Both the position numbers and the translations under genes were made by a program. This document shows, in pieces, positions 1-64,000 of a DNA stretch of 64,000 nucleotides; within the stretch, counting starts at the first letter, position 1; each line of letters starts with the position of its first letter. The DNA lies in assembly GCF_014642915.1 (NCBI RefSeq), contig NZ_BMJE01000001.1:62001-126000 (forward strand), in the 5' to 3' direction. This DNA comes from Flavobacterium suaedae (GTDB taxonomy: Bacteria > Bacteroidota > Bacteroidia > Flavobacteriales > Flavobacteriaceae). A model generated the notes under the pieces. The model was not told the DNA's origin. It did not search any database and saw only the letters and a list, made by a program, of their open reading frames with translations.

Positions 1-75
1 TTAATAATATCAGGAAGTAAGATCGAAAACCTGTAAAAAAGAGTAGATCAAATCTTTAATTTAATTTCTTATATT

Positions 76-351
76 ATGAAAGCAATTGCAAAATTGATTT
101 TACCTGTAGCGGCGTTTATGCTGGCAAGTGCAGGTGCTGTGGGTACAAAGGCTGTTGAAGACAGTAAAGAAGGTACCCTGAACATTACCGGATATGTCCA
201 CCAGACTTCTAATCCGTGTTTTGAGGTTTCGGTAAACTGCCAGACCATGAACAATGGTCAAATCTGCAAGGCACTGACGCCTGAACAGAATGTTTACAGA
301 CTGACCGGTACCAATCAGTGTGCAGAGCTGCTGTGGAAGGTAATTCCATAG
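76..351 (+). CDS. DUF6520-like small secreted protein
   Basis: 91 aa with an N-terminal signal peptide (MKAIAKLILPVAAFMLASAG) and four cysteines in the mature part, two of them in the pair CFEVSVNC, which could form disulfides after export. The start, length and Cys-containing C-terminus match the DUF6520 family, small exported proteins of unknown role common in Flavobacteriaceae. It is a single gene convergent with the peptidase gene, with a terminator just downstream. No function can be assigned. Confidence 0.7.
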   Translation: MKAIAKLILPVAAFMLASAGAVGTKAVEDSKEGTLNITGYVHQTSNPCFEVSVNCQTMNNGQICKALTPEQNVYRLTGTNQCAELLWKVIP

Positions 352-374
352 TATACCGTGAAAGTGACGGAAGC

Positions 375-411
375 AATGATGCAGTTCTTTAGAAGAGCTG
401 CATCATTTTTT
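375..411 (+). terminator. Rho-independent terminator after the DUF6520 gene
   Basis: Ten-bp arms (aatgatgcag at 375-384, ctgcatcatt at 398-407) are followed by a T-run to 411. It ends the + strand gene and touches the stop codon of the convergent peptidase gene. The minus side has no T-run, so it probably works in one direction only. Confidence 0.7.
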
Positions 412-3043
412 ACTTTACACCTTTCGTTATCCAGTCGTGGGAATACTCCTTTTTTAAAAAGTAATCAAACCACTCTCCAACCCTTATCGTAAGGTCTTCC
501 TGGGCAGCCGAATCGAAAAGAACATGGCCCTCTTTAGGATAGAGGAGCAGTGCCGTTGTTTTATTCAGCCTTCTCAGGGCCAAATACATTTCTATACTTT
601 GCTCGTGCCTGACATTGCCATCCATTTTACCCGCAAATAAAAGTAAGGGAGTCTTAACCTTATCGGCAAATAAAATCGGAGAATTATCCAGATATATATC
701 GGGGTTATCGTAGAGCATGCTGCCAAGCCTGTATTGCTGGATTTCATATCGCCACATATCCGCTGTGTTGGAGTCCGTATGAACTGAAAAATAAGCACTA
801 ACAACATCGGAAACAGCCGAGCCGCTGACTGCCGCTGCAAATATATCGGAATGGGAAACAATGAAATTAGTTTCATAACCCCCAAAAGAATGCCCGAAGA
901 GGCCAATCGCGGACGTATCTATGTCAGCCCAGGACCGTGCCGCACGTACTGCAGCTTCTACGCATTCAACTGCTGATTTGCCGGTGTTTCCTTTTGCATA
1001 CATTATATCCGGTTTCAGCACTAAGTATCCATTGGCGGTAAGGTGTGCAATATTAAATCCGTAATTATTTCGTAGTGCGGGATTTACATAAGAGTTGATG
1101 TCCCTGGATACAATATCATAGATGTACACAATCATGGGATACTTTTTCTTCTCATCATAATCTGCAGGATAATACAATGCTGTATTTAATGTTTTTTCAT
1201 TCTGAGTTTTATATTGGATAAGTACGGATTTTCCCCAGCTGTAGTGAAAATGATGCGGGTTCGATTGATATACCATCACATGCCGGCCTGTACTTTCGCC
1301 ATAGATCAGTTGGGGCGGTAAGTCAAACCTCTGATTGATAAAAATGTATGAACTGTCATCCCCGGCGGTAATCAAACGACTTGCTGAAAAACCGTCGGTA
1401 AACGTTTCTGTTGTTGTCTTATGAAGTACGGAGTAACCCCAAACGCCCGTGTTTATATCGAAGGTCCGCAGCCATACTGGCTTTGCAGGGTCTATGGTTT
1501 CCAGTGAGGCACCTGAATAGTTGTAGGGAACCTGCCATTGATTTTCGGGAACTATCCTGTACTGTACATTATTCTCCCTTCCTTTTGTAAGCCTCCTGAA
1601 AGCTTTGCCATCTGATGACAGCGCCCAGATGTCATAGTAATCATATACCAGCAGTTCCCTGTCTTTTGTATATCCTCCCAAGCCATAGACTTCCAGTTGA
1701 TTCGCAGGGTCCATGCTGCCGGTGTCAAATACGGTAGCGATTCCTGAGGTCAGATTGAAATGTTTTTTCATGGATACGGAATACGACCACCAGTCAGACC
1801 CTCTGTAGTAGTAAATGAAATTTCCATCGGGTGATGTCCTGAGCTGTGATATAGCCGTCGGCTGCTTTCGCAGCAGGAGTTCTGTTTTTCCGGTAGACAG
1901 TTCGGTAAGGTAAAGATCCATGTCCTTTACGCCTTTATACTGAGGATCGTAGTTTATGCTGCTTCCCGTGAGGGCATAATTCTGACTGCCCGCAAGCATT
2001 ACAAACGAGTCGTCCTTACCGGTAATCTTCCTCACTTTTCCTGACAGGGGCCACCATACTGCAAGTTCATAAAATTCATCCGACCGGTATGCTTTCGCCT
2101 CGGGATATAATCTTTTATCATTACCGTTCCATAGCTGCACATATTCATCTTCAACCCAAGGCGTATCATTATGGCCCTTCAGTCCAAAGAACACCTTCTT
2201 TCCATCATCAGAGATTTTCAGGGCTCTTGACCGATCTTTACCGATTGCCATGCCTTTTGGAAAACCTTTTGCATGAGAAGGCGTAAGCCGGAATAACTGT
2301 CCGTTTTTCAATTGGTAGCAGCATAGGATATTCTCCTGCGCTGTCGAGGTATCAGCATCCCCGTAAAATAGTAAATAGCGGTCATCACTGCTCCAGGTCA
2401 GTGTATGGATATTATAGGTTCCAGCCTCCATCACAGTTATACTTTTCTTCCTTCCCGTAAACGGAAGGACATAAATGTGCGATTCTTTCGCATTTCTAAC
2501 AACATATGCAAGAGCATCTTTAGCAGTATTCCACGCATAAGAGCTTACATTGTGGATTGTATCGCGTACACTTCCCCCGGCAGTCCGTATCAGGAGTGCC
2601 CTCTCTTTTTTATCCACCCTCTCATAAGTGACCAGATACCTTTGGTCACAAGTAAAGGAACCGCATTCCGCATCTGGCATCATCGTTGATTTTCCCGTAT
2701 TTGTATCGAGTAATTCCATACCGCCGGCAACTACTGTAAACAAGAACTGACTATCTCCATTAAAACAGCCCTGAGTTGCATTCGGAAAGGCATATTTGGC
2801 AGCTGAGGAAGTGCTTTTCACAAACAGGGTATCATTTCCACGGTCATTGGTCATATAATAGCTTGCCCATTTTCCGGTGGCTGAAACAGCCTCCGGCTGT
2901 AAGGTACCCCAGAGATGGTAATCTGCGTCGGTAAGCTTTTTTTTGGGAAGAGCCTGCCCCCACAGGGGACAGGACACTAACCCAAAAATGAGTACAGCGA
3001 AAGTGCTGTACACAACTTTTAAAGGTGATACAGGGCAGTTCAT
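410..3043 (-). CDS. S9 family prolyl oligopeptidase-like peptidase
   Basis: 877 aa from the chosen start. The N-terminus carries an uncleaved-anchor or signal segment (VVYSTFAVLIFGLVSCPLWG). The middle looks like a WD/beta-propeller (DPP IV/acylaminoacyl-peptidase type). The C-terminal 250 residues form an alpha/beta-hydrolase domain with the nucleophile motif GHSFGGYE, a likely acid in GKMDG and a likely His in KEGHVLF. A longer frame begins at 3109, but the ATG at 3043 overlaps the susD stop as TGATG, the signature of translational coupling, and puts the signal segment at the N-terminus. Third gene of a susC-susD-peptidase operon: peptides imported or held by SusCD could be trimmed here. 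The substrate is unknown. Confidence 0.88.
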   Translation of the reverse strand: MNCPVSPLKVVYSTFAVLIFGLVSCPLWGQALPKKKLTDADYHLWGTLQPEAVSATGKWASYYMTNDRGNDTLFVKSTSSAAKYAFPNATQGCFNGDSQFLFTVVAGGMELLDTNTGKSTMMPDAECGSFTCDQRYLVTYERVDKKERALLIRTAGGSVRDTIHNVSSYAWNTAKDALAYVVRNAKESHIYVLPFTGRKKSITVMEAGTYNIHTLTWSSDDRYLLFYGDADTSTAQENILCCYQLKNGQLFRLTPSHAKGFPKGMAIGKDRSRALKISDDGKKVFFGLKGHNDTPWVEDEYVQLWNGNDKRLYPEAKAYRSDEFYELAVWWPLSGKVRKITGKDDSFVMLAGSQNYALTGSSINYDPQYKGVKDMDLYLTELSTGKTELLLRKQPTAISQLRTSPDGNFIYYYRGSDWWSYSVSMKKHFNLTSGIATVFDTGSMDPANQLEVYGLGGYTKDRELLVYDYYDIWALSSDGKAFRRLTKGRENNVQYRIVPENQWQVPYNYSGASLETIDPAKPVWLRTFDINTGVWGYSVLHKTTTETFTDGFSASRLITAGDDSSYIFINQRFDLPPQLIYGESTGRHVMVYQSNPHHFHYSWGKSVLIQYKTQNEKTLNTALYYPADYDEKKKYPMIVYIYDIVSRDINSYVNPALRNNYGFNIAHLTANGYLVLKPDIMYAKGNTGKSAVECVEAAVRAARSWADIDTSAIGLFGHSFGGYETNFIVSHSDIFAAAVSGSAVSDVVSAYFSVHTDSNTADMWRYEIQQYRLGSMLYDNPDIYLDNSPILFADKVKTPLLLFAGKMDGNVRHEQSIEMYLALRRLNKTTALLLYPKEGHVLFDSAAQEDLTIRVGEWFDYFLKKEYSHDWITKGVK

Positions 3044-4410
3044 CAGTAACCTATATTTTGCGGAAGCAGGTTCGGGTTTGCCAGTATTTCGGTTTCGGGT
3101 ACCGGCCATAGCCTGTCATGGGTATCCCATCCGGGCTTTACCTCCGATAAGGCAGCATCCAGCCCGCCAGTGCGCTTCAGATCGAAAAAGCGGTGCCCGT
3201 ACTCGGTAAAAAGTTCATGCCTTCGTTCTTCCAGGACGGCTGAGACGATATCTTCAGCTGTTGTTGCTTCGGTAGCTCCCAATCCTGCGCGTGCCCTGAC
3301 TTTATTGAGGTCCGCAACAGCCCCGATCAGTTCCCCCTGTCTTGCCCTGGCCTCTGCGCGGATAAGGTATTGTTCGGCCAGACGCAGCAGCACCGAGTAT
3401 TCTACAGATGTCCCCGTATTTGTATTCTGTTTATATTTATAGGGATAGTACCATGTATCGATCCCGTCCGTAACGGAACCAACCCAATGCAATTTCCTCA
3501 GATCACCCGCTTCAAAAGAATCGATGAGTCCCTGAGTTAAAGACATGGTGGGTGGCGGACCTTCCAGGAAAATAAAAGCACGAGCCTCATAGGTATTATC
3601 ACCTTCCTGCAGCGGCTTTGCCTGCCAAATCGTAGACGAGCTTTGCCTGAGGAATACAAGGTCAAGGTCTGTTTCCCAAAAATATTGGGAATCATTAATT
3701 ACAGCCGATGCTGCATCGGCTGCTTCAGACCATTGCCCTAAATACAGCAGAACCCTTGCCATCATTGCATAGGCAGCACCCCTGTTCGGCCTTACCCGCT
3801 CTCCTGTAAGGTCTTCAATTGGCAATAAAGCTATTGCAGTATCCAGATCAGCTATAATCCGTGTATAAACTTCTGTAGCAGGCATACGGGAGACAAGACG
3901 GTTTTGCTCATAATTTGTCGTTGTAACATATGGGATATCCCCATAGGCGTTGAGCAGGTAGAAATGAACAAGGGCTCGAAGGAAATGGGCTTCTCCGCTA
4001 AAGCGGTTTCGGTCATCGGTTTCAAGAGCCTGTGATTGTTCAACACCTTCAATTACGGCATTGGAGCAGTAAATGAGATAGTAGCTTTCATTCCACAGTT
4101 GCGAGGCAACCGAACTGGAGGGCAGCAGCGCATTGTTGTAGAGTTCCAGGTTAGAGGTGCCTGCTCCCCCGAAATACTTCAGCTCATCGGCATAGAGCCC
4201 CATGGCAGTGGTACTTCCGAGGCTGGACCCGGTAAGGAACCCTGTGTCGCGCAATCTGGTATAGATGTGTGCGAGTGCCGCATTTGCCGTGTTAGGGTCA
4301 TTAAATACGGTAGTTCCTGTCAGTTGTGAATCTGGAAGTTCAACTTCCACAAAATCCTCACAACCATAACAGCATATTAAAAACAGTAGAATGTATATCT
4401 GATTTTTCAT
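3043..4410 (-). CDS. SusD/RagB-family outer-membrane lipoprotein
   Basis: 455 aa. A lipoprotein signal ends in a lipobox-like CCYGC near residues 13-17, followed by the usual SusD opening (EDFVEVELPDSQLTG), an alpha-helical TPR-like body and the C-terminal region with EERRHELFTEYGHRFFDLKR, a hallmark of RagB/SusD proteins. It would sit on the cell surface as the lid of the SusC transporter and bind the nutrient. It lies 18 nt downstream of susC and is coupled to the peptidase gene by a one-base overlap. The partner peptidase points to peptide rather than glycan uptake (inference; RagAB is the known peptide precedent). Confidence 0.93.
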   Translation of the reverse strand: MKNQIYILLFLICCYGCEDFVEVELPDSQLTGTTVFNDPNTANAALAHIYTRLRDTGFLTGSSLGSTTAMGLYADELKYFGGAGTSNLELYNNALLPSSSVASQLWNESYYLIYCSNAVIEGVEQSQALETDDRNRFSGEAHFLRALVHFYLLNAYGDIPYVTTTNYEQNRLVSRMPATEVYTRIIADLDTAIALLPIEDLTGERVRPNRGAAYAMMARVLLYLGQWSEAADAASAVINDSQYFWETDLDLVFLRQSSSTIWQAKPLQEGDNTYEARAFIFLEGPPPTMSLTQGLIDSFEAGDLRKLHWVGSVTDGIDTWYYPYKYKQNTNTGTSVEYSVLLRLAEQYLIRAEARARQGELIGAVADLNKVRARAGLGATEATTAEDIVSAVLEERRHELFTEYGHRFFDLKRTGGLDAALSEVKPGWDTHDRLWPVPETEILANPNLLPQNIGY

Positions 4411-4428
4411 TATTAACAGGTTTTAAAT

Positions 4429-7400
4429 TTAGAAAGTTAGACGAACCCCTGAGGATATTACCCGTAGGGGAGGGAGCTGCCCGGCAAATTTGAACTCCGG
4501 ATCGCTTCCTTTATACTTGGTGAATGTCAGGAGGTTCTGGCCCTGAACAAAAATCAGGCACTTAAGGGGCTTCGCATCGTTTAGTGGCAGGTCATAGGAA
4601 AGGGATACATTCTTTAATTTTAAATAGGAGGCATCAACTACCGCGGCATCGCTGGAGGTATACCGATCATAGGCTTCCATGGCGGCACCGTTATACCCAA
4701 GGGTCAGTACCTGTTGTGAGGACACATCACCAGGCTGTTGCCATCCCGTCTGGTTGCCGCGGAGCTGGTTTACCCAGGTACCCCGCGCACCTGCATTGAA
4801 CTCAAAACGTTCCTGTTTTACAAATTGCAGAAAGACATCCAACTGGAGCCTTTTCCAGGTGAACTGGTTCAAGAGCCCTCCGAAATATTTCGGGGCAAAA
4901 TCAACGATCCTGCTCCTGTCACCCAGTGAGCTCAGTGTCCCGTCGCCGTTCACGTCCTCGAAGGTGTAAATCCCGCTCTGGGGATCAACACCCGTATAGT
5001 GGTATAGCTTCCTTATGTTCACCGACTCACCGATAACATAGGTATTGGCATACGGAGATGCTACCAGCCCCGGAAAGGACAGCAGCTTATTGCGGTTAGC
5101 CGAGATATTAAAAGTAGTGGTCCACGATAAGCCATCATATTTAAGATTTTCAGTCCTCAGGGTAAATTCAACACCGCGGTTCTCCACGGTGGCGCCAAGA
5201 TTGGCATTCAGGGTAGTAAACCCTGTTGTCCCCGGAAGGTGTATCCCGACGAGCTGGTCTGAGGAGCGATTCGTATAAAATGAGGCTGTTATAAAAATAC
5301 GGTCCTTAAAAAAACCGGTTTCCAGCCCCAGCTCAAGTTTCCTGTTTGTTTCCCATCCAAATGCCGGATTGTACAGCCTTGAAGGCTCTAGCCCGTTTGT
5401 ACCCTGATAGGCCACACCGGTGGAGGTATAGGTGTCGAGGAACTGATAGTCACCAATCTGGTCGTTTCCGGTAATACCGTAGCTTCCCCGTAATTTTCCA
5501 AAACTCAGAATAGTATTATCCTTCAGCCAGCTCTCGTTGGAGAGCAGCCATGCTGCCCCGACAGCACCAAAGTTGGCAAACTGCCTGCCCGGCCCGAAAC
5601 GGCTGGATCCGTCCCTTCTGCCGGTAATGTTTACAATATAGCGCGAATCGAAATTGTAATTTAACCTTGCAAATGCCGCCTGGTATTTGTAGATGGTTTC
5701 GTCGCTTCGCAATACGGAGATACTGGCAGCCGATGCAAGGTCATTAATGAGGCTGTTGCTGGAAAAGCCGTTCCCGCTTTCAAAAAGTCGTTTGGTACGC
5801 TGGCTTTGAAAGGATGTCCCTACCAGGGCCGTCAGGGTTCCTTTTCCAATCCTCAGGTTGTAGTTTACCTGCGGCTCAATAATCCACGAGCGCAGCGCAG
5901 TCTGGCTTATATTCAGACCCGAGACACTGCTGTCGAGGCCGTATGCAGGGTTGAATACCGTGGACGGAGTTGTTCGCCGCTCCTCATTGAGGATCTCATT
6001 ATACCCGAAACTGCTTTTTAACTGTAAACCGTTGAACAGCTGATAGGACAGTACAGTATTCGCTGTCAGGCTGTTGGTGCGTGCCAAAAAATTTGAATTT
6101 AAGGCAGCAAGCGGATTTTCAAAGGTGCCGTTTTCCCAATTCAGGTTACCCTGGTCATCATACAGTGCCGGGGCATTGGGGGCAAGGGTAAGCGCCACGC
6201 CGCTCAGGTCAGTGGCAGCCTGGTTGTTTTTCTGAAAAACATAATTTCCCGAGAATGATATGGTGAACTTTTCATCCTGTGACCTGTGGTTTGCGGTAAA
6301 ATGTACAGCACCTTTGTCGTATTGAAAATCACCTGGCATTACGGTGGTCTCCGTCCTGTAATTCCCGCTTAGAAGAAATTGCGTACCGGCAGAACCGCCT
6401 GACATCGATGCCCTAAGGTCCGTAATCCTTGCCGTGCCGCCGATAAGTTCCTTTTGCCAGTCGGTATAGCGGTTCCGATCCCATATACCGTTGATATCCG
6501 TCGCCCATTCGGGAATTTCTGTCAGTCCGTCACTGGCGACTGCCTGCTCCCGCATGGCAATGTATTCCCGTGTGTTCAGCAGTTCAGCAAAGCGGCCCAC
6601 TTTAGCGAAAGCCGTCGAAGCTTCCGTACTGAAGGTTGTTTTACCCGCTTTTCCCTTTTTGGTGGTGATAAGCACCACACCATTGGCTCCGCGTGAACCG
6701 TAAATAGCTGTGGCATCCGCGTCTTTAAGCACCTCAATACTTGCAATATCCGCCGGGTTAATGCTGTTGAGCGGATTTGTCATAGTAATGAATACCCCGG
6801 ATGTATTGGGGGCACCGATGCTTTCGGACGAAAAAGGCACTCCGTCGATAAGGTACAGCGGCTCATTGCCGTCAGCCCTGAGACTGTTTGTGCCCCTGAT
6901 CCTTATCTGGAAGCCTCCTCCGGGCATGCCGTTATCCTGTGTAATATCCACCCCGGCCATACGCCCCTGCATGGTGCCCAGTACGTTGGCTACCGGCTGG
7001 TCGCGTATCTCCTCATTGGTGATACGGGCAATACTGCCCGTACTTTCTTTTTCCTTTACCGAGTAGTACCCGGCATTGATGACCACCTCCTGCAGCTGCG
7101 CTGCATCCTCTGCCAGCAGCACATCAAGGGTACTAGAGTCCACGACATACTCCACCTCTTTATAACCGATAAAGGAAAACACCAGTGTATCTCCAAGGGC
7201 TGCATTAATGCTGTACTGTCCCTTTTCGTCCGTGATGGTTGAAATAGATTTCCCCTTTACAAAAACGGTAACACCGGGCAATGATCTGGCAGCATCGGAT
7301 ACTGTTCCCGAGACGGCTGACTGCCAGTAGGAAATAGTTATATCGTGACGAAGATAATTGGCATGCATGTGGCTGCACCAGAGCAACAGCCCTAAAATAA

Positions 7401-7437
7401 AGGCAAAGCAGCCCTTATTCAATGAAATTATTTTCAT
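4429..7437 (-). CDS. SusC/RagA TonB-linked outer-membrane transporter
   Basis: 1002 aa. Signal peptide (about 1-27), a carboxypeptidase-like regulatory domain (about 40-110, with SGTVSDAARSLPGVTVFVKG), a short linker, a plug domain from about 125 (QPVANVLGTMQGRMAGVDIT; VLKDADATAIYGSRGANG) and a C-terminal 22-strand barrel ending in VRLTF. It imports oligomeric substrate using TonB energy. First gene of the operon with susD and the S9 peptidase. Codon use is richer in G+C than in the host backbone, matching the ICE core, so it is probably cargo. Substrate not determined. Confidence 0.95.
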   Translation of the reverse strand: MKIISLNKGCFAFILGLLLWCSHMHANYLRHDITISYWQSAVSGTVSDAARSLPGVTVFVKGKSISTITDEKGQYSINAALGDTLVFSFIGYKEVEYVVDSSTLDVLLAEDAAQLQEVVINAGYYSVKEKESTGSIARITNEEIRDQPVANVLGTMQGRMAGVDITQDNGMPGGGFQIRIRGTNSLRADGNEPLYLIDGVPFSSESIGAPNTSGVFITMTNPLNSINPADIASIEVLKDADATAIYGSRGANGVVLITTKKGKAGKTTFSTEASTAFAKVGRFAELLNTREYIAMREQAVASDGLTEIPEWATDINGIWDRNRYTDWQKELIGGTARITDLRASMSGGSAGTQFLLSGNYRTETTVMPGDFQYDKGAVHFTANHRSQDEKFTISFSGNYVFQKNNQAATDLSGVALTLAPNAPALYDDQGNLNWENGTFENPLAALNSNFLARTNSLTANTVLSYQLFNGLQLKSSFGYNEILNEERRTTPSTVFNPAYGLDSSVSGLNISQTALRSWIIEPQVNYNLRIGKGTLTALVGTSFQSQRTKRLFESGNGFSSNSLINDLASAASISVLRSDETIYKYQAAFARLNYNFDSRYIVNITGRRDGSSRFGPGRQFANFGAVGAAWLLSNESWLKDNTILSFGKLRGSYGITGNDQIGDYQFLDTYTSTGVAYQGTNGLEPSRLYNPAFGWETNRKLELGLETGFFKDRIFITASFYTNRSSDQLVGIHLPGTTGFTTLNANLGATVENRGVEFTLRTENLKYDGLSWTTTFNISANRNKLLSFPGLVASPYANTYVIGESVNIRKLYHYTGVDPQSGIYTFEDVNGDGTLSSLGDRSRIVDFAPKYFGGLLNQFTWKRLQLDVFLQFVKQERFEFNAGARGTWVNQLRGNQTGWQQPGDVSSQQVLTLGYNGAAMEAYDRYTSSDAAVVDASYLKLKNVSLSYDLPLNDAKPLKCLIFVQGQNLLTFTKYKGSDPEFKFAGQLPPLRVISSGVRLTF

Positions 7438-7479
7438 AATTTTGAATTGTTAAATGAAACGAAAGTTTTGTTTTCTCAC

Positions 7480-7520
7480 GCCTTCTGCTGGCTCGGCCAA
7501 GAAACAGCAGAGGGCTTTTT
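7480..7520 (+). terminator. Terminator-like hairpin upstream of susC
   Basis: Arms gccttctgctg (7480-7490) and cagcagagggc (7505-7515) pair with one wobble and are followed by five T (7516-7520). It would terminate + strand transcription, although no + strand gene precedes it. On the minus strand it lies in the susC leader 40-80 nt before the start codon, where it could act as an mRNA structure. Confidence 0.4.
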
Positions 7521-7822
7521 ATTTGTGTTTTGGTCCGATTGTTTACTGGTCTTTCATGGGAAAAAAATGGTTTGTAGGTTAGTATTCTGGCTAGTTATTC
7601 TCTTTCCGATAGTTCCGGAGCCTTCTACAGATATTGCGGCATGAGTGGTGGGATCCAAAGAGTAAGGACCGAAAAAAGGAAAACGATGAATTTTCAAACA
7701 CGCAACCATACTGTAGTATTGCTTAGCGCGACACCGGGGAAACATTGCTGAGAAGTAAGCTGAATAAAATACAATAGAAAACCATCCCAAAAAAGGAGGC
7801 GTGGGTTTCAACTCAACTTACT

Positions 7823-7929
7823 GCCATTGAGGTACTGGTATACCGTGCAACAATAAGTGAGCCCACGCCATTATGGCGTGAGCATTTACACTTATCTTCC
7901 CGTTGCAAAAATTACCAGTTTTCAATGGC
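7823..7929. repeat. Large nested imperfect palindrome
   Basis: Five consecutive helices share one axis: gccattga (7823-7830) with tcaatggc (7922-7929); actggta (7834-7840) with taccagt (7913-7919); tgcaac (7846-7851) with gttgca (7902-7907); ataagtg (7853-7859) with cacttat (7889-7895); cacgccat (7864-7871) with atggcgtg (7873-7880). That is 36 paired positions over 107 nt with small, fairly balanced internal loops. It could be a structured RNA, the end or remnant of a hairpin-ended mobile element, or a recombination site. No flanking transposase or coding sequence was seen. Confidence 0.6.
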
Positions 7930-8023
7930 GGGATTCAAAGCGAATGCTTCTAATATTAATATTGAAGTATCGCAAATTTAACAAATATGATACATTATAC
8001 ATAGTATCGAGTCAAATATATTA

Positions 8024-8059
8024 ATTTTTATCGGTACGTCAAAACGTACCGATAAAAAT
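8024..8059. promoter_or_regulatory. Perfect 16-bp palindrome, candidate operator
   Basis: atttttatcggtacgt (8024-8039) and its exact reverse complement (8044-8059) flank a 4-nt loop (caaa). It ends nine bases before the first possible start of the small XRE-like gene. No T-run follows on either strand, which argues against a simple terminator. An autoregulatory operator for the adjacent regulator is the most economical reading. Confidence 0.5.
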
Positions 8060-8068
8060 ATTTAGAAA

Positions 8069-8392
8069 TTGTTAATTGCAATTGTGAAGGAAGATACGGA
8101 TAATATTATTAAAATAAGAATTGCAATTACTTTACGACAGCTGCTCAGAAAAAAAGGAGTACCTGTTGAAGTTAGTAGCTATAATGATATCGCTATAGTA
8201 GCCGATTTAAGAAAAGCAACCGTTACCGATGCTTTCAATGCCAATACGGCATGTAAAGGAGTAACCTTATTTCTAATTATTAACGCAATGGGATATTCCG
8301 TTACCGAATTTGGGAAAGTTTACGATTCTATATTAGATTCAGAGATTACTCAGTTTGTGAGAGGAATACATCCTACTCAAAGGAAAAAATGA
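8069..8392 (+). CDS. Small XRE-type helix-turn-helix regulator (putative)
   Basis: Up to 107 aa from a TTG at 8069; a GTG at 8084 is the alternative, and an in-frame stop at 8063 rules out anything longer. Residues about 15-85 follow the Cro/C1 (XRE) pattern: a first helix (IRIAITLRQLLRKKG), a recognition-helix region (LRKATVTDAFNANTAC), and the LFLIINAMGYSVTEF segment resembling the usual 'L..IA.ALG.s..eL' of XRE domains. It sits between a palindrome and the PHP-ATPase gene, so it may control the cargo cassette. The stop codon lies within its own terminator stem. Family call moderate, start uncertain. Confidence 0.6.
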   Translation: MLIAIVKEDTDNIIKIRIAITLRQLLRKKGVPVEVSSYNDIAIVADLRKATVTDAFNANTACKGVTLFLIINAMGYSVTEFGKVYDSILDSEITQFVRGIHPTQRKK

Positions 8393-8419
8393 AAGATGTG
8401 AGAGCATCTTTCATTTTTT
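8387..8419 (+). terminator. Terminator overlapping the stop of the XRE-like gene
   Basis: Twelve-bp perfect arms aaatgaaagatg (8387-8398) and catctttcattt (8405-8416) around tgagag, followed by T to 8419. The stop codon (8390-8392) lies in the left arm. Confidence 0.85.
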
Positions 8420-8427
8420 AGAAATAT

Positions 8428-8481
8428 TACCTGTCGATTAAAACAGGTATTATTACCTATTTATTTTTAACACAACTTTTG
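8428..8481 (+). promoter_or_regulatory. Putative promoter/operator region of the PHP-ATPase gene
   Basis: A dyad tacctgt (8428-8434) / acaggta (8443-8449) is followed by the overlapping aggta...tacct (8445-8458). Downstream, aacttttg (8474-8481) matches TAnnTTTG except at the first base, about 35 nt before the ATG. No -33 TTG was found at the expected distance, so the promoter call is weak. The dyads are candidate sites for the preceding regulator. Confidence 0.3.
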
Positions 8482-8515
8482 TAATTTTATCTTACATCGT
8501 TAAGCTCGATATAAG

Positions 8516-10654
8516 ATGAAGATTGATATCCATACACATACTAAAAAAATCAAATCAGGAGATGCTCCAACACGCCACGTTGAAGTAGAAGATTTCCAGG
8601 AAATCTTACGCAGTACAGATGTAAAAATCCTTGCGATCACGAATCATAACCATTTTGATGTTTCCCAATATAAAGCTCTACGGGAGTCTGTCGCAGGACA
8701 TACGGAAGTATGGCCGGGGATTGAGCTGGATATCTTGGAAAACGGTAAGCGATCGCATATACTGGTTATTGTAAATCCATCCGTAGTGGACGAATTTGCC
8801 AATAGGACGAATACGCTTTTGGAAGGAGTAAATGCTGACACCTTTACAATCTCTTTGGACGATACGGTGAAGCTATTTGATGACCTGGATTGTGTTTATA
8901 TCGCTCATTATCTTGCTAAGAAACCTAATTTAGGTGATGCGGAAATCAATAAATTATTAGGTCTTGTTGCCAATCCAAAAAGGGTGCTTAAAGAAGCTAC
9001 GAATTCTATTTCAGCCGGTATTTACATAAGCCACGGACATAATTCAATATATGGCTCTGATGTTCATGACTGGAGCCTCTATCAGCAACAATCACTGGAT
9101 TTACCAGAGCTAAGGTTGCCGGTTTCAAGTTTTGAGCAATTTTGTCTTCTACTTGAAAAGGATGAAGTAACGATTAATACGCTGCTAAACAAGAAAGTTA
9201 AAGAATCTGTCGAAATCGTACCGTTCACGGTGGCAGATATGGTGAAACTAGATATTTATAATGATATTAATATATTATTTGGCTCCAAGGGGACCGGTAA
9301 AACAGATATCCTTGATTCGCTGTCAAAATATTTTAACGAAAAAGGGCATAACACCTCAGTTTATAAATCTAATGATATACATCTCAGCGATGAATTTGAT
9401 ATCAAGGGACATGACTTTCACGTTACAGCATCTGATTTAGGGTTTAATAATTGTACAGAAGAAATTAATTCGCTGAAATCTGCAACCGACCATGATGTGA
9501 CAAGCCTGTCAAAGTATAAGCAATATTTCTCTTATACAGAAACGAACAGGATTTCTCAAAAACTAAAGATAAAAAACATTACAAAAGAAGACGAGGGTCA
9601 GCCCGGCAGGCAGCTATTTGTTATTAAACATATTGTGGAAAAATTCAGTGAATTTACCGCATATATTCACGAGAACCAAAATCTTAGCAAATTTATAAAT
9701 GAGCAACTTTTAAATGAATTACAAGATGTATTGGAAAGGATTTTGGGCGATTTAAAAGACGAGTCTGAAGAAAGCCTGGTCAATTTACAATCAGTCAAAA
9801 TGCTAAATAGCATAATAGATATATTTATAAATGAAATCGCTAAAAAGACCGGTACTCCACAAAAACCAAGCAGGACCGGATTTGCTGAATATGCAAGTAA
9901 TAGAATGAAACTCGAGGTTCAGGTTAAAAAAATTATCTCTAACATAAATCATCGGATTACTCCGATGAAAGAATTGGCCGGTAGTTTAGGAGTTAAAGGA
10001 AATCTTTACTGCGTAACCAACCTTATTGTTCAAAATGGATCATTTACTGATGGAGCATATACGACAGTTAAAGATGTAAATAAAACACCACAAAAGTCTT
10101 TTTCAAAAAATTTACTGATAATAATTAATCATTTGTATGAGAATAGCCTGTTTGAGAAGATAACTGAGTTAAATTCGATTGAGGGTATTGAAACGATAAA
10201 CAGCATTGAGGATCTTTTGCTGTTTTACAGGCATTTTACGTTAAACGACAATTTGTATCACCCATCGAGCGGAGAATCTTCAATGATATTATTGCACAAA
10301 GAGTTATTAGATGACAAAGAGATATACTTGATTGATGAACCTGAAAAAAGCTTAGGCAATGATTATATTAATGATGTAATTGTACCTATACTTAAGGAGA
10401 AAGCTGCATTAGGAAAAAAAGTTATTATTGCTACCCATGATGCCAACATTGCAGTAAGGACACTACCTTACAACTCTATTTATAGGTTACACGATCAAAA
10501 TCAATATTATACAATGACAGGAAATCCGTTTTCAAATACACTTAGATGTATTTATGGAAGTAGAAAGGAATTAGACTGGAAAGAAATTAGTATGAAAACA
10601 CTTGAGGGCGGAAAAGAAGCCTTCGGAGAAAGAGGAAAAATATATGGAAACTAA
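8516..10654 (+). CDS. PHP-domain phosphoesterase fused to an ABC/SMC-type ATPase
   Basis: 712 aa. The N-terminal PHP domain (about 1-190) has a full set of candidate metal ligands: HTH at 6-8, ITNHNHFD (41-48), GIELD with Glu70, His81, His131 and GSDVH (180-184). An ATPase domain follows with Walker A GSKGTGKT (256-263), a long helical insert, a signature-like SSGESS, Walker B IYLIDEPE (603-610) and an H-loop ATHD about 30 residues later. PHP-AAA proteins of this plan are, to my memory, named TrlF-family ATPases and occur in defence islands; a nucleic-acid-directed role is inferred. Gene order and an 11-nt overlap tie it to the next small gene. AT-rich compared with the tra genes. Confidence 0.8.
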   Translation: MKIDIHTHTKKIKSGDAPTRHVEVEDFQEILRSTDVKILAITNHNHFDVSQYKALRESVAGHTEVWPGIELDILENGKRSHILVIVNPSVVDEFANRTNTLLEGVNADTFTISLDDTVKLFDDLDCVYIAHYLAKKPNLGDAEINKLLGLVANPKRVLKEATNSISAGIYISHGHNSIYGSDVHDWSLYQQQSLDLPELRLPVSSFEQFCLLLEKDEVTINTLLNKKVKESVEIVPFTVADMVKLDIYNDINILFGSKGTGKTDILDSLSKYFNEKGHNTSVYKSNDIHLSDEFDIKGHDFHVTASDLGFNNCTEEINSLKSATDHDVTSLSKYKQYFSYTETNRISQKLKIKNITKEDEGQPGRQLFVIKHIVEKFSEFTAYIHENQNLSKFINEQLLNELQDVLERILGDLKDESEESLVNLQSVKMLNSIIDIFINEIAKKTGTPQKPSRTGFAEYASNRMKLEVQVKKIISNINHRITPMKELAGSLGVKGNLYCVTNLIVQNGSFTDGAYTTVKDVNKTPQKSFSKNLLIIINHLYENSLFEKITELNSIEGIETINSIEDLLLFYRHFTLNDNLYHPSSGESSMILLHKELLDDKEIYLIDEPEKSLGNDYINDVIVPILKEKAALGKKVIIATHDANIAVRTLPYNSIYRLHDQNQYYTMTGNPFSNTLRCIYGSRKELDWKEISMKTLEGGKEAFGERGKIYGN

Positions 10655-10961
10655 GAAAGCTACAATTTTAAGAGAAGGGGACGATACTGTATACCTTGAA
10701 CTACATCAAGCTGATGGGACTTTGAGAATAGCATTAACCGATAATAATCCTAATAATATTAAAGATGTTTTTAATAAGCTAATTAAAGGTTTGAAATTAG
10801 GACAGTTCACTTTTGAACTGGTTGACGACAAGGAAGATTTATATCATCATATATGTGTTGAATATTTAATTCAGTTAAATTCTGAAATGGAAAGCGTTTA
10901 TAACGAACTTAGAGATTTAAGTTTATTAGAAAATACTCAAGAAGTGGATAATAGCAATTGA
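10644..10961 (+). CDS. Small acidic partner of the PHP-ATPase, unknown
   Basis: 105 aa from the ATG at 10644, which overlaps the end of the PHP-ATPase gene by 11 nt and has a purine-rich agaggaaa stretch upstream; a longer frame from 10602 would run deep into the upstream gene. The protein is acidic, with a beta-rich start (ATILREGDDTVYLELH) and a helical end rich in Leu and Glu. No motif was recognised. The overlap implies co-translation, so it may be a regulatory or adaptor subunit of the ATPase. Confidence 0.65.
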   Translation: METKKATILREGDDTVYLELHQADGTLRIALTDNNPNNIKDVFNKLIKGLKLGQFTFELVDDKEDLYHHICVEYLIQLNSEMESVYNELRDLSLLENTQEVDNSN

Positions 10962-11095
10962 GTACTTAGAGCATACACCTGTTAAATCACCAATGGAGGA
11001 AATTTGTTTACACAATTAAGCTGTTGACAATATAAATAGTTTTCTCTTATTTGGTAACTGCGCGCAAATTAGTTCGTTTAATAAAATTTCGCGAA

Positions 11096-11153
11096 TCGCA
11101 CCGGACGGATTTAATATATTCTATAAAGTTAATTGTGCTAAATACTGGTGCGA
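11096..11153. repeat. Separated inverted repeat upstream of the HEPN-like gene
   Basis: tcgcacc (11096-11102) and ggtgcga (11147-11153) are exact complements separated by 44 nt, in the 237-nt gap before the 11199 gene. Nearby cgcgcaaatt and aatttcgcg form a further imperfect pair. They may be operator sites; no clear -7 element was seen. Confidence 0.3.
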
Positions 11154-11198
11154 ACGCAACCATTTAAATGTTATTTATAATTTTCTTACTTTTATCTA

Positions 11199-12485
11199 AT
11201 GAGTGAACATTCAATTGAAAATTTAATTGATAATATATTTAGTTCCAAGACAAGAGAATACTTTCACGAAGTTATTCAAACATACTATACAAATTGCTAC
11301 AGGTCGTCAATAGTGATGCTTTATTCCGTAGTTATATGTGATCTTATTTATAAGCTTGAGGAACTACGAGATGTGTATAATGACTCTACGGCAAAAAAAA
11401 TCCTTATAGAAATTGAGGGATTACAAAAAGCTAATCCAAAATCTTCTGATTGGGAAAATAAGCTGGTAGAAATGATAGCAGATCGTACAAAACTACTCGA
11501 GATTTCAGACGTCGAAAATATTAACCAACTTCAAAAACATCGTCATTTATCGGCTCACCCAGTTCTTAATCAGACCTCTCTTCTATTCAAACCCAATAAG
11601 GAAAACGTAAAGTCGCATATTATAAATATGTTGAGCGGGGTTTTGACAAAGCCTCCAATTTTATCTACCAAGATATTTTCGGAGCTTGTAAATGATCTTG
11701 CTACTAATCGTGACCGTTTTTCGGAAGATAAAGATTTGAAAAGATTCTTGTCGGCAAAATATTTCAAAAATCTACGTCAAGAAACTTTAGATGATATATT
11801 TAAAAAGATATGGAAATTAGTTTTTAAGCTTGAAAATGAAGAATGTGATCTTAACAGGGAGATTAATTACAGAACCATAAATATAATTTTTGCATTGAAT
11901 CCTCCAGAAATTTTAAAACTTTTGAAGACTGAGGAAGCGCATTTTGATGGTATACTTCCTAAAGTTTGTACAAATTACTTTTTTAATTTCCTTTTTGACA
12001 ATCCTAAAGCCTATAATGTGCTTAGCGAATTGAATAAGGCTCATGTTGATCACGAGATAGAAAATTCATTGGAGTTTAAGTTTTTAAGTTGGTTTAAGTT
12101 CGACTCAATCATGGAATATCATGAATTTATTTTATCGGAAATTAACGATGGAGGAACTTTTTATCTGCCAATGGAGATTATCCATAAGCTAAAAGAATTA
12201 TACAAAGATTTCAACATGAAAGAAAAGTTCTTGGATTTATATATCGCAATCTTTGCTAAAAGTAATTTATTTGATACCGCAGATAGAAACTTTAATCAAT
12301 TAATTCAACCTTATTTGGAAGATTTTTCAGAAGGGCAACTTCAAAATATTGTTTATGCCATAAATAACAATGGTCAGTTACACAATCGTGGTTTGGCAAG
12401 ATATTCGAATAGATTGGTAAAAGCTGAATTGGATAGAAAGATTACCGACTTTAAATATTCAGATTTATACAACTTCAGGACCTAA
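11199..12485 (+). CDS. HEPN-like protein with R-x4-H motif
   Basis: 428 aa. The first 125 residues read as a HEPN-type helical domain: a long helix with NCYRSSIVMLYSVVICDLIY (32-51), then a second region ending in RHLSAHP, giving R-x4-H at Arg115-His120, the catalytic signature of HEPN ribonucleases. The remaining 300 residues are helical, rich in Lys, Leu and Phe, and not recognised. Many HEPN proteins act in abortive infection or as toxins; RNA cleavage is inferred. Single gene in the AT-rich cargo, convergent with the HNH-HEPN pair. Start ATG follows an AT-rich leader. Confidence 0.6.
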   Translation: MSEHSIENLIDNIFSSKTREYFHEVIQTYYTNCYRSSIVMLYSVVICDLIYKLEELRDVYNDSTAKKILIEIEGLQKANPKSSDWENKLVEMIADRTKLLEISDVENINQLQKHRHLSAHPVLNQTSLLFKPNKENVKSHIINMLSGVLTKPPILSTKIFSELVNDLATNRDRFSEDKDLKRFLSAKYFKNLRQETLDDIFKKIWKLVFKLENEECDLNREINYRTINIIFALNPPEILKLLKTEEAHFDGILPKVCTNYFFNFLFDNPKAYNVLSELNKAHVDHEIENSLEFKFLSWFKFDSIMEYHEFILSEINDGGTFYLPMEIIHKLKELYKDFNMKEKFLDLYIAIFAKSNLFDTADRNFNQLIQPYLEDFSEGQLQNIVYAINNNGQLHNRGLARYSNRLVKAELDRKITDFKYSDLYNFRT

Positions 12486-12689
12486 AACTATACGTCATTA
12501 GATATAGGATTCAAATTTAAAACTAATAATTATTAATTATATAAAAAGAAAATTTATAGTTGTTATTTCGATTTTGAACCAGAGGATGTTACTTAGTAAT
12601 GTCTTTTACTAATGGAGAGTTTAAATGAAACGAATCATGATTATAAAAAATCTCAACGGCAATATAGCATTATAAATCTATGTAATATT

Positions 12690-13304
12690 TTATTTCTGCA
12701 TAAGATTATAATAATAATAGTAAGAAATTCTTTCGTCAAGTGTCAAATGGATGTTTTTAAAAACCTGAACGAAATTCTCTAAATCAATTGTAACATTGTT
12801 AAGCTCATCAACATAAAAGTGGTTAATGTTGGCATTGTTTAGTGGATAGCGTGAAAAATCCATTTTATCATCTTTGTTACTTGCTTTTGTGATCGCGAAA
12901 AGTTCTGCTATGTATAGCTGTAACATTTTGGTTTCTTGGTTAAAATACTTTAGTTCCTTTGCGCCACCATAATCTTTAATTCTAGACTTAACTGTTTGTA
13001 AGAATTGTTGAATATTGTGGCCGCGTTCTATTCTACTATTTTTAAGTAGCTGGTTAAGAGTCATTATAAACGCCTTAAGATAAAGCTCTATACCGTGATT
13101 AGCGTTGTGCAGTATTGGAAATATTAATGCATCAGCTTTATAATCGCTATTATCTGCTAGGCATATTTGAGCCAGTTCTAGTGATGATCTCAGAAAACCA
13201 TCTGCCATTACAATGAAATTATCTATACTTTTATTAGAAGATGTTCGCCAATTGAGAAATGCTGATTTAGTAACATCAACATTTTCGGAAAAAATTGCTT
13301 TCAT
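12690..13304 (-). CDS. HEPN-superfamily-like helical protein
   Basis: 204 aa. The segment ANHGIELYLKAFIMTLNQ followed by RGHNIQQFLQTV matches the pattern of HEPN-fold proteins (His-x2-Glu-Leu-x-Leu-Lys, then Gly-His-Asn/Asp-Leu) that lack the R-x4-6-H site, so it may bind rather than cut nucleic acid. It starts 11 nt after the HNH nuclease gene and is surely co-transcribed with it. The C-terminus is a Tyr-rich run. Possibly the regulatory partner of the nuclease. Function inferred from context only. Confidence 0.5.
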   Translation of the reverse strand: MKAIFSENVDVTKSAFLNWRTSSNKSIDNFIVMADGFLRSSLELAQICLADNSDYKADALIFPILHNANHGIELYLKAFIMTLNQLLKNSRIERGHNIQQFLQTVKSRIKDYGGAKELKYFNQETKMLQLYIAELFAITKASNKDDKMDFSRYPLNNANINHFYVDELNNVTIDLENFVQVFKNIHLTLDERISYYYYYNLMQK

Positions 13305-13315
13305 GCTTTAATAAT

Positions 13316-14383
13316 TTAAATTAATTGCAACGTTTGAAATCCATTATTTCCAGCAATCGCTATCAAAGGTGCGATTACATCCCTGAACTTCTGATATTCA
13401 AAATTTACCCGGTCATTATCCGATTGAAATAAACACCAATATTCCTCCAGTAATTTTGATTTTGGGCTGTGGTGCGAAATAATCTCAAATGCTGATTTCT
13501 GCAAGCTGTAAAAGCCATCAAAATGCAAGTCCATGCTTGGCAGCCTATCACTTTTAACCGAATTGAATGTAGTATCAATCGGCACCAGGTTCCAGATCAG
13601 GTCGTGTGACACGAAGGCATGGGGAACAAAATGATCCAGTGCATATTTTCTGGCGGTAAGTCGGGTATTGGTAAATATACAGTCCACACCATCCAGTTCA
13701 TTAATAGCGATATCCCAATAGTCCCTACGTTGTTTTACCAAAGTATTGCGCAGTGGCGGTTTTATAAGTTTTCCGGGGATATTCGGCACATTAGGATTTC
13801 GTACCTGAAGAAACAGGGAAAGGTTCCAGTAGCAATAGTCCTTTAGTATCCTCGAATTGGTTTGCATGTAAGATATCCAAACAGGGTTTATCGTAATACT
13901 ATCGGAGAACAGGGCGTAGGGGACCTGACCGTAGAACTGTTGCGACTGCTTATAAATATTATTTCTATAGGAGCTGTCGTTTTCACCCCGGTTTCGTGAT
14001 ATCCACGGGGTCAGGAACCAGTGGGGAACATTCTTATCAAAATGTTTCAGCAGATTTACCGTGCTAGGATTTTGACTATTCAGGAGTACCTGTAATAGTC
14101 TTTCCTTCCGTATGTTGACCGGAATATTCTCTGTAGCTGTAATGGCCTGGATGGCTCTTTGTATAAGGTCCTGGCTTCCGAAAGAAACATGGAAGTAGTT
14201 TACCGTATACCATGCATGACCTAACATCCGTGCAAACAGTTCCTTTTTAGAAGTTTCTGTCATGCCTTCCTCACAGGCCTCAAGGATGGACAGTAGCCAA
14301 TAAAATTTATAGGTAGCAGAGGTATTGTTGAATACACCTGCCAGTTTGCCGATATCAAGATTGGTTGCGTAAGGTAACTCCAT
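13316..14383 (-). CDS. HNH endonuclease-domain protein
   Basis: 355 aa. The C-terminal third holds the HNH core: LDHFVPHAF (Asp250-His251), WNLVP with Asn265, and NSVKSDRLP (Asn274, Lys277), a spacing typical of HNH nucleases. The N-terminal 230 residues are helical with several Trp/Tyr-rich patches and are not recognised; they may hold target recognition. First gene of a two-gene unit with the HEPN-like protein. A TATTTTTG element ends four bases before the ATG, so the transcript may be leaderless. In this neighbourhood, restriction or phage defence is a reasonable inference. Confidence 0.7.
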   Translation of the reverse strand: MELPYATNLDIGKLAGVFNNTSATYKFYWLLSILEACEEGMTETSKKELFARMLGHAWYTVNYFHVSFGSQDLIQRAIQAITATENIPVNIRKERLLQVLLNSQNPSTVNLLKHFDKNVPHWFLTPWISRNRGENDSSYRNNIYKQSQQFYGQVPYALFSDSITINPVWISYMQTNSRILKDYCYWNLSLFLQVRNPNVPNIPGKLIKPPLRNTLVKQRRDYWDIAINELDGVDCIFTNTRLTARKYALDHFVPHAFVSHDLIWNLVPIDTTFNSVKSDRLPSMDLHFDGFYSLQKSAFEIISHHSPKSKLLEEYWCLFQSDNDRVNFEYQKFRDVIAPLIAIAGNNGFQTLQLI

Positions 14384-14387
14384 AAAC

Positions 14388-14395
14388 CAAAAATA
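14388..14395 (-). promoter_or_regulatory. -7 element of the HNH-HEPN operon
   Basis: TATTTTTG on the minus strand fits the Bacteroidota TAnnTTTG consensus exactly. Its last base is four nt from the start codon (14383), so transcription would begin at or within the codon. No -33 TTG was found at the expected distance. Confidence 0.4.
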
Positions 14396-14427
14396 AACTT
14401 TTCTGATGATGGAATAGCATAAAAATC

Positions 14428-14450
14428 AAAAAGCAGGCTTTTAAGCCTGC
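14428..14450 (-). terminator. Terminator of the histone-like gene
   Basis: Arms gcaggctt (14433-14440) and aagcctgc (14443-14450), then on the minus strand a T-run. It lies downstream of the 58-aa gene and upstream of the HNH gene. Confidence 0.7.
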
Positions 14451-14505
14451 CTTGCAGCGGATATAAGAACACCTTACCTTAATTATAACCGTAGTTAATG
14501 ATGTC

Positions 14506-14682
14506 TTATTTTTTAGATTCCTCCACAGAAACCTTACGGAAATCCTTCATCAGCTTACTAACCTCAAGGGCTGCCTTACGGGCACGGGTACCCGCTGCCT
14601 TGTTTCCTTTTTCGATGTGCTGTTCCGCCTCTGCCTTAAACGCCTCGTATCGTGCGTTGATCTGGTCAAATAATTCTTTCAT
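14506..14682 (-). CDS. Histone H1-like (Hc1-type) small basic protein
   Basis: 58 aa, starting MKELFDQINARYEAFKAEAE, with a core NKAAGTRARKAALEVSKLMK and ending RKVSVEESKK. This matches the short histone H1/Hc1-like proteins of Flavobacteriia and relatives, which bind DNA non-specifically and are thought to help compact the nucleoid. On a mobile element it could also dampen expression of foreign DNA (inference). A textbook promoter precedes it and a terminator follows, so it is a single-gene unit. Short genes of this size are easily missed. Confidence 0.85.
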   Translation of the reverse strand: MKELFDQINARYEAFKAEAEQHIEKGNKAAGTRARKAALEVSKLMKDFRKVSVEESKK

Positions 14683-14708
14683 GGAATATTTTTTGTTTTA
14701 TTGCCACG

Positions 14709-14738
14709 CAAAGATAGCAGTATCCCGAATTGTGCCAA
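14709..14738 (-). promoter_or_regulatory. Promoter of the histone-like gene
   Basis: On the minus strand: TTG (14738-14736), 19 nt, TATCTTTG (14716-14709), which fits the Bacteroidota -33 TTG / -7 TAnnTTTG pattern at the expected spacing. The start codon is 26 nt further on. Confidence 0.7.
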
Positions 14739-14747
14739 GTAAACCGG

Positions 14748-16403
14748 CTACTTTTTCCCTTCCTTTTTCTCGTACTCCTCCACAAAATATCCGGGTGGCA
14801 TTCCCGTTTTCTTTTTGAACGCGGTCACAAAATGCTGCGCCGTGCTAAAGCCCGCCTCATCGGCCAGGGCGCCGTTGGTGTATTTTCGGATCTGCGGTTC
14901 CGCCTTTAAACGGCCCACCAGGTAATCAATCCGTAAGTCGTTGATATAGTTAATGAAACTCTTACCCCGGCGGACGCTGATGACCTTGGCGAGGTACTTG
15001 CTGTTGGTATCAAATGCTTCGGCGAGTTTTGTGGATGTAATTTCCTTTTTCAGGAAACCGTGCTTTTGCTCAAAGCTTTCCAGCTGCCGCACGATGTGAT
15101 TGACGATTACCGGATTGATATCCAGCGTGTCGTTGGTAGGGGATTGTGTATCAGTAGGTGCCGGAGATTCGTTTTTTAATAATTCCTCAAACCGCCTGCG
15201 GTACTGTTTGCGCAATGTTTTGTGCCTGTAGAACAACAACCCAAAACCAAGTACAAGAACGATTATCGTGGCTTTCAATGTCATACTAAGGCCCTGGGTA
15301 TGGTTCAGTTGGGACTGGATCTGTTGCTTCTCGGAGAGCAGTTCCGTGGTGTCGTATTCTTTGTATACTTTCTTGATCAGGTACCGGAATTCCTTACCCA
15401 AAACGCTGTCTGCCTGCAGAAGCCGGTCTACATATACCAGCTCCTGGGTGGGCATTTCCTTATGGTTATAATACTTTATGAGGTATTCGTAACTGCGCCT
15501 TAGGTCCGGGCGCAGGAAATTTTTGGTGAGGAAAATGGTGTCCACGTTCTTAAAATGCAGCGCCGCCGAATCCAGGCTGCCTAATTCCCAATAGGCTTTC
15601 CCCAAGTTAAAGTGCGCAATGGATTCGTTGGCATAATCCCCGTCTTTCTGTATCTGGGGCAGGGCATAGGTGAGCTGTTTTACCGCAGCGCTGTAGTTGC
15701 TTTTTTCCAGTTCGATAACACCCTGCGCGCTCTCCAGGTAGGGAAGCAGGTCCTTGATACGCAGCCGAGCACTTTCAGCCAGCGCAAGGTGGCAGGTTAC
15801 CTCCGCTTTTTCGAGATTCCCGACAAAGGTATAGCATACCGTCAGGCAGTGCAGGGACTTAAGGTAGGGCAGGGGCTCTTCTTTGCTGAAATAGGCAATG
15901 CATTCATTAAAAAGAGAAATGGCCTCGTGGTAATAGCCCAGGTAGTATTTGATTTGGGCGATACTGTATTTGACCTTGTTCTTCAGGTAGTCGTCTTTGG
16001 TAGCGACCAGGTAACTGTTGGCCCTGATATAATTGTCGAGCGCCCTCTGATGGCTGTTGCGTTGGTAGTATACGATGCCGCGTGTGAGGTAGGCATCCCC
16101 GATAAGGTCATTGTCCCCGGATTGCCGGGCGGCGGCAATCAGGCTGTCGGCGTACACCAGGCGGAGTTTTTCGGGGCACTCATGCAGCATTTCCCTGTAG
16201 GCAAAAACAATCTCAGGAGCATTATTTTCCTGTTTGGCTTTACGCAGGTAGGCTTCCAGATAAGGCCAGGCTTTTTGGGTTCCCTGATACAGATCGATCT
16301 GTTGCAGCAGGGCATCATAGGAAAGGGTTTCCGATGGCTGTTGGGCAAGGGCTAGTACTGTGAAGAAAAGGCTGATAACAAATCCCGTGATTTTCATTTT
16401 CAT
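14748..16403 (-). CDS. Membrane-anchored TPR protein with AraC-type DNA-binding domain
   Basis: 551 aa from the ATG at 16403; an ATG two codons later and a longer frame to 16442 are possible, but this start places the signal segment (ITGFVISLFFTVLALAQQP) at the N-terminus. Residues about 30-340 are TPR-like repeats in the periplasm, a transmembrane helix follows (ATIIVLVLGFGLLFYRH), then a cytoplasmic linker and a C-terminal AraC HTH (about 450-545) with SKYLAKVISVRRGKSFINYI and AGFSTAQHFVTAFKKKTGMP. It would sense a signal outside the cytoplasm and bind DNA directly. Target unknown; the divergent lipoprotein gene is one candidate. Confidence 0.85.
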   Translation of the reverse strand: MKMKITGFVISLFFTVLALAQQPSETLSYDALLQQIDLYQGTQKAWPYLEAYLRKAKQENNAPEIVFAYREMLHECPEKLRLVYADSLIAAARQSGDNDLIGDAYLTRGIVYYQRNSHQRALDNYIRANSYLVATKDDYLKNKVKYSIAQIKYYLGYYHEAISLFNECIAYFSKEEPLPYLKSLHCLTVCYTFVGNLEKAEVTCHLALAESARLRIKDLLPYLESAQGVIELEKSNYSAAVKQLTYALPQIQKDGDYANESIAHFNLGKAYWELGSLDSAALHFKNVDTIFLTKNFLRPDLRRSYEYLIKYYNHKEMPTQELVYVDRLLQADSVLGKEFRYLIKKVYKEYDTTELLSEKQQIQSQLNHTQGLSMTLKATIIVLVLGFGLLFYRHKTLRKQYRRRFEELLKNESPAPTDTQSPTNDTLDINPVIVNHIVRQLESFEQKHGFLKKEITSTKLAEAFDTNSKYLAKVISVRRGKSFINYINDLRIDYLVGRLKAEPQIRKYTNGALADEAGFSTAQHFVTAFKKKTGMPPGYFVEEYEKKEGKK

Positions 16404-16467
16404 AACATTCTTGATATAGCTGTACGCTATAGTAAGGTGCATGCGATATCATTGGGAGACTGCTTTT

Positions 16468-16475
16468 CAAATGTA
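16468..16475 (-). promoter_or_regulatory. -7 element of the TPR-AraC gene
   Basis: TACATTTG on the minus strand matches TAnnTTTG. It lies about 65 nt upstream of the chosen ATG and 26 nt upstream of the longest alternative start. No TTG lies at the expected -33 distance. Confidence 0.45.
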
Positions 16476-16518
16476 CTTTAAACTTTGTTAATAAAAACTT
16501 AACGATACGATAAAATTA

Positions 16519-16568
16519 GGCTGTGGAATTCCCGAATTCCACAGCTGCCATACCGGAATGGCACAGCC
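16519..16568. repeat. Nested palindromes between divergent genes
   Basis: gctgtggaattc (16520-16531) and gaattccacagc (16534-16545) form a 12-bp perfect dyad with a 2-nt centre. tgccat (16546-16551) and atggca (16558-16563) form a second. ggctgtg (16519-16525) can alternatively pair with cacagcc (16562-16568), enclosing both. This may be an operator or two competing structures. Confidence 0.5.
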
Positions 16569-16574
16569 AAACAG

Positions 16575-16605
16575 TTGTGACCCTTGGTGATGTAAAATAG
16601 ATTTG
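16575..16605 (+). promoter_or_regulatory. Promoter of the lipoprotein gene
   Basis: TTG (16575-16577), 20 nt, TAGATTTG (16598-16605) fits the Bacteroidota consensus. The ATG at 16706 is about 100 nt downstream, leaving a long 5' leader. Confidence 0.6.
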
Positions 16606-16705
16606 TCCTGAATTCAAAGCGAAAGGGAACCTCAAAAATTTCCTTGTTCCGCTCCCCGGGCGAATGGAACTGAATAACTGATTCAGGAACATTAAACGTT
16701 ACATC

Positions 16706-17416
16706 ATGAAGGTATTTGCTTCACTTACATTATTGCTGATACTGTCGGGTTGCAGTCCTGACGGCATTGCACCTGCACAACAGGAATTATCCGCCTCGGG
16801 CCTCTCGCATAAAAATGCGGTTGCCTTACCGGCAAACCCGTCCAACCCTGAGGACTTTATCGGAACCCTCTATGCCGAACTGCTACAGGAATACGAACTC
16901 TTAAATACCAAACCCTCCACGCTGCCGCTGCTGATACAGCAGGGGGAGACGCTTGCCTGGGCGAATGCCGATTTCCTCGCCCTGGAAGACCTTTCTGCCT
17001 ACGACCCGATCGGTGTTGCCAATGTGCAGGCTTACCAAAATATCAATACAGCCGACCTGCGATCCCATCTTTCATCAGGTTACAGTACTGTTGCCAAAGA
17101 CATTTATGTAGCACTTGCTACCGAGCTGACTGCTGTCAAAGCCAATGACGGCAACTATCAGGAAGCCTGTGAGGCAATCATGGCAACCGAGGGATTGATT
17201 ATTGCCGCACCTAACCTTACGGCAACCGAACGCCATGCCATGCTGATGACGTCTTCCATCATGCGCAATGCCGTATATCAGGACGGGCGAAAAAGGAAAA
17301 GGGACCGGGACTGGGAGTGGATGACCGGCCACTATGCTGCCACTGCCAACGGAGCACTGGAATCATCCCCACAGGCCTTACTACTGTCCTTCGTGACCGA
17401 TCTGTATAACGACTGA
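16706..17416 (+). CDS. Lipoprotein of unknown function
   Basis: 236 aa. The signal MKVFASLTLLLILSGCSPD has a clear lipobox (LSGC, Cys16). The mature protein is mostly helical, with no recognised motif; a basic run (DGRKRKRDRDWEWM) lies near the C-terminus. It is divergent from the TPR-AraC gene and followed by a terminator and another AraC gene, so it may be a regulated surface protein of the element. No function assigned. Confidence 0.7.
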   Translation: MKVFASLTLLLILSGCSPDGIAPAQQELSASGLSHKNAVALPANPSNPEDFIGTLYAELLQEYELLNTKPSTLPLLIQQGETLAWANADFLALEDLSAYDPIGVANVQAYQNINTADLRSHLSSGYSTVAKDIYVALATELTAVKANDGNYQEACEAIMATEGLIIAAPNLTATERHAMLMTSSIMRNAVYQDGRKRKRDRDWEWMTGHYAATANGALESSPQALLLSFVTDLYND

Positions 17417-17424
17417 CTGTTGCT

Positions 17425-17450
17425 CCCGGAGGTTCGCTTCCGGGTTTTTT
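17425..17450 (+). terminator. Terminator after the lipoprotein gene
   Basis: cccgga (17425-17430) pairs with tccggg (17439-17444), followed by six T. It lies 18 nt before the next start codon, so the AraC gene would need read-through or its own unseen promoter. Confidence 0.75.
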
Positions 17451-17467
17451 ATTAAAAAATTATTGTC

Positions 17468-18322
17468 ATGGTGCTGATTACAGCTTTAGGGGATACCGGA
17501 TTTCAGGTTCGCCGCCTGCAATTGCGGGGCGATGCTTTTACGCTGGCTTTTCTCTACGGGGTGCAGTATTTCCGTTACCACATCATTGTGGTAACCGAGG
17601 GACAGCTTCAGATAAACAGCGATACTCAAGGCTTAAAAGCCGTGGCGATGGATGTCTGTATAGTACCGCCGGAAAGTTATATGAAAGCTGCAGGCGGACA
17701 GACGGTAATAGTCTGGCTTGTCCGTTTTACCGAAACCTACCTGAGACAGACACTCTATACTGCCCGCAACACTACACTTACCGTGTTGCTGGAGCGAGAG
17801 GAACTGTATAGCCTCAAAGCCGATGAATTCCACTTTCAGGTCATCTGCCAGCTGCTGTTATTGCTGGAGAAACACCAGAAGCAGGGCACATCCCAGCACG
17901 CCGGAACCATTACAACCCTTACTTTTAACCTGCTGCTGAACTGTTTGTTGGAATTGCGGGAGCATACCGGATCCCGGTTCACGAATGCTGTCAGACGTAA
18001 GGAGCAACTGACCATCGCCTTTCTACGCCTTGTGGAACAGCAGGGCGGCATGCACCATGACGTAGGTTATTATGCTGATGTACTCTGCATGACGCGGGGC
18101 AACCTGACCAAAACCGTGCGGCAGCTCACCGGAAAAAGCCCGAAGGCACTAATTACGGTAGCCCTTGTCCGCCTGGCAAAGGAATTGCTGGACGGCAGCG
18201 AAGTACCGGTCTACGGTATTGCCGAGGCGCTTCATTTTGGTTCCTCGTCTGCCTTTGTCAATTTTTTCCGCCACCACACCGGGCTGACCCCTGAAGCCTA
18301 CCGTAACCGAAAAAACCGATAG
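17468..18322 (+). CDS. AraC family transcriptional regulator
   Basis: 284 aa. The N-terminal 170 residues read as a cupin-like sensor (FRYHIIVVTEGQLQINSDTQ). The C-terminal 100 form the double HTH of AraC/XylS: YADVLCMTRGNLTKTVRQLT with GKSPKALI, then IAEALHFGSSSAFVNFFRHH with TGLTPEAYR. It is cytoplasmic. Two nt separate it from the next gene, so the two form a pair just upstream of the tra operon and may switch transfer genes (inference). Ligand unknown. Confidence 0.9.
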   Translation: MVLITALGDTGFQVRRLQLRGDAFTLAFLYGVQYFRYHIIVVTEGQLQINSDTQGLKAVAMDVCIVPPESYMKAAGGQTVIVWLVRFTETYLRQTLYTARNTTLTVLLEREELYSLKADEFHFQVICQLLLLLEKHQKQGTSQHAGTITTLTFNLLLNCLLELREHTGSRFTNAVRRKEQLTIAFLRLVEQQGGMHHDVGYYADVLCMTRGNLTKTVRQLTGKSPKALITVALVRLAKELLDGSEVPVYGIAEALHFGSSSAFVNFFRHHTGLTPEAYRNRKNR

Positions 18323-18324
18323 CC

Positions 18325-19014
18325 ATGAGTACCGCGCGCACCTATTCGCTGGAATGGCTGGATGCCCTGATCTCGGTCACCCTTAATCCCGCACGCCCAT
18401 ACCGCAGGGAACTGCGCGCGGAGGATATTGCCCTTTTGCTGGAAAAGGTTTCCCTGGAAAGCCAGCAGGTGGAGCACGAGCTCAACGATAAGGTATTTGC
18501 CCTTTATAAAGACAGCCAGGTATGCCATCTCGTCCAAAAATACCATACCGCCCTGACCCACCTCAAAGAACAGGCTACAGGTTATCTAAACGGGGAAGCC
18601 GCTTCCGGCTCTGACCCGTTCAGGGAACTGGAGGAGCGTATCGCGAGCTCCCTTAGCACTTTACTTACATTTATTGAGCAGCGGTATTCCCATTACCTTT
18701 CGCCAGCTACTGAAGATTTGCCTGAAATGCCTGCAGTTCCATTAAAACCGTCCAATGACCGGATGAAAATATACTGCAACCTTTCCGGCGACCAGCTCGC
18801 CCTTATGCTACGGGCTGCCGATGAGGCCCAGCTGCTTAAAGCCCGCTCGATGAATGCCGTCTTCAAAGCTATAATCCCGCACCTGGCTACCGCCCAGCGC
18901 AACGAGCTCTCTGCGGATGCCATCCGCAGTAAGGCCTACAACCCCGAGGAACCGGACCGGGAAGCGTGTATCAATGCCCTGCAAAATATGATACGGAAAA
19001 TTAAGGACTACTGA
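18325..19014 (+). CDS. Conserved ICE-associated protein, possibly RteC-like
   Basis: 229 aa, soluble, helical. The C-terminal 85 residues (CNLSGDQLALMLRAADEAQL, later ADAIRSKAYNPEEPDREACI) resemble a domain common in Bacteroidota mobile elements and recall RteC, the excision regulator of CTnDOT-type elements, but the match is loose and from memory. It follows the AraC gene by 2 nt and ends at a terminator, directly before the tra operon. A regulatory role is possible. Confidence 0.5.
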   Translation: MSTARTYSLEWLDALISVTLNPARPYRRELRAEDIALLLEKVSLESQQVEHELNDKVFALYKDSQVCHLVQKYHTALTHLKEQATGYLNGEAASGSDPFRELEERIASSLSTLLTFIEQRYSHYLSPATEDLPEMPAVPLKPSNDRMKIYCNLSGDQLALMLRAADEAQLLKARSMNAVFKAIIPHLATAQRNELSADAIRSKAYNPEEPDREACINALQNMIRKIKDY

Positions 19015-19015
19015 G

Positions 19016-19050
19016 GAACAACTTGGGGCACAAGTGAAAGTTGTTCTTTT
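19016..19050 (+). terminator. Terminator before the tra operon
   Basis: gaacaactt (19016-19024) pairs with aagttgttc (19038-19046), then tttt. It insulates the AraC pair from the tra operon that starts at 19149. Confidence 0.65.
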
Positions 19051-19148
19051 ACAGGCCAATCCCAACATGTAATTTCGGTACTGTAAAATGAGTTTAGCGG
19101 TGTTGCCGCAATGAAGATGATGAATGTTGAACGAAAAAAACAACGCTT

Positions 19149-19628
19149 ATGTTTACCGAAATTACATGGGCTGACTACCTTAGGGTTACAGCCGCCGCAC
19201 TTTTTATCTACTACACCATCCTGCTGCTGAAATTTTACTTTCCGCAAATCAGGGCCGCCGCCGGCGCAGGTGCATCTTTCCATTCCATGGGCAATCCGGG
19301 CCCGGCAGAACCCAATGCCACAACCGCCATCATGGAGGGCGGGGGCAACCTGACCCCGACAGGGGAATTCCAACAGCCGGTTACCGATTATGAGATTATC
19401 GAAGAGCTGGTAGACCGTGTCAAAAAGAACCTTATGGAGTCCTTTGAAAATAAGGCCGGCCAGCAGACCGTAACAAACGGCCTGAAAGCCATCGTAAACG
19501 ATTATCCCGTCCTGGGCCAATCGACCTTCCGCCCCTCAATCAACGAGTTCATAGCCACAGAAAGCCAGCAGCACGGTTTCACCTTTATGACTGAAACACT
19601 GGCCGAAACCCTTTGGCAGAAAGCATAA
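19149..19628 (+). CDS. Tra operon first gene, single-pass membrane protein
   Basis: 159 aa. One transmembrane helix near the N-terminus (VTAAALFIYYTILLLKFYF), a low-complexity Gly/Ala linker, and a soluble C-terminal half with VTDYEIIEELVDRVKKNLME. The position directly before TraE is one where related ICEs carry a poorly described conjugation protein. Role in the transfer channel is inferred from context. Confidence 0.6.
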   Translation: MFTEITWADYLRVTAAALFIYYTILLLKFYFPQIRAAAGAGASFHSMGNPGPAEPNATTAIMEGGGNLTPTGEFQQPVTDYEIIEELVDRVKKNLMESFENKAGQQTVTNGLKAIVNDYPVLGQSTFRPSINEFIATESQQHGFTFMTETLAETLWQKA

Positions 19629-19632
19629 TCAT

Positions 19633-19717
19633 AGCGAAGGCTATACCCCTGTTCGTCCCGCAGAAGTAAGAGGAGGTGACAGAAAGGAGGGGATGGCAAC
19701 GGCGGATGGCCTTCGCT
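19633..19717 (+). promoter_or_regulatory. Intra-operon long-range stem with purine-rich loop
   Basis: agcgaaggc (19633-19641) pairs exactly with gccttcgct (19709-19717), enclosing about 67 nt. The loop holds aggaggtga, a near-perfect Shine-Dalgarno sequence (unusual because Bacteroidota rarely use one), and a second aggagg. It fills the only sizeable gap in the tra operon, just before traE. Possible mRNA processing or translation control. Confidence 0.4.
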
Positions 19718-19746
19718 TATTTTTCACTAAAAATCTTCTGTTATGA
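19693..19746 (+). other. Possible 17-codon leader ORF before traE
   Basis: An ATG at 19693 opens a 17-aa frame (MATADGLRLFFTKNLLL) whose TGA overlaps the traE start as ATGA. An aggagg run lies just 2 nt upstream of the ATG, closer than normal. It might couple translation into traE; it may equally be chance. Confidence 0.2.
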
Positions 19747-20057
19747 AAACATATATCAACAGGGCACTACTGCTGTGCGTATTGCTTGTGGTGCTGGGAT
19801 TCCCATATGCTGCCCTTGCGCAGGACGGGGTTGCCGGCATCAACGAGGCCAACCAGCAGGTGAGGAGCTATTTTGATGCGGGTACCGACCTTATGTATGC
19901 CGTAGGCGCCATACTGGGGCTTATCGGTGCGGTAAAAGTCTATCAGAAATGGAACGCGGGTGATCCCGATACCGGGAAAGTAGCCGCCGCCTGGTTCGGC
20001 AGCTGTGTCTTCCTGGTGGTAGTGGCCACGGTTATCCAATCCTTTTTCGGCATCTGA
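19743..20057 (+). CDS. traE: DUF4134 / TraE-like conjugation pilin-type protein
   Basis: 104 aa. Signal or first membrane segment (ALLLCVLLVVLGFPYAALAQ), then two hydrophobic helices (MYAVGAILGLIGAVKVYQK; FGSCVFLVVVATVIQSFFGI). This is the DUF4134 layout, the TraE of Bacteroides conjugative transposons and the equivalent of VirB2/VirB3-type small components. It begins the compact TraE-F-G block. Confidence 0.85.
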   Translation: MKTYINRALLLCVLLVVLGFPYAALAQDGVAGINEANQQVRSYFDAGTDLMYAVGAILGLIGAVKVYQKWNAGDPDTGKVAAAWFGSCVFLVVVATVIQSFFGI

Positions 20058-20059
20058 TC

Positions 20060-20377
20060 ATGGGCAGCCTGTACAAAGTCAATAAGGGTATCAACCAGAG
20101 CATTGAATTCAAGGGGCTTAAGGCACAATACATCTGGTACCTTGGCGGGGGCGTCATCATTCTGATGATTGTCTTTGCTGCCCTCTTTATCCTGGGTGTA
20201 CCCTCACTGGTCTGTGTGGGGCTGATCGGGATACTGGGCACCGTACTGGTCGTCAAGATCTATGCGATGAGCCGCAAATACGGCGAGTATGGCATGATGA
20301 AAGCCCTGGCCCGGAAACAGCTTCCCAAAACGCTCAAATGCTACAGCCGTAAGGCCTTTATGCAACCATCCAAATAA
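20060..20377 (+). CDS. traF: DUF4133 / TraF-like conjugation protein
   Basis: 105 aa with two adjacent transmembrane helices (about 32-75: YLGGGVIILMIVFAALFIL and VCVGLIGILGTVLVVKIYAM) and basic flanks. This matches DUF4133/TraF, a VirB3-like inner-membrane part that works with the TraG ATPase. Two nt after traE and six before traG. Confidence 0.85.
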   Translation: MGSLYKVNKGINQSIEFKGLKAQYIWYLGGGVIILMIVFAALFILGVPSLVCVGLIGILGTVLVVKIYAMSRKYGEYGMMKALARKQLPKTLKCYSRKAFMQPSK

Positions 20378-20383
20378 TATGTC

Positions 20384-22852
20384 ATGGAGAAAACAATCGA
20401 ACAGCTGCTGCCGCTTCTGGATGTGCGGCAGGGCATCATCATATCCAAGCAAGGCGATGCCACCCTGGGGTTCCGTGTGGAACTGCCGGAGCTCTTTACC
20501 TTATCGGATCCGGAGTACGAGGCCTTCCACCAGGCATGGCTGAAAGCCTTCCGGGTGCTGCCTAAGCATACCGTACTGTGCAAACAGGACTGGTTTATAC
20601 ACAGCAGGCACCAGCCGGATTTCGCAAAGGAGAGTTTTCTGGACCGCAGCAGCGAGCGTTTCTTTAACGAGCGTCCGTTCCTGGACCACAGCTGTTACCT
20701 GTACCTGACCAAAAAACCGGCCGGAAGAAAAAATGCTACCTCGCTGTTTTCCAGTCTCACGCGCCCTTCGCTGCTACCCAAAGAGACACTGGGGGCACAG
20801 GCACTGCAGGATTTCAGGGATGCCTGCGGGCAGTTTCAAAGGATATTACAGGACATTGGTTTTGTAAAAATGTTCCCTTTGGGGGATAGTGATATTTACA
20901 GCGAAGCCCACAGGGTTGGGCTTTTGGAACAGTACTGTACCCTGAGCGAGAGCAAAGGAGAATACCTGTATGGTGATGTTGCCTTTAATGAGGGCCTTTT
21001 GATCAACGGGAAATATGCCCAGTTGTACACCTTGGGGGAGGCTGCCAACCTGCCCTCACTGTGTGGCCCAAGGATTACCTATGACCGCTATTCTACCGAC
21101 CGTACCCCGTTCAGCGTGGGGTTTGCCTCGCCGTTGGGGCAGTTGCTTTCGTGCAACCACCTGTACACCCAATACCTGTTTTTTGAGGATGGTGCCAAAA
21201 CCCTGCAGCGCATGGAAAGCAAAAGGCTGCGCCTGCAGTCCCTTTCGGCCTATAGCCGTGAGAACTTGATAGCCCGGGATGCCACCAATGATTTCCTGAA
21301 CGAAGCCATCAGCAAACAGCGGCTTCCGGTAAAAGCCCATTTCAATATACTGGTATGGACCGACCGTAAAGAAGAACTAAACGATTTGAAGAACAAGGTC
21401 TCTTCAGCCCTTGCCCAAATGGATGCCGCTGCCAAACAGGAGACTGTTGGGGCGCCACAGATCTGGTGGGCGGGCCTGCCGGGCAACGCCGCGGACTTTC
21501 CCATGAACGACACCTTTGACAGCTTTGCCGAACAGGCCTCCTGTTTCCTGAACCTGGAAACCGGCTACCGCAGCTCTGCCAGCCCGATGGGCATCCGCCT
21601 GGGCGACCGCCTGACCGGGCGCCCCGTGCATGTGGATATCAGCGATGAGCCCATGAAAATGGGCATCTGTACCAACCGCAACAAGTTCATACTTGGCCCT
21701 TCGGGCAGCGGCAAATCCTTTTTTACCAACCACATGGTACGCAGCTACTACGAGCAGGGCACCCATGTGGTACTGGTCGATGTGGGGCACAGCTACAAGG
21801 GGCTTTGCGATATGGTGGGCGGGTACTACTTCACCTATGAGGAGCACAATCCTATCCGGTTCAACCCTTTTTATATCGGTGAAGGCGACCGGCTGGATAC
21901 CGAGAAAAAGGAAAGCATCAAAACCCTGCTGCTGGCCCTTTGGAAAAAGGATACGGAGACTTTCCGCCGCAGCGAGTACGTGGCACTTTCAAATGCGTTA
22001 CAGCTCTACTACGAGAAACTGGATGCTGATCCTGAGCTTTTTCCCGGCTTTGATTCCTTTTACGAATTCCTGCGGGATGATTTTACCGCGGTATTACAGC
22101 AGGATAAGGTCAAGGAACGCGACTTTGATATCGGGAATTTCCTGTATGTGCTTCGCCCGTACTACCGCGGCGGTGAATTCGATTACCTGCTTAATGCTAC
22201 GGCCAACCTGGAACTGTTACAGGAACGCTTTATCGTCTTTGAGCTGGACAACATCAAGGACCATCCTATATTGTTCCCGGTAGTCACCATCATCATCATG
22301 GAGGTGTTTATCAGCAAGATGCGCAAGCTAAAGGGGATACGAAAGATGATCCTGATTGAGGAGGCGTGGAAAGCGATAGCCCGTGAAGGCATGGCCGAGT
22401 ACATCAAGTACCTTTTTAAGACGGTGCGTAAATTCTTCGGGGAGGCCATTGTGGTGACCCAGGAAGTAGAGGATATCATTTCCTCTCCCGTGGTCAAGCA
22501 GGCGATTATCAACAACAGCGATTGCAAGATATTGCTGGACCAGCGCAAATACCAGAACAAGTTTGATCAGATACAGGAACTCCTGGGGCTGACCGAAAAG
22601 GAAAAGGCACTGGTGCTCTCGGTCAATAAGGCCAACGATCCCGACAAACACTACAAAGAGGTGTTTATCTCCCTGGGCGGGGTACTTTCTAAGGTCTACC
22701 GCACCGAGGTCTCCCCGGAGGAATATTATGCCTATACCACCGAGGAAAGCGAAAAGGTAAAAATACAGCAATACGCCGCCCGCTTCGGCGGGGATGTGCG
22801 CAGGGGTATCGTAGCCTTAGTGCAGGAACTACACGATAATAAACCTAAATGA
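20384..22852 (+). CDS. traG: TraG-family conjugation system ATPase (VirB4-like)
   Basis: 822 aa, the usual size for Bacteroidota TraG. Walker A GPSGSGKS at 438-445, Walker B-type MILIEEAWKA around residue 660, and the VirB4 C-terminal motifs (VVTQEVEDI; LLDQRKYQNKFDQ). It powers assembly or substrate transfer of the type IV channel at the inner membrane. Part of the tra operon with only short gaps on either side. Confidence 0.95.
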   Translation: MEKTIEQLLPLLDVRQGIIISKQGDATLGFRVELPELFTLSDPEYEAFHQAWLKAFRVLPKHTVLCKQDWFIHSRHQPDFAKESFLDRSSERFFNERPFLDHSCYLYLTKKPAGRKNATSLFSSLTRPSLLPKETLGAQALQDFRDACGQFQRILQDIGFVKMFPLGDSDIYSEAHRVGLLEQYCTLSESKGEYLYGDVAFNEGLLINGKYAQLYTLGEAANLPSLCGPRITYDRYSTDRTPFSVGFASPLGQLLSCNHLYTQYLFFEDGAKTLQRMESKRLRLQSLSAYSRENLIARDATNDFLNEAISKQRLPVKAHFNILVWTDRKEELNDLKNKVSSALAQMDAAAKQETVGAPQIWWAGLPGNAADFPMNDTFDSFAEQASCFLNLETGYRSSASPMGIRLGDRLTGRPVHVDISDEPMKMGICTNRNKFILGPSGSGKSFFTNHMVRSYYEQGTHVVLVDVGHSYKGLCDMVGGYYFTYEEHNPIRFNPFYIGEGDRLDTEKKESIKTLLLALWKKDTETFRRSEYVALSNALQLYYEKLDADPELFPGFDSFYEFLRDDFTAVLQQDKVKERDFDIGNFLYVLRPYYRGGEFDYLLNATANLELLQERFIVFELDNIKDHPILFPVVTIIIMEVFISKMRKLKGIRKMILIEEAWKAIAREGMAEYIKYLFKTVRKFFGEAIVVTQEVEDIISSPVVKQAIINNSDCKILLDQRKYQNKFDQIQELLGLTEKEKALVLSVNKANDPDKHYKEVFISLGGVLSKVYRTEVSPEEYYAYTTEESEKVKIQQYAARFGGDVRRGIVALVQELHDNKPK

Positions 22853-22858
22853 TACGCT

Positions 22859-23539
22859 ATGAAAACAATTGCAAAAATAATGGTGTGCCTGATGCTGCTC
22901 AGCAGTATTGCCGCACGTCCGGCGACTGCCGCACCGCCCATTTTTGGGATCATCCGCGCCGCAGTGGTAAAAGCGATTAAGGCGATGGACCTTAAGATAC
23001 AGAAACTGCAGAACAAAACCATCTGGCTGCAGAACGCCCAAAAGGAAATAGAGAATACCCTTTCGAAGGTAAAACTGGATGAGATCTCCGACTGGACCAA
23101 AAAACAGAAGGAACTGTACCAGGAATATTACGATGAGCTCAAAGCGGTCAAGTCCATTATCACCCAGTACCAGCGCATCCGCGACATTACCGACAAACAG
23201 GCGCGTCTGCTCTCGGAATACCAGCGTGCCTGGCAGCTCTTCCAACAGGACGGGCATTTTACCGCGGACGAACTAGACTATATGGAGGAAGTATACGGCG
23301 GCATCCTTGCCGAGAGCCTTTCCAATATGGAGCTGATCTTTTCGATTATCGAATCCTACACCACCAGCATGAGCGATGCCCAGCGCCTGGAACTCATCAA
23401 TGAGGCAGCGGACCAGATTGACCGCAATTACGATGACCTGAGACGCTTTAACGGGCAGAATGTGCTTCTGAGCCTGCAACGTGCCAAGTCCTCAAAAGAA
23501 GTAGAGCAGTTGCGCAGGTTGTACGGCAGTGTACACTAA
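22859..23539 (+). CDS. traI: TraI-like conjugation protein (VirB5 position)
   Basis: 226 aa with a signal peptide (about 1-24, ending ARPATA). The mature protein is almost entirely helical and coiled (IQKLQNKTIWLQNAQKEIEN; WTKKQKELYQEYYDELKAVK), typical of Bacteroidota TraI/DUF4141-type proteins that occupy the VirB5 place. Exported, probably part of the periplasmic or pilus-tip apparatus. Two related genes follow. Confidence 0.75.
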   Translation: MKTIAKIMVCLMLLSSIAARPATAAPPIFGIIRAAVVKAIKAMDLKIQKLQNKTIWLQNAQKEIENTLSKVKLDEISDWTKKQKELYQEYYDELKAVKSIITQYQRIRDITDKQARLLSEYQRAWQLFQQDGHFTADELDYMEEVYGGILAESLSNMELIFSIIESYTTSMSDAQRLELINEAADQIDRNYDDLRRFNGQNVLLSLQRAKSSKEVEQLRRLYGSVH

Positions 23540-23551
23540 AACAATACCGCG

Positions 23552-24163
23552 ATGAAAACACTATTGACCATAACAGCCCTGCTGTTGTCCTTTGTACTAG
23601 TTGCGCAGTCAAGCCGCGACCGGGTTATGCTGCAGCAGATCGCAGCCCTTAAGACCTACGGCAGCTATCTGAAAAAAGGCTACCGTATCGCCCGTGACGG
23701 GTTAAATTTTATCGGAGACCTGAAGGACGGCGAGCTGAACCTGCACAGCCTGTTTTTTGAGGGGCTGGATAACGTAAGCCCTTTTGTGCAGGACTATCCC
23801 AAAGCAGGTGCCATTGTCACGCTGAACGCCCGTATTGCGGAGCTACAGGAAAAACTCTCCGCCCAGCTTGACGATGCCCTTTTCTACGGGAATGAGAAAG
23901 ACTATATCCGAAGGGTCATCGCGCGCGTGCTGGAGGGTTGTGCTGATGACCTTGAAGAGTTGGAGGCCGTGCTGTCCCAAACCGGCTACACCGCTGATGA
24001 TGCCGAGCGCATTGACCGTATTGACACGCTTTATGCCAATACGGAAGACCGCTACCGCTTTGCCCATGACTTTTACGACCAGTGTATGCTGCTGGTAAAT
24101 GCCAGGGCACGCGAAGCCCGAAGCGTGCAACAAAGTGAACGCCTATACAATCTAAAGCCATAA
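23552..24163 (+). CDS. Secreted helical tra-operon protein, first paralog
   Basis: 203 aa with a signal peptide (about 1-20). It shares a layout with the next gene: ALKTYGSYLKKGYRIARDGL, then DGELNLHSLFF, V(S)PFVQDYPK and a C-terminal Asp/Arg-rich helix. This looks like a local duplication. Databases often label such proteins 'TerB tellurite resistance', which the context does not support. Probably an exported accessory of the channel. Confidence 0.65.
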   Translation: MKTLLTITALLLSFVLVAQSSRDRVMLQQIAALKTYGSYLKKGYRIARDGLNFIGDLKDGELNLHSLFFEGLDNVSPFVQDYPKAGAIVTLNARIAELQEKLSAQLDDALFYGNEKDYIRRVIARVLEGCADDLEELEAVLSQTGYTADDAERIDRIDTLYANTEDRYRFAHDFYDQCMLLVNARAREARSVQQSERLYNLKP

Positions 24164-24165
24164 TT

Positions 24166-24801
24166 ATGAAAGCACTTCGAAAACTACTGTTTGTCAGCTT
24201 TATGTTTTTAATTACCGTACAGGGCAACGCCCAGGTACAGGAACTCAAGCAGCTCGCGCTGAATATCGAAAAATTGGCGCAGTTCAGGGCCATACTTAAA
24301 GATATGAAGGAAGGTTATGAGATACTCACGAAGGGATACAACACCGTAAAGGACCTGACCGAAGGCAATTTTGACCTTCACAAGACCTTTTTGGATGCCT
24401 TGCTGCAGGTAAGCCCAGCGGTACGCAATTACAAAAGGGTGGGGGAGATCATCGATTACCAGGTGGAACTGGTCGGCAATTCGGGCCGCCACCGCAACAA
24501 ACTGCAGTCCAGCGGGCTTTTTGCCCCTGAGGAACTCGCGTATTTCGTGCAGGTATACGACCGCATTTTCAACGAGAGCCTGCGCGATCTGGAAGAGCTG
24601 ACGGCGGTACTGACCGCCGGGGAGCTGCGCATGTCGGATGAGGAACGCCTCGCGGCCATCGACAGGATCTATCTGTCGGTACAGGACAAATGCCTTTTTG
24701 TAAGGGATTTCAATTCGCAGACCGGGATACTAGCCCTGCAACGCGGCAGGGAAGCCCATGATGTGGAAGCCCTCAGGTTACTGACCCAAACCTACCCGTA
24801 A
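24166..24801 (+). CDS. Secreted helical tra-operon protein, second paralog
   Basis: 211 aa with a signal peptide ending VQGNAQ. Key segments are ILTKGYNTVKDLTEGNFDLH, LLQVSPAVRNYKRVGEIID and LRMSDEERLAAIDRIYLSVQ, a set common in Bacteroidota conjugation operons. It parallels the preceding gene in length and motif order, and ends 10 nt before traJ. Role in transfer inferred; a tellurite function is unlikely. Confidence 0.7.
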   Translation: MKALRKLLFVSFMFLITVQGNAQVQELKQLALNIEKLAQFRAILKDMKEGYEILTKGYNTVKDLTEGNFDLHKTFLDALLQVSPAVRNYKRVGEIIDYQVELVGNSGRHRNKLQSSGLFAPEELAYFVQVYDRIFNESLRDLEELTAVLTAGELRMSDEERLAAIDRIYLSVQDKCLFVRDFNSQTGILALQRGREAHDVEALRLLTQTYP

Positions 24802-24811
24802 ACTGATTGTT

Positions 24812-26011
24812 ATGGCTATCAAATCTCAAAAAAAACTATGGGGCATGGCAGCAGTACTGCTGCTTCCTGCTATAGGCTACAGCCAGTCCATGGCGGAGGA
24901 GATGAACGGCCTTCATGCCGTGCTTGACCAGCTGTACGACGAGATGATGCCTCTGTGCAGCGACCTTATCGGGATATCCCAGGGTATTGCCGGTTTTGCG
25001 GCCCTGTTCTATATAGCCTCAAGGGTCTGGCGGCACCTGGCCAATGCGGAGCCCATCGATTTCTACCCGCTGTTCCGTCCCTTTGTGATCGGTTTCTGCA
25101 TTATTTCCTTCCCGCTGGTCATTGCCATCATCAACGGCATTATGAAACCCGCGGTCAGCGCTACCGATACCATGGTGGAGAACTCCAATGCCGCTATCGA
25201 GGAGCTGCTCCGCCAGAAGGAGGAAGCTATTAAGACCACGGATGCCTGGCAGATGTACGTCGGGGAAGACGGCAGTGGCGACCGGGAACGCTGGTACAAA
25301 TATACCCACGAGGAGGATTCCGGATCCGGGGAAGGATTGATCGAGAGCATTGGCAACGACATCAAGTTTGCCATGGCCAAGGCTTCCTACAATTTCAGGA
25401 ATTCGGTCAAGGAATGGATGAGCGAAGTACTGCGTGTCCTTTTTGAGGCTGCGGCCCTTTGTATCGATACCCTACGCACCTTTCAATTGATCGTACTGGC
25501 AATACTGGGGCCACTGGTATTCGGGCTGGCTGTCTTTGAGGGCTTCCAGCATACCCTGACTGTTTGGCTGGCTCGATATATCAACGTATTCCTGTGGCTG
25601 CCCGTAGCTAATATTTTCGGGGGAATCATCGGCAAAATACAGGAAAAGATGCTGCAGGTGGACATTGCCCAGGTCAACGAGTACGGCGACACCTTTTTCA
25701 GCAGGACCGATATCGCCTACCTGGTCTTTATGATCATCGGTATCATTGGGTACTTTACCGTACCCTCGGTCGCCAATTACATTGTACACGCCGGCGGGGG
25801 CGGGGCTTTTGGACAGAAAGTGACCAGTATTTTCGGGGGTACCGCCACGGCTGCAGCACGTACCGCCTCCATGGGCGCCGGTATGGCAGCCGACGGGCTT
25901 GGCGATGCTGCAGGCAGGATGTCGGGAAGTTATTCCGGCCATGGGAGCAGCGGCCCCTATTTCGATAACGACAATTATATGAAAGATAAAGTAAAAGGCA
26001 ATGAATCATGA
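24812..26011 (+). CDS. traJ: TraJ-like conjugation protein (VirB6-like)
   Basis: 399 aa. Signal segment, then several transmembrane helices: around 50-70 (GISQGIAGFAALFYIASRVW), 90-110 (FVIGFCIISFPLVIAIINGI), 230-245 (LIVLAILGPLVFGLAVFEG), 255-275 and 300-320 (AYLVFMIIGIIGYFTV), with a Gly-rich cytoplasmic tail. This is the TraJ plan of Bacteroides conjugative transposons, equivalent to VirB6, the channel base. Its stop overlaps the traK start (ATGA). Confidence 0.88.
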   Translation: MAIKSQKKLWGMAAVLLLPAIGYSQSMAEEMNGLHAVLDQLYDEMMPLCSDLIGISQGIAGFAALFYIASRVWRHLANAEPIDFYPLFRPFVIGFCIISFPLVIAIINGIMKPAVSATDTMVENSNAAIEELLRQKEEAIKTTDAWQMYVGEDGSGDRERWYKYTHEEDSGSGEGLIESIGNDIKFAMAKASYNFRNSVKEWMSEVLRVLFEAAALCIDTLRTFQLIVLAILGPLVFGLAVFEGFQHTLTVWLARYINVFLWLPVANIFGGIIGKIQEKMLQVDIAQVNEYGDTFFSRTDIAYLVFMIIGIIGYFTVPSVANYIVHAGGGGAFGQKVTSIFGGTATAAARTASMGAGMAADGLGDAAGRMSGSYSGHGSSGPYFDNDNYMKDKVKGNES

Positions 26012-26631
26012 TGTTCACAAAAATTGACAACCTTGAAACCGCCTTCCGCCATGTAAAAACCTTTACGATGGTCGTGGTGGCGGCCAGTGCCCTGGTGAGT
26101 GTCTTTGCCCTCTACCAGAGCTACACGACGGTACACCGCCTGCAGGACAAAATCTATGTGCTGGCCAATGGCAAGGCAATTGAAGCTTATGCCTCGGACC
26201 GCAGGGACAACATCGCGGTGGAAGCGCGTGACCACGTGCGCAATTTCCATCACTATTTCTTTACCCTCGACCCGGATGACAAGGTCATACGTGAGAACGT
26301 GGCAAAGGCGCTGTATCTGGCCGACAACTCGGCAAAACGGGTGTACGATGACCTTAAGGAAGGTGGGTACTACTCCGGTATCATCTCGGGTAACATCAGC
26401 CAGGGCATCACCATAGACAGTATCGTGGTGAGTGTCGCGAACTATCCCTATTACTTCCGCTGCTATGCCAAGCAGCAGATCGTAAGGCCGACCAGCATCC
26501 TTAAGCGCAACCTGATAACTGAAGGTAATCTGCGGAACGTATCGCGCAGCGACAATAACCCTCACGGTTTCCTGATCGAGCGATGGCGTACGCTGGACAA
26601 TAAAGATATCGGAACCGAAAACCGCCAGTAG
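26008..26631 (+). CDS. traK: TraK-like conjugation protein (VirB8-like)
   Basis: 207 aa. One N-terminal transmembrane helix (VKTFTMVVVAASALVSVFAL) and a periplasmic domain with DHVRNFHHYFFTLDPDDKVI, characteristic of Bacteroidota TraK, the VirB8 counterpart. It starts at 26008, overlapping traJ by 4 nt (a second ATG follows at 26011). Links the inner-membrane complex to the outer-membrane core. Confidence 0.9.
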   Translation: MMFTKIDNLETAFRHVKTFTMVVVAASALVSVFALYQSYTTVHRLQDKIYVLANGKAIEAYASDRRDNIAVEARDHVRNFHHYFFTLDPDDKVIRENVAKALYLADNSAKRVYDDLKEGGYYSGIISGNISQGITIDSIVVSVANYPYYFRCYAKQQIVRPTSILKRNLITEGNLRNVSRSDNNPHGFLIERWRTLDNKDIGTENRQ

Positions 26632-26633
26632 CC

Positions 26634-27107
26634 ATGATCGATAAAAATCAACATAAAGCAGAAAGGCCCAGCCTGCAGCAACAAATTCACGCGTTGCGGC
26701 TCCGGACACAACTGGCATGGGTGGAATGGATGGAAGCCAAGGCAGCCCGCCTTTCCCGAAAAGGGCAATACCTCTTATTAGGCCTTTTTATGGCCGTATC
26801 CGCAGGCTTTTGTACACTGATGCTCTTCGGAGGCCTTGGCAATCTAATGAGGTTTAACGCAAAACCGGCGGCTATCCGCAGTGTTGATGCCCCGCGGATC
26901 AGGAGTTCCAAAGTGGCGCCTAATGATTCCCTGCTACAGGAACGACTAGCTATTTTCCATCACTACTGGGACAGCCTTTCACTGACCGTATCCGGACGAA
27001 AGACTCGCGACAGTTTGCTGCAGACCCGGCCGGGACTGCTGGACAGCATCAGTATAGCCGAACAATTAATCGCAACTCAAAAACACGATTCTGATGAAAA
27101 ACAATGA
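26634..27107 (+). CDS. TraL-position membrane protein
   Basis: 157 aa. A basic amphipathic N-terminus, one transmembrane helix (YLLLGLFMAVSAGFCTLML) and a periplasmic tail. It sits exactly between traK and traM, where TraL is found in Bacteroides elements, and overlaps traM by 14 nt. Sequence is not strongly diagnostic, so the TraL equivalence rests on position. Confidence 0.6.
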   Translation: MIDKNQHKAERPSLQQQIHALRLRTQLAWVEWMEAKAARLSRKGQYLLLGLFMAVSAGFCTLMLFGGLGNLMRFNAKPAAIRSVDAPRIRSSKVAPNDSLLQERLAIFHHYWDSLSLTVSGRKTRDSLLQTRPGLLDSISIAEQLIATQKHDSDEKQ

Positions 27108-28347
27108 ACCCGCACCGATGCGCAGGAAAAGAAAAATCCTCTGGCTCCTGCCGCTTTTACTGCTTCCCTTTACCACGCTCTTCTTCTGGGCTATGGGAGG
27201 GGGAACACCTACCACTGCTGAGGGACATCCCAAACGCGGCTTTAACCTCAAGCTGCCTGCTGCCAACCTGGAAGATGAAGCATCCTTTGACAAGATGCAG
27301 TATTATGACAGGGCCGCACAGGATTCCATCAAGATCAATGACCTGAGGAAAAAAGACCCGAACTACTCGTATGACACCCTTAACGAAATGACCGATTCGG
27401 TTACCGGGACCGGCAGGCAGCGCAGTGGGCTCTCCATAAGCAATTTCCAGAGCCCCCAGGAGAAAAAAGTCTACGAGCAGCTGGAAGCACTACAACGTGC
27501 TGTCAGTACACCACCCGAAACCAAAAAAGCACCACCTGCTGAACCCGCTGTTGAGCACCCTGTAAACACTATCAGCCAGAGTAGGGCATTGGAGGAGATG
27601 CTGCAATCCATGGAAACGGCATCGGAGCCGGACCCCGAACTGGCACAAATAGGAGGTATGCTGGAAAGTATTTTGGATATACAGTATCCTGAGCGCGTGC
27701 AGCAGAAACTGCGTGAGCAGTCCAAAAGCAACAGGGGCAGGGTCTATGGCATTGCCACAGAACGGGACGAGGAGGTGGTATCCAGCATAGCACCACAACA
27801 GCCACATAAGGTCGCCTTTGCACCCACCGCTGTCCATACCGGTTTCTACGGCCTTGATGAAGTGACCACGGAAACCTTTCAGAATAATGCGGTATCGGCG
27901 GTCATTGCCGAGACACAGACCGTGGTCAACGGCGCTACGGTAAAAATGGAACTGGACCAGGAAATCTACATTAATGGTCAGGTGATCCCGAAAGGCACTT
28001 TTGTGGTGGGTACGGCTTCCCTGAAGGGGGAACGCCTTACCATCGAGATACAGAGCATCCGACACGGCAATTCCTTATTCCACGTGGAGCTTGCCGTATA
28101 CGACTTGGACGGGCTAAGCGGTATTTACATACCCGGAGCCATCAACAGGGATGTCGCCAAAGCCTCGGCAGACCGCTCCATGCAGACCCTGGGTGTTACC
28201 ACCCTGAGTGATTCCTGGAGTGCGCAGGCGGCAGGTGCCGGCATTGAAGCGGCTAAAGGACTGTTCAGCAAAAAAGTAAAGCTGGTAAAAGTGATCCTTA
28301 AAAAGGGCTACCGTATCCTGCTTAAAGATGAACAACAAGATAAGTAA
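27094..28347 (+). CDS. traM: TraM conjugation protein (VirB10-like)
   Basis: 417 aa. A short cytoplasmic start, a transmembrane helix (ILWLLPLLLLPFTTLFFWAM), a Pro/Glu-rich periplasmic spacer and a C-terminal VirB10-like domain (about 230-400) with NGATVKMELDQEIYINGQVI and IPKGTFVVGTASLKGERL. Matches TraM of Bacteroidota conjugative transposons, which spans the envelope. Overlaps the upstream gene by 14 nt. Confidence 0.92.
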   Translation: MKNNEPAPMRRKRKILWLLPLLLLPFTTLFFWAMGGGTPTTAEGHPKRGFNLKLPAANLEDEASFDKMQYYDRAAQDSIKINDLRKKDPNYSYDTLNEMTDSVTGTGRQRSGLSISNFQSPQEKKVYEQLEALQRAVSTPPETKKAPPAEPAVEHPVNTISQSRALEEMLQSMETASEPDPELAQIGGMLESILDIQYPERVQQKLREQSKSNRGRVYGIATERDEEVVSSIAPQQPHKVAFAPTAVHTGFYGLDEVTTETFQNNAVSAVIAETQTVVNGATVKMELDQEIYINGQVIPKGTFVVGTASLKGERLTIEIQSIRHGNSLFHVELAVYDLDGLSGIYIPGAINRDVAKASADRSMQTLGVTTLSDSWSAQAAGAGIEAAKGLFSKKVKLVKVILKKGYRILLKDEQQDK

Positions 28348-28363
28348 CCCTAATAATCAGACT

Positions 28364-29191
28364 ATGAAGACAATGTTTATTTTAAGATGTGTGCTGATGC
28401 TGCTGCCTGTTTGCCTATGGGCACAGTACAGCGGTTCGGCCCTGCCGGTTAACAGGGAAATCGGCATCTCGGAACAACAGACCACCAGCCTATTGTTCCC
28501 GTACCGTATCCTGAGCGTGGACAGGGGCAGCAGGGACATACTGGCCCAAAAGCCCAAGGGGCTTGAGAATATTTTGCAGATCAAGGCTGTGCAGGAAGAG
28601 TTCCTGCAATCCAACTTGACGGTGGTCACCGCGGACGGGAAACTCTACAATTTCCTGGTCTACTACGAAGCCTGTCCCTACTACAGTGCCTATGATTTTA
28701 CGGTCAAGGGCGCGGGAGCGGTCGTGGCTGAGCAGACGGACAATGCTGCACTGCTTGATGCCCTGGCTTCCAAAGCCTACCATGACCGGCACCGTATCCG
28801 ACTAAATGAAAGCGATAACGGCATCACCCTGTCGGTTACCGGCATGTTCGTAGAAGAGGAGTACTTTTTCTACAGGATTACCATAGAGAACGCTACCCAT
28901 ATCAGCTACACCATAGACAGGCTTCGTTTTCTGATTCGCGACCAGAAAAGGAGCAGGCGAACCGCTTCGCAGGACATTGAGATCACCCCGATAAGGGTAT
29001 GGGAACCGACTGAAAAGGTACCGCCCAATGCCCTGAAGACCTTTGTGGTGGTACTGCCCAAGTTCACCATACCGGATAAAAAGAACCTGTTTGTGGAACT
29101 GACCGAGGCATCCGGAAGCAGGCACCTGCAGCTGAAGCTGCGCAACCGCAAGGCAACGCAGGTGGTACCGCTTCCGACTTTTAATGAATAA
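28364..29191 (+). CDS. traN: TraN conjugation protein (VirB9-like)
   Basis: 275 aa from the ATG at 28364, which places a signal peptide at the N-terminus (FILRCVLMLLPVCLWAQ); a frame from 28328 would add 12 polar residues and overlap traM. Features: TTSLLFPYRILSVDRGSRDI and a beta-rich remainder ending in a Lys/Arg tail, as in TraN/VirB9 family outer-membrane core proteins. Last recognisable channel gene of the operon. Confidence 0.9.
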   Translation: MKTMFILRCVLMLLPVCLWAQYSGSALPVNREIGISEQQTTSLLFPYRILSVDRGSRDILAQKPKGLENILQIKAVQEEFLQSNLTVVTADGKLYNFLVYYEACPYYSAYDFTVKGAGAVVAEQTDNAALLDALASKAYHDRHRIRLNESDNGITLSVTGMFVEEEYFFYRITIENATHISYTIDRLRFLIRDQKRSRRTASQDIEITPIRVWEPTEKVPPNALKTFVVVLPKFTIPDKKNLFVELTEASGSRHLQLKLRNRKATQVVPLPTFNE

Positions 29192-29206
29192 CTAAAATGA
29201 TGTATT

Positions 29207-30004
29207 ATGAACGAACGTAATTATGATTACCTGAAAGACCAGGTAAAATACACCGGCTTCGGGGAAGCCCTGGAGGGCGAACTGAAGCAGCAGATGGAAA
29301 AGCAGCAACCCACTTTCAGCCTGAAGCATGATGCCTTTTACGGCGAGGACAAGGTAAGCGCGGAACTGAGTTTCAGGAAATCGGAACAGACCGACCTTTA
29401 TTTTTTCAACTCTTATAAGGTAAGCCTGCAGAAAGAGGGCAGGCCGGAATCCCTGGAGCAGACCTTTTACATCAATAAGGGCAACAACATAACCCTTAAG
29501 GAAGCCTATAACCTGATGGAGGGCAGGGCAGTGAACAAGGACCTGACCAGCAGGGAAGGGGAGGTGTACAACGCGTGGGTTTCTTTGGACTTCAAAGATA
29601 CCGACAATAACGGCAACTTCAGGCTGAACCACTACCATGAAAATTACGGTTATGACCTTGAGGCGGCAGTTGGCAAGCATGCGATAAAAGAGCTGGAAAA
29701 TCCCAGCCATAAGGAAGACCTGATGAATTCCCTGAAAAAGGGGAATCTGCAGTCGGCTACCTTTATCAGGGACGGTCAGGAGGTAAAACAGTACCTGGAA
29801 GCCAACCCGCAGTTTAAGACGGTCAATGTCTATGATGCGGACAAAAACAGGCTGGATATGCGCCAAGGTAAAGAGCAGCAGCAAAGTGAGAAACAAGGGC
29901 AGTCGGCCAAGCAGGGGCGTGGGCAATCCGCCAAGGGCGCTGATGAGGATGGACCTGGTGACGAAAAGCAAAAGAAACAACGCCGTAAGGCACAATCCAT
30001 GTAA
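29207..30004 (+). CDS. ICE accessory protein, DUF3945-like, with low-complexity tail
   Basis: 265 aa, cytoplasmic. The core (about 1-215) has YFFNSYKVSLQK, NKGNNITLKEAYNLMEGRAV and a DADKNRLDM end, similar in style to DUF3945/DUF4099 proteins carried by Bacteroidota conjugative elements. The last 45 residues are Gln/Lys/Gly-rich (KQGQSAKQGRGQ) and probably disordered. Unknown role; often near the relaxase or topoisomerase genes in related elements. Confidence 0.6.
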   Translation: MNERNYDYLKDQVKYTGFGEALEGELKQQMEKQQPTFSLKHDAFYGEDKVSAELSFRKSEQTDLYFFNSYKVSLQKEGRPESLEQTFYINKGNNITLKEAYNLMEGRAVNKDLTSREGEVYNAWVSLDFKDTDNNGNFRLNHYHENYGYDLEAAVGKHAIKELENPSHKEDLMNSLKKGNLQSATFIRDGQEVKQYLEANPQFKTVNVYDADKNRLDMRQGKEQQQSEKQGQSAKQGRGQSAKGADEDGPGDEKQKKQRRKAQSM

Positions 30005-30010
30005 CTCAGT

Positions 30011-30286
30011 ATGAATCCCCTGTCAGTTTTCCTGCGAGGCAGCCAGAACGATTACCGTATCAGCAGCACCCACATCGGGGTTTTTGCCGCCCTGGTGCAG
30101 TACAGCGCTGACAGGGGTCATATCAATCCCTATCGGGCCTACAGCTATGAGATCATGAAAATAGCCCGAATATCCAGCCTGAAAACCTACAGTCGCTGTA
30201 TGCAGGACCTTAATGCCTATGGCTACCTGAAATACGAGCCCTCAAAAAAGAAAAACCTGGCCAGCAGGATCCGGTTCAACGAATAA
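30011..30286 (+). CDS. Small winged-helix-like protein
   Basis: 91 aa. THIGVFAALVQYSADRGHIN and ARISSLKTYSRCMQDLNAYG followed by YLKYEPSKKKN look like the helix-turn-helix and wing of a replication- or plasmid-type winged helix. Seven nt after the preceding gene and ten before the next, so part of the same transcript. Likely a DNA-binding accessory of excision or transfer; inference. Confidence 0.6.
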   Translation: MNPLSVFLRGSQNDYRISSTHIGVFAALVQYSADRGHINPYRAYSYEIMKIARISSLKTYSRCMQDLNAYGYLKYEPSKKKNLASRIRFNE

Positions 30287-30296
30287 ACCCCTACCT

Positions 30297-30611
30297 ATGA
30301 AACCTTTTACCTTTGACCAGATCCCCAAACTTATCGGCAAACTCTTTGACAAGATGGATCGTATTGAAGCGCTTCTAAAAGGCCTCAACATTGAGCCACA
30401 TTCCGAGGAAGAGTTACTAACTATTACCGAAGCGGCGAAGTTTCTCAATCTTTCTGTGGCCACGTTATATTCCAAAGTCAGCCGTAACGAGATACCCGTA
30501 TGCAAAAAAGGTAAAAGGCTCTACTTTTTGAAATCGGAGCTAACAGCATGGATACAATCCGGAAAAATTCCTACCAACGAGGAAATAATGGAAAGGTCAA
30601 GGCCTGATTAA
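30297..30611 (+). CDS. Excisionase-type helix-turn-helix protein
   Basis: 104 aa. A coiled N-terminus, then LTITEAAKFLNLSVATLYSK, SRNEIPVCKKGKRLYFLKSE and LTAWI, the MerR/excisionase (DUF3853/HTH_17) pattern. Located next to the convergent integrase gene, so a recombination directionality factor is the best guess. Confidence 0.8.
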   Translation: MKPFTFDQIPKLIGKLFDKMDRIEALLKGLNIEPHSEEELLTITEAAKFLNLSVATLYSKVSRNEIPVCKKGKRLYFLKSELTAWIQSGKIPTNEEIMERSRPD

Positions 30612-30615
30612 AGCT

Positions 30616-31773
30616 TTACGTCTCATCAATTCTTCCTATTTTTATTTTTTCTGCTGCCTCCCTTTTTCGCTGATCCACCACCTTGGTATAAATTTGTGTT
30701 GTCTTTACGCTTTTATGCCCCAGCATCTTAGATACGGTCAATAAGTCAGTACCATGGGCAATCTGTAGTGTGGCGTAGGTATGTCGGAAACAATGAAAGG
30801 TGATATGCTTGCTGATACCCGCATCGGTTACCCAAATGGGCACCAGCCGGTCAAAATCCCACTTTTTAAGGTTTGGAAATACCAATTCTTCAGTACCAGT
30901 TGGTTTACCCAGTATTTCATATGCCATTTCAGAGATTGGAAGGTTCTCCTGTCGTTGGGTCTTTTGCTGCGCGAACCTAATATAATATCCATCATTTAAA
31001 GTATGCTGTACTTCTTTCCATTTAAGTTTTCGGATATCCGAATAGCGCATGCCCGTCAGTATGGAGAACAAGCTGACACGTTTTACGACTTCCTTTTTGC
31101 AGGGAGTGTGGAATAGTGCCGTGGCCTCTTCCAGCGTCAGGAAATTCCGTTGTGATTCCTGTTCCTTAATCCCTTCGATACCTGCATTCACATCAGTGCG
31201 CAATAATCCTTCCTTATAGGCTTTCTTTAGGGTGGTTCTTAGTTTGTTGAAATACGACAGCGCCGTATTCCTGGCCAGTACCTTTCCGGTATCCCTTCTG
31301 CTTTTGGCCTTTAACAGATAGTCACGGTAATCATCCACTAACACTATCGTGATATCCCCGAAACTTAATTTCTGACCATCGGCAAAGTTTTCAAAATGGC
31401 AGATGGCGCTCTCCCAAATCTCATTGCTTTGCCCCGAACGTTTTGCTGCCTGCTTTTTGAAGTAGGGCAGGAAGGGACGTTTGGCAATTTCTTTCTGGCG
31501 CAGCTGCTCCAACTCAAAAGGCGTATAGATAAATTCCTTGTTTACCTCGTTGCGGCGACGGGTGCATATCATTTCAGCCATTCTCAGGTTCTCGGAATTA
31601 TTGAGTTTTTGGGCAAAACCCTTCGGTTTTTCATAGATGTACAGTTTCAGGAATTCCCTTCGGGTTTGAATTCCAGTCTCCGAATCGGTTACAGGCGGGT
31701 AAAAGTCAAGATACAGTGACTTCCTGCCGCCGCTAAGTGTTTTGCTTCGTAATGTTACACGTGTCTTTTTCAT
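30616..31773 (-). CDS. int: Tyrosine recombinase integrase of the ICE
   Basis: 385 aa. N-terminal arm-binding domain (about 1-100), core-binding SAM-like domain (about 100-205) and catalytic domain with Arg243 (TGMRYSDI), Lys271 in a beta-hairpin, His327 and Arg330 (HCFRHTYA), His353 (LGHKS) and the nucleophile Tyr362 (IYTKV). All six conserved positions are present, so it should be active. It overlaps the zinc-ribbon/HTH gene by 4 nt (ATGA) and is its downstream partner. Convergent with the excisionase-like gene. Confidence 0.95.
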   Translation of the reverse strand: MKKTRVTLRSKTLSGGRKSLYLDFYPPVTDSETGIQTRREFLKLYIYEKPKGFAQKLNNSENLRMAEMICTRRRNEVNKEFIYTPFELEQLRQKEIAKRPFLPYFKKQAAKRSGQSNEIWESAICHFENFADGQKLSFGDITIVLVDDYRDYLLKAKSRRDTGKVLARNTALSYFNKLRTTLKKAYKEGLLRTDVNAGIEGIKEQESQRNFLTLEEATALFHTPCKKEVVKRVSLFSILTGMRYSDIRKLKWKEVQHTLNDGYYIRFAQQKTQRQENLPISEMAYEILGKPTGTEELVFPNLKKWDFDRLVPIWVTDAGISKHITFHCFRHTYATLQIAHGTDLLTVSKMLGHKSVKTTQIYTKVVDQRKREAAEKIKIGRIDET

Positions 31774-32333
31774 AGCTCCACTGCATTAAATATAACATCG
31801 AGTTCAGCTTTGGGAACATAGGTAAACTTACCTATGCAGTACTTTATAATCCCATGGCGGTGCAACAGATGGTACAGTGCCGCAGGGGACACGTTAAATT
31901 CGGCTTGTACCTGACTTATAGTATAGCAGTGCTCAATACCCGGAAAAGCCTGAACCGGTTCCAGTTTTTGCGGAATGATGGGTACGGCAAAAAAAGCTTC
32001 CATATCGCATTTTCTAAGCACGGTACGGGTTCCGAACTTGGCGATGTTCAGATGTCCCCGGTCAATTAACCGGTAAATTGTCCTTCTGCTGATTCCGAAG
32101 ATCCTTCCCGCCTGGGTAATGCTAAGGAATTCCCGCTGGGTAATTTTCTCCAAATCGCCACTTAATAAACGGCTGGTCTGCGCATTGGTTTTGTCTATTT
32201 TTTCCTGTCGCTGCGCGGCTTTGTAGGCCTTACTGTTGCACTTATGGGAACAGTATTTCGTCGTTGTTTTTTTAGCCGTGAATTCCTGCAGACAGAACTC
32301 ACAGATTTTCTTAATCCTGATGTTGGTGCTCAT
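31770..32333 (-). CDS. Zinc-ribbon protein with two excisionase-like HTH domains
   Basis: 187 aa from the ATG at 32333; a TTG start at 32456 is possible, but those extra residues would translate a repetitive stretch. An N-terminal Cys4 zinc ribbon (CEFCLQEF and CSHKC), then a MerR/excisionase HTH (FLSITQAGRIFGISRRTIYR) and a second similar HTH (YTISQVQAEFNVSPAALYHL). It precedes the integrase with a 4-nt overlap, so it could regulate or assist integrase. The architecture is distinctive, and the role is inferred. Confidence 0.75.
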   Translation of the reverse strand: MSTNIRIKKICEFCLQEFTAKKTTTKYCSHKCNSKAYKAAQRQEKIDKTNAQTSRLLSGDLEKITQREFLSITQAGRIFGISRRTIYRLIDRGHLNIAKFGTRTVLRKCDMEAFFAVPIIPQKLEPVQAFPGIEHCYTISQVQAEFNVSPAALYHLLHRHGIIKYCIGKFTYVPKAELDVIFNAVEL

Positions 32334-32346
32334 TCTCCCAATATTT

Positions 32347-32382
32347 TGTGCCTCCCTGTGCCTAAGTGTGTCTCTGTGTGCC
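32347..32382. repeat. GTG/CTC-rich degenerate repeat before the HTH gene
   Basis: A run of alternating gtgcc/ctc/tgtgtct units in the leader of the HTH gene. It resembles a cacagag-type degenerate intergenic repeat familiar from Bacteroidota genomes (from memory). Confidence 0.35.
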
Positions 32383-32427
32383 ATTATTTCGCCAAAAGAA
32401 GGTCCCGGAGGACAACTTTGAGGGCGA

Positions 32428-32447
32428 GGTACAAATGGGGTACAAAT
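32428..32447. promoter_or_regulatory. Paired ggtacaaat repeats, possible recombination arm sites
   Basis: ggtacaaat at 32428-32436 and again at 32439-32447, an 11-bp period that puts both on the same face of the helix. They lie between the recombinase operon and the mnmE terminator, where arm-type binding sites of the integrase would be expected. Confidence 0.35.
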
Positions 32448-32491
32448 TTGAGCCAAACATCACCAAATAAAGATAAAGTGGCTAAAAATGA

Positions 32492-32534
32492 AAAACCAGT
32501 TAAATTGCTGTTTTATAACAATTTAACTGGTTTT
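32492..32534 (-). terminator. Terminator downstream of mnmE
   Basis: Sixteen-bp perfect arms (32492-32507 and 32519-32534) around an 11-nt loop. On the minus strand T-rich sequence follows, so it ends the mnmE transcript. It is a convenient outer limit for the ICE. Confidence 0.8.
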
Positions 32535-32565
32535 GTTTGTGTTGTCTTGTGATATTTTGCGCCTG

Positions 32566-33963
32566 CTATTTACCGATACAGAAGTTAGCGAATATATTAC
32601 CCAGTAACTCATCATTAGTAACCTGACCTGTTATTTCACCAAAGTAGTACAAAGCTTGGCGAATGTCTATAGCCATAAGGTCGGCAGGCAGGTTAGATTG
32701 CAGTCCGAATTTTACTTTCTGTATTTCCTCCAGAGCCTTTAATAAGGAGTCGTAATGGCGTGTATTGGTTACAATAGTTTCGTTGTTTTTTAGAGCTCCT
32801 GTATTTACAAACGATAGTATTTTTTCTTTTAACCCCTCAACACCTTCATTTTGTTTTGCTGAAAGCAGGTTTATTTCGGGAATTGACTCTAATAGTGTTT
32901 CTTTTTCAGTTGCACCAAGTTTATCTGCTTTATTAGCTAAAACTATTAAAGGCCGGTTTGGGAACTTCTCTTTAAGTTCCTTTACTGCCTTTATAGTATT
33001 TTCTAATCTTTCAGTATTATTTATTACTTCATAGCTATCAACCAAATATATAATTATTTGAGATTGTTCTATTTTCTCAAAAGTTTTCTTTATACCTATA
33101 CTTTCTACAACGTCTTTGGTTTCTCGTATACCGGCAGTATCAATAAATCGGAACCCAATACCATTTAGTACAATTTCATCTTCTACAGTATCGCGGGTTG
33201 TACCTGCAATGTCTGATACTATTGCTCTTTCTTCATTAAGTAATACATTAAGTAGGGTAGACTTTCCAACATTAGGCTCACCAACAATGGCTACAGGAAT
33301 ACCGTTTTTAATAACATTCCCTACCGCAAAAGAGTCTATTAAGCTTTTTAATACCTTTTCTATTTTATTTAAAAGTTCATGAAATTGCGTACGATCGGCA
33401 AATTCTACATCCTCTTCAGAGAAATCAAGTTCCAGTTCAATTAAAGATGCAAAGTTTAAAAGTTGCTCACGTAGCTTTTCAATCTCTCCTGAAAAACCAC
33501 CACGCATTTGCTGCATAGCTATTTGATGGGACGCCTCATTATCGCTGGCTATAAGGTCGGCTACAGCTTCTGCTTGAGATAAATCGAGTTTACCGTTTAA
33601 AAAAGCACGTAATGTAAATTCTCCCGCATTAGCCATTCTACAGCCTCTTCTTAATAGTAACTGTATGATTTGCTGTTGAATAAAAGTAGAGCCATGACAA
33701 GATATCTCAATGACGTTCTCGCCTGTGTATGAGTTGGGTCCTTTAAAGACAGATATTAGTACCTCGTCGAATATTTTATTATTTTCAACGATATTTCCTA
33801 AGTGTATTGTGTGCGACTTAACTGTTTTAATATCTTTGTTTACAACAGAATGGAATACTGTTGATGCTATTTCGATAGCATCGGGACCTGAAAGTCTTAT
33901 TACAGCAATGGCTCCTGAGCCTGATGGTGTAGCTAAAGCAACAATAGTATCCTGTGCGATCAT
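32566..33963 (-). CDS. mnmE: tRNA modification GTPase MnmE
   Basis: 465 aa from ATG 33963 (IAQDTIVALATPSGSGAIAV), the standard start; a TTG at 33981 falls on the promoter -7 element. Domains: folate-binding N-terminal domain (1-115), helical domain, Ras-like G domain with G1 GEPNVGKST, the switch II motif DTAGIRET and NKAD, and the family's C-terminal FCIGK. With MnmG it makes the 5-carboxymethylaminomethyl group on wobble uridine of some tRNAs. The 3' end of this gene is a known integration site of other elements (SGI1 family); here the ICE lies just after it and the ORF is intact. Confidence 0.97.
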   Translation of the reverse strand: MIAQDTIVALATPSGSGAIAVIRLSGPDAIEIASTVFHSVVNKDIKTVKSHTIHLGNIVENNKIFDEVLISVFKGPNSYTGENVIEISCHGSTFIQQQIIQLLLRRGCRMANAGEFTLRAFLNGKLDLSQAEAVADLIASDNEASHQIAMQQMRGGFSGEIEKLREQLLNFASLIELELDFSEEDVEFADRTQFHELLNKIEKVLKSLIDSFAVGNVIKNGIPVAIVGEPNVGKSTLLNVLLNEERAIVSDIAGTTRDTVEDEIVLNGIGFRFIDTAGIRETKDVVESIGIKKTFEKIEQSQIIIYLVDSYEVINNTERLENTIKAVKELKEKFPNRPLIVLANKADKLGATEKETLLESIPEINLLSAKQNEGVEGLKEKILSFVNTGALKNNETIVTNTRHYDSLLKALEEIQKVKFGLQSNLPADLMAIDIRQALYYFGEITGQVTNDELLGNIFANFCIGK

Positions 33964-33978
33964 TGAAATTTTTTTTTG

Positions 33979-33986
33979 CAAAGATA
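33979..33986 (-). promoter_or_regulatory. -7 element of mnmE
   Basis: TATCTTTG on the minus strand matches TAnnTTTG. It leaves a leader of about 10-15 nt before the ATG at 33963, which supports that start. Confidence 0.55.
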
Positions 33987-34105
33987 ACGCTTTAGTATTT
34001 ATATGTTAGCATAACTATAACCAGTATTATTGTTTTGTTAATTAGTAAGAAAATTCTAGGTGTTTTCAATGTTATTTTGTAGTTTTAGTTTGTAAACATT
34101 GATTT

Positions 34106-34945
34106 ATGAAACAGATTATTTTTCCAACTGATTTTTCTGAGGCTGCGAATGTTGCTTTTATTTATGCATTAAATTTTGCAGATGTTCTTGATGCTGAGGT
34201 AACTATACTGCATGTGTATGATTTACCTATAGTGGAAACGCCACCACTACCGGAGTCTACAAAAGAAATTTTTGATGTGGTAGAAGCAAATAAAGCAGAG
34301 AGTTTTAAAGAAGAATTAGCTAAATTAAATCAGTTGGCTGAAGAAAAAGGTTTAAGCAATGTAAAACTGAATAGTGAGCTTTTATACGGTGACCTTGTTT
34401 ATAATATAAATAAGGTAACCAAAGAGCAAAGTGCAGGTTTGGTAATTATGGGTACTACCGGCGCAACAGGAGCTAAAGAGGTTTTTTTAGGCTCTAATGC
34501 TGCTTCGGTAATAAGTAATGTTAATATTCCTGTGCTGGCAATTCCTGCAAATGCAGATTTTAACGAAAAAGTTAGTAGTATAGTATTTACTACTCAGTAT
34601 CAGGAAAAAGATACTGATGCTTTTAATAAAACGCTGGATATTGCAAAGAGCCTAAAAGCTAAAGTTTACTGTTTATATATTAAAACTCCGGATGATCCGA
34701 CCAATATTGAAGAGCGAATTAATGAATGGAAAATATTATATAAAGATAATGATGTTTCTTTCTTTAATATTGATGGTGACCATGTAGAACAAACAATAAT
34801 TGACTTTGTAGAAAACCAAAAAGTGGATATGCTCGTAATGTTAAAACATAAGCGCGGTTTTTTCGAGAGCTTATTTCATAGAAGTTTAACCAAAAAAATG
34901 GCATACCATACTAAAGTACCTTTAATGGTATACCATGAAAAATAA
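34106..34945 (+). CDS. Universal stress protein, tandem UspA domains
   Basis: 279 aa with two UspA-like domains. The first begins IIFPTDFSEAANVAFIYAL and ends near residue 150 with the ATP-binding loop GTTGATGAKEVFLGSNA; the second (about 155-279) ends with a degenerate loop (LKHKRGFFESLFHRSLTKKM). Such tandem proteins respond to stress or starvation in many bacteria. Single gene divergent from mnmE. Function at family level only. Confidence 0.9.
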   Translation: MKQIIFPTDFSEAANVAFIYALNFADVLDAEVTILHVYDLPIVETPPLPESTKEIFDVVEANKAESFKEELAKLNQLAEEKGLSNVKLNSELLYGDLVYNINKVTKEQSAGLVIMGTTGATGAKEVFLGSNAASVISNVNIPVLAIPANADFNEKVSSIVFTTQYQEKDTDAFNKTLDIAKSLKAKVYCLYIKTPDDPTNIEERINEWKILYKDNDVSFFNIDGDHVEQTIIDFVENQKVDMLVMLKHKRGFFESLFHRSLTKKMAYHTKVPLMVYHEK

Positions 34946-35147
34946 TAAATAAATTAGCTTAGGATTGTTTAACTTAAAAAATAAAAAAGGATTTAATTTT
35001 TACATAAAATAATATAGTTTAATAATAGCGAAGTTTATATCGCTTTCTCTCCCCTCCCTTATATTAAATACTATATTGATTGATTTACTTTAAAGCCGCA
35101 AGGTGGTGCTATTTATTTTAATATTAACTTATTAAAGTATAATAGCG

Positions 35148-35948
35148 ATGGATTTAGTAAAAACAAATTTAAAGAATGAACAGGTTTCATTTTTTAATAA
35201 CACAGTAAATAAAGAAGATTATTTACTTGAGCAAAAAAGAAAAAGCATTTTCTATACATTGCTTGATGTAAACGGTAATGAAGTTAAAACTGATTTAAAT
35301 ATTGTACATCAGTTTGATAATGGATTGTTACTTACATATACTCCTTTCAGTAAAATGTATAAGTCGTCAGACGGTTACAGGTATGCTGTAAACTATAATG
35401 TATACTCAGTATATAACTATACTACTGATGAGTCATTGGTAATAAACATTATTCAGTCTGATAATCTTTTAGAAACAAAGTTTAAATCGGCACCTCAAGT
35501 TACAGTTCTTAAAGACTTTATGAGCGGTAAAATATATAAGTTTAACGACTTTATTTTTTCTGAGATAGTAGATAGTACATATGTAATAGTAGGTACACAT
35601 TTAAGTTTTTCAGTAAAAGCTCCTAAAGTAGAGGCTAGTTTTGATGCTTTACAAAATAAAAAAATATGGGGTATTGCTGATTTGAGTCTTTGCAAAGCTT
35701 ATACTGGAGAAACTGATGTAGAAGATGCTATGCTTTCGGGGTGTATTTTTAAAGAGGTAGAATATACATTATACAATCTTGTTACCTTTCCAGGTACTAA
35801 CTTATTAGAAGAAAAAGAAATAAAGGCTAAAAAAGAAAAAGCTGAGAAAAGAAACTTGGAAAGAGAAAAAGTTGTTATAAACGTTAAGCCTAGTTTTTGG
35901 AAACGACCAAAATGGCAAACAGTACTAAATAACTTTCTTACTTTTTAA
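35148..35948 (+). CDS. Conserved hypothetical protein
   Basis: 266 aa, not recognised. No signal peptide or membrane helix; beta-rich (FYTLLDVNGNEVKTDL; YRYAVNYNVYSVYNYT) with a strongly charged C-terminal stretch (EEKEIKAKKEKAEKRNLERE). AT-rich like the backbone. Surrounded by long non-coding gaps, so a single-gene unit. The start ATG follows an AT-rich leader without a clear promoter. Confidence 0.6.
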   Translation: MDLVKTNLKNEQVSFFNNTVNKEDYLLEQKRKSIFYTLLDVNGNEVKTDLNIVHQFDNGLLLTYTPFSKMYKSSDGYRYAVNYNVYSVYNYTTDESLVINIIQSDNLLETKFKSAPQVTVLKDFMSGKIYKFNDFIFSEIVDSTYVIVGTHLSFSVKAPKVEASFDALQNKKIWGIADLSLCKAYTGETDVEDAMLSGCIFKEVEYTLYNLVTFPGTNLLEEKEIKAKKEKAEKRNLEREKVVINVKPSFWKRPKWQTVLNNFLTF

Positions 35949-36451
35949 ATTGATAATAATCGAATTATTCATTTTTTATTTAAATGTCATAATTTAAATA
36001 CTTACTTTTTAAATAATATTTATGCTGAAAACTATATAATATCCCCCTTATTATTATATAAGTTTATCATTATTTAGTATTATTTTTTATCAAAAAACAA
36101 CGTTAAAAATTTTGTTATTTTTAACGAAATTAACAAATATTTAGTTTTACAGTTTTTTTTGAGCACTTTTCTTACAAACTCTCATTGTAATTAACTTTTC
36201 TATAAAATTATTAACTTACTGATTGCTAATAATTTTAAAGTGATTTTTATCATAAATCCTTTCAACCAAATAATTTTTTTTATACTTTTACCACCGAATA
36301 AATTACAGATACGAGCAGTAAAAACTAATTGAGAAGAAAAAAATTATAACAATAAAGTAGAAAACATTAAGGATTTGTAAATCTTTAGATTACTATTGCG
36401 GCTAAAAACGGGGGGCCTGTAGTTAATATAATAAAGATTAAATTTAAGATT
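35949..36451. other. AT-rich leader region of the glycosyltransferase operon
   Basis: About 500 nt without a gene. Only a 10-bp inverted repeat (cgttaaaaat 36101-36110 / atttttaacg 36117-36126) stands out. A short G-run (gggggcc, about 36410) breaks the AT-rich context. No consensus -7 was found, so regulation of the operon downstream is unclear. Confidence 0.4.
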
Positions 36452-37657
36452 ATGAGATATTTGTTTGATTATATCGAACACTTTTGGATATCCTTAAGTT
36501 CGTTCCCGTTTGTAATTCAAATAGCTATATTTTTTATATTTTTCAGTACAGCGGCTACTTTAAGTTTTATGATTGCTGTATTCATTATCCGAAGAGATAA
36601 GAAAAGAAGAGAAAAAATAGTTAGAGAATTGCGCCCACGTATTTTCTCGTTCCTGAGAAACATACTTATTTCCAAAGAAGATTATACAGATGAGGAAGTT
36701 TACGATAAGTTTGAAGAAAACTTTGGTAAGCTAACTAAAAAGATATATATATCATTAATACCTACACTTGAAGATGTTGTAGGGCAGGAGAGTGGTCATT
36801 TAGACTCACCTAATTATTATAATATAATTAGAGGACTTAAAATAGATGATTATTTAGAGAAACGTCTTGACTTCTCTAATACGAGAGTAAGATTAAGGGC
36901 TTTCCACTCATTATCACGATTAGACCTTACAATATCCGATTCAAAAATACTTCCCCATACCTATGCTAAGAATAAATCGCTTAGAAAAGAGTCGAGAGCA
37001 TCATACGTAGGGGTAAGTAAAAACGATCCTTTTAAATTTTTTGATTTAGATAATGATTTAAATCAATGGGATCAAATAAGTTTACTGCAACAGTTTATAT
37101 TACATCATAAAGATAACTTACCAAACTTTAGTAAATGGATTAAGTATTCAAAGGACTACAACCAAATAAAATTCTTTATAAAATTAGTAGCATATTTTAA
37201 CCAGGCATCATCAGTAAGTGCTTTAACAGAATATCTGGATCATGAAGATCACTCTGTAAGAAGAGAAGCTATACTTGCAATGGGGCGTATGCGTGTAAAA
37301 GAAATAGAATCTCATTTAATAAAAATATATAATACACAGCCTTTAATTTGTCAAAATGCTATTATAGAAGCTGTTTCGTATATAAATTCAGGTAAAGCTA
37401 TAGGTTTCCTTAAAAGTGCATACGAGTCAGCCAGTGCTCACGACACTAAAAGATTAATAGCAGAAGTAATATACTTATACGGAAAGACAGGTGAGGCTTA
37501 TTTTGAGGAAATATATAAACAAGAGCAAGGGTTTAATCACTTGATATTAGAGCATGTAAAAAACCCCTTAATTCCTTCTATGTTGCGTAATTATCATAAA
37601 AATAAAATGAAAGAAGATTACACATCAGTAGAAGATTTAAATTTAAAAGTAACGTAA
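36452..37657 (+). CDS. Membrane HEAT-repeat protein, first gene of the EPS-like operon
   Basis: 401 aa. A transmembrane helix near the N-terminus (about 24-46: FFIFFSTAATLSFMIAVFII), a charged linker, an internal helical domain and HEAT-type repeats in the C-terminal half (ALTEYLDHEDHSVRREAILA; AIIEAVSYINSGKAIGFL). It would hang in the cytoplasm from the inner membrane. Upstream of the glycosyltransferase by about 80 nt; possibly a scaffold or regulator of the synthase. Inference from context. Confidence 0.75.
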   Translation: MRYLFDYIEHFWISLSSFPFVIQIAIFFIFFSTAATLSFMIAVFIIRRDKKRREKIVRELRPRIFSFLRNILISKEDYTDEEVYDKFEENFGKLTKKIYISLIPTLEDVVGQESGHLDSPNYYNIIRGLKIDDYLEKRLDFSNTRVRLRAFHSLSRLDLTISDSKILPHTYAKNKSLRKESRASYVGVSKNDPFKFFDLDNDLNQWDQISLLQQFILHHKDNLPNFSKWIKYSKDYNQIKFFIKLVAYFNQASSVSALTEYLDHEDHSVRREAILAMGRMRVKEIESHLIKIYNTQPLICQNAIIEAVSYINSGKAIGFLKSAYESASAHDTKRLIAEVIYLYGKTGEAYFEEIYKQEQGFNHLILEHVKNPLIPSMLRNYHKNKMKEDYTSVEDLNLKVT

Positions 37658-37736
37658 CCTATAAAGGCAATAAAGCCTTGTTTTTAGCTCTTTTTACTTA
37701 CTATTTATTCCTACATCTCCTTAATATCGCTTGTAA

Positions 37737-39203
37737 ATGGGATTAACCTATAACTTTTTTGAATACTTTGTATTTTTCTACGCCTCGTCTATGTTTTTAG
37801 CATATTTAATACTGGGTGTATTTTCCTTCATTAGTATAACACGTTACCGTACCTATAACTCCAGGTTAGATGACCAGTTTTTACTGGATTCTCCTTTAAC
37901 TCCCGGAATTTCAGTTGTTGCACCTGCCTACAACGAAGAGAAAACCATTATTGTAAATGTAAAATCATTACTTACCTTAAATTATCCACTATATGAGGTG
38001 ATAATTGTAAACGATGGTAGTAAAGATAAAACGTTGGAACTATTAATAGAGGAGTTTGATATGAAGGAAACTCCATATGCCTATGTAGAGCGTATTAAAA
38101 CCAAACCTTTTAAAAGAATATTTAAATCTACTAACCCAAAATATGAAAAATTAACGGTAGTAGATAAAGAAAATGGTGGTACAAAGGCAGATGCGTCAAA
38201 TGCAGGAGTAAATGCTTCGCAATATCCCTACTTTTTATGTACAGATGTAGACTGTATATTAGAACGTAACACCATGCTTAAAATGATTAAGCCAATTCTT
38301 AATGCTAAAGAAAGGGTAATTGCAGTAGGTGCAACGTTAAGAATGTCTAACAGTTGTGATATAGAGGAGGGGGTAATAGAAAGAGTAAAACCACCTACAG
38401 GACTTATACCCAGATTTCAGGAACTGGAGTACTTAAGAGCTTATCTTTTTGGAAAAATGGGGTGGAGTCTCATCAACGCAGTACCAAACGTTTCGGGAGG
38501 ATTAGGACTTTTTGATAAAGAAATAGCAGTAAATGCCGGAGGGTATGATGGAGATTCTCACGCTGAGGATATGGATATTTTGACCAAAATGGCAGCATAC
38601 ATGATTAATAATCACCAAAAATATAGTATAAAGTACATACCTGTTTCTTGTTGTTGGACTGAGGGACCACCTAACGTAAAAATTTTAGGACGTCAGCGAA
38701 CACGTTGGTCTACGGGTTTAGCACAGATATTCTTTGTACACAGAAAGATATTACTAAATCCTCGTTATAAAAAGCTGGGGATGATAGCTTTTCCATTTCA
38801 GTTGATATATGAATTCTTGGCACCTGTTATTGAGGCAACCGGTATTGTGTACTTTATATACCTGATACTAAAAGGTGATGTAAACTGGTCTATGGCAGGG
38901 TATATATTCCTGTATTCCTATTCATTAGCTATAATGTTCGGGACACTGGTAATACTTATGGATAACTTTGTGAAACGACAATACAAAACAGGTCGTGAAA
39001 CGTTTAAACTTTGGCTCGTAGTATTTTTAGAGCCATTTATCTACCACCCATTACTAATATTTTTCTCCTTAAAAGGATATTTTAACTTTTATACATCCAG
39101 ACAGATGGAATGGGGTACAATGACAAGACAAGGTTACGATACCAAAAACAAAAAAGGAACTCCTACACCAAATATAAATACAGAGAACAATAATAATGGA
39201 TAG
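37737..39203 (+). CDS. Processive family-2 glycosyltransferase
   Basis: 488 aa. An N-terminal transmembrane segment, then a GT-A domain with VVAPAYNEE, VNDGSKD (Asp93), TDVD (169-172), HAEDMD (about 276-280, catalytic base region) and QRTRW (320-324), the QxxRW of polymerising enzymes such as cellulose, chitin or PNAG synthases. Three or four C-terminal transmembrane helices follow (YFIYLILKGDVNWSMAGY and after) that could form the channel. Its sugar donor cannot be told from sequence. Overlaps the TPR-barrel gene by 8 nt, so the operon is tightly coupled. Confidence 0.88.
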   Translation: MGLTYNFFEYFVFFYASSMFLAYLILGVFSFISITRYRTYNSRLDDQFLLDSPLTPGISVVAPAYNEEKTIIVNVKSLLTLNYPLYEVIIVNDGSKDKTLELLIEEFDMKETPYAYVERIKTKPFKRIFKSTNPKYEKLTVVDKENGGTKADASNAGVNASQYPYFLCTDVDCILERNTMLKMIKPILNAKERVIAVGATLRMSNSCDIEEGVIERVKPPTGLIPRFQELEYLRAYLFGKMGWSLINAVPNVSGGLGLFDKEIAVNAGGYDGDSHAEDMDILTKMAAYMINNHQKYSIKYIPVSCCWTEGPPNVKILGRQRTRWSTGLAQIFFVHRKILLNPRYKKLGMIAFPFQLIYEFLAPVIEATGIVYFIYLILKGDVNWSMAGYIFLYSYSLAIMFGTLVILMDNFVKRQYKTGRETFKLWLVVFLEPFIYHPLLIFFSLKGYFNFYTSRQMEWGTMTRQGYDTKNKKGTPTPNINTENNNNG

Positions 39204-42060
39204 GTTATTTAAAAATATAAAATATATAGTTGTTTGTGTGCTTTTACTGGGCTTTGCAAGTACAGCCTATTCACAAACATCCGATGAGTATTTCCAGATG
39301 GCTAAGCGGGAAGGAAAACAAAAAGGAAATTTTGCTGCTGCTGCTGAGTATTGTGAAAAGGCTTTGGAGTTAGCACCTTTAGATATGGATATTAAAGAAT
39401 ATCTGGGAAAATGTTATTTGGAACTGGGAAGACTGGAAGAAGCCCGAATTACATTGCTTGATGTACTGCAAAGAAGTCCCAGACGTACAGATGCGAGGCA
39501 CTATCTTATAAATATAGAAACACAAACAGAGCGATATGCCAGTGCAATATGTTATGTAAACGAGCTACTGGAAATAACACCATACAGCAAAACGCTTTGG
39601 ATGCGTAAAATAAACTTGTATAACCTTGACGATAATAAGGTAGAGGCAAACAGGGAGACAAAAAGACTGTACCAAATATTTCCTCAGGATGAGGAAATAA
39701 GGCAAATGTATCATAATGTTTTAATGGAAGATGCATTGAAAAAAAGTAAGGCAGGCGACCTTACAGGGGCAGCAAAACAATATCAGGCAGCATTAAAAGT
39801 AAGCAAATATAATTCTGACCTTTACCTAGGATTGATTAACCTGTATATTAAACTTGGCAATACTAATGAAGCACTTAACACAGCAGATATGGGGCTTTAT
39901 TATTTACCTGATAACAGAGAAATATTAGATAAGAAAATAGGAATACTGGAGCAACAACACCGTTATCAGGAAGCTATTGCCATTGTACAGGAGCAATTAA
40001 AAAAATGGAATTCTCCATCATATAATAAACTATTAACTTACCTAACAGCAGAAGCAGCACGCCATTATAAAAATTCAGACCCTTATGTGTTGTATGGGCA
40101 GGTATATTACCGAGATTCGGGTAATAGTGAGGCGCATGATTACTTACTAACCACGGCCCTTTCACGAGGGTATTACCATGATGCCCAAAGAATACTAACA
40201 GAAGACTTAAAATCTAATCCTAATTCTAAAGATTTACTTGTAAAACAATTATTTGTTTATGAGAATTTAAAGGATGAAAAGGGAACACGCCAAACTTTAG
40301 AAAGGCTTTACGAATTATATCCAGAAGATACTGATATACGTGCTAAGTATAATGCTATGAGGTTTGAAGATGCTAAACTAATGTTTGCCAATGGTAACCA
40401 TAAAGAAGCATTACCAATTTTTATAAGACTTTCTGAAAATCCTGATTATGGAAAGCCGTCTAAAAATTACATTTTTTCGATATACGTGGCAAAAGCCAAC
40501 TATGTGCAGGCAATGGAGTTAATCAATGAAATGATTAGAGAAAACCCGGGTGAACAAAGGTACATAATAAGAAAAATAGACTTGTTAATGGCTATGGAGG
40601 AATACCCTGAGGCTTATGAATTGGCAAGAACGTATAAAGAGCAGTACCCTGATAACTTGGAATATAAATATATGTTCAGGGATTTATCTGTTGAATATAT
40701 AAAATACTTAAATGAACATGAAGGCTACGAAACAGTAAAAGATGTAGCCGATGCTTTGGTTGAAGAAGACCCTGACAGCATGTTAGCGTACAACTATGCT
40801 ATTGGAGCAAGAATTTCTATGAGTCAATATGAAGAGGCTATGGAAATGATACAAAGAGCTTTAGACCGTTTCCCTGATGATAAGCAAATGCGCTTAAAAG
40901 AAGCAGGTGTTTATTCGCAAATGGGAGAACACGAAAAGTCAATTGAAGCGTTGCGTGCTTTGTGGCAGGATTACCCTTATAATCATGATATAAAAGGCTC
41001 ATTGGTAGAAGAAATGTTACTCCATGCCAAACAATTGCAGGAAGATGACGAACCTTTTCAGGCAAAAGCAGTATATCATGAAATTTTATTAATAAAACCA
41101 AATGATAAAACAGCAGCTTTAAAGCTGTCTAGTATTTATATTGACAGGCAGGAATATCCTGAAGCCATGAAGGTGGTGGATGACAGTTTGGAACTTAACC
41201 AAAACGATAATGATTTACTGTATAAAAAAGGAATAATTTATGAGCTGATGAAGGATTATAAGCGTGCCCGAAAATACCAGGGAATGTATAATCCTCCTGC
41301 ACATAAATATGATGAACATATAGAGCATTTAGAGTATTTAGATTCTCAGCTGCTTAAAAATCAAATTAATGTAAGCTACTTAAAAGCAACTTCAGATTCT
41401 ATTTTAATTACAACTTCAGTTGCTTCAATAGAGTATATGAGAATTAACAGAAGAGATACTTATGTTGCACGTCTTAATTATGCTGCCCGCTCTACCGGCG
41501 TAGGCGTGCAGGGAGAAGTAGACTGGTATCATACATTTAAAAATAAATCATATTTACTGGCAAATGCGGGAGTGGCAAACAGATTTTTTCCTGATTTTAA
41601 AATAGGAGCATCATTATTTAAGCCATTTAAAAAAGTATGGCAAGCAGAACTTGGGGCTCGTTTTACCAGATTAAGTAACGAAACTAACTTTTATACCGGT
41701 ATAATAGGACTTGAAAGAACCTATGACAGGCTATGGTTAAATGCTAGAGTTATGTTAATGGCAGATAGTGAAGACATATATAATAGTATTTTAGCCCAAG
41801 GAAGATTTTATTTAGATAATGATAGAGATTACCTTACAGTAATGGGTTCGGTGGGTACAGCGCCACAAGACCAAAAACTGGATTTTCAGATAAATACGTT
41901 TACATCTTATGTAAACACAATGGTAGGAGCAGGATATTTCCATTTTTTCAGTCACAGAACCAGTTTTGGGGTTATGGGTAATTGGTATAATTATCGTGTT
42001 ACACCAACCTCATATATCAACCAGTATAACTTATACTTAACGGTAAGAACTAAGTTTTAA
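39196..42060 (+). CDS. TPR-rich protein with C-terminal YaiO-like outer-membrane barrel
   Basis: 954 aa. Signal peptide (about 1-27, ending AYSQ), then many tetratricopeptide repeats (roughly 28-690; e.g. AAEYCEKALELAPLDMDIKE and YPEAMKVVDDSLELNQND). The last 240 residues form a beta-rich domain (DTYVARLNYAARSTGVGVQG, then alternating strands) ending in YLTVRTKF, a typical barrel C-terminus and similar to YaiO-family barrels. The order TPR then barrel is that of PgaA, which guides polymer through the periplasm and outer membrane. Same role proposed here. Confidence 0.82.
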   Translation: MDRLFKNIKYIVVCVLLLGFASTAYSQTSDEYFQMAKREGKQKGNFAAAAEYCEKALELAPLDMDIKEYLGKCYLELGRLEEARITLLDVLQRSPRRTDARHYLINIETQTERYASAICYVNELLEITPYSKTLWMRKINLYNLDDNKVEANRETKRLYQIFPQDEEIRQMYHNVLMEDALKKSKAGDLTGAAKQYQAALKVSKYNSDLYLGLINLYIKLGNTNEALNTADMGLYYLPDNREILDKKIGILEQQHRYQEAIAIVQEQLKKWNSPSYNKLLTYLTAEAARHYKNSDPYVLYGQVYYRDSGNSEAHDYLLTTALSRGYYHDAQRILTEDLKSNPNSKDLLVKQLFVYENLKDEKGTRQTLERLYELYPEDTDIRAKYNAMRFEDAKLMFANGNHKEALPIFIRLSENPDYGKPSKNYIFSIYVAKANYVQAMELINEMIRENPGEQRYIIRKIDLLMAMEEYPEAYELARTYKEQYPDNLEYKYMFRDLSVEYIKYLNEHEGYETVKDVADALVEEDPDSMLAYNYAIGARISMSQYEEAMEMIQRALDRFPDDKQMRLKEAGVYSQMGEHEKSIEALRALWQDYPYNHDIKGSLVEEMLLHAKQLQEDDEPFQAKAVYHEILLIKPNDKTAALKLSSIYIDRQEYPEAMKVVDDSLELNQNDNDLLYKKGIIYELMKDYKRARKYQGMYNPPAHKYDEHIEHLEYLDSQLLKNQINVSYLKATSDSILITTSVASIEYMRINRRDTYVARLNYAARSTGVGVQGEVDWYHTFKNKSYLLANAGVANRFFPDFKIGASLFKPFKKVWQAELGARFTRLSNETNFYTGIIGLERTYDRLWLNARVMLMADSEDIYNSILAQGRFYLDNDRDYLTVMGSVGTAPQDQKLDFQINTFTSYVNTMVGAGYFHFFSHRTSFGVMGNWYNYRVTPTSYINQYNLYLTVRTKF

Positions 42061-42066
42061 AACTTT

Positions 42067-44202
42067 ATGATAAAGAAATTAGCTTTTATATTGGTTATAT
42101 TTATTGGTTTGAGCTGCGATAGCAAGTCTCAGAACTTTGTGTTGTATAAAAAAGGTAAAGTAATACCTGTAGTTAAAGTTAATAGTGCCGATTTACATCC
42201 TTTAGCTGAAGATTTATGTGACCTTTTTGAGCAGGCAGCAGGCATGCGCCCTGAAATAATTGAAGGTAGTACTCCGAAAGGAACTCCTGTTATAGAAATT
42301 GGATATTTAAAAAATAAAGAAGCAGAGAACTATACCTTTTCATTTACTCAAAAAAAGAGTGATTTTATTATTGAAGGTGCAGCTAAAGAAAGCCTTTATT
42401 ATGCTAACAGAAAATTTTTTGAACTGTATACTGGGGCAAATCAGTTTAATTTCAGCTCAAAAGAAGATAAACTGACAGAAATAAATATACCGCGTAATTT
42501 GGAATACAAGTTTACTCCTGATTTTGAATATAGAGAGCCTTATTTTCCGCAAAACTTTAAAGAGCAATTCAGACGTTGGAACATGACACATACTCTTGAT
42601 GAAGAATGGGGTATATGGGGGCACAATATTAATAAAGCTGTTAAGGTTACTGAACCCATGCTTGCAACTGTTAACGGTGAACTTAATGAAGAGCAATTAT
42701 GCTTTTCCAGCCCTGAGTTGAAAGCTGCTTTAACCGATTACATAAAAAATCAGATAGCAGAGAAAGCAAAGCAGTCAAAGTACATGATAATGCCTAATGA
42801 TAATGCTTTGGTATGTCAGTGTGATAGATGTAAAGCTTTAGGGAACACCGAAAAAAATGCAAGTCCGGCTGTTTTTACCTTATTAAACATTTTAGCTAAA
42901 GAGTTTCCTGAAAAACAATTTTTTAGCACTGCTTATATAACCACACAACAACCTCCGGAATTTAAACTTAAAGACAACACAGGTGTTATGCTTAGCACTA
43001 TGGCTTTCCCTAAAGGAGTAGTTATAGCACAGTCTAATAAAAAAGACTTTGCCGAAAAGCAGCTTTCAGAATGGAAAAATGTCACTAATACTATTTACTT
43101 GTGGGATTACGCAATTAATTTTGATAATTATTTAGAGGTATACCCAACTGTAGAAATTATGCAGCAAAACCTGCAATTTTACAAAAGCAGAGGAGTAACA
43201 GGTGTTTTTATGCAGGGGAGTGAAGGTACCTATAGCTCGTTTAGTGATTTAAAGAGTTATTTATACGCTCAGTTATTACAAGATGCTAATGTTAACTTAG
43301 AGCGTTGTATGAATACTTTTTTTAATGAAAACTATCCTGAAGTTAATGATTTGCTTTTTGATTATTATACAAATGCTGAGAGATTAGCGTTAGAGTCTAA
43401 AAAAGCATTTGATATATACGGAGGCTTCAACCAGGCATATGATAAATACATAGAGAAATCAGGTTTTGATTTATTCTATGACCGACTTATACAACGAACA
43501 GATACACTGGATATTGAAAAAAATAAAGACTTACAAAAATTACTCTTAAGTTTTACCTTCCAAAAACTGGAAATGTTACGCACCAAAGGTATAGGCGTGG
43601 GTGGTTATGCTGAACTAACGGAAGAAGGAAATATTAAAATAAAGTCTGTTACACATACACTTTTTGAAAGGCTTAAAAAGCTTAAAAAACAAACAGGTAT
43701 AGAAGAGTATAATGAATCAGGTTTAAAGCTGAGTGATTATATAGTGCATTGGGACGAAAAAATCTTAAATGGCAACTACAGTAATTTATTACTGAATAAA
43801 AAAATACAGTTTTTAACACCTCTGGATGAAGATTACCCTAATGGACGTATGTTAACTGATGGCGCAATAGGCTTTCCTGATTACTACAATAATTGGCTTT
43901 TAATTAGCCATGAAGCCCCTTCAATAAAAATATATACGGAAGATGTAGGTAATGCTTCAACAATTAAAATGAACTTTTTAGTTGATGAAAGGCATAGAAT
44001 ATATCCGCCAAAAGAAGTAAGGGTAAAAATTAACGGGCGTCAATATGGTGCAGAGGTTACTACTGAAGAAGGTAGTTATAAAGCTACGGCAGTTATACCT
44101 ATAGCAATAAAAGAGGGTGATGAGGCTATTATTATCACGATAGTAAAACAGCCTGATTACACCAAAAGACCAATAGCCTGTGATGAATTATACTTTAAAT
44201 AA
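42067..44202 (+). CDS. DUF4838-domain lipoprotein, glycosidase-like
   Basis: 711 aa. Signal with lipobox (FIGLSC, Cys18). The N-terminal 120 residues resemble the alpha-glucuronidase-type accessory domain. The core (about 150-480) has the DUF4838 hallmark CQCDRCKALG and TGVFMQGSEGTYSSFSDLKS, and a TIM-barrel-like layout. A C-terminal beta-sandwich follows. Catalytic residues are not identified. Beside a polymer synthase and exporter it could trim or bind the polysaccharide. Six nt downstream of the barrel gene. Confidence 0.75.
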   Translation: MIKKLAFILVIFIGLSCDSKSQNFVLYKKGKVIPVVKVNSADLHPLAEDLCDLFEQAAGMRPEIIEGSTPKGTPVIEIGYLKNKEAENYTFSFTQKKSDFIIEGAAKESLYYANRKFFELYTGANQFNFSSKEDKLTEINIPRNLEYKFTPDFEYREPYFPQNFKEQFRRWNMTHTLDEEWGIWGHNINKAVKVTEPMLATVNGELNEEQLCFSSPELKAALTDYIKNQIAEKAKQSKYMIMPNDNALVCQCDRCKALGNTEKNASPAVFTLLNILAKEFPEKQFFSTAYITTQQPPEFKLKDNTGVMLSTMAFPKGVVIAQSNKKDFAEKQLSEWKNVTNTIYLWDYAINFDNYLEVYPTVEIMQQNLQFYKSRGVTGVFMQGSEGTYSSFSDLKSYLYAQLLQDANVNLERCMNTFFNENYPEVNDLLFDYYTNAERLALESKKAFDIYGGFNQAYDKYIEKSGFDLFYDRLIQRTDTLDIEKNKDLQKLLLSFTFQKLEMLRTKGIGVGGYAELTEEGNIKIKSVTHTLFERLKKLKKQTGIEEYNESGLKLSDYIVHWDEKILNGNYSNLLLNKKIQFLTPLDEDYPNGRMLTDGAIGFPDYYNNWLLISHEAPSIKIYTEDVGNASTIKMNFLVDERHRIYPPKEVRVKINGRQYGAEVTTEEGSYKATAVIPIAIKEGDEAIIITIVKQPDYTKRPIACDELYFK

Positions 44203-44220
44203 AAATATATAAGGTTTGTT

Positions 44221-44796
44221 ATGAAAAGACCTGTAAAACATAAAATTATAATCAACTTTAAAAAAGTACTGTTACTTATTAGTACACTCATGCTGGTTTC
44301 TTTACTGCAAGGGTGTAAAAGTGACAGAGAAAATGCTTTTTTAGAGCTTACTACTATGGAGATAGAAGACTCCATAAGGCACTATTACCCTATATTACAG
44401 GGCTTAGAGCAAAATATAGTAGTGAAAATTACAAATACGGGTGAAAACCCTTTAAAACTGTATAAGGTATTGCCTTCTTGTGGGTGTACTACTGCCGAGT
44501 TTACCGAAAGAGCTATTGCGCCGGGCAATAGTGGGTTTATAGAACTAAAATACAACAGTATTAAAAATATAGGTAAAGTAGGTATTTATACCACTATAAT
44601 AGCCAATACAAAAAAGCGTTCGCACACTATGTACTTTGATATTCACGTAGTACCCGATGCTTTATATACTAAAGATTACGAAGAACTTTACCATATACAG
44701 GAAGAAGAAAAAGGAGGTCTTCAGGAAATGGTAGAAGGTGAAACCAACCAACGTGGCTATGTGGTAGACTCTACTGAAGTACAGAAGTATATGTAA
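44221..44796 (+). CDS. DUF1573 lipoprotein
   Basis: 191 aa. An N-terminal hydrophobic stretch ends with a likely lipobox (LLQGC). The DUF1573 beta-sandwich covers about 55-150, with the family's KVLPSCGCTTAEF and TTIIANTKK. These are surface or periplasmic proteins of unclear role, frequent in Bacteroidota. Last gene of the EPS-like operon, 18 nt after DUF4838. Confidence 0.8.
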   Translation: MKRPVKHKIIINFKKVLLLISTLMLVSLLQGCKSDRENAFLELTTMEIEDSIRHYYPILQGLEQNIVVKITNTGENPLKLYKVLPSCGCTTAEFTERAIAPGNSGFIELKYNSIKNIGKVGIYTTIIANTKKRSHTMYFDIHVVPDALYTKDYEELYHIQEEEKGGLQEMVEGETNQRGYVVDSTEVQKYM

Positions 44797-44842
44797 TATA
44801 AAAATTTAGTTTTTATAGTGCTGTAAGCCTGTACTATTGCTG

Positions 44843-44850
44843 TATATTTG
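44843..44850 (+). promoter_or_regulatory. -7 element of the MutS-like gene
   Basis: TATATTTG fits TAnnTTTG. It lies 20 nt upstream of the ATG at 44870 and inside the longer frame from 44837, which supports the shorter start. Confidence 0.55.
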
Positions 44851-44869
44851 TTTCTTTAGCATTACAAAA

Positions 44870-46642
44870 ATGGAATTTTATATTACCCAACTACAAGGTT
44901 ACAAAACATTACTAAACAAACTAAAAAAACAATACAACATAATAAGCATCAGCAGGCTATTGGTAGCTGTTGCCGTTATAGTATTACTTTGGTTCAGTAT
45001 ACAAGAGCAAAGTATAAATAGTTATTTATTACCTATAGCTGTTTTTATATTGGCGTTTTTCTTTTTAATGAACAGGCATACTGTTATATCCCGAAAAAGA
45101 AAAAGAGCAGAAGCTATTATAGCCATCAATCAGGATGAAATTACCCATTTAAAACGAGAAGGGAATAATTTTGAAGACGGTGCTGAGTTTACAGACCCAA
45201 AACACGAGTATTCTTATGATTTAGATATATTCGGGAAACACTCTATTTTTCAGCATATAAACCGCACGGAGACCTATAAAGGAAAAGAAAAGCTGGCAGG
45301 TTTATTCTTGAAATTGTTACCTCAAAATGAAATACTCAACAATCAGGAAGCGGTAAAAGAACTTACAATAAAGCCGGAGTTCAGGCAGGAAATTCAGGCT
45401 TTAGGACTTATAAAAAAGGATAACCAAAAAACATATTCCAAGCTAATAAACTGGAGTAAGGAAAAGGTAGTTGGTGTAAGCCTAATATCAAGACTATTAG
45501 CATTTTTACTACCTTTGGTGTTACTAGGGCTTTTTACTGCCTATATAGTAACACGCGACACCGCATTACTTTCCGCTTGCGGTTATGTATTTATATTTAA
45601 TCTGCTATTGGTTTTAGGCAAAATTAAAAGCCTGAGAAATGAAAATAATTATACTACAGAGGTTAATGAAATACTGCACCAGTACAGTTTAATAATCAAT
45701 CAAATAGAAAAAGAGAAGTTTAAAGCAGAAAAACTGTTAACATTACAAAACAAGCTATATTCAGGTAAAGAACCTGCGGGTAAACTCATAAAAACATTAA
45801 GCATACTGTTCTCTCAAATGGATACTGTAGGTAATGTTTTGGGTGCCTTGATTATGAATGGAATTTTCCAGTACCATGTACATATATTGGCAGGGCTGCA
45901 TAGCTGGAAAAAACAACATGCCGATAATATAGAAAACTGGCTGGATGTTATTGCCGAATTTGAAGCCTTAAACAGTTTGGCTAATTATTATTATAATAAC
46001 CAGGACTATATTTTCCCACAGCTTAATACAGAATACAAAATTGAGTTTAAAAACCTCTCTCACCCTTTATTAAATCCTGCTACACGTATTGGTAACGATG
46101 TTGCTTTTACTCCGCAATTTACGGTGTTAACAGGTTCTAATATGTCGGGGAAAAGTACATTTTTACGCAGCTTAGGGTTAAATATGGTTTTAGCCGGTAT
46201 GGGCGCTCCTGTTTGTGCCGATGCTGCTGTAGTACACCCATTGCCTGTATTGGTCTCTATGAGGCTTTCCGATTCTTTAGCGGATAGTGAATCGTATTTC
46301 TTTGCAGAGATAAAACGCCTTAAAAAGATAATGGATGCCGTTAAAAATGAGCGCTCTTTTGTATTGCTCGATGAAATACTGCGCGGTACAAACTCTGATG
46401 ATAAGCGCAGTGGTACTATAGCCGTTGTAGAAAAAATGGTAGGCTACAATGCCATTGGTGCAATTGCTACCCACGATGTTGAAGTTTGTGAAACTACGTA
46501 TAAATACCCTGATAGTTTAGTTAACCGTTGTTTTGAAGCAGAAATAACCCATAGCGAACTTTATTTTGACTACAAACTACGCGAAGGAGTTTGTAAAAAT
46601 AAAAGTGCTACTTTCCTTATGAAAAAACAGGGTGTTATATAA
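44870..46642 (+). CDS. Membrane-spanning MutS-family ATPase
   Basis: 590 aa. Hydrophobic helices at about 30-68 (LLVAVAVIVLLWFSI; LPIAVFILAFFFLM) and again near 210-245, a helical lever region, and a C-terminal MutS-type ATPase with Walker A GSNMSGKST, Walker B FVLLDEILRGTNSDD and ATHDVEV. The mismatch-binding domain I of MutS is absent, so this belongs with the MutS-related, membrane-linked proteins of Bacteroidota rather than mismatch repair. Start ATG 44870 is preferred. Substrate unknown. Confidence 0.85.
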   Translation: MEFYITQLQGYKTLLNKLKKQYNIISISRLLVAVAVIVLLWFSIQEQSINSYLLPIAVFILAFFFLMNRHTVISRKRKRAEAIIAINQDEITHLKREGNNFEDGAEFTDPKHEYSYDLDIFGKHSIFQHINRTETYKGKEKLAGLFLKLLPQNEILNNQEAVKELTIKPEFRQEIQALGLIKKDNQKTYSKLINWSKEKVVGVSLISRLLAFLLPLVLLGLFTAYIVTRDTALLSACGYVFIFNLLLVLGKIKSLRNENNYTTEVNEILHQYSLIINQIEKEKFKAEKLLTLQNKLYSGKEPAGKLIKTLSILFSQMDTVGNVLGALIMNGIFQYHVHILAGLHSWKKQHADNIENWLDVIAEFEALNSLANYYYNNQDYIFPQLNTEYKIEFKNLSHPLLNPATRIGNDVAFTPQFTVLTGSNMSGKSTFLRSLGLNMVLAGMGAPVCADAAVVHPLPVLVSMRLSDSLADSESYFFAEIKRLKKIMDAVKNERSFVLLDEILRGTNSDDKRSGTIAVVEKMVGYNAIGAIATHDVEVCETTYKYPDSLVNRCFEAEITHSELYFDYKLREGVCKNKSATFLMKKQGVI

Positions 46643-46709
46643 TTTATTTTATTGATACATAATTGTTTGTTGCTAATAATATTTATTTTAGCTAAAAATC
46701 TATCTAATT

Positions 46710-47444
46710 ATGAAACTAATAAATCTGGTTTTTAAATACGGAGTAGCTCTAATTTTTCTGTTTACATTTTCAAGTTGTTTATACTTTCCTAAACCAATGC
46801 CACTAGAAGCTGATACGGTTGATAATTTTTCAGGTCTTCTTGAGGGAAGTTATAAATTTTTAGATGAATCGGATAAACAAAAAGATAGTATTGGAAGGCT
46901 TAAAATAATCAAAGATAAAAATGTATATAAAATATATGATTGGAAGAAAGCGAAAGACAACCCTGAAACTGTTGGTAGCAAAAAGCTATTGTTTCAATTA
47001 GATTTTGATACCAAAACTTTTTATGATTATAGAGCAAAGGAAGATGTAGCAAAGTCAAGTTTTATTCTGAAAAAGTTAAAGAACACTTTTTTTATTAATA
47101 TATATATATACAATTCAGAAGCTAATAAAGGCATGTGGCACTTATATGCAATAGAAATCGAAGGAAACTTGATGACTTTTATTCAGTTTACTTATGATAA
47201 AAGTTTAGAAGATAACTTTAAATTAACTCGTGTAGGGGATAATAAATATAGCGATTATATAGTTAGTGTTACAGATGATGAGCTTTTTTCATTAATCAAT
47301 AGTAGTACAAAAGCTATAACACGATCACATTTTATGAAAGAACCTGAGCCTGAAAATTATTTGAATAAATATTTAATTATTGGTACAGCTTTTATAGGTG
47401 TACTTTTAATAATATTATTTATATATAGAGCAGTAAAAAAATAA
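46710..47444 (+). CDS. Lipoprotein with C-terminal transmembrane helix
   Basis: 244 aa. The signal ends in TFSSC (lipobox); residues 30-205 form a beta-rich domain with no family recognised, and a second hydrophobic helix ends the protein (LIIGTAFIGVLLIILFIYR). Having both a lipobox and a C-terminal anchor is unusual. Convergent with dnaN and separated by a bidirectional terminator. Confidence 0.6.
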   Translation: MKLINLVFKYGVALIFLFTFSSCLYFPKPMPLEADTVDNFSGLLEGSYKFLDESDKQKDSIGRLKIIKDKNVYKIYDWKKAKDNPETVGSKKLLFQLDFDTKTFYDYRAKEDVAKSSFILKKLKNTFFINIYIYNSEANKGMWHLYAIEIEGNLMTFIQFTYDKSLEDNFKLTRVGDNKYSDYIVSVTDDELFSLINSSTKAITRSHFMKEPEPENYLNKYLIIGTAFIGVLLIILFIYRAVKK

Positions 47445-47447
47445 ACA

Positions 47448-47480
47448 AAAAAGGCAGGTTATTTAAAAACCTGCCTTTTT
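47448..47480. terminator. Bidirectional terminator between the lipoprotein gene and dnaN
   Basis: Perfect 13-bp arms aaaaaggcaggtt (47448-47460) and aacctgccttttt (47468-47480): A-run and T-run at opposite ends serve both strands. Confidence 0.9.
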
Positions 47481-47504
47481 CAATTTATAGAAATTTTGGT
47501 GTGT

Positions 47505-48623
47505 TTAGTTGTTAAGCATTACCGGCATAACCAGCATTGTAACGCTTTCGCCTTCGTCAAGACCATCAACAGGGGTTAATATACCTGCACGGTTTGGTAA
47601 TGACATTTCCAGCATAATTTCATCGCTTTGCAGATTGTTCAGCATTTCAGTAAGGAAACGCGAGTTAAAACCAATCTGCATATCATCACCTTGGTAATCA
47701 CAAGTAAGGCGTTCTTCCGCTTTGTTAGAGTAATCAATATCCTCCGCAGAAATATTTAACTCCGTACCTGCAATTTTAAGGCGTATTTGGTGTGTAGTCT
47801 TGTTAGAGAATATTGCCACACGCTTTACAGAGCTTAAAATCTGCATACGGTTTATAAGTAACTTGTTAGGGTTTTCTTTTGGTATAACCGCTTCGTAGTT
47901 AGGGTATTTACCATCTATAAGGCGACACGTTAACACATAGTTCTCAAAAGAAAAAGTAGCATTAGAATCGTTATACTCAATAGTAACCTCTGCATCAGAT
48001 GCTGCTAAAATTCCTTTTAAAATAGTTAAAGGCTTTTTAGGCATGATGAAATCAGCTACCTGAGAGGCTTTAACGTCCTCACGTGAATATTTAACCAGTT
48101 TGTGAGCATCAGTAGCAACAAACGTTAAACCTTCGGGAGAGAACTGGAAAAACACTCCTGACATTACCGGACGTAAATCATCATTACCTGCTGCAAAAAT
48201 AGTTTTACTAACGGCTGTAGCTAATACTTCGGCAGGCACTATAGTTGACGATGGGTCATCCAGCGATACTGCTTTAGGGAATTCATCTCCTTCAGCATAA
48301 GCCAGTGCATATTTACCCGAGTTAGAGCTTATCTCTATAGTACTGTTATCTTCTACTGTAAAAGTAAGCGGTTGCTCAGGGAATGTTTTTAAGGTTTCCA
48401 ATAATAGTTTTGCAGGTACTGCAATGCTTCCCTGGCTTTCTGAATCAATATCAAGCGTAGAGGACATAGTAGTCTCTAAATCTGATGCGGAAACAGTCAG
48501 TTTATTATTATCTAATTCAAAAAGGAAGTTATCTAAAATAGGTAGGGTGTTGCTGCTGTTTATTACGCTGCCTAACACCTGTAACTGCTTTAATAAATAT
48601 GTACTGGATACTATAAATTTCAT
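47505..48623 (-). CDS. dnaN: DNA polymerase III beta sliding clamp
   Basis: 372 aa with the three-domain clamp layout; it begins MKFIVSSTYLLKQLQVLGSV and ends with the family's MLVMPVMLNN. It forms a dimeric ring around DNA and tethers the replicative polymerase and repair partners. A minus-strand TATATTTG (48662-48669) lies about 40 nt upstream. Downstream of gldG in the same direction; not near dnaA here. Confidence 0.97.
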   Translation of the reverse strand: MKFIVSSTYLLKQLQVLGSVINSSNTLPILDNFLFELDNNKLTVSASDLETTMSSTLDIDSESQGSIAVPAKLLLETLKTFPEQPLTFTVEDNSTIEISSNSGKYALAYAEGDEFPKAVSLDDPSSTIVPAEVLATAVSKTIFAAGNDDLRPVMSGVFFQFSPEGLTFVATDAHKLVKYSREDVKASQVADFIMPKKPLTILKGILAASDAEVTIEYNDSNATFSFENYVLTCRLIDGKYPNYEAVIPKENPNKLLINRMQILSSVKRVAIFSNKTTHQIRLKIAGTELNISAEDIDYSNKAEERLTCDYQGDDMQIGFNSRFLTEMLNNLQSDEIMLEMSLPNRAGILTPVDGLDEGESVTMLVMPVMLNN

Positions 48624-48661
48624 CTCGTTGATTTATTTAATTGTAAGGATATACAATTTTA

Positions 48662-48669
48662 CAAATATA
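48662..48669 (-). promoter_or_regulatory. -7 element of dnaN
   Basis: TATATTTG on the minus strand fits TAnnTTTG, giving a leader of about 30 nt. Confidence 0.45.
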
Positions 48670-48707
48670 TCGTAATCCTGTTAATGTTGAAATATTTTTT
48701 ATTAACA

Positions 48708-50414
48708 CTATTTAGAATATTTACGCTTACGCAAGAAGGTAAACAGTATACCGAAAACTAAAAGTATTAGTATTGGTAACCCGACAGTTATAAACTGTGC
48801 GGTGGTATAATCGGCATATACTTTTTCTTTATCCAGCATTGGCAGGTTTACCTCTTTGCTTCTAATGTTGATAAGTCCTGTATCATCCAGTAAATAGTTA
48901 ATACAGTTCATAACAAACTCTTTGTTGTCATACCTGTTTTTTGTCCACTTATCATAACCTAATTCAAGCGGTCTGTACTGGCTGTCTAACTGATTTTTTG
49001 CTATATCTCCGTCAGATATTATAATCATTTTGTTCTCTTTTCCAACACTTTTGTATGTGTCATCTTTAAAAGGCAGTACTCTGTTTTCATATACAGAGTG
49101 GAACTTACCTTCCAGCAATACCGAAACGGGAATGTAACCAAAGCCTTCATAATCGGCAGGACTGGTTTTTTGCGCTACCATACTAAGGCTTATTTGGGTA
49201 GGTGTACCTACCGGTTTAGAATACCTTGAGGTAGATAGCAGTACATTCTTTTTAATACCGTTTTTAAGGGTATCTATAGGGTTTGCGAATTCAAATTTAA
49301 TTCCCCCTAAGTTTTTAACTATTGGGTGATTTGCACCTTTATATACTGTAGTGTCAGGATATACAAAAGGGGAGAAGCGCCATAAATATTGCTGGTATTG
49401 TGTTGAACTACCTTCAGCACCTGTTGCCAGTTGTATTGGTGTAGCCATTTCATCCTTAATAATATCAGGATTAAGGCGGAAACCATACTTAAAGAACATA
49501 TCCCTAAGGTTTAAATCGCGAGGGTAAGCAAGCGTGGTACCGTTTTCGTTATACAGGCTGTCCATATCCATTTGTACCGCATCTACCATCCACAGTGTTT
49601 TACCACCATTCATAATATACTGGTCCAGCACTTCTTTTTCTTCTTCGCTAAAGCGTTCAGTAGGTTTTGCTATTATGGCGAGGTCATATTCTTTTAAATC
49701 AGTCAGTGTTTTTTGTGGATTGGCAGCCACAGAATCTAAAGTAAAAGGAGCAATAAAATAGCTTTCTCTTACTTCTTGCAGTAAGTCGGCTATAAACATT
49801 TCTCTCATTTCGCCATTACCTTTTATAACAGCTACCTTCTTTTGTTTTTCTGTAATTACTTTGTTTATGGCATCAGCAAAAGCATATTCTAAATGCTGTA
49901 CCGATGTTACTACCATTTCGGTAGTGCTGGCGCCCATTTGGTTTTTAAGTAACTGAACAGTGGTGCTTTTGTTACCATAGTTAACAATGGCCCAAGGGTA
50001 TACTATTTCCTGTGTTTGTTTTCCTTTGTCGTTAACGCTTATGTTTAAAGGTGTAAGACCAATTTTATAAAGGTCTGCCATTACCTGTTCTTCATTTACA
50101 CCTTCTTCATCAAGAGGGTTTACAAAATTGAATACAATATTATCATTATAAGCTTTAAATTCTTCTAATAACTGGCGAGTTTCGTTTTGTAGTTTTTTAA
50201 ACTCTCCGGGAAAATCACCTTCTAAAAACACATCTACATATAGCGGTTCAACAGGAGTTTCTACCAGTGATAGCGTAACAGGTGACAGGGTGTAACGTTT
50301 ATCCTGCGTTAAGTCAAATCGTTTAAAATAATAACCACCTGCAAAATTTAGTGCCAGTAATACAATTACTGTTATAATAAGCTGCTTTATGCTTTTTTTC
50401 TTACCTGCTTTCAT
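48708..50414 (-). CDS. gldG: Gliding motility ABC transporter component GldG
   Basis: 568 aa. One N-terminal transmembrane helix (LIITVIVLLALNFAGGYYF), a large periplasmic domain (ABC_transp_aux type; RFDLTQDKRYTLSPVT) and a C-terminal helix (FITVGLPILILLVFGILFTF). With GldF and the separate GldA ATPase it forms the transporter needed for gliding in Flavobacterium. The ATG at 50414 overlaps the gldF stop as TAATG. Confidence 0.93.
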   Translation of the reverse strand: MKAGKKKSIKQLIITVIVLLALNFAGGYYFKRFDLTQDKRYTLSPVTLSLVETPVEPLYVDVFLEGDFPGEFKKLQNETRQLLEEFKAYNDNIVFNFVNPLDEEGVNEEQVMADLYKIGLTPLNISVNDKGKQTQEIVYPWAIVNYGNKSTTVQLLKNQMGASTTEMVVTSVQHLEYAFADAINKVITEKQKKVAVIKGNGEMREMFIADLLQEVRESYFIAPFTLDSVAANPQKTLTDLKEYDLAIIAKPTERFSEEEKEVLDQYIMNGGKTLWMVDAVQMDMDSLYNENGTTLAYPRDLNLRDMFFKYGFRLNPDIIKDEMATPIQLATGAEGSSTQYQQYLWRFSPFVYPDTTVYKGANHPIVKNLGGIKFEFANPIDTLKNGIKKNVLLSTSRYSKPVGTPTQISLSMVAQKTSPADYEGFGYIPVSVLLEGKFHSVYENRVLPFKDDTYKSVGKENKMIIISDGDIAKNQLDSQYRPLELGYDKWTKNRYDNKEFVMNCINYLLDDTGLINIRSKEVNLPMLDKEKVYADYTTAQFITVGLPILILLVFGILFTFLRKRKYSK

Positions 50415-51130
50415 TACCACTTTAGCGATTTAAGTTTATACACAGTGAATGAAAGGAAAAGTATTGTTATGCTCACAAAGTAAATAACATCGCGAGTATC
50501 GATAACACCTCTGCTCATACTTTTGAAATGATAATCCATTCCGAAAGAAGCTATATAATTACCGGCTTGTTGTGCTATGCCTTCAAAACCGTAATACAGT
50601 ATAAAACACATAAAAACAGCCGATATAAACGCTACAATTTGGTTTGATGAAAGGGTAGAGGCAAAAAGCCCTGCTGCGGTATACCCTGCAATAAGGAAGA
50701 GTAAACCAAAATAAGAACCCAGTGTGCTGCCCATATCAATATTGCCGGGAGGGCTGCCGTAGTCGGAAAGCACAATAACATATATTATAGTAGGTAATAG
50801 TGCTAAAATAATAAGTATAAAAGCCCCGAAAAACTTACCGCCTACTATTTGCCAGGTACTTAAAGGCTTAGTGAATAAAAGCTCTATAGTACCTTGTCTT
50901 TTTTCATCAGAAAAACTGCGCATGGTTACCGCAGGAATTAAGAAAATTAAAATCCACGGTGCAAGCGTAAAAAAGGGAGTTAAATCGGCAAAACCACTAT
51001 TCAGAATATTAAAATCGCCATCAAAAACCCAAAGAAAAAGCCCGTTTAGTATGAGAAAAACCGCAATAACCAAATAGCCTACAGGCGACCCGAAAAACGA
51101 TTTGATTTCTCTTAATAATATAGCTTTCAT
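50414..51130 (-). CDS. gldF: Gliding motility ABC transporter permease GldF
   Basis: 238 aa with about six transmembrane helices and the ABC-2 permease motif around FSDEKRQGTIELLFTKPLS. Partner of GldG and GldA in the gliding-associated ABC transporter. Overlaps gldG by one base. No obvious promoter; probably transcribed with the upstream SAM hydrolase and ABM genes. Confidence 0.95.
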   Translation of the reverse strand: MKAILLREIKSFFGSPVGYLVIAVFLILNGLFLWVFDGDFNILNSGFADLTPFFTLAPWILIFLIPAVTMRSFSDEKRQGTIELLFTKPLSTWQIVGGKFFGAFILIILALLPTIIYVIVLSDYGSPPGNIDMGSTLGSYFGLLFLIAGYTAAGLFASTLSSNQIVAFISAVFMCFILYYGFEGIAQQAGNYIASFGMDYHFKSMSRGVIDTRDVIYFVSITILFLSFTVYKLKSLKW

Positions 51131-51198
51131 TTACTTAGTGTTCTGTTAGTTAGTTGTGTTTATATCAATTAGTAGTTTCAGTTTTTTTTGCTAATGTA

Positions 51199-51495
51199 TT
51201 ACTCCAGTGTTACCAGTTTGTCAACGCTCCAAGCCTGTGGTTTGTCATTAAACAGTTTTTTGGTAAAAGCCCAAACCTCTTTAAATAATTCAGACTGGCG
51301 ATAGCTTTCTAAATCACTTTCGTTTTCCCAATAGCTGTATGTAAAAAATACAGAAGGATTATCTTTATCTCTGTACAATTCTAAAAAACGGTTTCCGGGA
51401 TAGTTTCGTATGTGTTGCTTTACTTCATGGAAGTTTTCTAAAAAAGCAGCTACTTTATCCTCGTGAAAACTCATTTTTACAATTCTTACAAACAT
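51199..51495 (-). CDS. Antibiotic biosynthesis monooxygenase (ABM)-type protein
   Basis: 98 aa with the ABM ferredoxin-like fold: MFVRIVKMSFHEDKVAAFLE, then FLELYRDKDNPSVFFTYSYW and ESDLESYRQSELFKEVW. Small dimeric enzymes or quinone/heme-related proteins; substrate unknown. Thirteen nt after the SAM hydrolase gene, so in the same operon. Confidence 0.85.
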   Translation of the reverse strand: MFVRIVKMSFHEDKVAAFLENFHEVKQHIRNYPGNRFLELYRDKDNPSVFFTYSYWENESDLESYRQSELFKEVWAFTKKLFNDKPQAWSVDKLVTLE

Positions 51496-51507
51496 AGTGT
51501 TTTTATA

Positions 51508-52344
51508 TTATTCTTTAAACTCAATACTTACCACATCCTGATACTTTAACCCGAACAGTGATTTAGCTGTACCTACCGTTAACGGGTTACTACGGTATAT
51601 GCAAATTTCTAAAAGTCCTACTTCATTAAATAAAGCCAGTTTTAACCCTTCATAATCTTTTAGGGTAAAACGTTCATTTGTAGCAACTTCGGCATATTTA
51701 TTTTTTATAGCACTTATAGTTGTTTTAGAGTTACCCAGTTTAACCTCATAACTCCTGCCACGACCAACGTCTTTAAATACTTGCTTACTTATATTAGTTA
51801 CACAGTTACCAAAATGGTCTATATAAATAATATTTCCTTTTATGGTAGCTTTATCGTTACTTATTACCGGTTGTAACAGGTTTACGGTTTTAATTTCGCT
51901 TATCTCTCTGCCTATAACGTTTAACAGTCCACCACGCGCTATATGGCAGGCAACCTTTACAAATACATCTATATCGGTAACATTGCTGTCAAAACGGTCA
52001 TGTATAGTAATCTCTACAATTTTTTGCGGAACTATTTTTTGAGTTAATATGCTCAGGATTCCATTATCGGCACAAATAAAAAAATGGTCGTTCCATTGCA
52101 TAGCAATGTGTCTTGTTTCTTTATTTCTCTCAGCATCAACACCAACCAAGTGCACAGTACCTTTCGGGAAGCTGGAATATGCCGCATTTATAACATAACT
52201 GGCTTCCGGTATATTAAATAAATCAATATGGTGTGATATGTCAACAATAGTAGCCTCCCTGTACTCAGAGAAGATTTTTCCCTTTAGGGCGCCCACGAAA
52301 TGGTCTTTAAGTCCAAAATCGGTTGTAAGGGTAATTATTGACAT
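51508..52344 (-). CDS. SAM hydroxide adenosyltransferase (DUF62)
   Basis: 278 aa. It starts MSIITLTTDFGLKDHFVGAL, the DUF62 signature, followed by DISHHIDLF and YIDHFGNCVTNI. The family hydrolyses S-adenosylmethionine to adenosine and methionine; the related halogenases are rare. First gene of the operon running toward ABM, gldF and gldG. A 7-bp dyad (tgtaaaa c ttttaca, 52352-52366) lies just upstream of the ATG. Confidence 0.9.
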   Translation of the reverse strand: MSIITLTTDFGLKDHFVGALKGKIFSEYREATIVDISHHIDLFNIPEASYVINAAYSSFPKGTVHLVGVDAERNKETRHIAMQWNDHFFICADNGILSILTQKIVPQKIVEITIHDRFDSNVTDIDVFVKVACHIARGGLLNVIGREISEIKTVNLLQPVISNDKATIKGNIIYIDHFGNCVTNISKQVFKDVGRGRSYEVKLGNSKTTISAIKNKYAEVATNERFTLKDYEGLKLALFNEVGLLEICIYRSNPLTVGTAKSLFGLKYQDVVSIEFKE

Positions 52345-52386
52345 AAAATTGTGTAAAACTTTTACAATGTGCGATTAAAATTTCAC

Positions 52387-52394
52387 TAAATTTG
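52387..52394 (+). promoter_or_regulatory. -7 element of phoH
   Basis: TAAATTTG fits TAnnTTTG and lies about 55 nt before the TTG start. It is five bases from the opposed minus-strand element at 52399-52406. Confidence 0.5.
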
Positions 52395-52398
52395 AATG

Positions 52399-52406
52399 CA
52401 AAGCTA
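52399..52406 (-). promoter_or_regulatory. -7 element of the SAM hydrolase operon
   Basis: TAGCTTTG on the minus strand fits the consensus. With the phoH element at 52387-52394 it makes two face-to-face promoters whose 5' transcript ends would overlap. Confidence 0.5.
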
Positions 52407-52447
52407 ATAATATTATGCCTATTATTTTTAATTAAAAAAGACTGCTT

Positions 52448-53392
52448 TTGAACGAAAGAATTATTGAACTTACTGATGTTACCCCAAAAGAGTTTTGGGG
52501 CGCTAGAGACATCCACCTTGAAACTATAAAAAAACACTACCCGAAACTTAAAATTGTAGCGCGAGGCACAACGCTTAAAGCCTTTGGAGAGAAAGAGGTA
52601 CTGGATGAGTTTGAAAAGAAATTCAGAAGGTTAATGCTGCACTATAGCCGTTATAATAATATTGATAATAATGTTATAGAGCGTGTTATTTTAAGCGACC
52701 AGCAGGAAGAACAAATGAAGCCGGGTAACATACTGGTTCACGGAGTGGGAGGTAAGTTAATAAAGGCTATGACGCCCAACCAACAAAAACTGGTTGACCT
52801 GATGGCTAAAAATGATATGGTGTTTGCAGTAGGGCCTGCAGGTACGGGTAAAACCTATACGGGTGTGGCACTGGCTGTAAAAGCACTAAAGGAAAAGCAG
52901 GTAAAGCGTATAATATTAACCAGACCGGCAGTAGAGGCAGGGGAGAACCTTGGTTTTTTACCTGGTGATATGAAAGAAAAACTGGATCCTTATATGCAGC
53001 CTTTATATGATGCACTACGCGATATGATTCCGCCGGAAAAGCTGGAAGATTATATTTTAAAAGGTGTTATACAAATAGCACCATTGGCATTTATGCGTGG
53101 ACGTACGCTTGATAATGCTTTTGTAATACTTGACGAGGCACAAAATACTACACACTCACAAATGAAAATGTTCCTTACCCGTATGGGGCGTAATGCCAAG
53201 TTTATGATTACAGGCGACCCGGGGCAGGTAGATTTACCAAGACGAACAATTTCAGGTTTAAAAGAGGCATTACTGGTACTTAAAGATGTAGAGGGAATAG
53301 GTATGTTATATCTTGATGATAAAGACGTTATACGCCATAGAATTGTTAAAAGGGTTATAGCAGCATATAAGAGTATAGAAAACCACGATTAA
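52448..53392 (+). CDS. phoH: PhoH-family ATPase
   Basis: 314 aa from a TTG; the sequence from the next residues (NERIIELTDVTPKEFWG) is the conserved flavobacterial PhoH start, so the rare initiation codon is probably real. Walker A VGPAGTGKT, then LTRPAVEAGENLGFLPGD and ILDEAQNTTHSQ and TGDPGQVDLPR: a full PhoH ATPase domain, related to RNA helicases. Precise role unsettled; possibly RNA processing. Confidence 0.93.
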   Translation: MNERIIELTDVTPKEFWGARDIHLETIKKHYPKLKIVARGTTLKAFGEKEVLDEFEKKFRRLMLHYSRYNNIDNNVIERVILSDQQEEQMKPGNILVHGVGGKLIKAMTPNQQKLVDLMAKNDMVFAVGPAGTGKTYTGVALAVKALKEKQVKRIILTRPAVEAGENLGFLPGDMKEKLDPYMQPLYDALRDMIPPEKLEDYILKGVIQIAPLAFMRGRTLDNAFVILDEAQNTTHSQMKMFLTRMGRNAKFMITGDPGQVDLPRRTISGLKEALLVLKDVEGIGMLYLDDKDVIRHRIVKRVIAAYKSIENHD

Positions 53393-53396
53393 AAAT

Positions 53397-53840
53397 ATGG
53401 GTAAAAGAACTCTTAGGTTTATTGTTTTTTCTATAGCTGCGATTGCATTATTCTTTCTTTTATTAAAGTTTGCTTATAAAAATAATCCCGGTTTATTTGC
53501 TATTAACAAGACTATAGGATGGGCATGGACGGTCTCAGGCTTTGTGCTTCCTGTTATATCTTTTTCTTTTATAAGCTTTATAATAGGTTATTTTTTATTA
53601 TTTGCTTTAAAAGCTAAATTTAACCTACGCTTTTTCTGGTATAATCTTTTGTTTTTATTGGGAAGTATAGCTCTTTTTGTAATGATTAGTATGAAGGTTT
53701 TTTTAAGTTCAATGTCTTTAACTTATATAATTTCTTTTGTATTGAGTTTTATAACTTTATTACTCATGTGTATTAACATAGGTATTTCAATAGTAAATTT
53801 TATAGCTGATAAAAGAAATAATAAAAGAAGCATTCAATAA
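53397..53840 (+). CDS. Four-helix membrane protein, unknown
   Basis: 147 aa with four hydrophobic helices (FIVFSIAAIALFFLLLKFAY; TVSGFVLPVISFSFISFIIG; YNLLFLLGSIALFVMISMKV; and IISFVLSFITLLLMCINIGI) and short basic loops. No family recognised. Four nt after phoH, so it may be co-transcribed. Function unknown. Confidence 0.6.
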   Translation: MGKRTLRFIVFSIAAIALFFLLLKFAYKNNPGLFAINKTIGWAWTVSGFVLPVISFSFISFIIGYFLLFALKAKFNLRFFWYNLLFLLGSIALFVMISMKVFLSSMSLTYIISFVLSFITLLLMCINIGISIVNFIADKRNNKRSIQ

Positions 53841-53846
53841 CTTTCT

Positions 53847-53854
53847 TATTTTTG
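53847..53854 (+). promoter_or_regulatory. -7 element of purC
   Basis: TATTTTTG matches TAnnTTTG, 27 nt before the ATG. Confidence 0.5.
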
Positions 53855-53881
53855 CGGTTTAACTAACAACACAACAACTAC

Positions 53882-54829
53882 ATGAACACGATAACCAGTA
53901 CAGATTTTAATTTTCCGGGGCAAAAATCCGTTTACAGAGGTAAAGTAAGAGAGGTTTATAATATAAACGACGAACTTTTAGTAATGGTGGCTACTGACAG
54001 ACTTTCAGCTTTTGATGTTATTATGCCAAAAGGAATACCTTATAAAGGACAAATATTAAACCAGATAGCTACTAAATTTATGCGTTTAACGGAGGATATA
54101 GTACCTAACTGGTTAATAGATACTCCTGACCCAAATGTAGCGGTAGGGCACTTGTGTGAGCCTTTTAAAGTAGAAATGGTTATACGTGGTTACCTTTCGG
54201 GGCATGCTGCCAGAGAATATGCTGCGGGTAAAAGAGTACTATGTGGTGTTGAACTACCTGATGGAATGAAGGAGAACGACAAGTTCCCTGCGCCAATAAT
54301 TACACCTACTACAAAAGCCGATAGTGGTGAGCACGATATGGATATTTCTCGTGAGGATATTATTAAAAAAGGAGTAGTAACTGAAGAGGATTATAAAATA
54401 CTGGAAAAATATACCAGAGATTTATTTAACAGAGGTACTGAAATAGCAGCATCAAGAGGTTTAATACTGGTTGATACTAAATATGAGTTTGGTAAAACAA
54501 AAGATGGTAAAATTGTATTGATTGATGAAATACATACTCCTGATTCATCTCGTTATTTTTATGCTGATGGTTACGAACAACGCCAGAATAGAGGAGAAGC
54601 TCAAAAACAGCTTAGTAAAGAGTTTGTAAGACAATGGCTTATAGCTAATGGCTTTCAGGGGAAAGAAGGGCAGCAGATACCTGAAATGAATGAAGAGTAT
54701 ATTAATAGTGTTTCGGAACGATATATTGAGTTATATGAAAATATAATAGGGGAAAAATTCTCTAAAGCAGATATATCTGACATACACAGCAGAATTGAAA
54801 AAAATGTTTTAGCATTTTTAAATAAGTAA
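53882..54829 (+). CDS. purC: SAICAR synthase (phosphoribosylaminoimidazolesuccinocarboxamide synthase)
   Basis: 315 aa. [20 protein letters not shown], then [20 protein letters not shown] and [20 protein letters not shown] are the signature blocks of the longer PurC form. It joins aspartate to CAIR in purine biosynthesis, using ATP. Single gene; promoter and terminator flank it. Confidence 0.97.
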
Positions 54830-54850
54830 TTCTGATAAAAAATAGTTTTA

Positions 54851-54882
54851 AAAAAGCCTCTTATTTTAATAAGAGGCTTTTT
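54851..54882 (+). terminator. purC terminator
   Basis: Arms aaaaagcctcttatt (54851-54865) and aataagaggcttttt (54868-54882), with further T. Functional as a + strand terminator. Confidence 0.85.
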
Positions 54883-55094
54883 TTATGTAAATCATTGTAA
54901 CTACTATTGCTAAGGTTGATTTTGCAGTTTCGGAAAGCTAGTTAAAAATGTTAAGTATTTGTTAAAATTATGTTTTACAGTAACGTTTAGTACTTTGTAT
55001 GCGTCTATTGTAATAGACAGTCTAATCAACTGTTTTTTAATTTCCTAACTAGAATATTTAACTAAATATATAAATCAATCAAATCAAAATCATC

Positions 55095-55484
55095 ATGAAA
55101 AAAACGATCGTTTATTTAAGTTTAGCTTTAGTAACTTTAAGTAGTGCTACTTTCGCATCAACAACAAATTTAGAAACACCTCAAGCTGTTTCTGCTGTAA
55201 ATTATCTAAAAGTAACCCCTTTAGCTCAGGCTATTTGTAAAGGAGATATGGTTGCTGTTAAAAAGTTTATAGAATATGGTGTTGATGTAAATGAAAAATC
55301 AAACGGTGTAACGCCACTTATGCTGGCTGCCCGTTATAACAACGTAGAGGCAATTAAATTGCTTATAGAAAACGGTGCAAGACTGAAAACCGAAGATAAA
55401 AACGGCTATACTGCGGTTAAGTATGCGGAAATGTCTAACGCTACAGAAGCACAGGCATACTTGCAAAAAGCACTTGATGCATAG
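55095..55484 (+). CDS. Small exported ankyrin-repeat protein
   Basis: 129 aa with a signal peptide (about 1-21). About three ankyrin units follow: LAQAICKGDMVAVKKFIEYG, GVTPLMLAARYNNVEAIKLL and NGYTAVKYAEMSNATEAQAY. Such repeats bind other proteins; here probably in the periplasm. Single gene convergent with the M42 peptidase. Confidence 0.85.
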   Translation: MKKTIVYLSLALVTLSSATFASTTNLETPQAVSAVNYLKVTPLAQAICKGDMVAVKKFIEYGVDVNEKSNGVTPLMLAARYNNVEAIKLLIENGARLKTEDKNGYTAVKYAEMSNATEAQAYLQKALDA

Positions 55485-55513
55485 TAGAACAGAATAAAAA
55501 ACTCCAAGTAAAT

Positions 55514-55543
55514 AAAAAAGCACCTTAGTTAAGGTGCTTTTTT
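55514..55543. terminator. Bidirectional terminator between the ankyrin and M42 genes
   Basis: Arms aaaaaagcacctta (55514-55527) and taaggtgctttttt (55530-55543). A-run and T-run serve both convergent genes. Confidence 0.85.
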
Positions 55544-55564
55544 ATTATATATCAATTTACTTTT

Positions 55565-56656
55565 TTACTTGAAGTAAGAGAAATCTTCTCCGTTTTCTAT
55601 AGTAAGTAATGATTCATAAATTAATTTAATAACGTTTTCTACATCATCACGGTGTACCATTTCTACAGTAGTGTGCATATAACGTAACGGTAGCGATATA
55701 AGTGCAGAAGCCACGCCGCCATTGCTGTAAGCAAAAGCATCAGTATCAGTACCTGTAACACGAGATGAAGCTAACCTTTGAAAAGGTATTTCATTTTTAG
55801 TTGCCGTATCTAAAATATGCTCACGCAGGTTGTTTTGTACTGCCGGTGCATACGTTACAACAGGACCTTTGCCTATGTGTGTTTCCCCTTCCATACGCTT
55901 ATCAATCATAGGCGTGGTAGTATCATGGCATACATCAGTAACTATAGCTACATTAGGTTTTATAGTGTCGGTAATCATTTCAGCACCGCGCAAACCTACC
56001 TCTTCCTGTACAGAGTTAGTTACATATAGCCCAAAAGGTAATTTCTTTTTGTTTTCGTGTAATAATCGCGCAACTTCGGCAATCATAAAACCGCCTATAC
56101 GGTTATCTATAGCACGGCAAACAAATTTATTTTCATTAAGAATCATAAATTCATCAGGGTAAGTAACTACACAGCCTACGTGCGCACCAAGTGCTTCAAC
56201 CTCTTCTTTATTAGTGCAACCTACATCAATAAAAATATTTTCCAGTTTAGCCTGTTCTTCTTTACCACCTTTATTACGGGTATGTATTGCCGGCCAGCCG
56301 AATACTCCATTTACAATACCTTTTTTGGTATGGATATTGACACGTTTAGAAGGAGCAATCATGTGGTCTGAACCTCCGTTACGAATAACGTGTAACAAAC
56401 CGTTTTCTGTAATATAGTTTACATACCATGAAATTTCATCAGAATGTCCCTCTATAACTACCTTGTAAGGAGCATCAGGGTTAATAACACCTACGGCAGT
56501 ACCATAAGTATCGGTAATAAAAGTATCAACGTATGGTTTTAGGTACTCCATCCATATTTTTTGCCCTTCGGCTTCAAACCCGGTAGGAGAGGAATTATTT
56601 AGGTATTTTTCCAGAAATTTAAGTGAATTGTCGTTTAAAACAGTTTTTGAAGACAT
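55565..56656 (-). CDS. M42 family metallo-aminopeptidase
   Basis: 363 aa. Metal- and catalysis-linked motifs: EGHSDEISWYV (His), RAIDNRIGG (Asp), NSVQEEVGLRGA (Glu pair), VTDVCHDT (Asp) and LPLRYMHTTVEMVH (His). This is the frv/PepA-like dinuclear exopeptidase set, so activity is expected. Cytoplasmic peptide turnover. Divergent from the DUF4294 gene. Confidence 0.93.
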   Translation of the reverse strand: MSSKTVLNDNSLKFLEKYLNNSSPTGFEAEGQKIWMEYLKPYVDTFITDTYGTAVGVINPDAPYKVVIEGHSDEISWYVNYITENGLLHVIRNGGSDHMIAPSKRVNIHTKKGIVNGVFGWPAIHTRNKGGKEEQAKLENIFIDVGCTNKEEVEALGAHVGCVVTYPDEFMILNENKFVCRAIDNRIGGFMIAEVARLLHENKKKLPFGLYVTNSVQEEVGLRGAEMITDTIKPNVAIVTDVCHDTTTPMIDKRMEGETHIGKGPVVTYAPAVQNNLREHILDTATKNEIPFQRLASSRVTGTDTDAFAYSNGGVASALISLPLRYMHTTVEMVHRDDVENVIKLIYESLLTIENGEDFSYFK

Positions 56657-56715
56657 ATTTTGTTGTATTTTTCAGCTAAAATATAAATTTGAAAACAGAG
56701 TTATGTATAAATGTA

Positions 56716-56723
56716 TAATTTTG
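56716..56723 (+). promoter_or_regulatory. -7 element of the DUF4294 gene
   Basis: TAATTTTG matches the consensus and lies inside the longer frame that begins at 56711, which rules against that start. Confidence 0.5.
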
Positions 56724-56740
56724 GTGTAAATTTTTTACAT

Positions 56741-57403
56741 ATGAAAAAATGTTTTCTATTCTTTTTGCTGTTATTTTTCAGCCTTTCGGGTATTGCTCAG
56801 GAGGTTGTAAAGGATACTGTAAAAAATACTGTTGAAAATGACTCTGTTGTTTTTAATATGCAAATGGAGGAAATAGTAATTACTAATGTAAAGGACACTA
56901 TTTCTAAAGAAGAGCGAAGAAAACTTTATATATTAAGAAGAAGAGTTTTAAAGGTATATCCGTATGCTAAAATAGCTGCCGACCGCTTAACGTTACTTAA
57001 GCGCAATATGGAAAAACTGAAAACTAAAAAAGAAAAGAAAAGATACGCTAAAATAGTAGAAAAATACCTTGAAGAAGAGTTTGAAGAGCAACTAAAAAAC
57101 CTTTCGCGTAAAGATGGGCAAATACTCGTAAAACTTATATACAGGCAAACAGGAGAGACCACTTTTGATTTGATTAAAGAACAGAAAAGTGGTTGGAAAG
57201 CCTTTTGGTCTAATAAGGTGGCTAAAGTATTTAGCATAGACCTTAAAGAAAAATATGACCCTGCTACAGTGCCTGAGGATTATCTTATAGAAGGTTTTTT
57301 ATTAAAAGCATTCCAAGAATACAGATTGCCCAGACAAGAACCTGCATTTAAAATTGATTACAGGCAAATAACTAAAGATTGGAGAGAAAAAAATAAGTCT
57401 TAG
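56741..57403 (+). CDS. DUF4294 protein
   Basis: 220 aa from ATG 56741. A signal peptide (LFFLLLFFSLSGIAQ) is followed by a helical, very basic domain with EERRKLYILRRRVLKVYPYA and LVKLIYRQTGETTFDLIKEQ, the DUF4294 pattern found mainly in Bacteroidota. Exported protein of unknown function. The -7 element at 56716 supports this start. Confidence 0.82.
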   Translation: MKKCFLFFLLLFFSLSGIAQEVVKDTVKNTVENDSVVFNMQMEEIVITNVKDTISKEERRKLYILRRRVLKVYPYAKIAADRLTLLKRNMEKLKTKKEKKRYAKIVEKYLEEEFEEQLKNLSRKDGQILVKLIYRQTGETTFDLIKEQKSGWKAFWSNKVAKVFSIDLKEKYDPATVPEDYLIEGFLLKAFQEYRLPRQEPAFKIDYRQITKDWREKNKS

Positions 57404-57562
57404 TTTTTTTGTCCTTACATAACTTTTACTACTTATAACAAAAGCCTATAAATACTGACTTTAAAGGTTATTTCTAATAACTTAAATAATCCGCAAAAAA
57501 TTAATTTAAAAAATACGGTATTTACAGAAATATAAAATTAAGGGTAGGGAATTTCTTTTTTA

Positions 57563-57585
57563 GATTGTTTCACATACAAACAATC
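57563..57585 (+). promoter_or_regulatory. Hairpin in the leader of the T9SS cargo gene
   Basis: gattgttt (57563-57570) and aaacaatc (57578-57585) around cacatac, 18 nt before the ATG. No T-run, so probably an mRNA structure or operator. Confidence 0.35.
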
Positions 57586-57603
57586 AAATAAATAACTTTA
57601 ATT

Positions 57604-59811
57604 ATGAAAAAGAAATTACTAACCTTATTAACCATTGTCCTATTTTCAGTTACAGCAGGATATTCACAAGCTACAGCTTATGATGTTCCTGATATTTTTA
57701 TATGTAATGATGATGTAGATGTAGACTTAACTCAGCAAAACCCTATTGTATTGGGTAATCAAAATCCTGAAGATTTTTATGTAGTTTATTTTCACTCACA
57801 AACAAATGCTGAGGAGAATGTAAACCCTATTGATGAACCTACTTCTTATTTTAATGAACTTGAAGTAGAAGAAATTTTTATCAGAGTAACTAACATTGCA
57901 GATGGTAGCTATGATATTGCAAGCTTTACTGTAGGCTATATCTTTACAAATGTATCTTATTTCGCTGATTTTAATGTATGTGGAGGAGAATTTACCTTAC
58001 CACCCTTGTCAGACGGTAATTATTACACGCAACCCGGAGGGCAAGGTACAATGCTTTCTGCAGGAGATGTACTGTCTACATCTCAAACAGTGTACATTTA
58101 CAACCAGAATGAAGAAGTACCAAGCTGTACAGCTGAATCTGATTTTGATGTAATAATGACAAACTTAGTGGAAATAGACCCTGTACCGCCACTTGAAGCA
58201 TGTGATGAAGATTTAGATGGCTATGCTGTTTTTGATTTGAACTTAGTTATTAATCAGGTGTACGATTTTTTATCAAATCAACCAATGGATTTCTATGTGT
58301 CTATTCATGAAAGTGAAGCAGATGCAGCAGAAGGGGTAAGCCCATTACCACCGGGACAGTTCCAAGCGTATACTAATACAGCACCTTACCAGCAAACACT
58401 TTATTTGAGAATATATGCAGCAGGAGGTGAGTGTTATCAAATTATGCCTTTTACTATAGTAGCGTCTGATTGTGAAAATACATTTTTAACAGGTACAGTT
58501 ATGTATGATGTTGATGATAACGGATGTGATAACAACGATATACCGGCTACAGGATTAACAGTGGTGTGTACCAACAACGGATACTCATATTACAGTGTTG
58601 TAGATAATAACGGTAATTATGCTTTTAACTATATACCTGCAGGACAAACTACAGTAGCTGTAGCACCTGATCCTTATGTTGATTTCATTTCATCGCCTTC
58701 AGAATATAATATTACTACTCCCTCAACAGAAGATGGGTTAGATTTCTGCCTGCTTGCTGAAGATGTTAATGATGTATTAGTATGGTTAATGCCAACATCA
58801 GCAGCATTACCTGGTTTTGAGACTACTTATACTTTAATATATGCAAATTATGGTACTCTGCCATCAAGCGGTGTTATATCGTTAAACTTTGATGATACTA
58901 TGCTAACTTTTGATAGTGCAATGCCTGCAATGCAACAAAACGGTAACGTTTTATCAGTAGCGTATAATGATTTACAGCCATTTGCTACAGAATATGCCTA
59001 CATTACATTTACAGTAATGCAACCGCCAACAGTAAACATGGGAGATATTTTAGATTTTGAAGCTATTATAGATGCTCAGGTGGATGATAACATGGCTAAT
59101 AATACGTATGAGATAAGCCAGATTGTTACAAATAGTTATGACCCGAATGATATAACAGTGCGTGAGGGAGCTTCCATAACTCCGGAACAGGCAGAAGATT
59201 ATTTACACTATACTATACGTTTCCAGAATGAAGGAACAGCAAATGCACAAATAGTACGTATAGAAACGCAGCTTGATGCTAATTTAGACTGGGATACATT
59301 TATGCCGATGAACTCAAGCCATAGTTATGAAATTGTAAGAGACGAAAATGGTGGGTTAGAGTTTATTTTTGATGGTATAGATTTACCTTATACAGATGCT
59401 GATGAAGCGGGTAGCCAAGGTTATATCATTTACAGAATTAAACCAAAAAGTACTGTAGAGTTAGGTGATTCAATGTCAGCAACAGCAGGTATTTATTTTG
59501 ACTTTAACGAAGCTGTTATGACTAATACTGCAACTACTACAATAGAGGCTGCTGCAAGTGCAGATAAATTTGAAAATAATTTATTCACTGTATACCCTAA
59601 CCCGGCTTCAGGGAATGTAAATATAGCTGTTAACAACTTTACAGGGGAGGCACAAATAAATGTAACGGATGTGTTGGGTAAAACAGTATTAAACTCAACA
59701 ATATCAGATGCTAATACAAACATTGATGTATCAAGTTTAAAAACAGGGGTTTACTTTATAACGCTGCAAGCACAAGATAAATCGGCAACTAAAAAAGTTG
59801 TAATTAAATAA
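57604..59811 (+). CDS. T9SS-secreted protein with type A sorting domain
   Basis: 735 aa. Signal peptide (about 1-22, ending GYSQA), an acidic beta-rich body with an SdrD/CNA-B-like module (VMYDVDDNGCDNNDIP to AGQTTVAVAPD, about 300-360), a repeat-like adhesin domain (about 520-640, SYDPNDITVREGASI), and a C-terminal type A signal (FTVYPNPASGNVNIAV to the basic end KKVVIK). Exported by the type IX system and probably held on the cell surface. Likely an adhesin or matrix protein; the role is inferred. Confidence 0.9.
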   Translation: MKKKLLTLLTIVLFSVTAGYSQATAYDVPDIFICNDDVDVDLTQQNPIVLGNQNPEDFYVVYFHSQTNAEENVNPIDEPTSYFNELEVEEIFIRVTNIADGSYDIASFTVGYIFTNVSYFADFNVCGGEFTLPPLSDGNYYTQPGGQGTMLSAGDVLSTSQTVYIYNQNEEVPSCTAESDFDVIMTNLVEIDPVPPLEACDEDLDGYAVFDLNLVINQVYDFLSNQPMDFYVSIHESEADAAEGVSPLPPGQFQAYTNTAPYQQTLYLRIYAAGGECYQIMPFTIVASDCENTFLTGTVMYDVDDNGCDNNDIPATGLTVVCTNNGYSYYSVVDNNGNYAFNYIPAGQTTVAVAPDPYVDFISSPSEYNITTPSTEDGLDFCLLAEDVNDVLVWLMPTSAALPGFETTYTLIYANYGTLPSSGVISLNFDDTMLTFDSAMPAMQQNGNVLSVAYNDLQPFATEYAYITFTVMQPPTVNMGDILDFEAIIDAQVDDNMANNTYEISQIVTNSYDPNDITVREGASITPEQAEDYLHYTIRFQNEGTANAQIVRIETQLDANLDWDTFMPMNSSHSYEIVRDENGGLEFIFDGIDLPYTDADEAGSQGYIIYRIKPKSTVELGDSMSATAGIYFDFNEAVMTNTATTTIEAAASADKFENNLFTVYPNPASGNVNIAVNNFTGEAQINVTDVLGKTVLNSTISDANTNIDVSSLKTGVYFITLQAQDKSATKKVVIK

Positions 59812-59846
59812 ATAAGAGTTAGTGCCCTAATAAAAAATAGTTTTTG

Positions 59847-59872
59847 CCTCGGTGTAATGCCGGGGTTTTTTT
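59847..59872 (+). terminator. Terminator of the T9SS cargo gene
   Basis: cctcgg (59847-59852) pairs with ccgggg (59860-59865) through one wobble, followed by seven T. Confidence 0.7.
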
Positions 59873-60632
59873 ATTTGTCTTTTTTAGTTTTTGCAGCTTT
59901 TTTATAAAGCGGAATAAAGTAAGAAACAGTGTAGTTAAAACCGGCACCAAAGCTACCTGCATAGGTTCGGTTAAAGCCCGGAATATAAAGGTTATCAAAA
60001 TTATCAGGCTTATTTTCAGAAAGTAAAATGTTTAACCTTACACTAAAACCTATAAATAAATTATCAAATACTTCGGCTTTAATTCCTCCTATAACTTCCA
60101 CCCAGTGTGCACTCAGGCTGCTATATTCTCTGTCAGGATATATGGTAACGGTTTCAAAATAGCTTTCATTATCTTGTATAGCCCTGTTATCATATATTTC
60201 ATAAGAGTTGAGGTTTTGGCTAAATGATGATATTCCGTAACGCATACCGGCATATATCATATTTTCCATATCCAGCCAGTTTTCATAAGCATTATAATCA
60301 AACCCTATTTTTAGGTAAGAACCCTTAGCAGTAAAGTTTACCTGATTATCATCAATAGTATAATCTTCACTACCAATTTCGCCGGCTACATAAAACTTTT
60401 TGGTTAATCGGTAATCCGCAACCAGTTCAATACCACTGTAATCATCTATATAAAACCTTCGGGATAGTTTATTAAGGTCTACACCAACACGTATTCCGTA
60501 TCTTTCCTTTTTTACAAGTTTTTCAGCGGCTATTGTATCAGTGGTAACAATAGTGTCAGCCTCCTGTGAAAATGCCGAAAAAGCAGTTAGTATAACTATA
60601 GTTTTAGTAAAGTATTTTAATATGTGCTGCAT
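59871..60632 (-). CDS. DUF6048 protein
   Basis: 253 aa. Signal peptide (about 1-23, IVILTAFSAFSQE), then an outer-membrane-barrel-like beta-rich chain (GIRVGVDLNKLSRRFYIDDY, YAGMRYGISSFSQNL). It overlaps DUF6452 by 29 nt and is the last gene of the rlmD-DUF6452-DUF6048 operon. Such pairs are conserved in Flavobacteriia; the role is unknown. Confidence 0.82.
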   Translation of the reverse strand: MQHILKYFTKTIVILTAFSAFSQEADTIVTTDTIAAEKLVKKERYGIRVGVDLNKLSRRFYIDDYSGIELVADYRLTKKFYVAGEIGSEDYTIDDNQVNFTAKGSYLKIGFDYNAYENWLDMENMIYAGMRYGISSFSQNLNSYEIYDNRAIQDNESYFETVTIYPDREYSSLSAHWVEVIGGIKAEVFDNLFIGFSVRLNILLSENKPDNFDNLYIPGFNRTYAGSFGAGFNYTVSYFIPLYKKAAKTKKDK

Positions 60633-61131
60633 TTTCGTTTTCTATATTTTTTTGCAATACTATCACCTCATCAATCCATATATTATTTTCAGATGCATCA
60701 TCTGTAAGTATAGGGTTAGGATTTTCAGGCTCTTCATCATTTAAATAAAAAAGTGATTTATAACCACAAGCTCTGGACACATAAATTTCATTATGCGTGT
60801 ATTTAAATTCAATGTAATCAACATTTTCATTAGTTGTGCCACCAACACCACTTGTTACTAAAGTAAATTTCCACTTTGCCATTTCTGCATTAGTGGGTAA
60901 GGGAAGGGCAACACTATCAATACTTGTTTTACTTATTTCTTTATCAGAGCCTTCTATAGAAAATTTAAAACTCCCCGGTTTTGGCAGCTCCGGATTTTCT
61001 TTGTTATAAAAGGTAACAATCATGTTAGGGGTAGTTGCAGTTCCTTCGGCACAAATATCATCTTTCTCACAACTCCAAAAGTAGCAGGCTATTATACTGG
61101 CAAAAAAAGCGGTTACAAGTATCTTTTTCAT
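60604..61131 (-). CDS. DUF6452 lipoprotein
   Basis: 175 aa. Lipobox-like YFWSC at about residue 17-21, then CEKDD and CAEGTATTPNMIVTFYN. A single beta-domain ends with conserved KSLFYLND. Surface or periplasmic partner of DUF6048, 36 nt after rlmD. Function unknown. Confidence 0.8.
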   Translation of the reverse strand: MKKILVTAFFASIIACYFWSCEKDDICAEGTATTPNMIVTFYNKENPELPKPGSFKFSIEGSDKEISKTSIDSVALPLPTNAEMAKWKFTLVTSGVGGTTNENVDYIEFKYTHNEIYVSRACGYKSLFYLNDEEPENPNPILTDDASENNIWIDEVIVLQKNIENENAAHIKILY

Positions 61132-61167
61132 ATATTTTTTTACAGAGGTTAATCTGTTTTCTGATTT

Positions 61168-62580
61168 TTATCTCTTCTCCAAAAGTACAACATTTTCCAC
61201 ATGGTGTGTTTGCGGGAACATATCTACAGGGCGCACACGTATAACTTTGTACATTTCGTCCATCAGTGCAAGATCTCTTGCTTGTGTAGCCGAGTTACAA
61301 CTTACATATACTACACGTTTTGGTGCTATGTTTAGTATTTGCGCTACAACATCTTTATGCATACCGTCACGTGGCGGGTCGGTAATAATTACATCAGGCT
61401 GACCATGTGTTGCTATGAATTCTTCATTAAACACATCCTTCATGTCTCCTACATAAAACTCGCAGTTGGTAATATTATTACGTTTCGCATTTTCTTTCGC
61501 ATCTTCAATAGCCTCAGGTACAGCTTCAACACCAACTACCTTTTTAGCTTTTTTCGATACAAATTGTGCAATAGTACCTGTACCGGTATAAAGGTCATAA
61601 ACCAGTTCTTCTCCTGTTAAGCCTGCAAAATCACGTGTGATTTTATAAAGCTCGTAAGCCTGTGCTGAGTTAGTTTGGTAGAACGATTTGGCATTAATGC
61701 TGAATTGTAGTCCTTCCATTTCCTCTAAAATGTAATCCCTGCCTTTGTATAACACCACATCCTGGTCGTATATAGTATCATTAGCTTTTTGGTTTACTAC
61801 ATATTGTAAAGAAGTTATTTGTGGGAATACATCTGCAAGATGGTCTAATAATAGTTCTCGCTGTTCTTTGTTATCATCAAAAAACTGAATAAGCACCATT
61901 ATTTCTCCTGTAGAAGCAGTACGTAACATTAAGGTACGTAATAAGCCCGAATGTTCTCTTGGGTTGAAAAACTCAAGGTTATGTTTGTTGGCAAAGTCTC
62001 TTACCTCATTACGTATAGCATTACTTGGGTCTTCCTGTAACCAGCAGTGAGTTATATCAAGAATTTTATCCCACATACGCGGTATATGGAAACCAAGCGC
62101 ATTACTGTTATCTATTTCTTTATCGCTGTTTATTTCTTCTTCAGTCATCCAGCGACTGTTAGAGAATGAAAACTCCATTTTATTACGATAGTAAAATTGC
62201 TTTTCACTACCTAAAATAGGTTCAAATTCAGGAAGTTCAATTTTACCAATGCGGGTAAGGTTATTAAAAACTTCTCTGTTTTTGTAGAATAGCTGGCGGT
62301 CATACTCCATATTTTGCCACTTGCAACCTCCGCAAGAACCAAAATGCTGGCAAACAGGTTCTGTTCTGTACTCCGAATATTTATGAATTTTTGTCGCTCT
62401 ACCTTCATAGTAAGCTCTTTTTTTCTTCATGGTCTGTATATCTACCACATCGCCCGGTACTACATTTGGTATAAAAATAACCTTTCCGTCGGGTGCTTTA
62501 GCAACCGAAACACCTTTGGCTCCGGCATCAATCACCTCAATATTCTCAAACTGGATTTTCTCTCTTCTTTTTCGTCCCAT
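61168..62580 (-). CDS. rlmD: 23S rRNA (uracil-C5)-methyltransferase RlmD
   Basis: 470 aa. TRAM-like N-terminal domain (about 1-65), a Cys cluster CQHFGSCGGC for the [4Fe-4S] site, SAM-binding DLYTGTGTIAQFV, DPPRDGMHKD and the catalytic VSCNSATQARDL. Methylates U1939 of 23S rRNA. ATG 62580 is four nt after a TATTTTTG -7 element, which suggests a leaderless transcript. Confidence 0.95.
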   Translation of the reverse strand: MGRKRREKIQFENIEVIDAGAKGVSVAKAPDGKVIFIPNVVPGDVVDIQTMKKKRAYYEGRATKIHKYSEYRTEPVCQHFGSCGGCKWQNMEYDRQLFYKNREVFNNLTRIGKIELPEFEPILGSEKQFYYRNKMEFSFSNSRWMTEEEINSDKEIDNSNALGFHIPRMWDKILDITHCWLQEDPSNAIRNEVRDFANKHNLEFFNPREHSGLLRTLMLRTASTGEIMVLIQFFDDNKEQRELLLDHLADVFPQITSLQYVVNQKANDTIYDQDVVLYKGRDYILEEMEGLQFSINAKSFYQTNSAQAYELYKITRDFAGLTGEELVYDLYTGTGTIAQFVSKKAKKVVGVEAVPEAIEDAKENAKRNNITNCEFYVGDMKDVFNEEFIATHGQPDVIITDPPRDGMHKDVVAQILNIAPKRVVYVSCNSATQARDLALMDEMYKVIRVRPVDMFPQTHHVENVVLLEKR

Positions 62581-62584
62581 GCGG

Positions 62585-62592
62585 CAAAAATA
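62585..62592 (-). promoter_or_regulatory. -7 element of rlmD
   Basis: TATTTTTG on the minus strand, ending four nt before the ATG at 62580. A standard start point would fall at or beside the first codon. Confidence 0.5.
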
Positions 62593-62596
62593 AACT

Positions 62597-62631
62597 ATTG
62601 CTAATTAAATTTAAATAAATTTGTTAGCAAT
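62597..62631. promoter_or_regulatory. Inverted repeat in the divergent rlmD/DUF1697 region
   Basis: attgctaa (62597-62604) and ttagcaat (62624-62631), perfect 8-bp arms 19 nt apart, enclose the + strand -7 TAAATTTG (62616-62623). The layout suits an operator for a dimeric regulator controlling DUF1697 and perhaps rlmD. Confidence 0.45.
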
Positions 62632-62652
62632 CGTCATAAATCAAAAACTTAT

Positions 62653-63204
62653 ATGAATGTTTATGCAGTTCTTTTTCGCGGAATAAACGTAAGTGGTAAA
62701 AATGTTATTAAAATGGAAGCGCTTCGAAACCTTTTGACTGAAGCAGGTTACGAATCGGTAAAAACCTATATACAAAGCGGGAATGTAGTTTTTAAAAGTA
62801 AGGAAGAAGATAAGGCTACTCTGGCTAAAAATATAGAGCGGTTAATAAAGGAGCATTATAATTACGACATTATCGTGTTTGTATATAATAAAGCGGATAT
62901 AGCAAAAGTACTGCAAAACAGCCCGTATGCTACTGCTGACTATAAAGAAGAAGGTGTGAAAAAGTTGTATCTTACTTTCCTTTCTGAAATACCTGCAAAA
63001 GAAAATATAGAAAAATTGCACCAAGCACCTATAGGTAATGATGAAATAACGCTTACGGATGATATAGTATACTTTAAATTGGCTACAAAAGCATCAGAGT
63101 CTAAACTATCTAACAACCTGATAGAATCTAAACTAAAAGTAAAAGCTACCACTCGTAACTGGAATACTACTATAAAGCTGTTTTCTATGCTTGAAGCCTT
63201 ATAA
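62653..63204 (+). CDS. DUF1697 protein
   Basis: 183 aa. YAVLFRGINVSGKNVIKMEA, LLTEAGYESVKTYIQSGNVV and a C-terminal TTRNWNTTIKLFSMLEAL are DUF1697 hallmarks. Widespread small cytoplasmic family of unknown function. Divergent from rlmD. Confidence 0.92.
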   Translation: MNVYAVLFRGINVSGKNVIKMEALRNLLTEAGYESVKTYIQSGNVVFKSKEEDKATLAKNIERLIKEHYNYDIIVFVYNKADIAKVLQNSPYATADYKEEGVKKLYLTFLSEIPAKENIEKLHQAPIGNDEITLTDDIVYFKLATKASESKLSNNLIESKLKVKATTRNWNTTIKLFSMLEAL

Positions 63205-63298
63205 ACTAAGGTTTTGTTAAAGTTACCTATACAGTTATGGTATTATATTTTGTATTGATTAATTTTAAGTTAGATACAAACAAAAAAACTATAATTAT

Positions 63299-63715
63299 AT
63301 GAAAAGAAATGCCAAAGCCGTATGGGCAGGTTCCCTAAAAGAGGGAAATGGAGATTTAACTACAGAGAGCAATGTATTAAATAACACACAATACTCTTAT
63401 AAAACCCGTTTTGAAGATGGTAAGGGAACAAACCCTGAAGAGTTGGTAGCTGCTGCACATGCAGGATGCTTTACAATGCAGTTGACAGCTTATTTAACTG
63501 AAGCAGGGTACAGAGTAGCATCATTAGAAACAAAATGTGATATAGATTTCCAGAATGGAAGTGTAGTAGGTTCGCATTTATCTGTAATAGGCAGAGTAGA
63601 TGATATTTCTACTGAAGCCTTTCAGCAGCATGTAAAAAAAGCAGAACAAAATTGTCCGATGTCAAAATTACTGGACACTAAAATTACATCGAATGCTACT
63701 TTAGTAGAAAACTAA
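63299..63715 (+). CDS. OsmC family peroxiredoxin
   Basis: 138 aa. The redox cysteines are in [12 protein letters not shown] and [11 protein letters not shown], and the start [20 protein letters not shown] is typical. It reduces organic hydroperoxides, as in the OsmC/SACOL1771-type subfamily. Single gene with a terminator after it. Confidence 0.93.
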
Positions 63716-63742
63716 AATACAGTTCGTTATATACCTTATTTG

Positions 63743-63767
63743 AAAGCTCCTGTTTAGGAGCTTTTTT
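63743..63767 (+). terminator. Terminator of the OsmC gene
   Basis: aaagctcct (63743-63751) pairs with aggagcttt (63756-63764), followed by T to 63767. Confidence 0.8.
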
Positions 63768-63811
63768 ATTTTTTGCATTTTTTCCTGATTATTATATAAA
63801 ACAAAATGGTT

Positions 63812-63819
63812 TAAATTTG
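63812..63819 (+). promoter_or_regulatory. -7 element of the WYL regulator
   Basis: TAAATTTG fits the consensus, 19 nt before the ATG. Confidence 0.45.
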
Positions 63820-63838
63820 AGCACAAAACCAGCTTGCC

Positions 63839-64000
63839 ATGAACCGCTTTGACAGGATAACCTCCATATTAATACAACTCCAAACCAAGAAAGTTGTAAA
63901 AGCACAAGACCTTGCCGAAAAGTTTGAAGTGAGCTTGCGTACTATTTATCGTGATATCAGAACGCTGGAAGAAGCCGGTATACCCTTGTATGGAGAAGCG
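63839..64000 (+). CDS. DeoR/YafY-type HTH regulator, truncated by the window edge
   Basis: 54 codons only, open at the window end. RFDRITSILIQLQTKKVVKA, QDLAEKFEVSLRTIYRDIRT and LEEAGIPLYGEA form the HTH_11 domain that usually precedes a WYL sensor. The rest is outside the window. The ATG at 63839 follows a consensus -7. Confidence 0.88.
   Translation, partial: MNRFDRITSILIQLQTKKVVKAQDLAEKFEVSLRTIYRDIRTLEEAGIPLYGEA

Follow-up and report, generated by a model that had tools for sequence, protein, structure and literature searches.

A HEAT-repeat protein paired with a GT2 synthase in a five-gene operon of Flavobacterium suaedae: a candidate c-di-GMP-free polysaccharide machine

Introduction

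In many bacteria, the switching of polysaccharide synthases is left to the messenger c-di-GMP. How matrix production is switched in a group nearly without c-di-GMP domains is, to our knowledge, an open question, and it is raised by a locus of Flavobacterium suaedae. The locus lies in a window of 64,000 nucleotides, meaning the whole stretch of DNA that was analyzed. An earlier sequence-only reading had proposed an operon there resembling a Pga-type exopolysaccharide machine with unusual parts.

Gene content and conservation of the locus

An ORF check confirmed five ORFs, all on the + strand, at the positions given by the sequence-only reading. The domain matches of all five proteins exceeded the curated family cut-offs:

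36452-37657, + strand: HEAT-repeat protein, 401 aa (HEAT_2, 48.3 bits; cut-off 27.7)
37737-39203, + strand: GT2 polysaccharide synthase, PgaC-like, 488 aa (Glycos_transf_2, 72.4 bits; cut-off 23.3)
39196-42060, + strand: TPR protein with a C-terminal YaiO barrel, 954 aa (TPR_19, 141.9 bits; cut-off 25)
42067-44202, + strand: DUF4838, GH163-type glycoside hydrolase, 711 aa (DUF4838, 167.6 bits; cut-off 26.6)
44221-44796, + strand: DUF1573 Ig-like protein, 191 aa (DUF1573, 64.8 bits; cut-off 26.1)

The 8-nt overlap between the GT and TPR genes and the 6-nt gap between the TPR and DUF4838 genes had both been read correctly. With remaining gaps of 79 nt (HEAT/GT) and 18 nt (DUF4838/DUF1573), the five genes look like one operon. 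Two noncoding features were listed:

35949..36451, + strand: upstream AT-rich region, likely to contain the promoter
37664-37679, + strand: weak hairpin with a T-rich tail in the HEAT/GT gap, from a terminator-like scan

Promoter-like matches across the scanned region showed no excess over shuffled sequence (48 vs. 53.5), and terminator-like sites numbered 9 against 6.3 expected; the hairpin in the HEAT/GT gap may be due to chance. A MutS-like gene at 44837 was considered as a sixth member and rejected, being beside the cassette in just three near Flavobacterium loci.

The five-gene order was conserved as a unit. Of the 72 HEAT-family loci surveyed, seven share it with the window (in families f7, f17 and f54 and in Flavobacterium, three of them named members of that genus), as does NZ_OY725906.1 of Bacteroides finegoldii. 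The order thus recurs in other families of the class and is not confined to close relatives; such confinement had been named beforehand as the outcome that would speak against the operon.

The synthase and its HEAT partner

The GT carries DxD at residues 170/172, ED at 277/278, and a QxxRW motif that proved real (QRTRW, residues 320-324), its Q, R, R and W being invariant with E. coli PgaC. Hydrophobic helices lie at its N- and C-terminal ends, so that by motif and predicted channel helices it would be the inner-membrane, presumably processive GT2 of a synthase-dependent exopolysaccharide system. Identity to E. coli PgaC was 24% (2e-29), and PgaC/IcaA was the top-scoring synthase model, at 133.3 bits and thus below the equivalog cut-off of 422.3. 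The match to solved structures of other GT2 enzymes covered only the first part (approximately residues 50-109, E up to 0.001).

The first gene encodes a membrane HEAT-repeat protein, as claimed earlier, with a single predicted N-terminal transmembrane helix (approximately residues 28-46) followed by a helical-repeat region that is probably on the cytosolic side. Its predicted structure was all-helical, in a weak model (pLDDT 62.7). No function had been assigned to it; its position now narrows the choice. The GT was the next gene in 71 of the 72 loci, a count obtained with a HEAT profile built from GT-linked members and leaving aside five generic HEAT proteins (L046, L048, L129, L130 and L131; 49-67 bits, below the 75-bit line, none adjoined by a GT) and two loci with DUF4838 and no HEAT (L136, L137). 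Among plasmid-record relatives above 200 bits, HEAT was directly 5' of the GT in all 12 fetched of 14 existing, the other two being further Mesorhizobium ciceri, and these 12 span five phyla, haloarchaea included. By annotation and HEAT profile, HEAT stood directly before the GT in none of nine fetched weaker matches and in neither E. coli locus (pgaC, yaiP). Since no YaiO was found by profile beside the pair in Bacillota and haloarchaea, HEAT accompanies the synthase rather than outer-membrane export. The HEAT protein is thus the GT's neighbor far beyond Bacteroidota, and its action would be on that partner. The pairing did not appear among the listed papers and passages surveyed in the open-licence literature of PubMed Central, where several listings ran on beyond the part surveyed; it may already be in print, because most subscription journals lie outside that scope.

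In a quick tree without bootstrap, E. coli YaiP grouped inside the GTs that have a HEAT partner, although its branch is long and its placement unsure, and it scored only 44.7 bits against the GT profile. This tree held 25 of the 73 rows of an earlier set plus 21 new ones, carried a long-branch warning for PgaC, YaiP and one Paenibacillus, and omitted the Devosia GT, which is annotated in two pieces. The earlier tree, also quick and without bootstrap, was built without L120, where there is no GT.

Regulators and c-di-GMP domains

A single-domain response regulator was encoded 5' of the cassette in 50 of the 72 loci; another 12 have one on either strand no further than 9 kb downstream. The phospho-acceptor Asp was present in 59 of the best 60 short REC rows. 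The window holds no such regulator. Regulator loss in the window's lineage was considered and is not established: the base of the tree is open, and three (L055, L075, L098) of the other loci with the five-gene order, seven in all, show less than 1 kb upstream of HEAT.

Neither PilZ nor GGDEF was matched in the whole genome of the window, nor in any of 37 cassette genomes by profile tests. As a mark of cassette genomes, the lack of GGDEF was weakened by a phylum control: GGDEF was found in 80 of 148 genomes, of which only one (G180) belongs to the same class, and GGDEF being rare in the class anyway, its absence does not single out cassette genomes.

The export protein and the comparison with Pga and Yai systems

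The third protein does end in an outer-membrane barrel behind its TPR region, as predicted, but the barrel is not of the Pga type. Approximately residues 721-954 form a YaiO domain (PF19413, 108.7 bits, cut-off 23.9; TIGR04390, 78.9 bits, cut-off 32). E. coli PgaA scores 460 bits against PF21197, the family of the PgaA barrel; this family was not among the matches listed for the five proteins (25 of 30), and the PgaA model TIGR03939 scored 48.3 bits, below its cut-off of 366.65. No solved relative of the YaiO barrel was found by sequence (best E 1.4); barrels of synthase-dependent exopolysaccharide systems are described as having 16 to 18 strands (PMC9601211). The TPR region (TPR_19) is of the kind expected for periplasmic transfer, and the whole protein, of a TPR/YaiO kind present in 54 of the 72 cassettes, probably serves as periplasmic scaffold and export pore.

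The locus thus resembles PgaABCD in having, in one cluster, a GT2 with DxD, ED and QxxRW, a TPR protein with an outer-membrane barrel, and a periplasmic glycan-active enzyme. It differs in that YaiO stands for the PgaA barrel, GH163 for PgaB, and HEAT is present with no PgaD, and in that the c-di-GMP domains of Pga control were not found in the genome. The absence of a PgaB-like deacetylase and of PilZ, noted earlier, was borne out among the matches listed (25 of 30), and no PgaB-type deacetylase/hydrolase was found in the locus. Of the proposed Pga-type core, the synthase with a TPR/outer-membrane barrel machine stands; the Pga label claims too close a kinship, the scores being far below the PgaC and PgaA cut-offs.

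A true Pga/PNAG system, making poly-beta-1,6-GlcNAc with GH163 in place of PgaB and HEAT in place of PgaD, seems unlikely to us. It would agree with PgaC/IcaA as the top synthase model (133 bits), with the published description of GH163 as an endo-beta-N-acetylglucosaminidase family, and with two polysaccharide-deacetylase matches elsewhere in the genome. It is opposed by those sub-cut-off scores of GT and porin, by the YaiO barrel, by the lack of detectable likeness in a profile comparison of PgaB with DUF4838, and by an LtaS-like transferase present in 26 of the 72 sister cassettes and fused to the GT in 15; we know of no Pga system with such an enzyme.

The yaiO-yaiX-yaiP-yaiS cluster of E. 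coli likewise joins a YaiO porin and a GT, but no HEAT protein and no GH163 were found in it; yaiX is annotated as an interrupted acyltransferase and yaiS as a deacetylase. Xanthomonas xagABC may also be kin to the window's operon. A title cited in PMC3826837 describes xagABC as a putative glycosyltransferase cluster needed for biofilm.

The DUF4838 protein

The fourth protein, to which no job had been assigned either, passes the cut-off of PF16126, and a published family listing gives DUF4838 as GH163, an endo-beta-N-acetylglucosaminidase family. This narrows its function to a GH163-type, presumably glycan-cleaving, one. In a fold search, its predicted structure resembled GH115, GH84, GH67 and GH20, with VIA as best match (Z 13.5, rmsd 5.1 over 468); no GH163 entry was among the 50 best listed, which is uninformative either way. 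Residues H186, D245, C252, C255 and W346-D347-Y348 were invariant in 20 of 20 DUF4838 rows, and the model suggests a glycoside-hydrolase fold with D245 and D347 as conserved acids. A WGH motif was found in 17 of 17 cassette rows and VH in the three non-cassette proteins compared, a comparison whose rows do not include the B. thetaiotaomicron GH163.

An N-terminal hydrophobic segment indicates export. The DUF4838 and DUF1573 proteins had both been called lipoproteins: the latter carries a lipobox-like LQGC, and the status of DUF4838 is uncertain because its near relatives gave no match to a simple lipobox pattern. DUF1573, found in seven of eight cassettes with a long TPR-YaiO protein, is probably an accessory protein.

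DUF4838 lay within 10 kb of HEAT in 13 of 25 genomes, judged by eye from coordinates with genes on separate draft contigs counted as unlinked, and these 13 had the best DUF4838 scores. Another DUF4838 protein adjoins GH20 and GH3 genes.

The characterized B. thetaiotaomicron GH163 is described as a cell-surface enzyme endo-acting on a GlcNAc bond, which cuts GlcNAc-beta-1,2-Man and not a GlcNAc polymer (PMC10154615). That enzyme serves N-glycan breakdown, whereas the GH163-type protein of the window stands with a synthase-porin pair. In Polaribacter dokdonensis, GT2 and DUF4838/GH163 genes whose locus tags differ by ten are reported to rise together, 8.8- and 18.5-fold.

We consider it improbable that DUF4838 is catabolic, the operon answering foreign algal or host glycans and the GT linkage reflecting shared regulation only. 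The DUF4838 protein beside GH20 and GH3 would suit such a role, as would the Polaribacter response to the alga, which that study counts among the reactions to GlcNAc from the alga and interprets as access to GlcNAc polymers. The same text, however, puts both genes outside its PULs; no SusC/SusD or transporter was among the matches listed for the five proteins, and the cassette-linked DUF4838 subfamily, with those 13 best of 25 scores, retains the order GT-porin-hydrolase.

Sister cassettes

Some sister cassettes have a membrane enzyme of the alkaline-phosphatase fold, either close to the synthase or in one polypeptide with it, that resembles LtaS-type phospho-transferases, and BcsG may be comparable; the window's operon has none. 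Use of DUF4838 as the swap for a PgaB-like enzyme in sister cassettes was rejected, the scanned neighbors there being LtaS-like transferases; nor is there a plain swap of DUF4838 and LtaS-like enzymes, because both occur together in two of the 16 cassettes with DUF4838. Behind the Halosolutus cassette stand a nucleotidyltransferase gene and glmS, i.e., amino-sugar supply. The Legionella cassette has genes for a nucleotide-sugar dehydrogenase and for epimerases around it, so that different systems may use different sugars.

Glycolipids, too, are among the products of GT2 enzymes with this fold, and in Gram-positive bacteria the targets of LtaS-type enzymes are lipid-linked polymers. These two facts, the latter through the sister cassettes, lend something to the idea that the GT product is not a free polymer but a glycan linked to lipid or attached to the surface, which DUF4838 recycles. 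We judge this improbable, given the TPR/YaiO protein in most cassettes and the QxxRW and C-terminal hydrophobic helices, which are marks of processive synthases.

Discussion

The data suggest that the operon probably encodes a c-di-GMP-free, HEAT-dependent synthase machine, exporting what is likely a GlcNAc-containing polymer trimmed by GH163. Judging from its kinship with PgaC, the GT2, working at the inner membrane, would build the chain from a nucleotide sugar and thread it outward, and the HEAT protein would sit in that membrane beside the GT2 as a standing partner that sets its activity. In most relatives, HEAT probably takes its signal from the upstream single-domain response regulator; the window has no such gene, and therefore another input to HEAT would be used. 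The TPR arm and YaiO barrel would convey the chain across the periplasm and through the outer membrane, and the endo-acting GH163-type hydrolase would trim or release it. Because DUF4838 is of the GH163 type, the chain probably contains beta-GlcNAc. Several points weigh against this model: the general rarity of GGDEF in the class, the Legionella neighborhood, the substrate of the studied GH163 enzyme, the algal interpretation of GH163 induction in Polaribacter, the placement of YaiP, which has no HEAT in its locus, among the HEAT-partnered GTs, and the missing regulator of the window.

More tentatively, HEAT-GT could be a general control unit of polysaccharide synthases, in archaea as well as bacteria, in which a phosphorylated CheY-like regulator docks on the membrane-anchored HEAT solenoid and opens the synthase. 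A two-component signal might then act directly on polymerization and not via transcription or c-di-GMP, with YaiO export, GH163 trimming and LtaS-like charge-adding as possible plug-in modules; the window's lineage, whose operon has no regulator, might use another input.

What is new here is that HEAT and GT are fixed neighbors, that a regulator is frequent upstream, and that DUF4838, a GH163 family, stands beside a synthase. A synthase with a HEAT partner, mostly with a response regulator, offers a testable answer to how matrix production is switched without c-di-GMP. Its bearing extends to biofilms at large, since haloarchaea, Bacillota and Bacteroides finegoldii have this pair too. The findings also suggest that, besides eating glycans, the DUF4838/GH163 family has a further role in their making.

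The five-gene operon and its class

The sequence-only reading had placed five open reading frames on one strand with tight spacing. Their positions were borne out, as were an 8-nt overlap and a 6-nt gap; a further gap of 18 nt lies within the last four genes, and 79 nt separate the HEAT gene from the next one. From this spacing, the five genes are predicted to form one operon. The proposed domains (HEAT_2, Glycos_transf_2, TPR, DUF4838, and DUF1573) were each recovered by Pfam above the cut-off, and the barrel family of the TPR protein was YaiO, also above the cut-off. Flavobacterium species are close relatives, with 86-88% identity in the glycosyltransferase (GT). The GC content of the operon stretch was about 0.29-0.36, as in the remaining right half of the window, and was higher to its left. 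The features are as follows.

36452-44796, forward strand: five-gene operon (HEAT protein, GT, TPR/YaiO outer-membrane protein, DUF4838, DUF1573)
44837-46642: gene for a MutS-like ATPase, immediately following the operon; found in this place only in three close relatives within Flavobacterium
1-32000: GC-richer stretch (up to 0.54) that looks like an integrated mobile element, with SusC/SusD-like genes named by eye
30616-31773: tyrosine integrase (Pfam) near the 3' end of an apparent mnmE
8516-12485: low-GC island within the GC-richer stretch, coding for an anti-phage protein of type PD-T7-3 (9.9e-154) and for an AAA ATPase similar to the PADLOC candidate PDC-M49A (1.3e-32)

On the core features tested, with barrel strand count outside that test, the operon conforms to a synthase-dependent exopolysaccharide machine. 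That part of the earlier Pga-type assignment stood; membership of the Pga family itself was rejected, as GT and porin fell below the cut-offs of the PgaC and PgaA models and searches for a PgaA barrel, PgaB and c-di-GMP domains found none.

Conservation of the gene order

A search with the HEAT protein was positive in 28 of 148 genomes of the order and 17 of 198 of the phylum. Among 395 phylum genomes, the DUF4838 profile was positive in 25 at 1e-30 and the HEAT profile in 81 at 1e-10, some of the latter being generic HEAT proteins. In 13 of the 25, DUF4838 and a HEAT-family gene shared a contig and lay no more than 10 kb apart; these were the 13 best DUF4838 scores.

The 71 loci that were fetched hold 72 HEAT-family genes above 75 bits. 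Among them, the order HEAT, GT, long TPR/YaiO, DUF4838, DUF1573 was found in seven loci (L041, L055, L075, L076, L077, L098, and L099), the window being the eighth. They represent Flavobacteriaceae, one more family of the order, and two further families of the class, and the eight GTs fell on one side of a branch in the GT tree (SH-aLRT 95). The five genes were also present in Bacteroides finegoldii TSDC17.2-1.1 (NZ_OY725906.1, 25560-33886), annotated as HEAT, glycosyltransferase, hypothetical, DUF4838, and DUF1573; the hypothetical protein matched TPR and YaiO, and the GT clustered with all six other five-gene GTs included in a 46-GT tree (support 100). This record is a plasmid by title, yet it carries dapB and lepB and may therefore be a chromosome piece. 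The order that the sequence-only reading had proposed to check across Flavobacteriia is thus kept in seven other loci of several families and in B. finegoldii.

The DUF4838 protein and the predicted polymer

The structure model of the DUF4838 protein (pLDDT 71.8, four sequences) matched glycoside hydrolases of GH115, GH84, GH67, GH138, and GH20 (best VIA Z 13.5, 468 aligned, rmsd 5.1), and its profile matched beta-hexosaminidase 6q63 through its N- and C-terminal parts (1.7e-10; 4.4e-10 in a second search). Counting strands on the model puts D245 behind barrel strand four and D347 in strand seven, with pLDDT below 50 at 245-247. All 20 rows compared (17 from cassettes, 3 from elsewhere) keep both residues, together with H186, C252, C255, W346, and Y348; the two acids are predicted to be catalytic.

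In excerpts of PMC9870897, a DUF4838 protein is listed as GH163, an endo-beta-N-acetylglucosaminidase; its gene was induced 18.5-fold when Polaribacter dokdonensis grew with an alga. A GT2 gene with a locus-tag number ten apart rose 8.8-fold, and the authors interpret this response as the use of algal GlcNAc. Since other tags in these excerpts step by five, one gene probably lies between the two; by its locus tags, such an arrangement would match loci of the type HEAT-GT-YaiO-DUF4838, L070 and L100 among them. An excerpt of PMC10154615 describes the B. thetaiotaomicron GH163 as an enzyme that cuts GlcNAc-beta-1,2-Man and is located at the cell surface.

Behind the Halosolutus cassette, which has one small gene between regulator and HEAT, stand a nucleotidyltransferase and glmS. 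Together with the PgaC kinship and these literature excerpts, this suggests an amino-sugar polymer. In Legionella, the cassette stands with a nucleotide-sugar dehydrogenase, a warning that the sugar may vary between cassettes.

An LtaS-like membrane enzyme was present in 26 of 72 cassettes (15 fused to the GT, 8 behind it on the same strand, 3 on the other strand) and absent from the window's operon. The Sulfatase domain was confirmed by Pfam in all four enzymes scanned, and the nearest solved relatives were VP1736 and lipoteichoic acid synthases. The fusions, which join synthase and alkaline-phosphatase fold in a single chain of about 1130-1270 aa, were seen in L044, L045, L049, L063, and eleven other loci; such fusion suggests a phosphate-bearing polymer. 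Both cassette kinds stood side by side in L061.

The HEAT-GT pair and its possible regulation

The GT was the next same-strand gene after HEAT in 71 of 72 loci, a count that is not an unbiased draw, the HEAT profile having been built from GT-linked members; in the sole exception, L120, no GT was found. In the reverse test, the window's GT matched 172 plasmid records, fourteen above 200 bits. HEAT, confirmed by profile or Pfam, directly preceded the GT in all 12 of these that were fetched: Bacteroides and Emticicia (HEAT below the Pfam cut-off, 170 bits with our own profile); Mesorhizobium, Erythrobacter, Devosia, and Legionella adelaidensis; Planococcus and Paenibacillus; Deinococcus radiophilus; and, among haloarchaea, Halosolutus, Haloarcula, and Salinirubellus. 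Together these span five phyla. Nine fetched records below 200 bits had no annotated HEAT gene within 3-5 kb and no HEAT profile match, plasmid annotation being incomplete; in four, the GT was fused to, or adjoined, a deacetylase or DUF2334 gene, and in the other five it was part of a protein with an annotated length of about 930-1150 aa. The fetched stretches around E. coli pgaC and yaiP held no HEAT gene.

In the 46-GT tree, the 35 HEAT-partnered GTs needed one label change only. Support for that split was just 39, because the long-branched E. coli YaiP is placed among them; support reached 85 for the branch that unites them with YaiP. The profiles detected no YaiO in the loci of Bacillota and haloarchaea, so HEAT accompanies the synthase rather than the outer-membrane part. 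HEAT proteins of 693-931 aa, with long extensions, occurred in L057, L062, L067, and L110; in the L057 protein, the C-terminal portion matched no Pfam family.

In 50 of 72 cassettes, HEAT was preceded on its own strand by a single-domain response regulator: the distance was at most 40 nt in 35 cassettes, 68-139 nt in 4, and 0.9-2.3 kb, mostly with a YaiO gene in between, in 11. Twelve more had one within 9 kb downstream on either strand, and 10 had none. Among the 60 short regulator rows with the best scores in these loci, 59 kept the phospho-acceptor Asp and all kept the Lys. Kinase, regulator or Hpt genes flanked the cassette in Mesorhizobium, Devosia, and Haloarcula, and haloarchaeal plasmids L152, L156, and L157 showed the order response regulator, HEAT, GT.

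The upstream regulator was found in 1 of 16 DUF4838 cassettes versus 49 of the 56 without DUF4838 (Fisher 2e-9, a test that takes no account of kinship). It was seen neither in the window's 64 kb nor in any of the other seven loci with the five-gene order, three of which show less than 1 kb of upstream sequence. GGDEF and PilZ gave no match in 37 cassette genomes (controls 8 and 5 of 14 positive). GGDEF is scarce across the whole class, to which just one of the 80 positive genomes belongs among 148 of the phylum; these synthases therefore work in a group mostly without c-di-GMP domains, which does not set cassette genomes apart from their kin.

We infer that the HEAT protein would act as a switch of the synthase. 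The open-licence PubMed Central literature, within the matches listed and with most subscription journals outside its scope, held no description of the HEAT-GT unit, and this wider unit may merit its own name.
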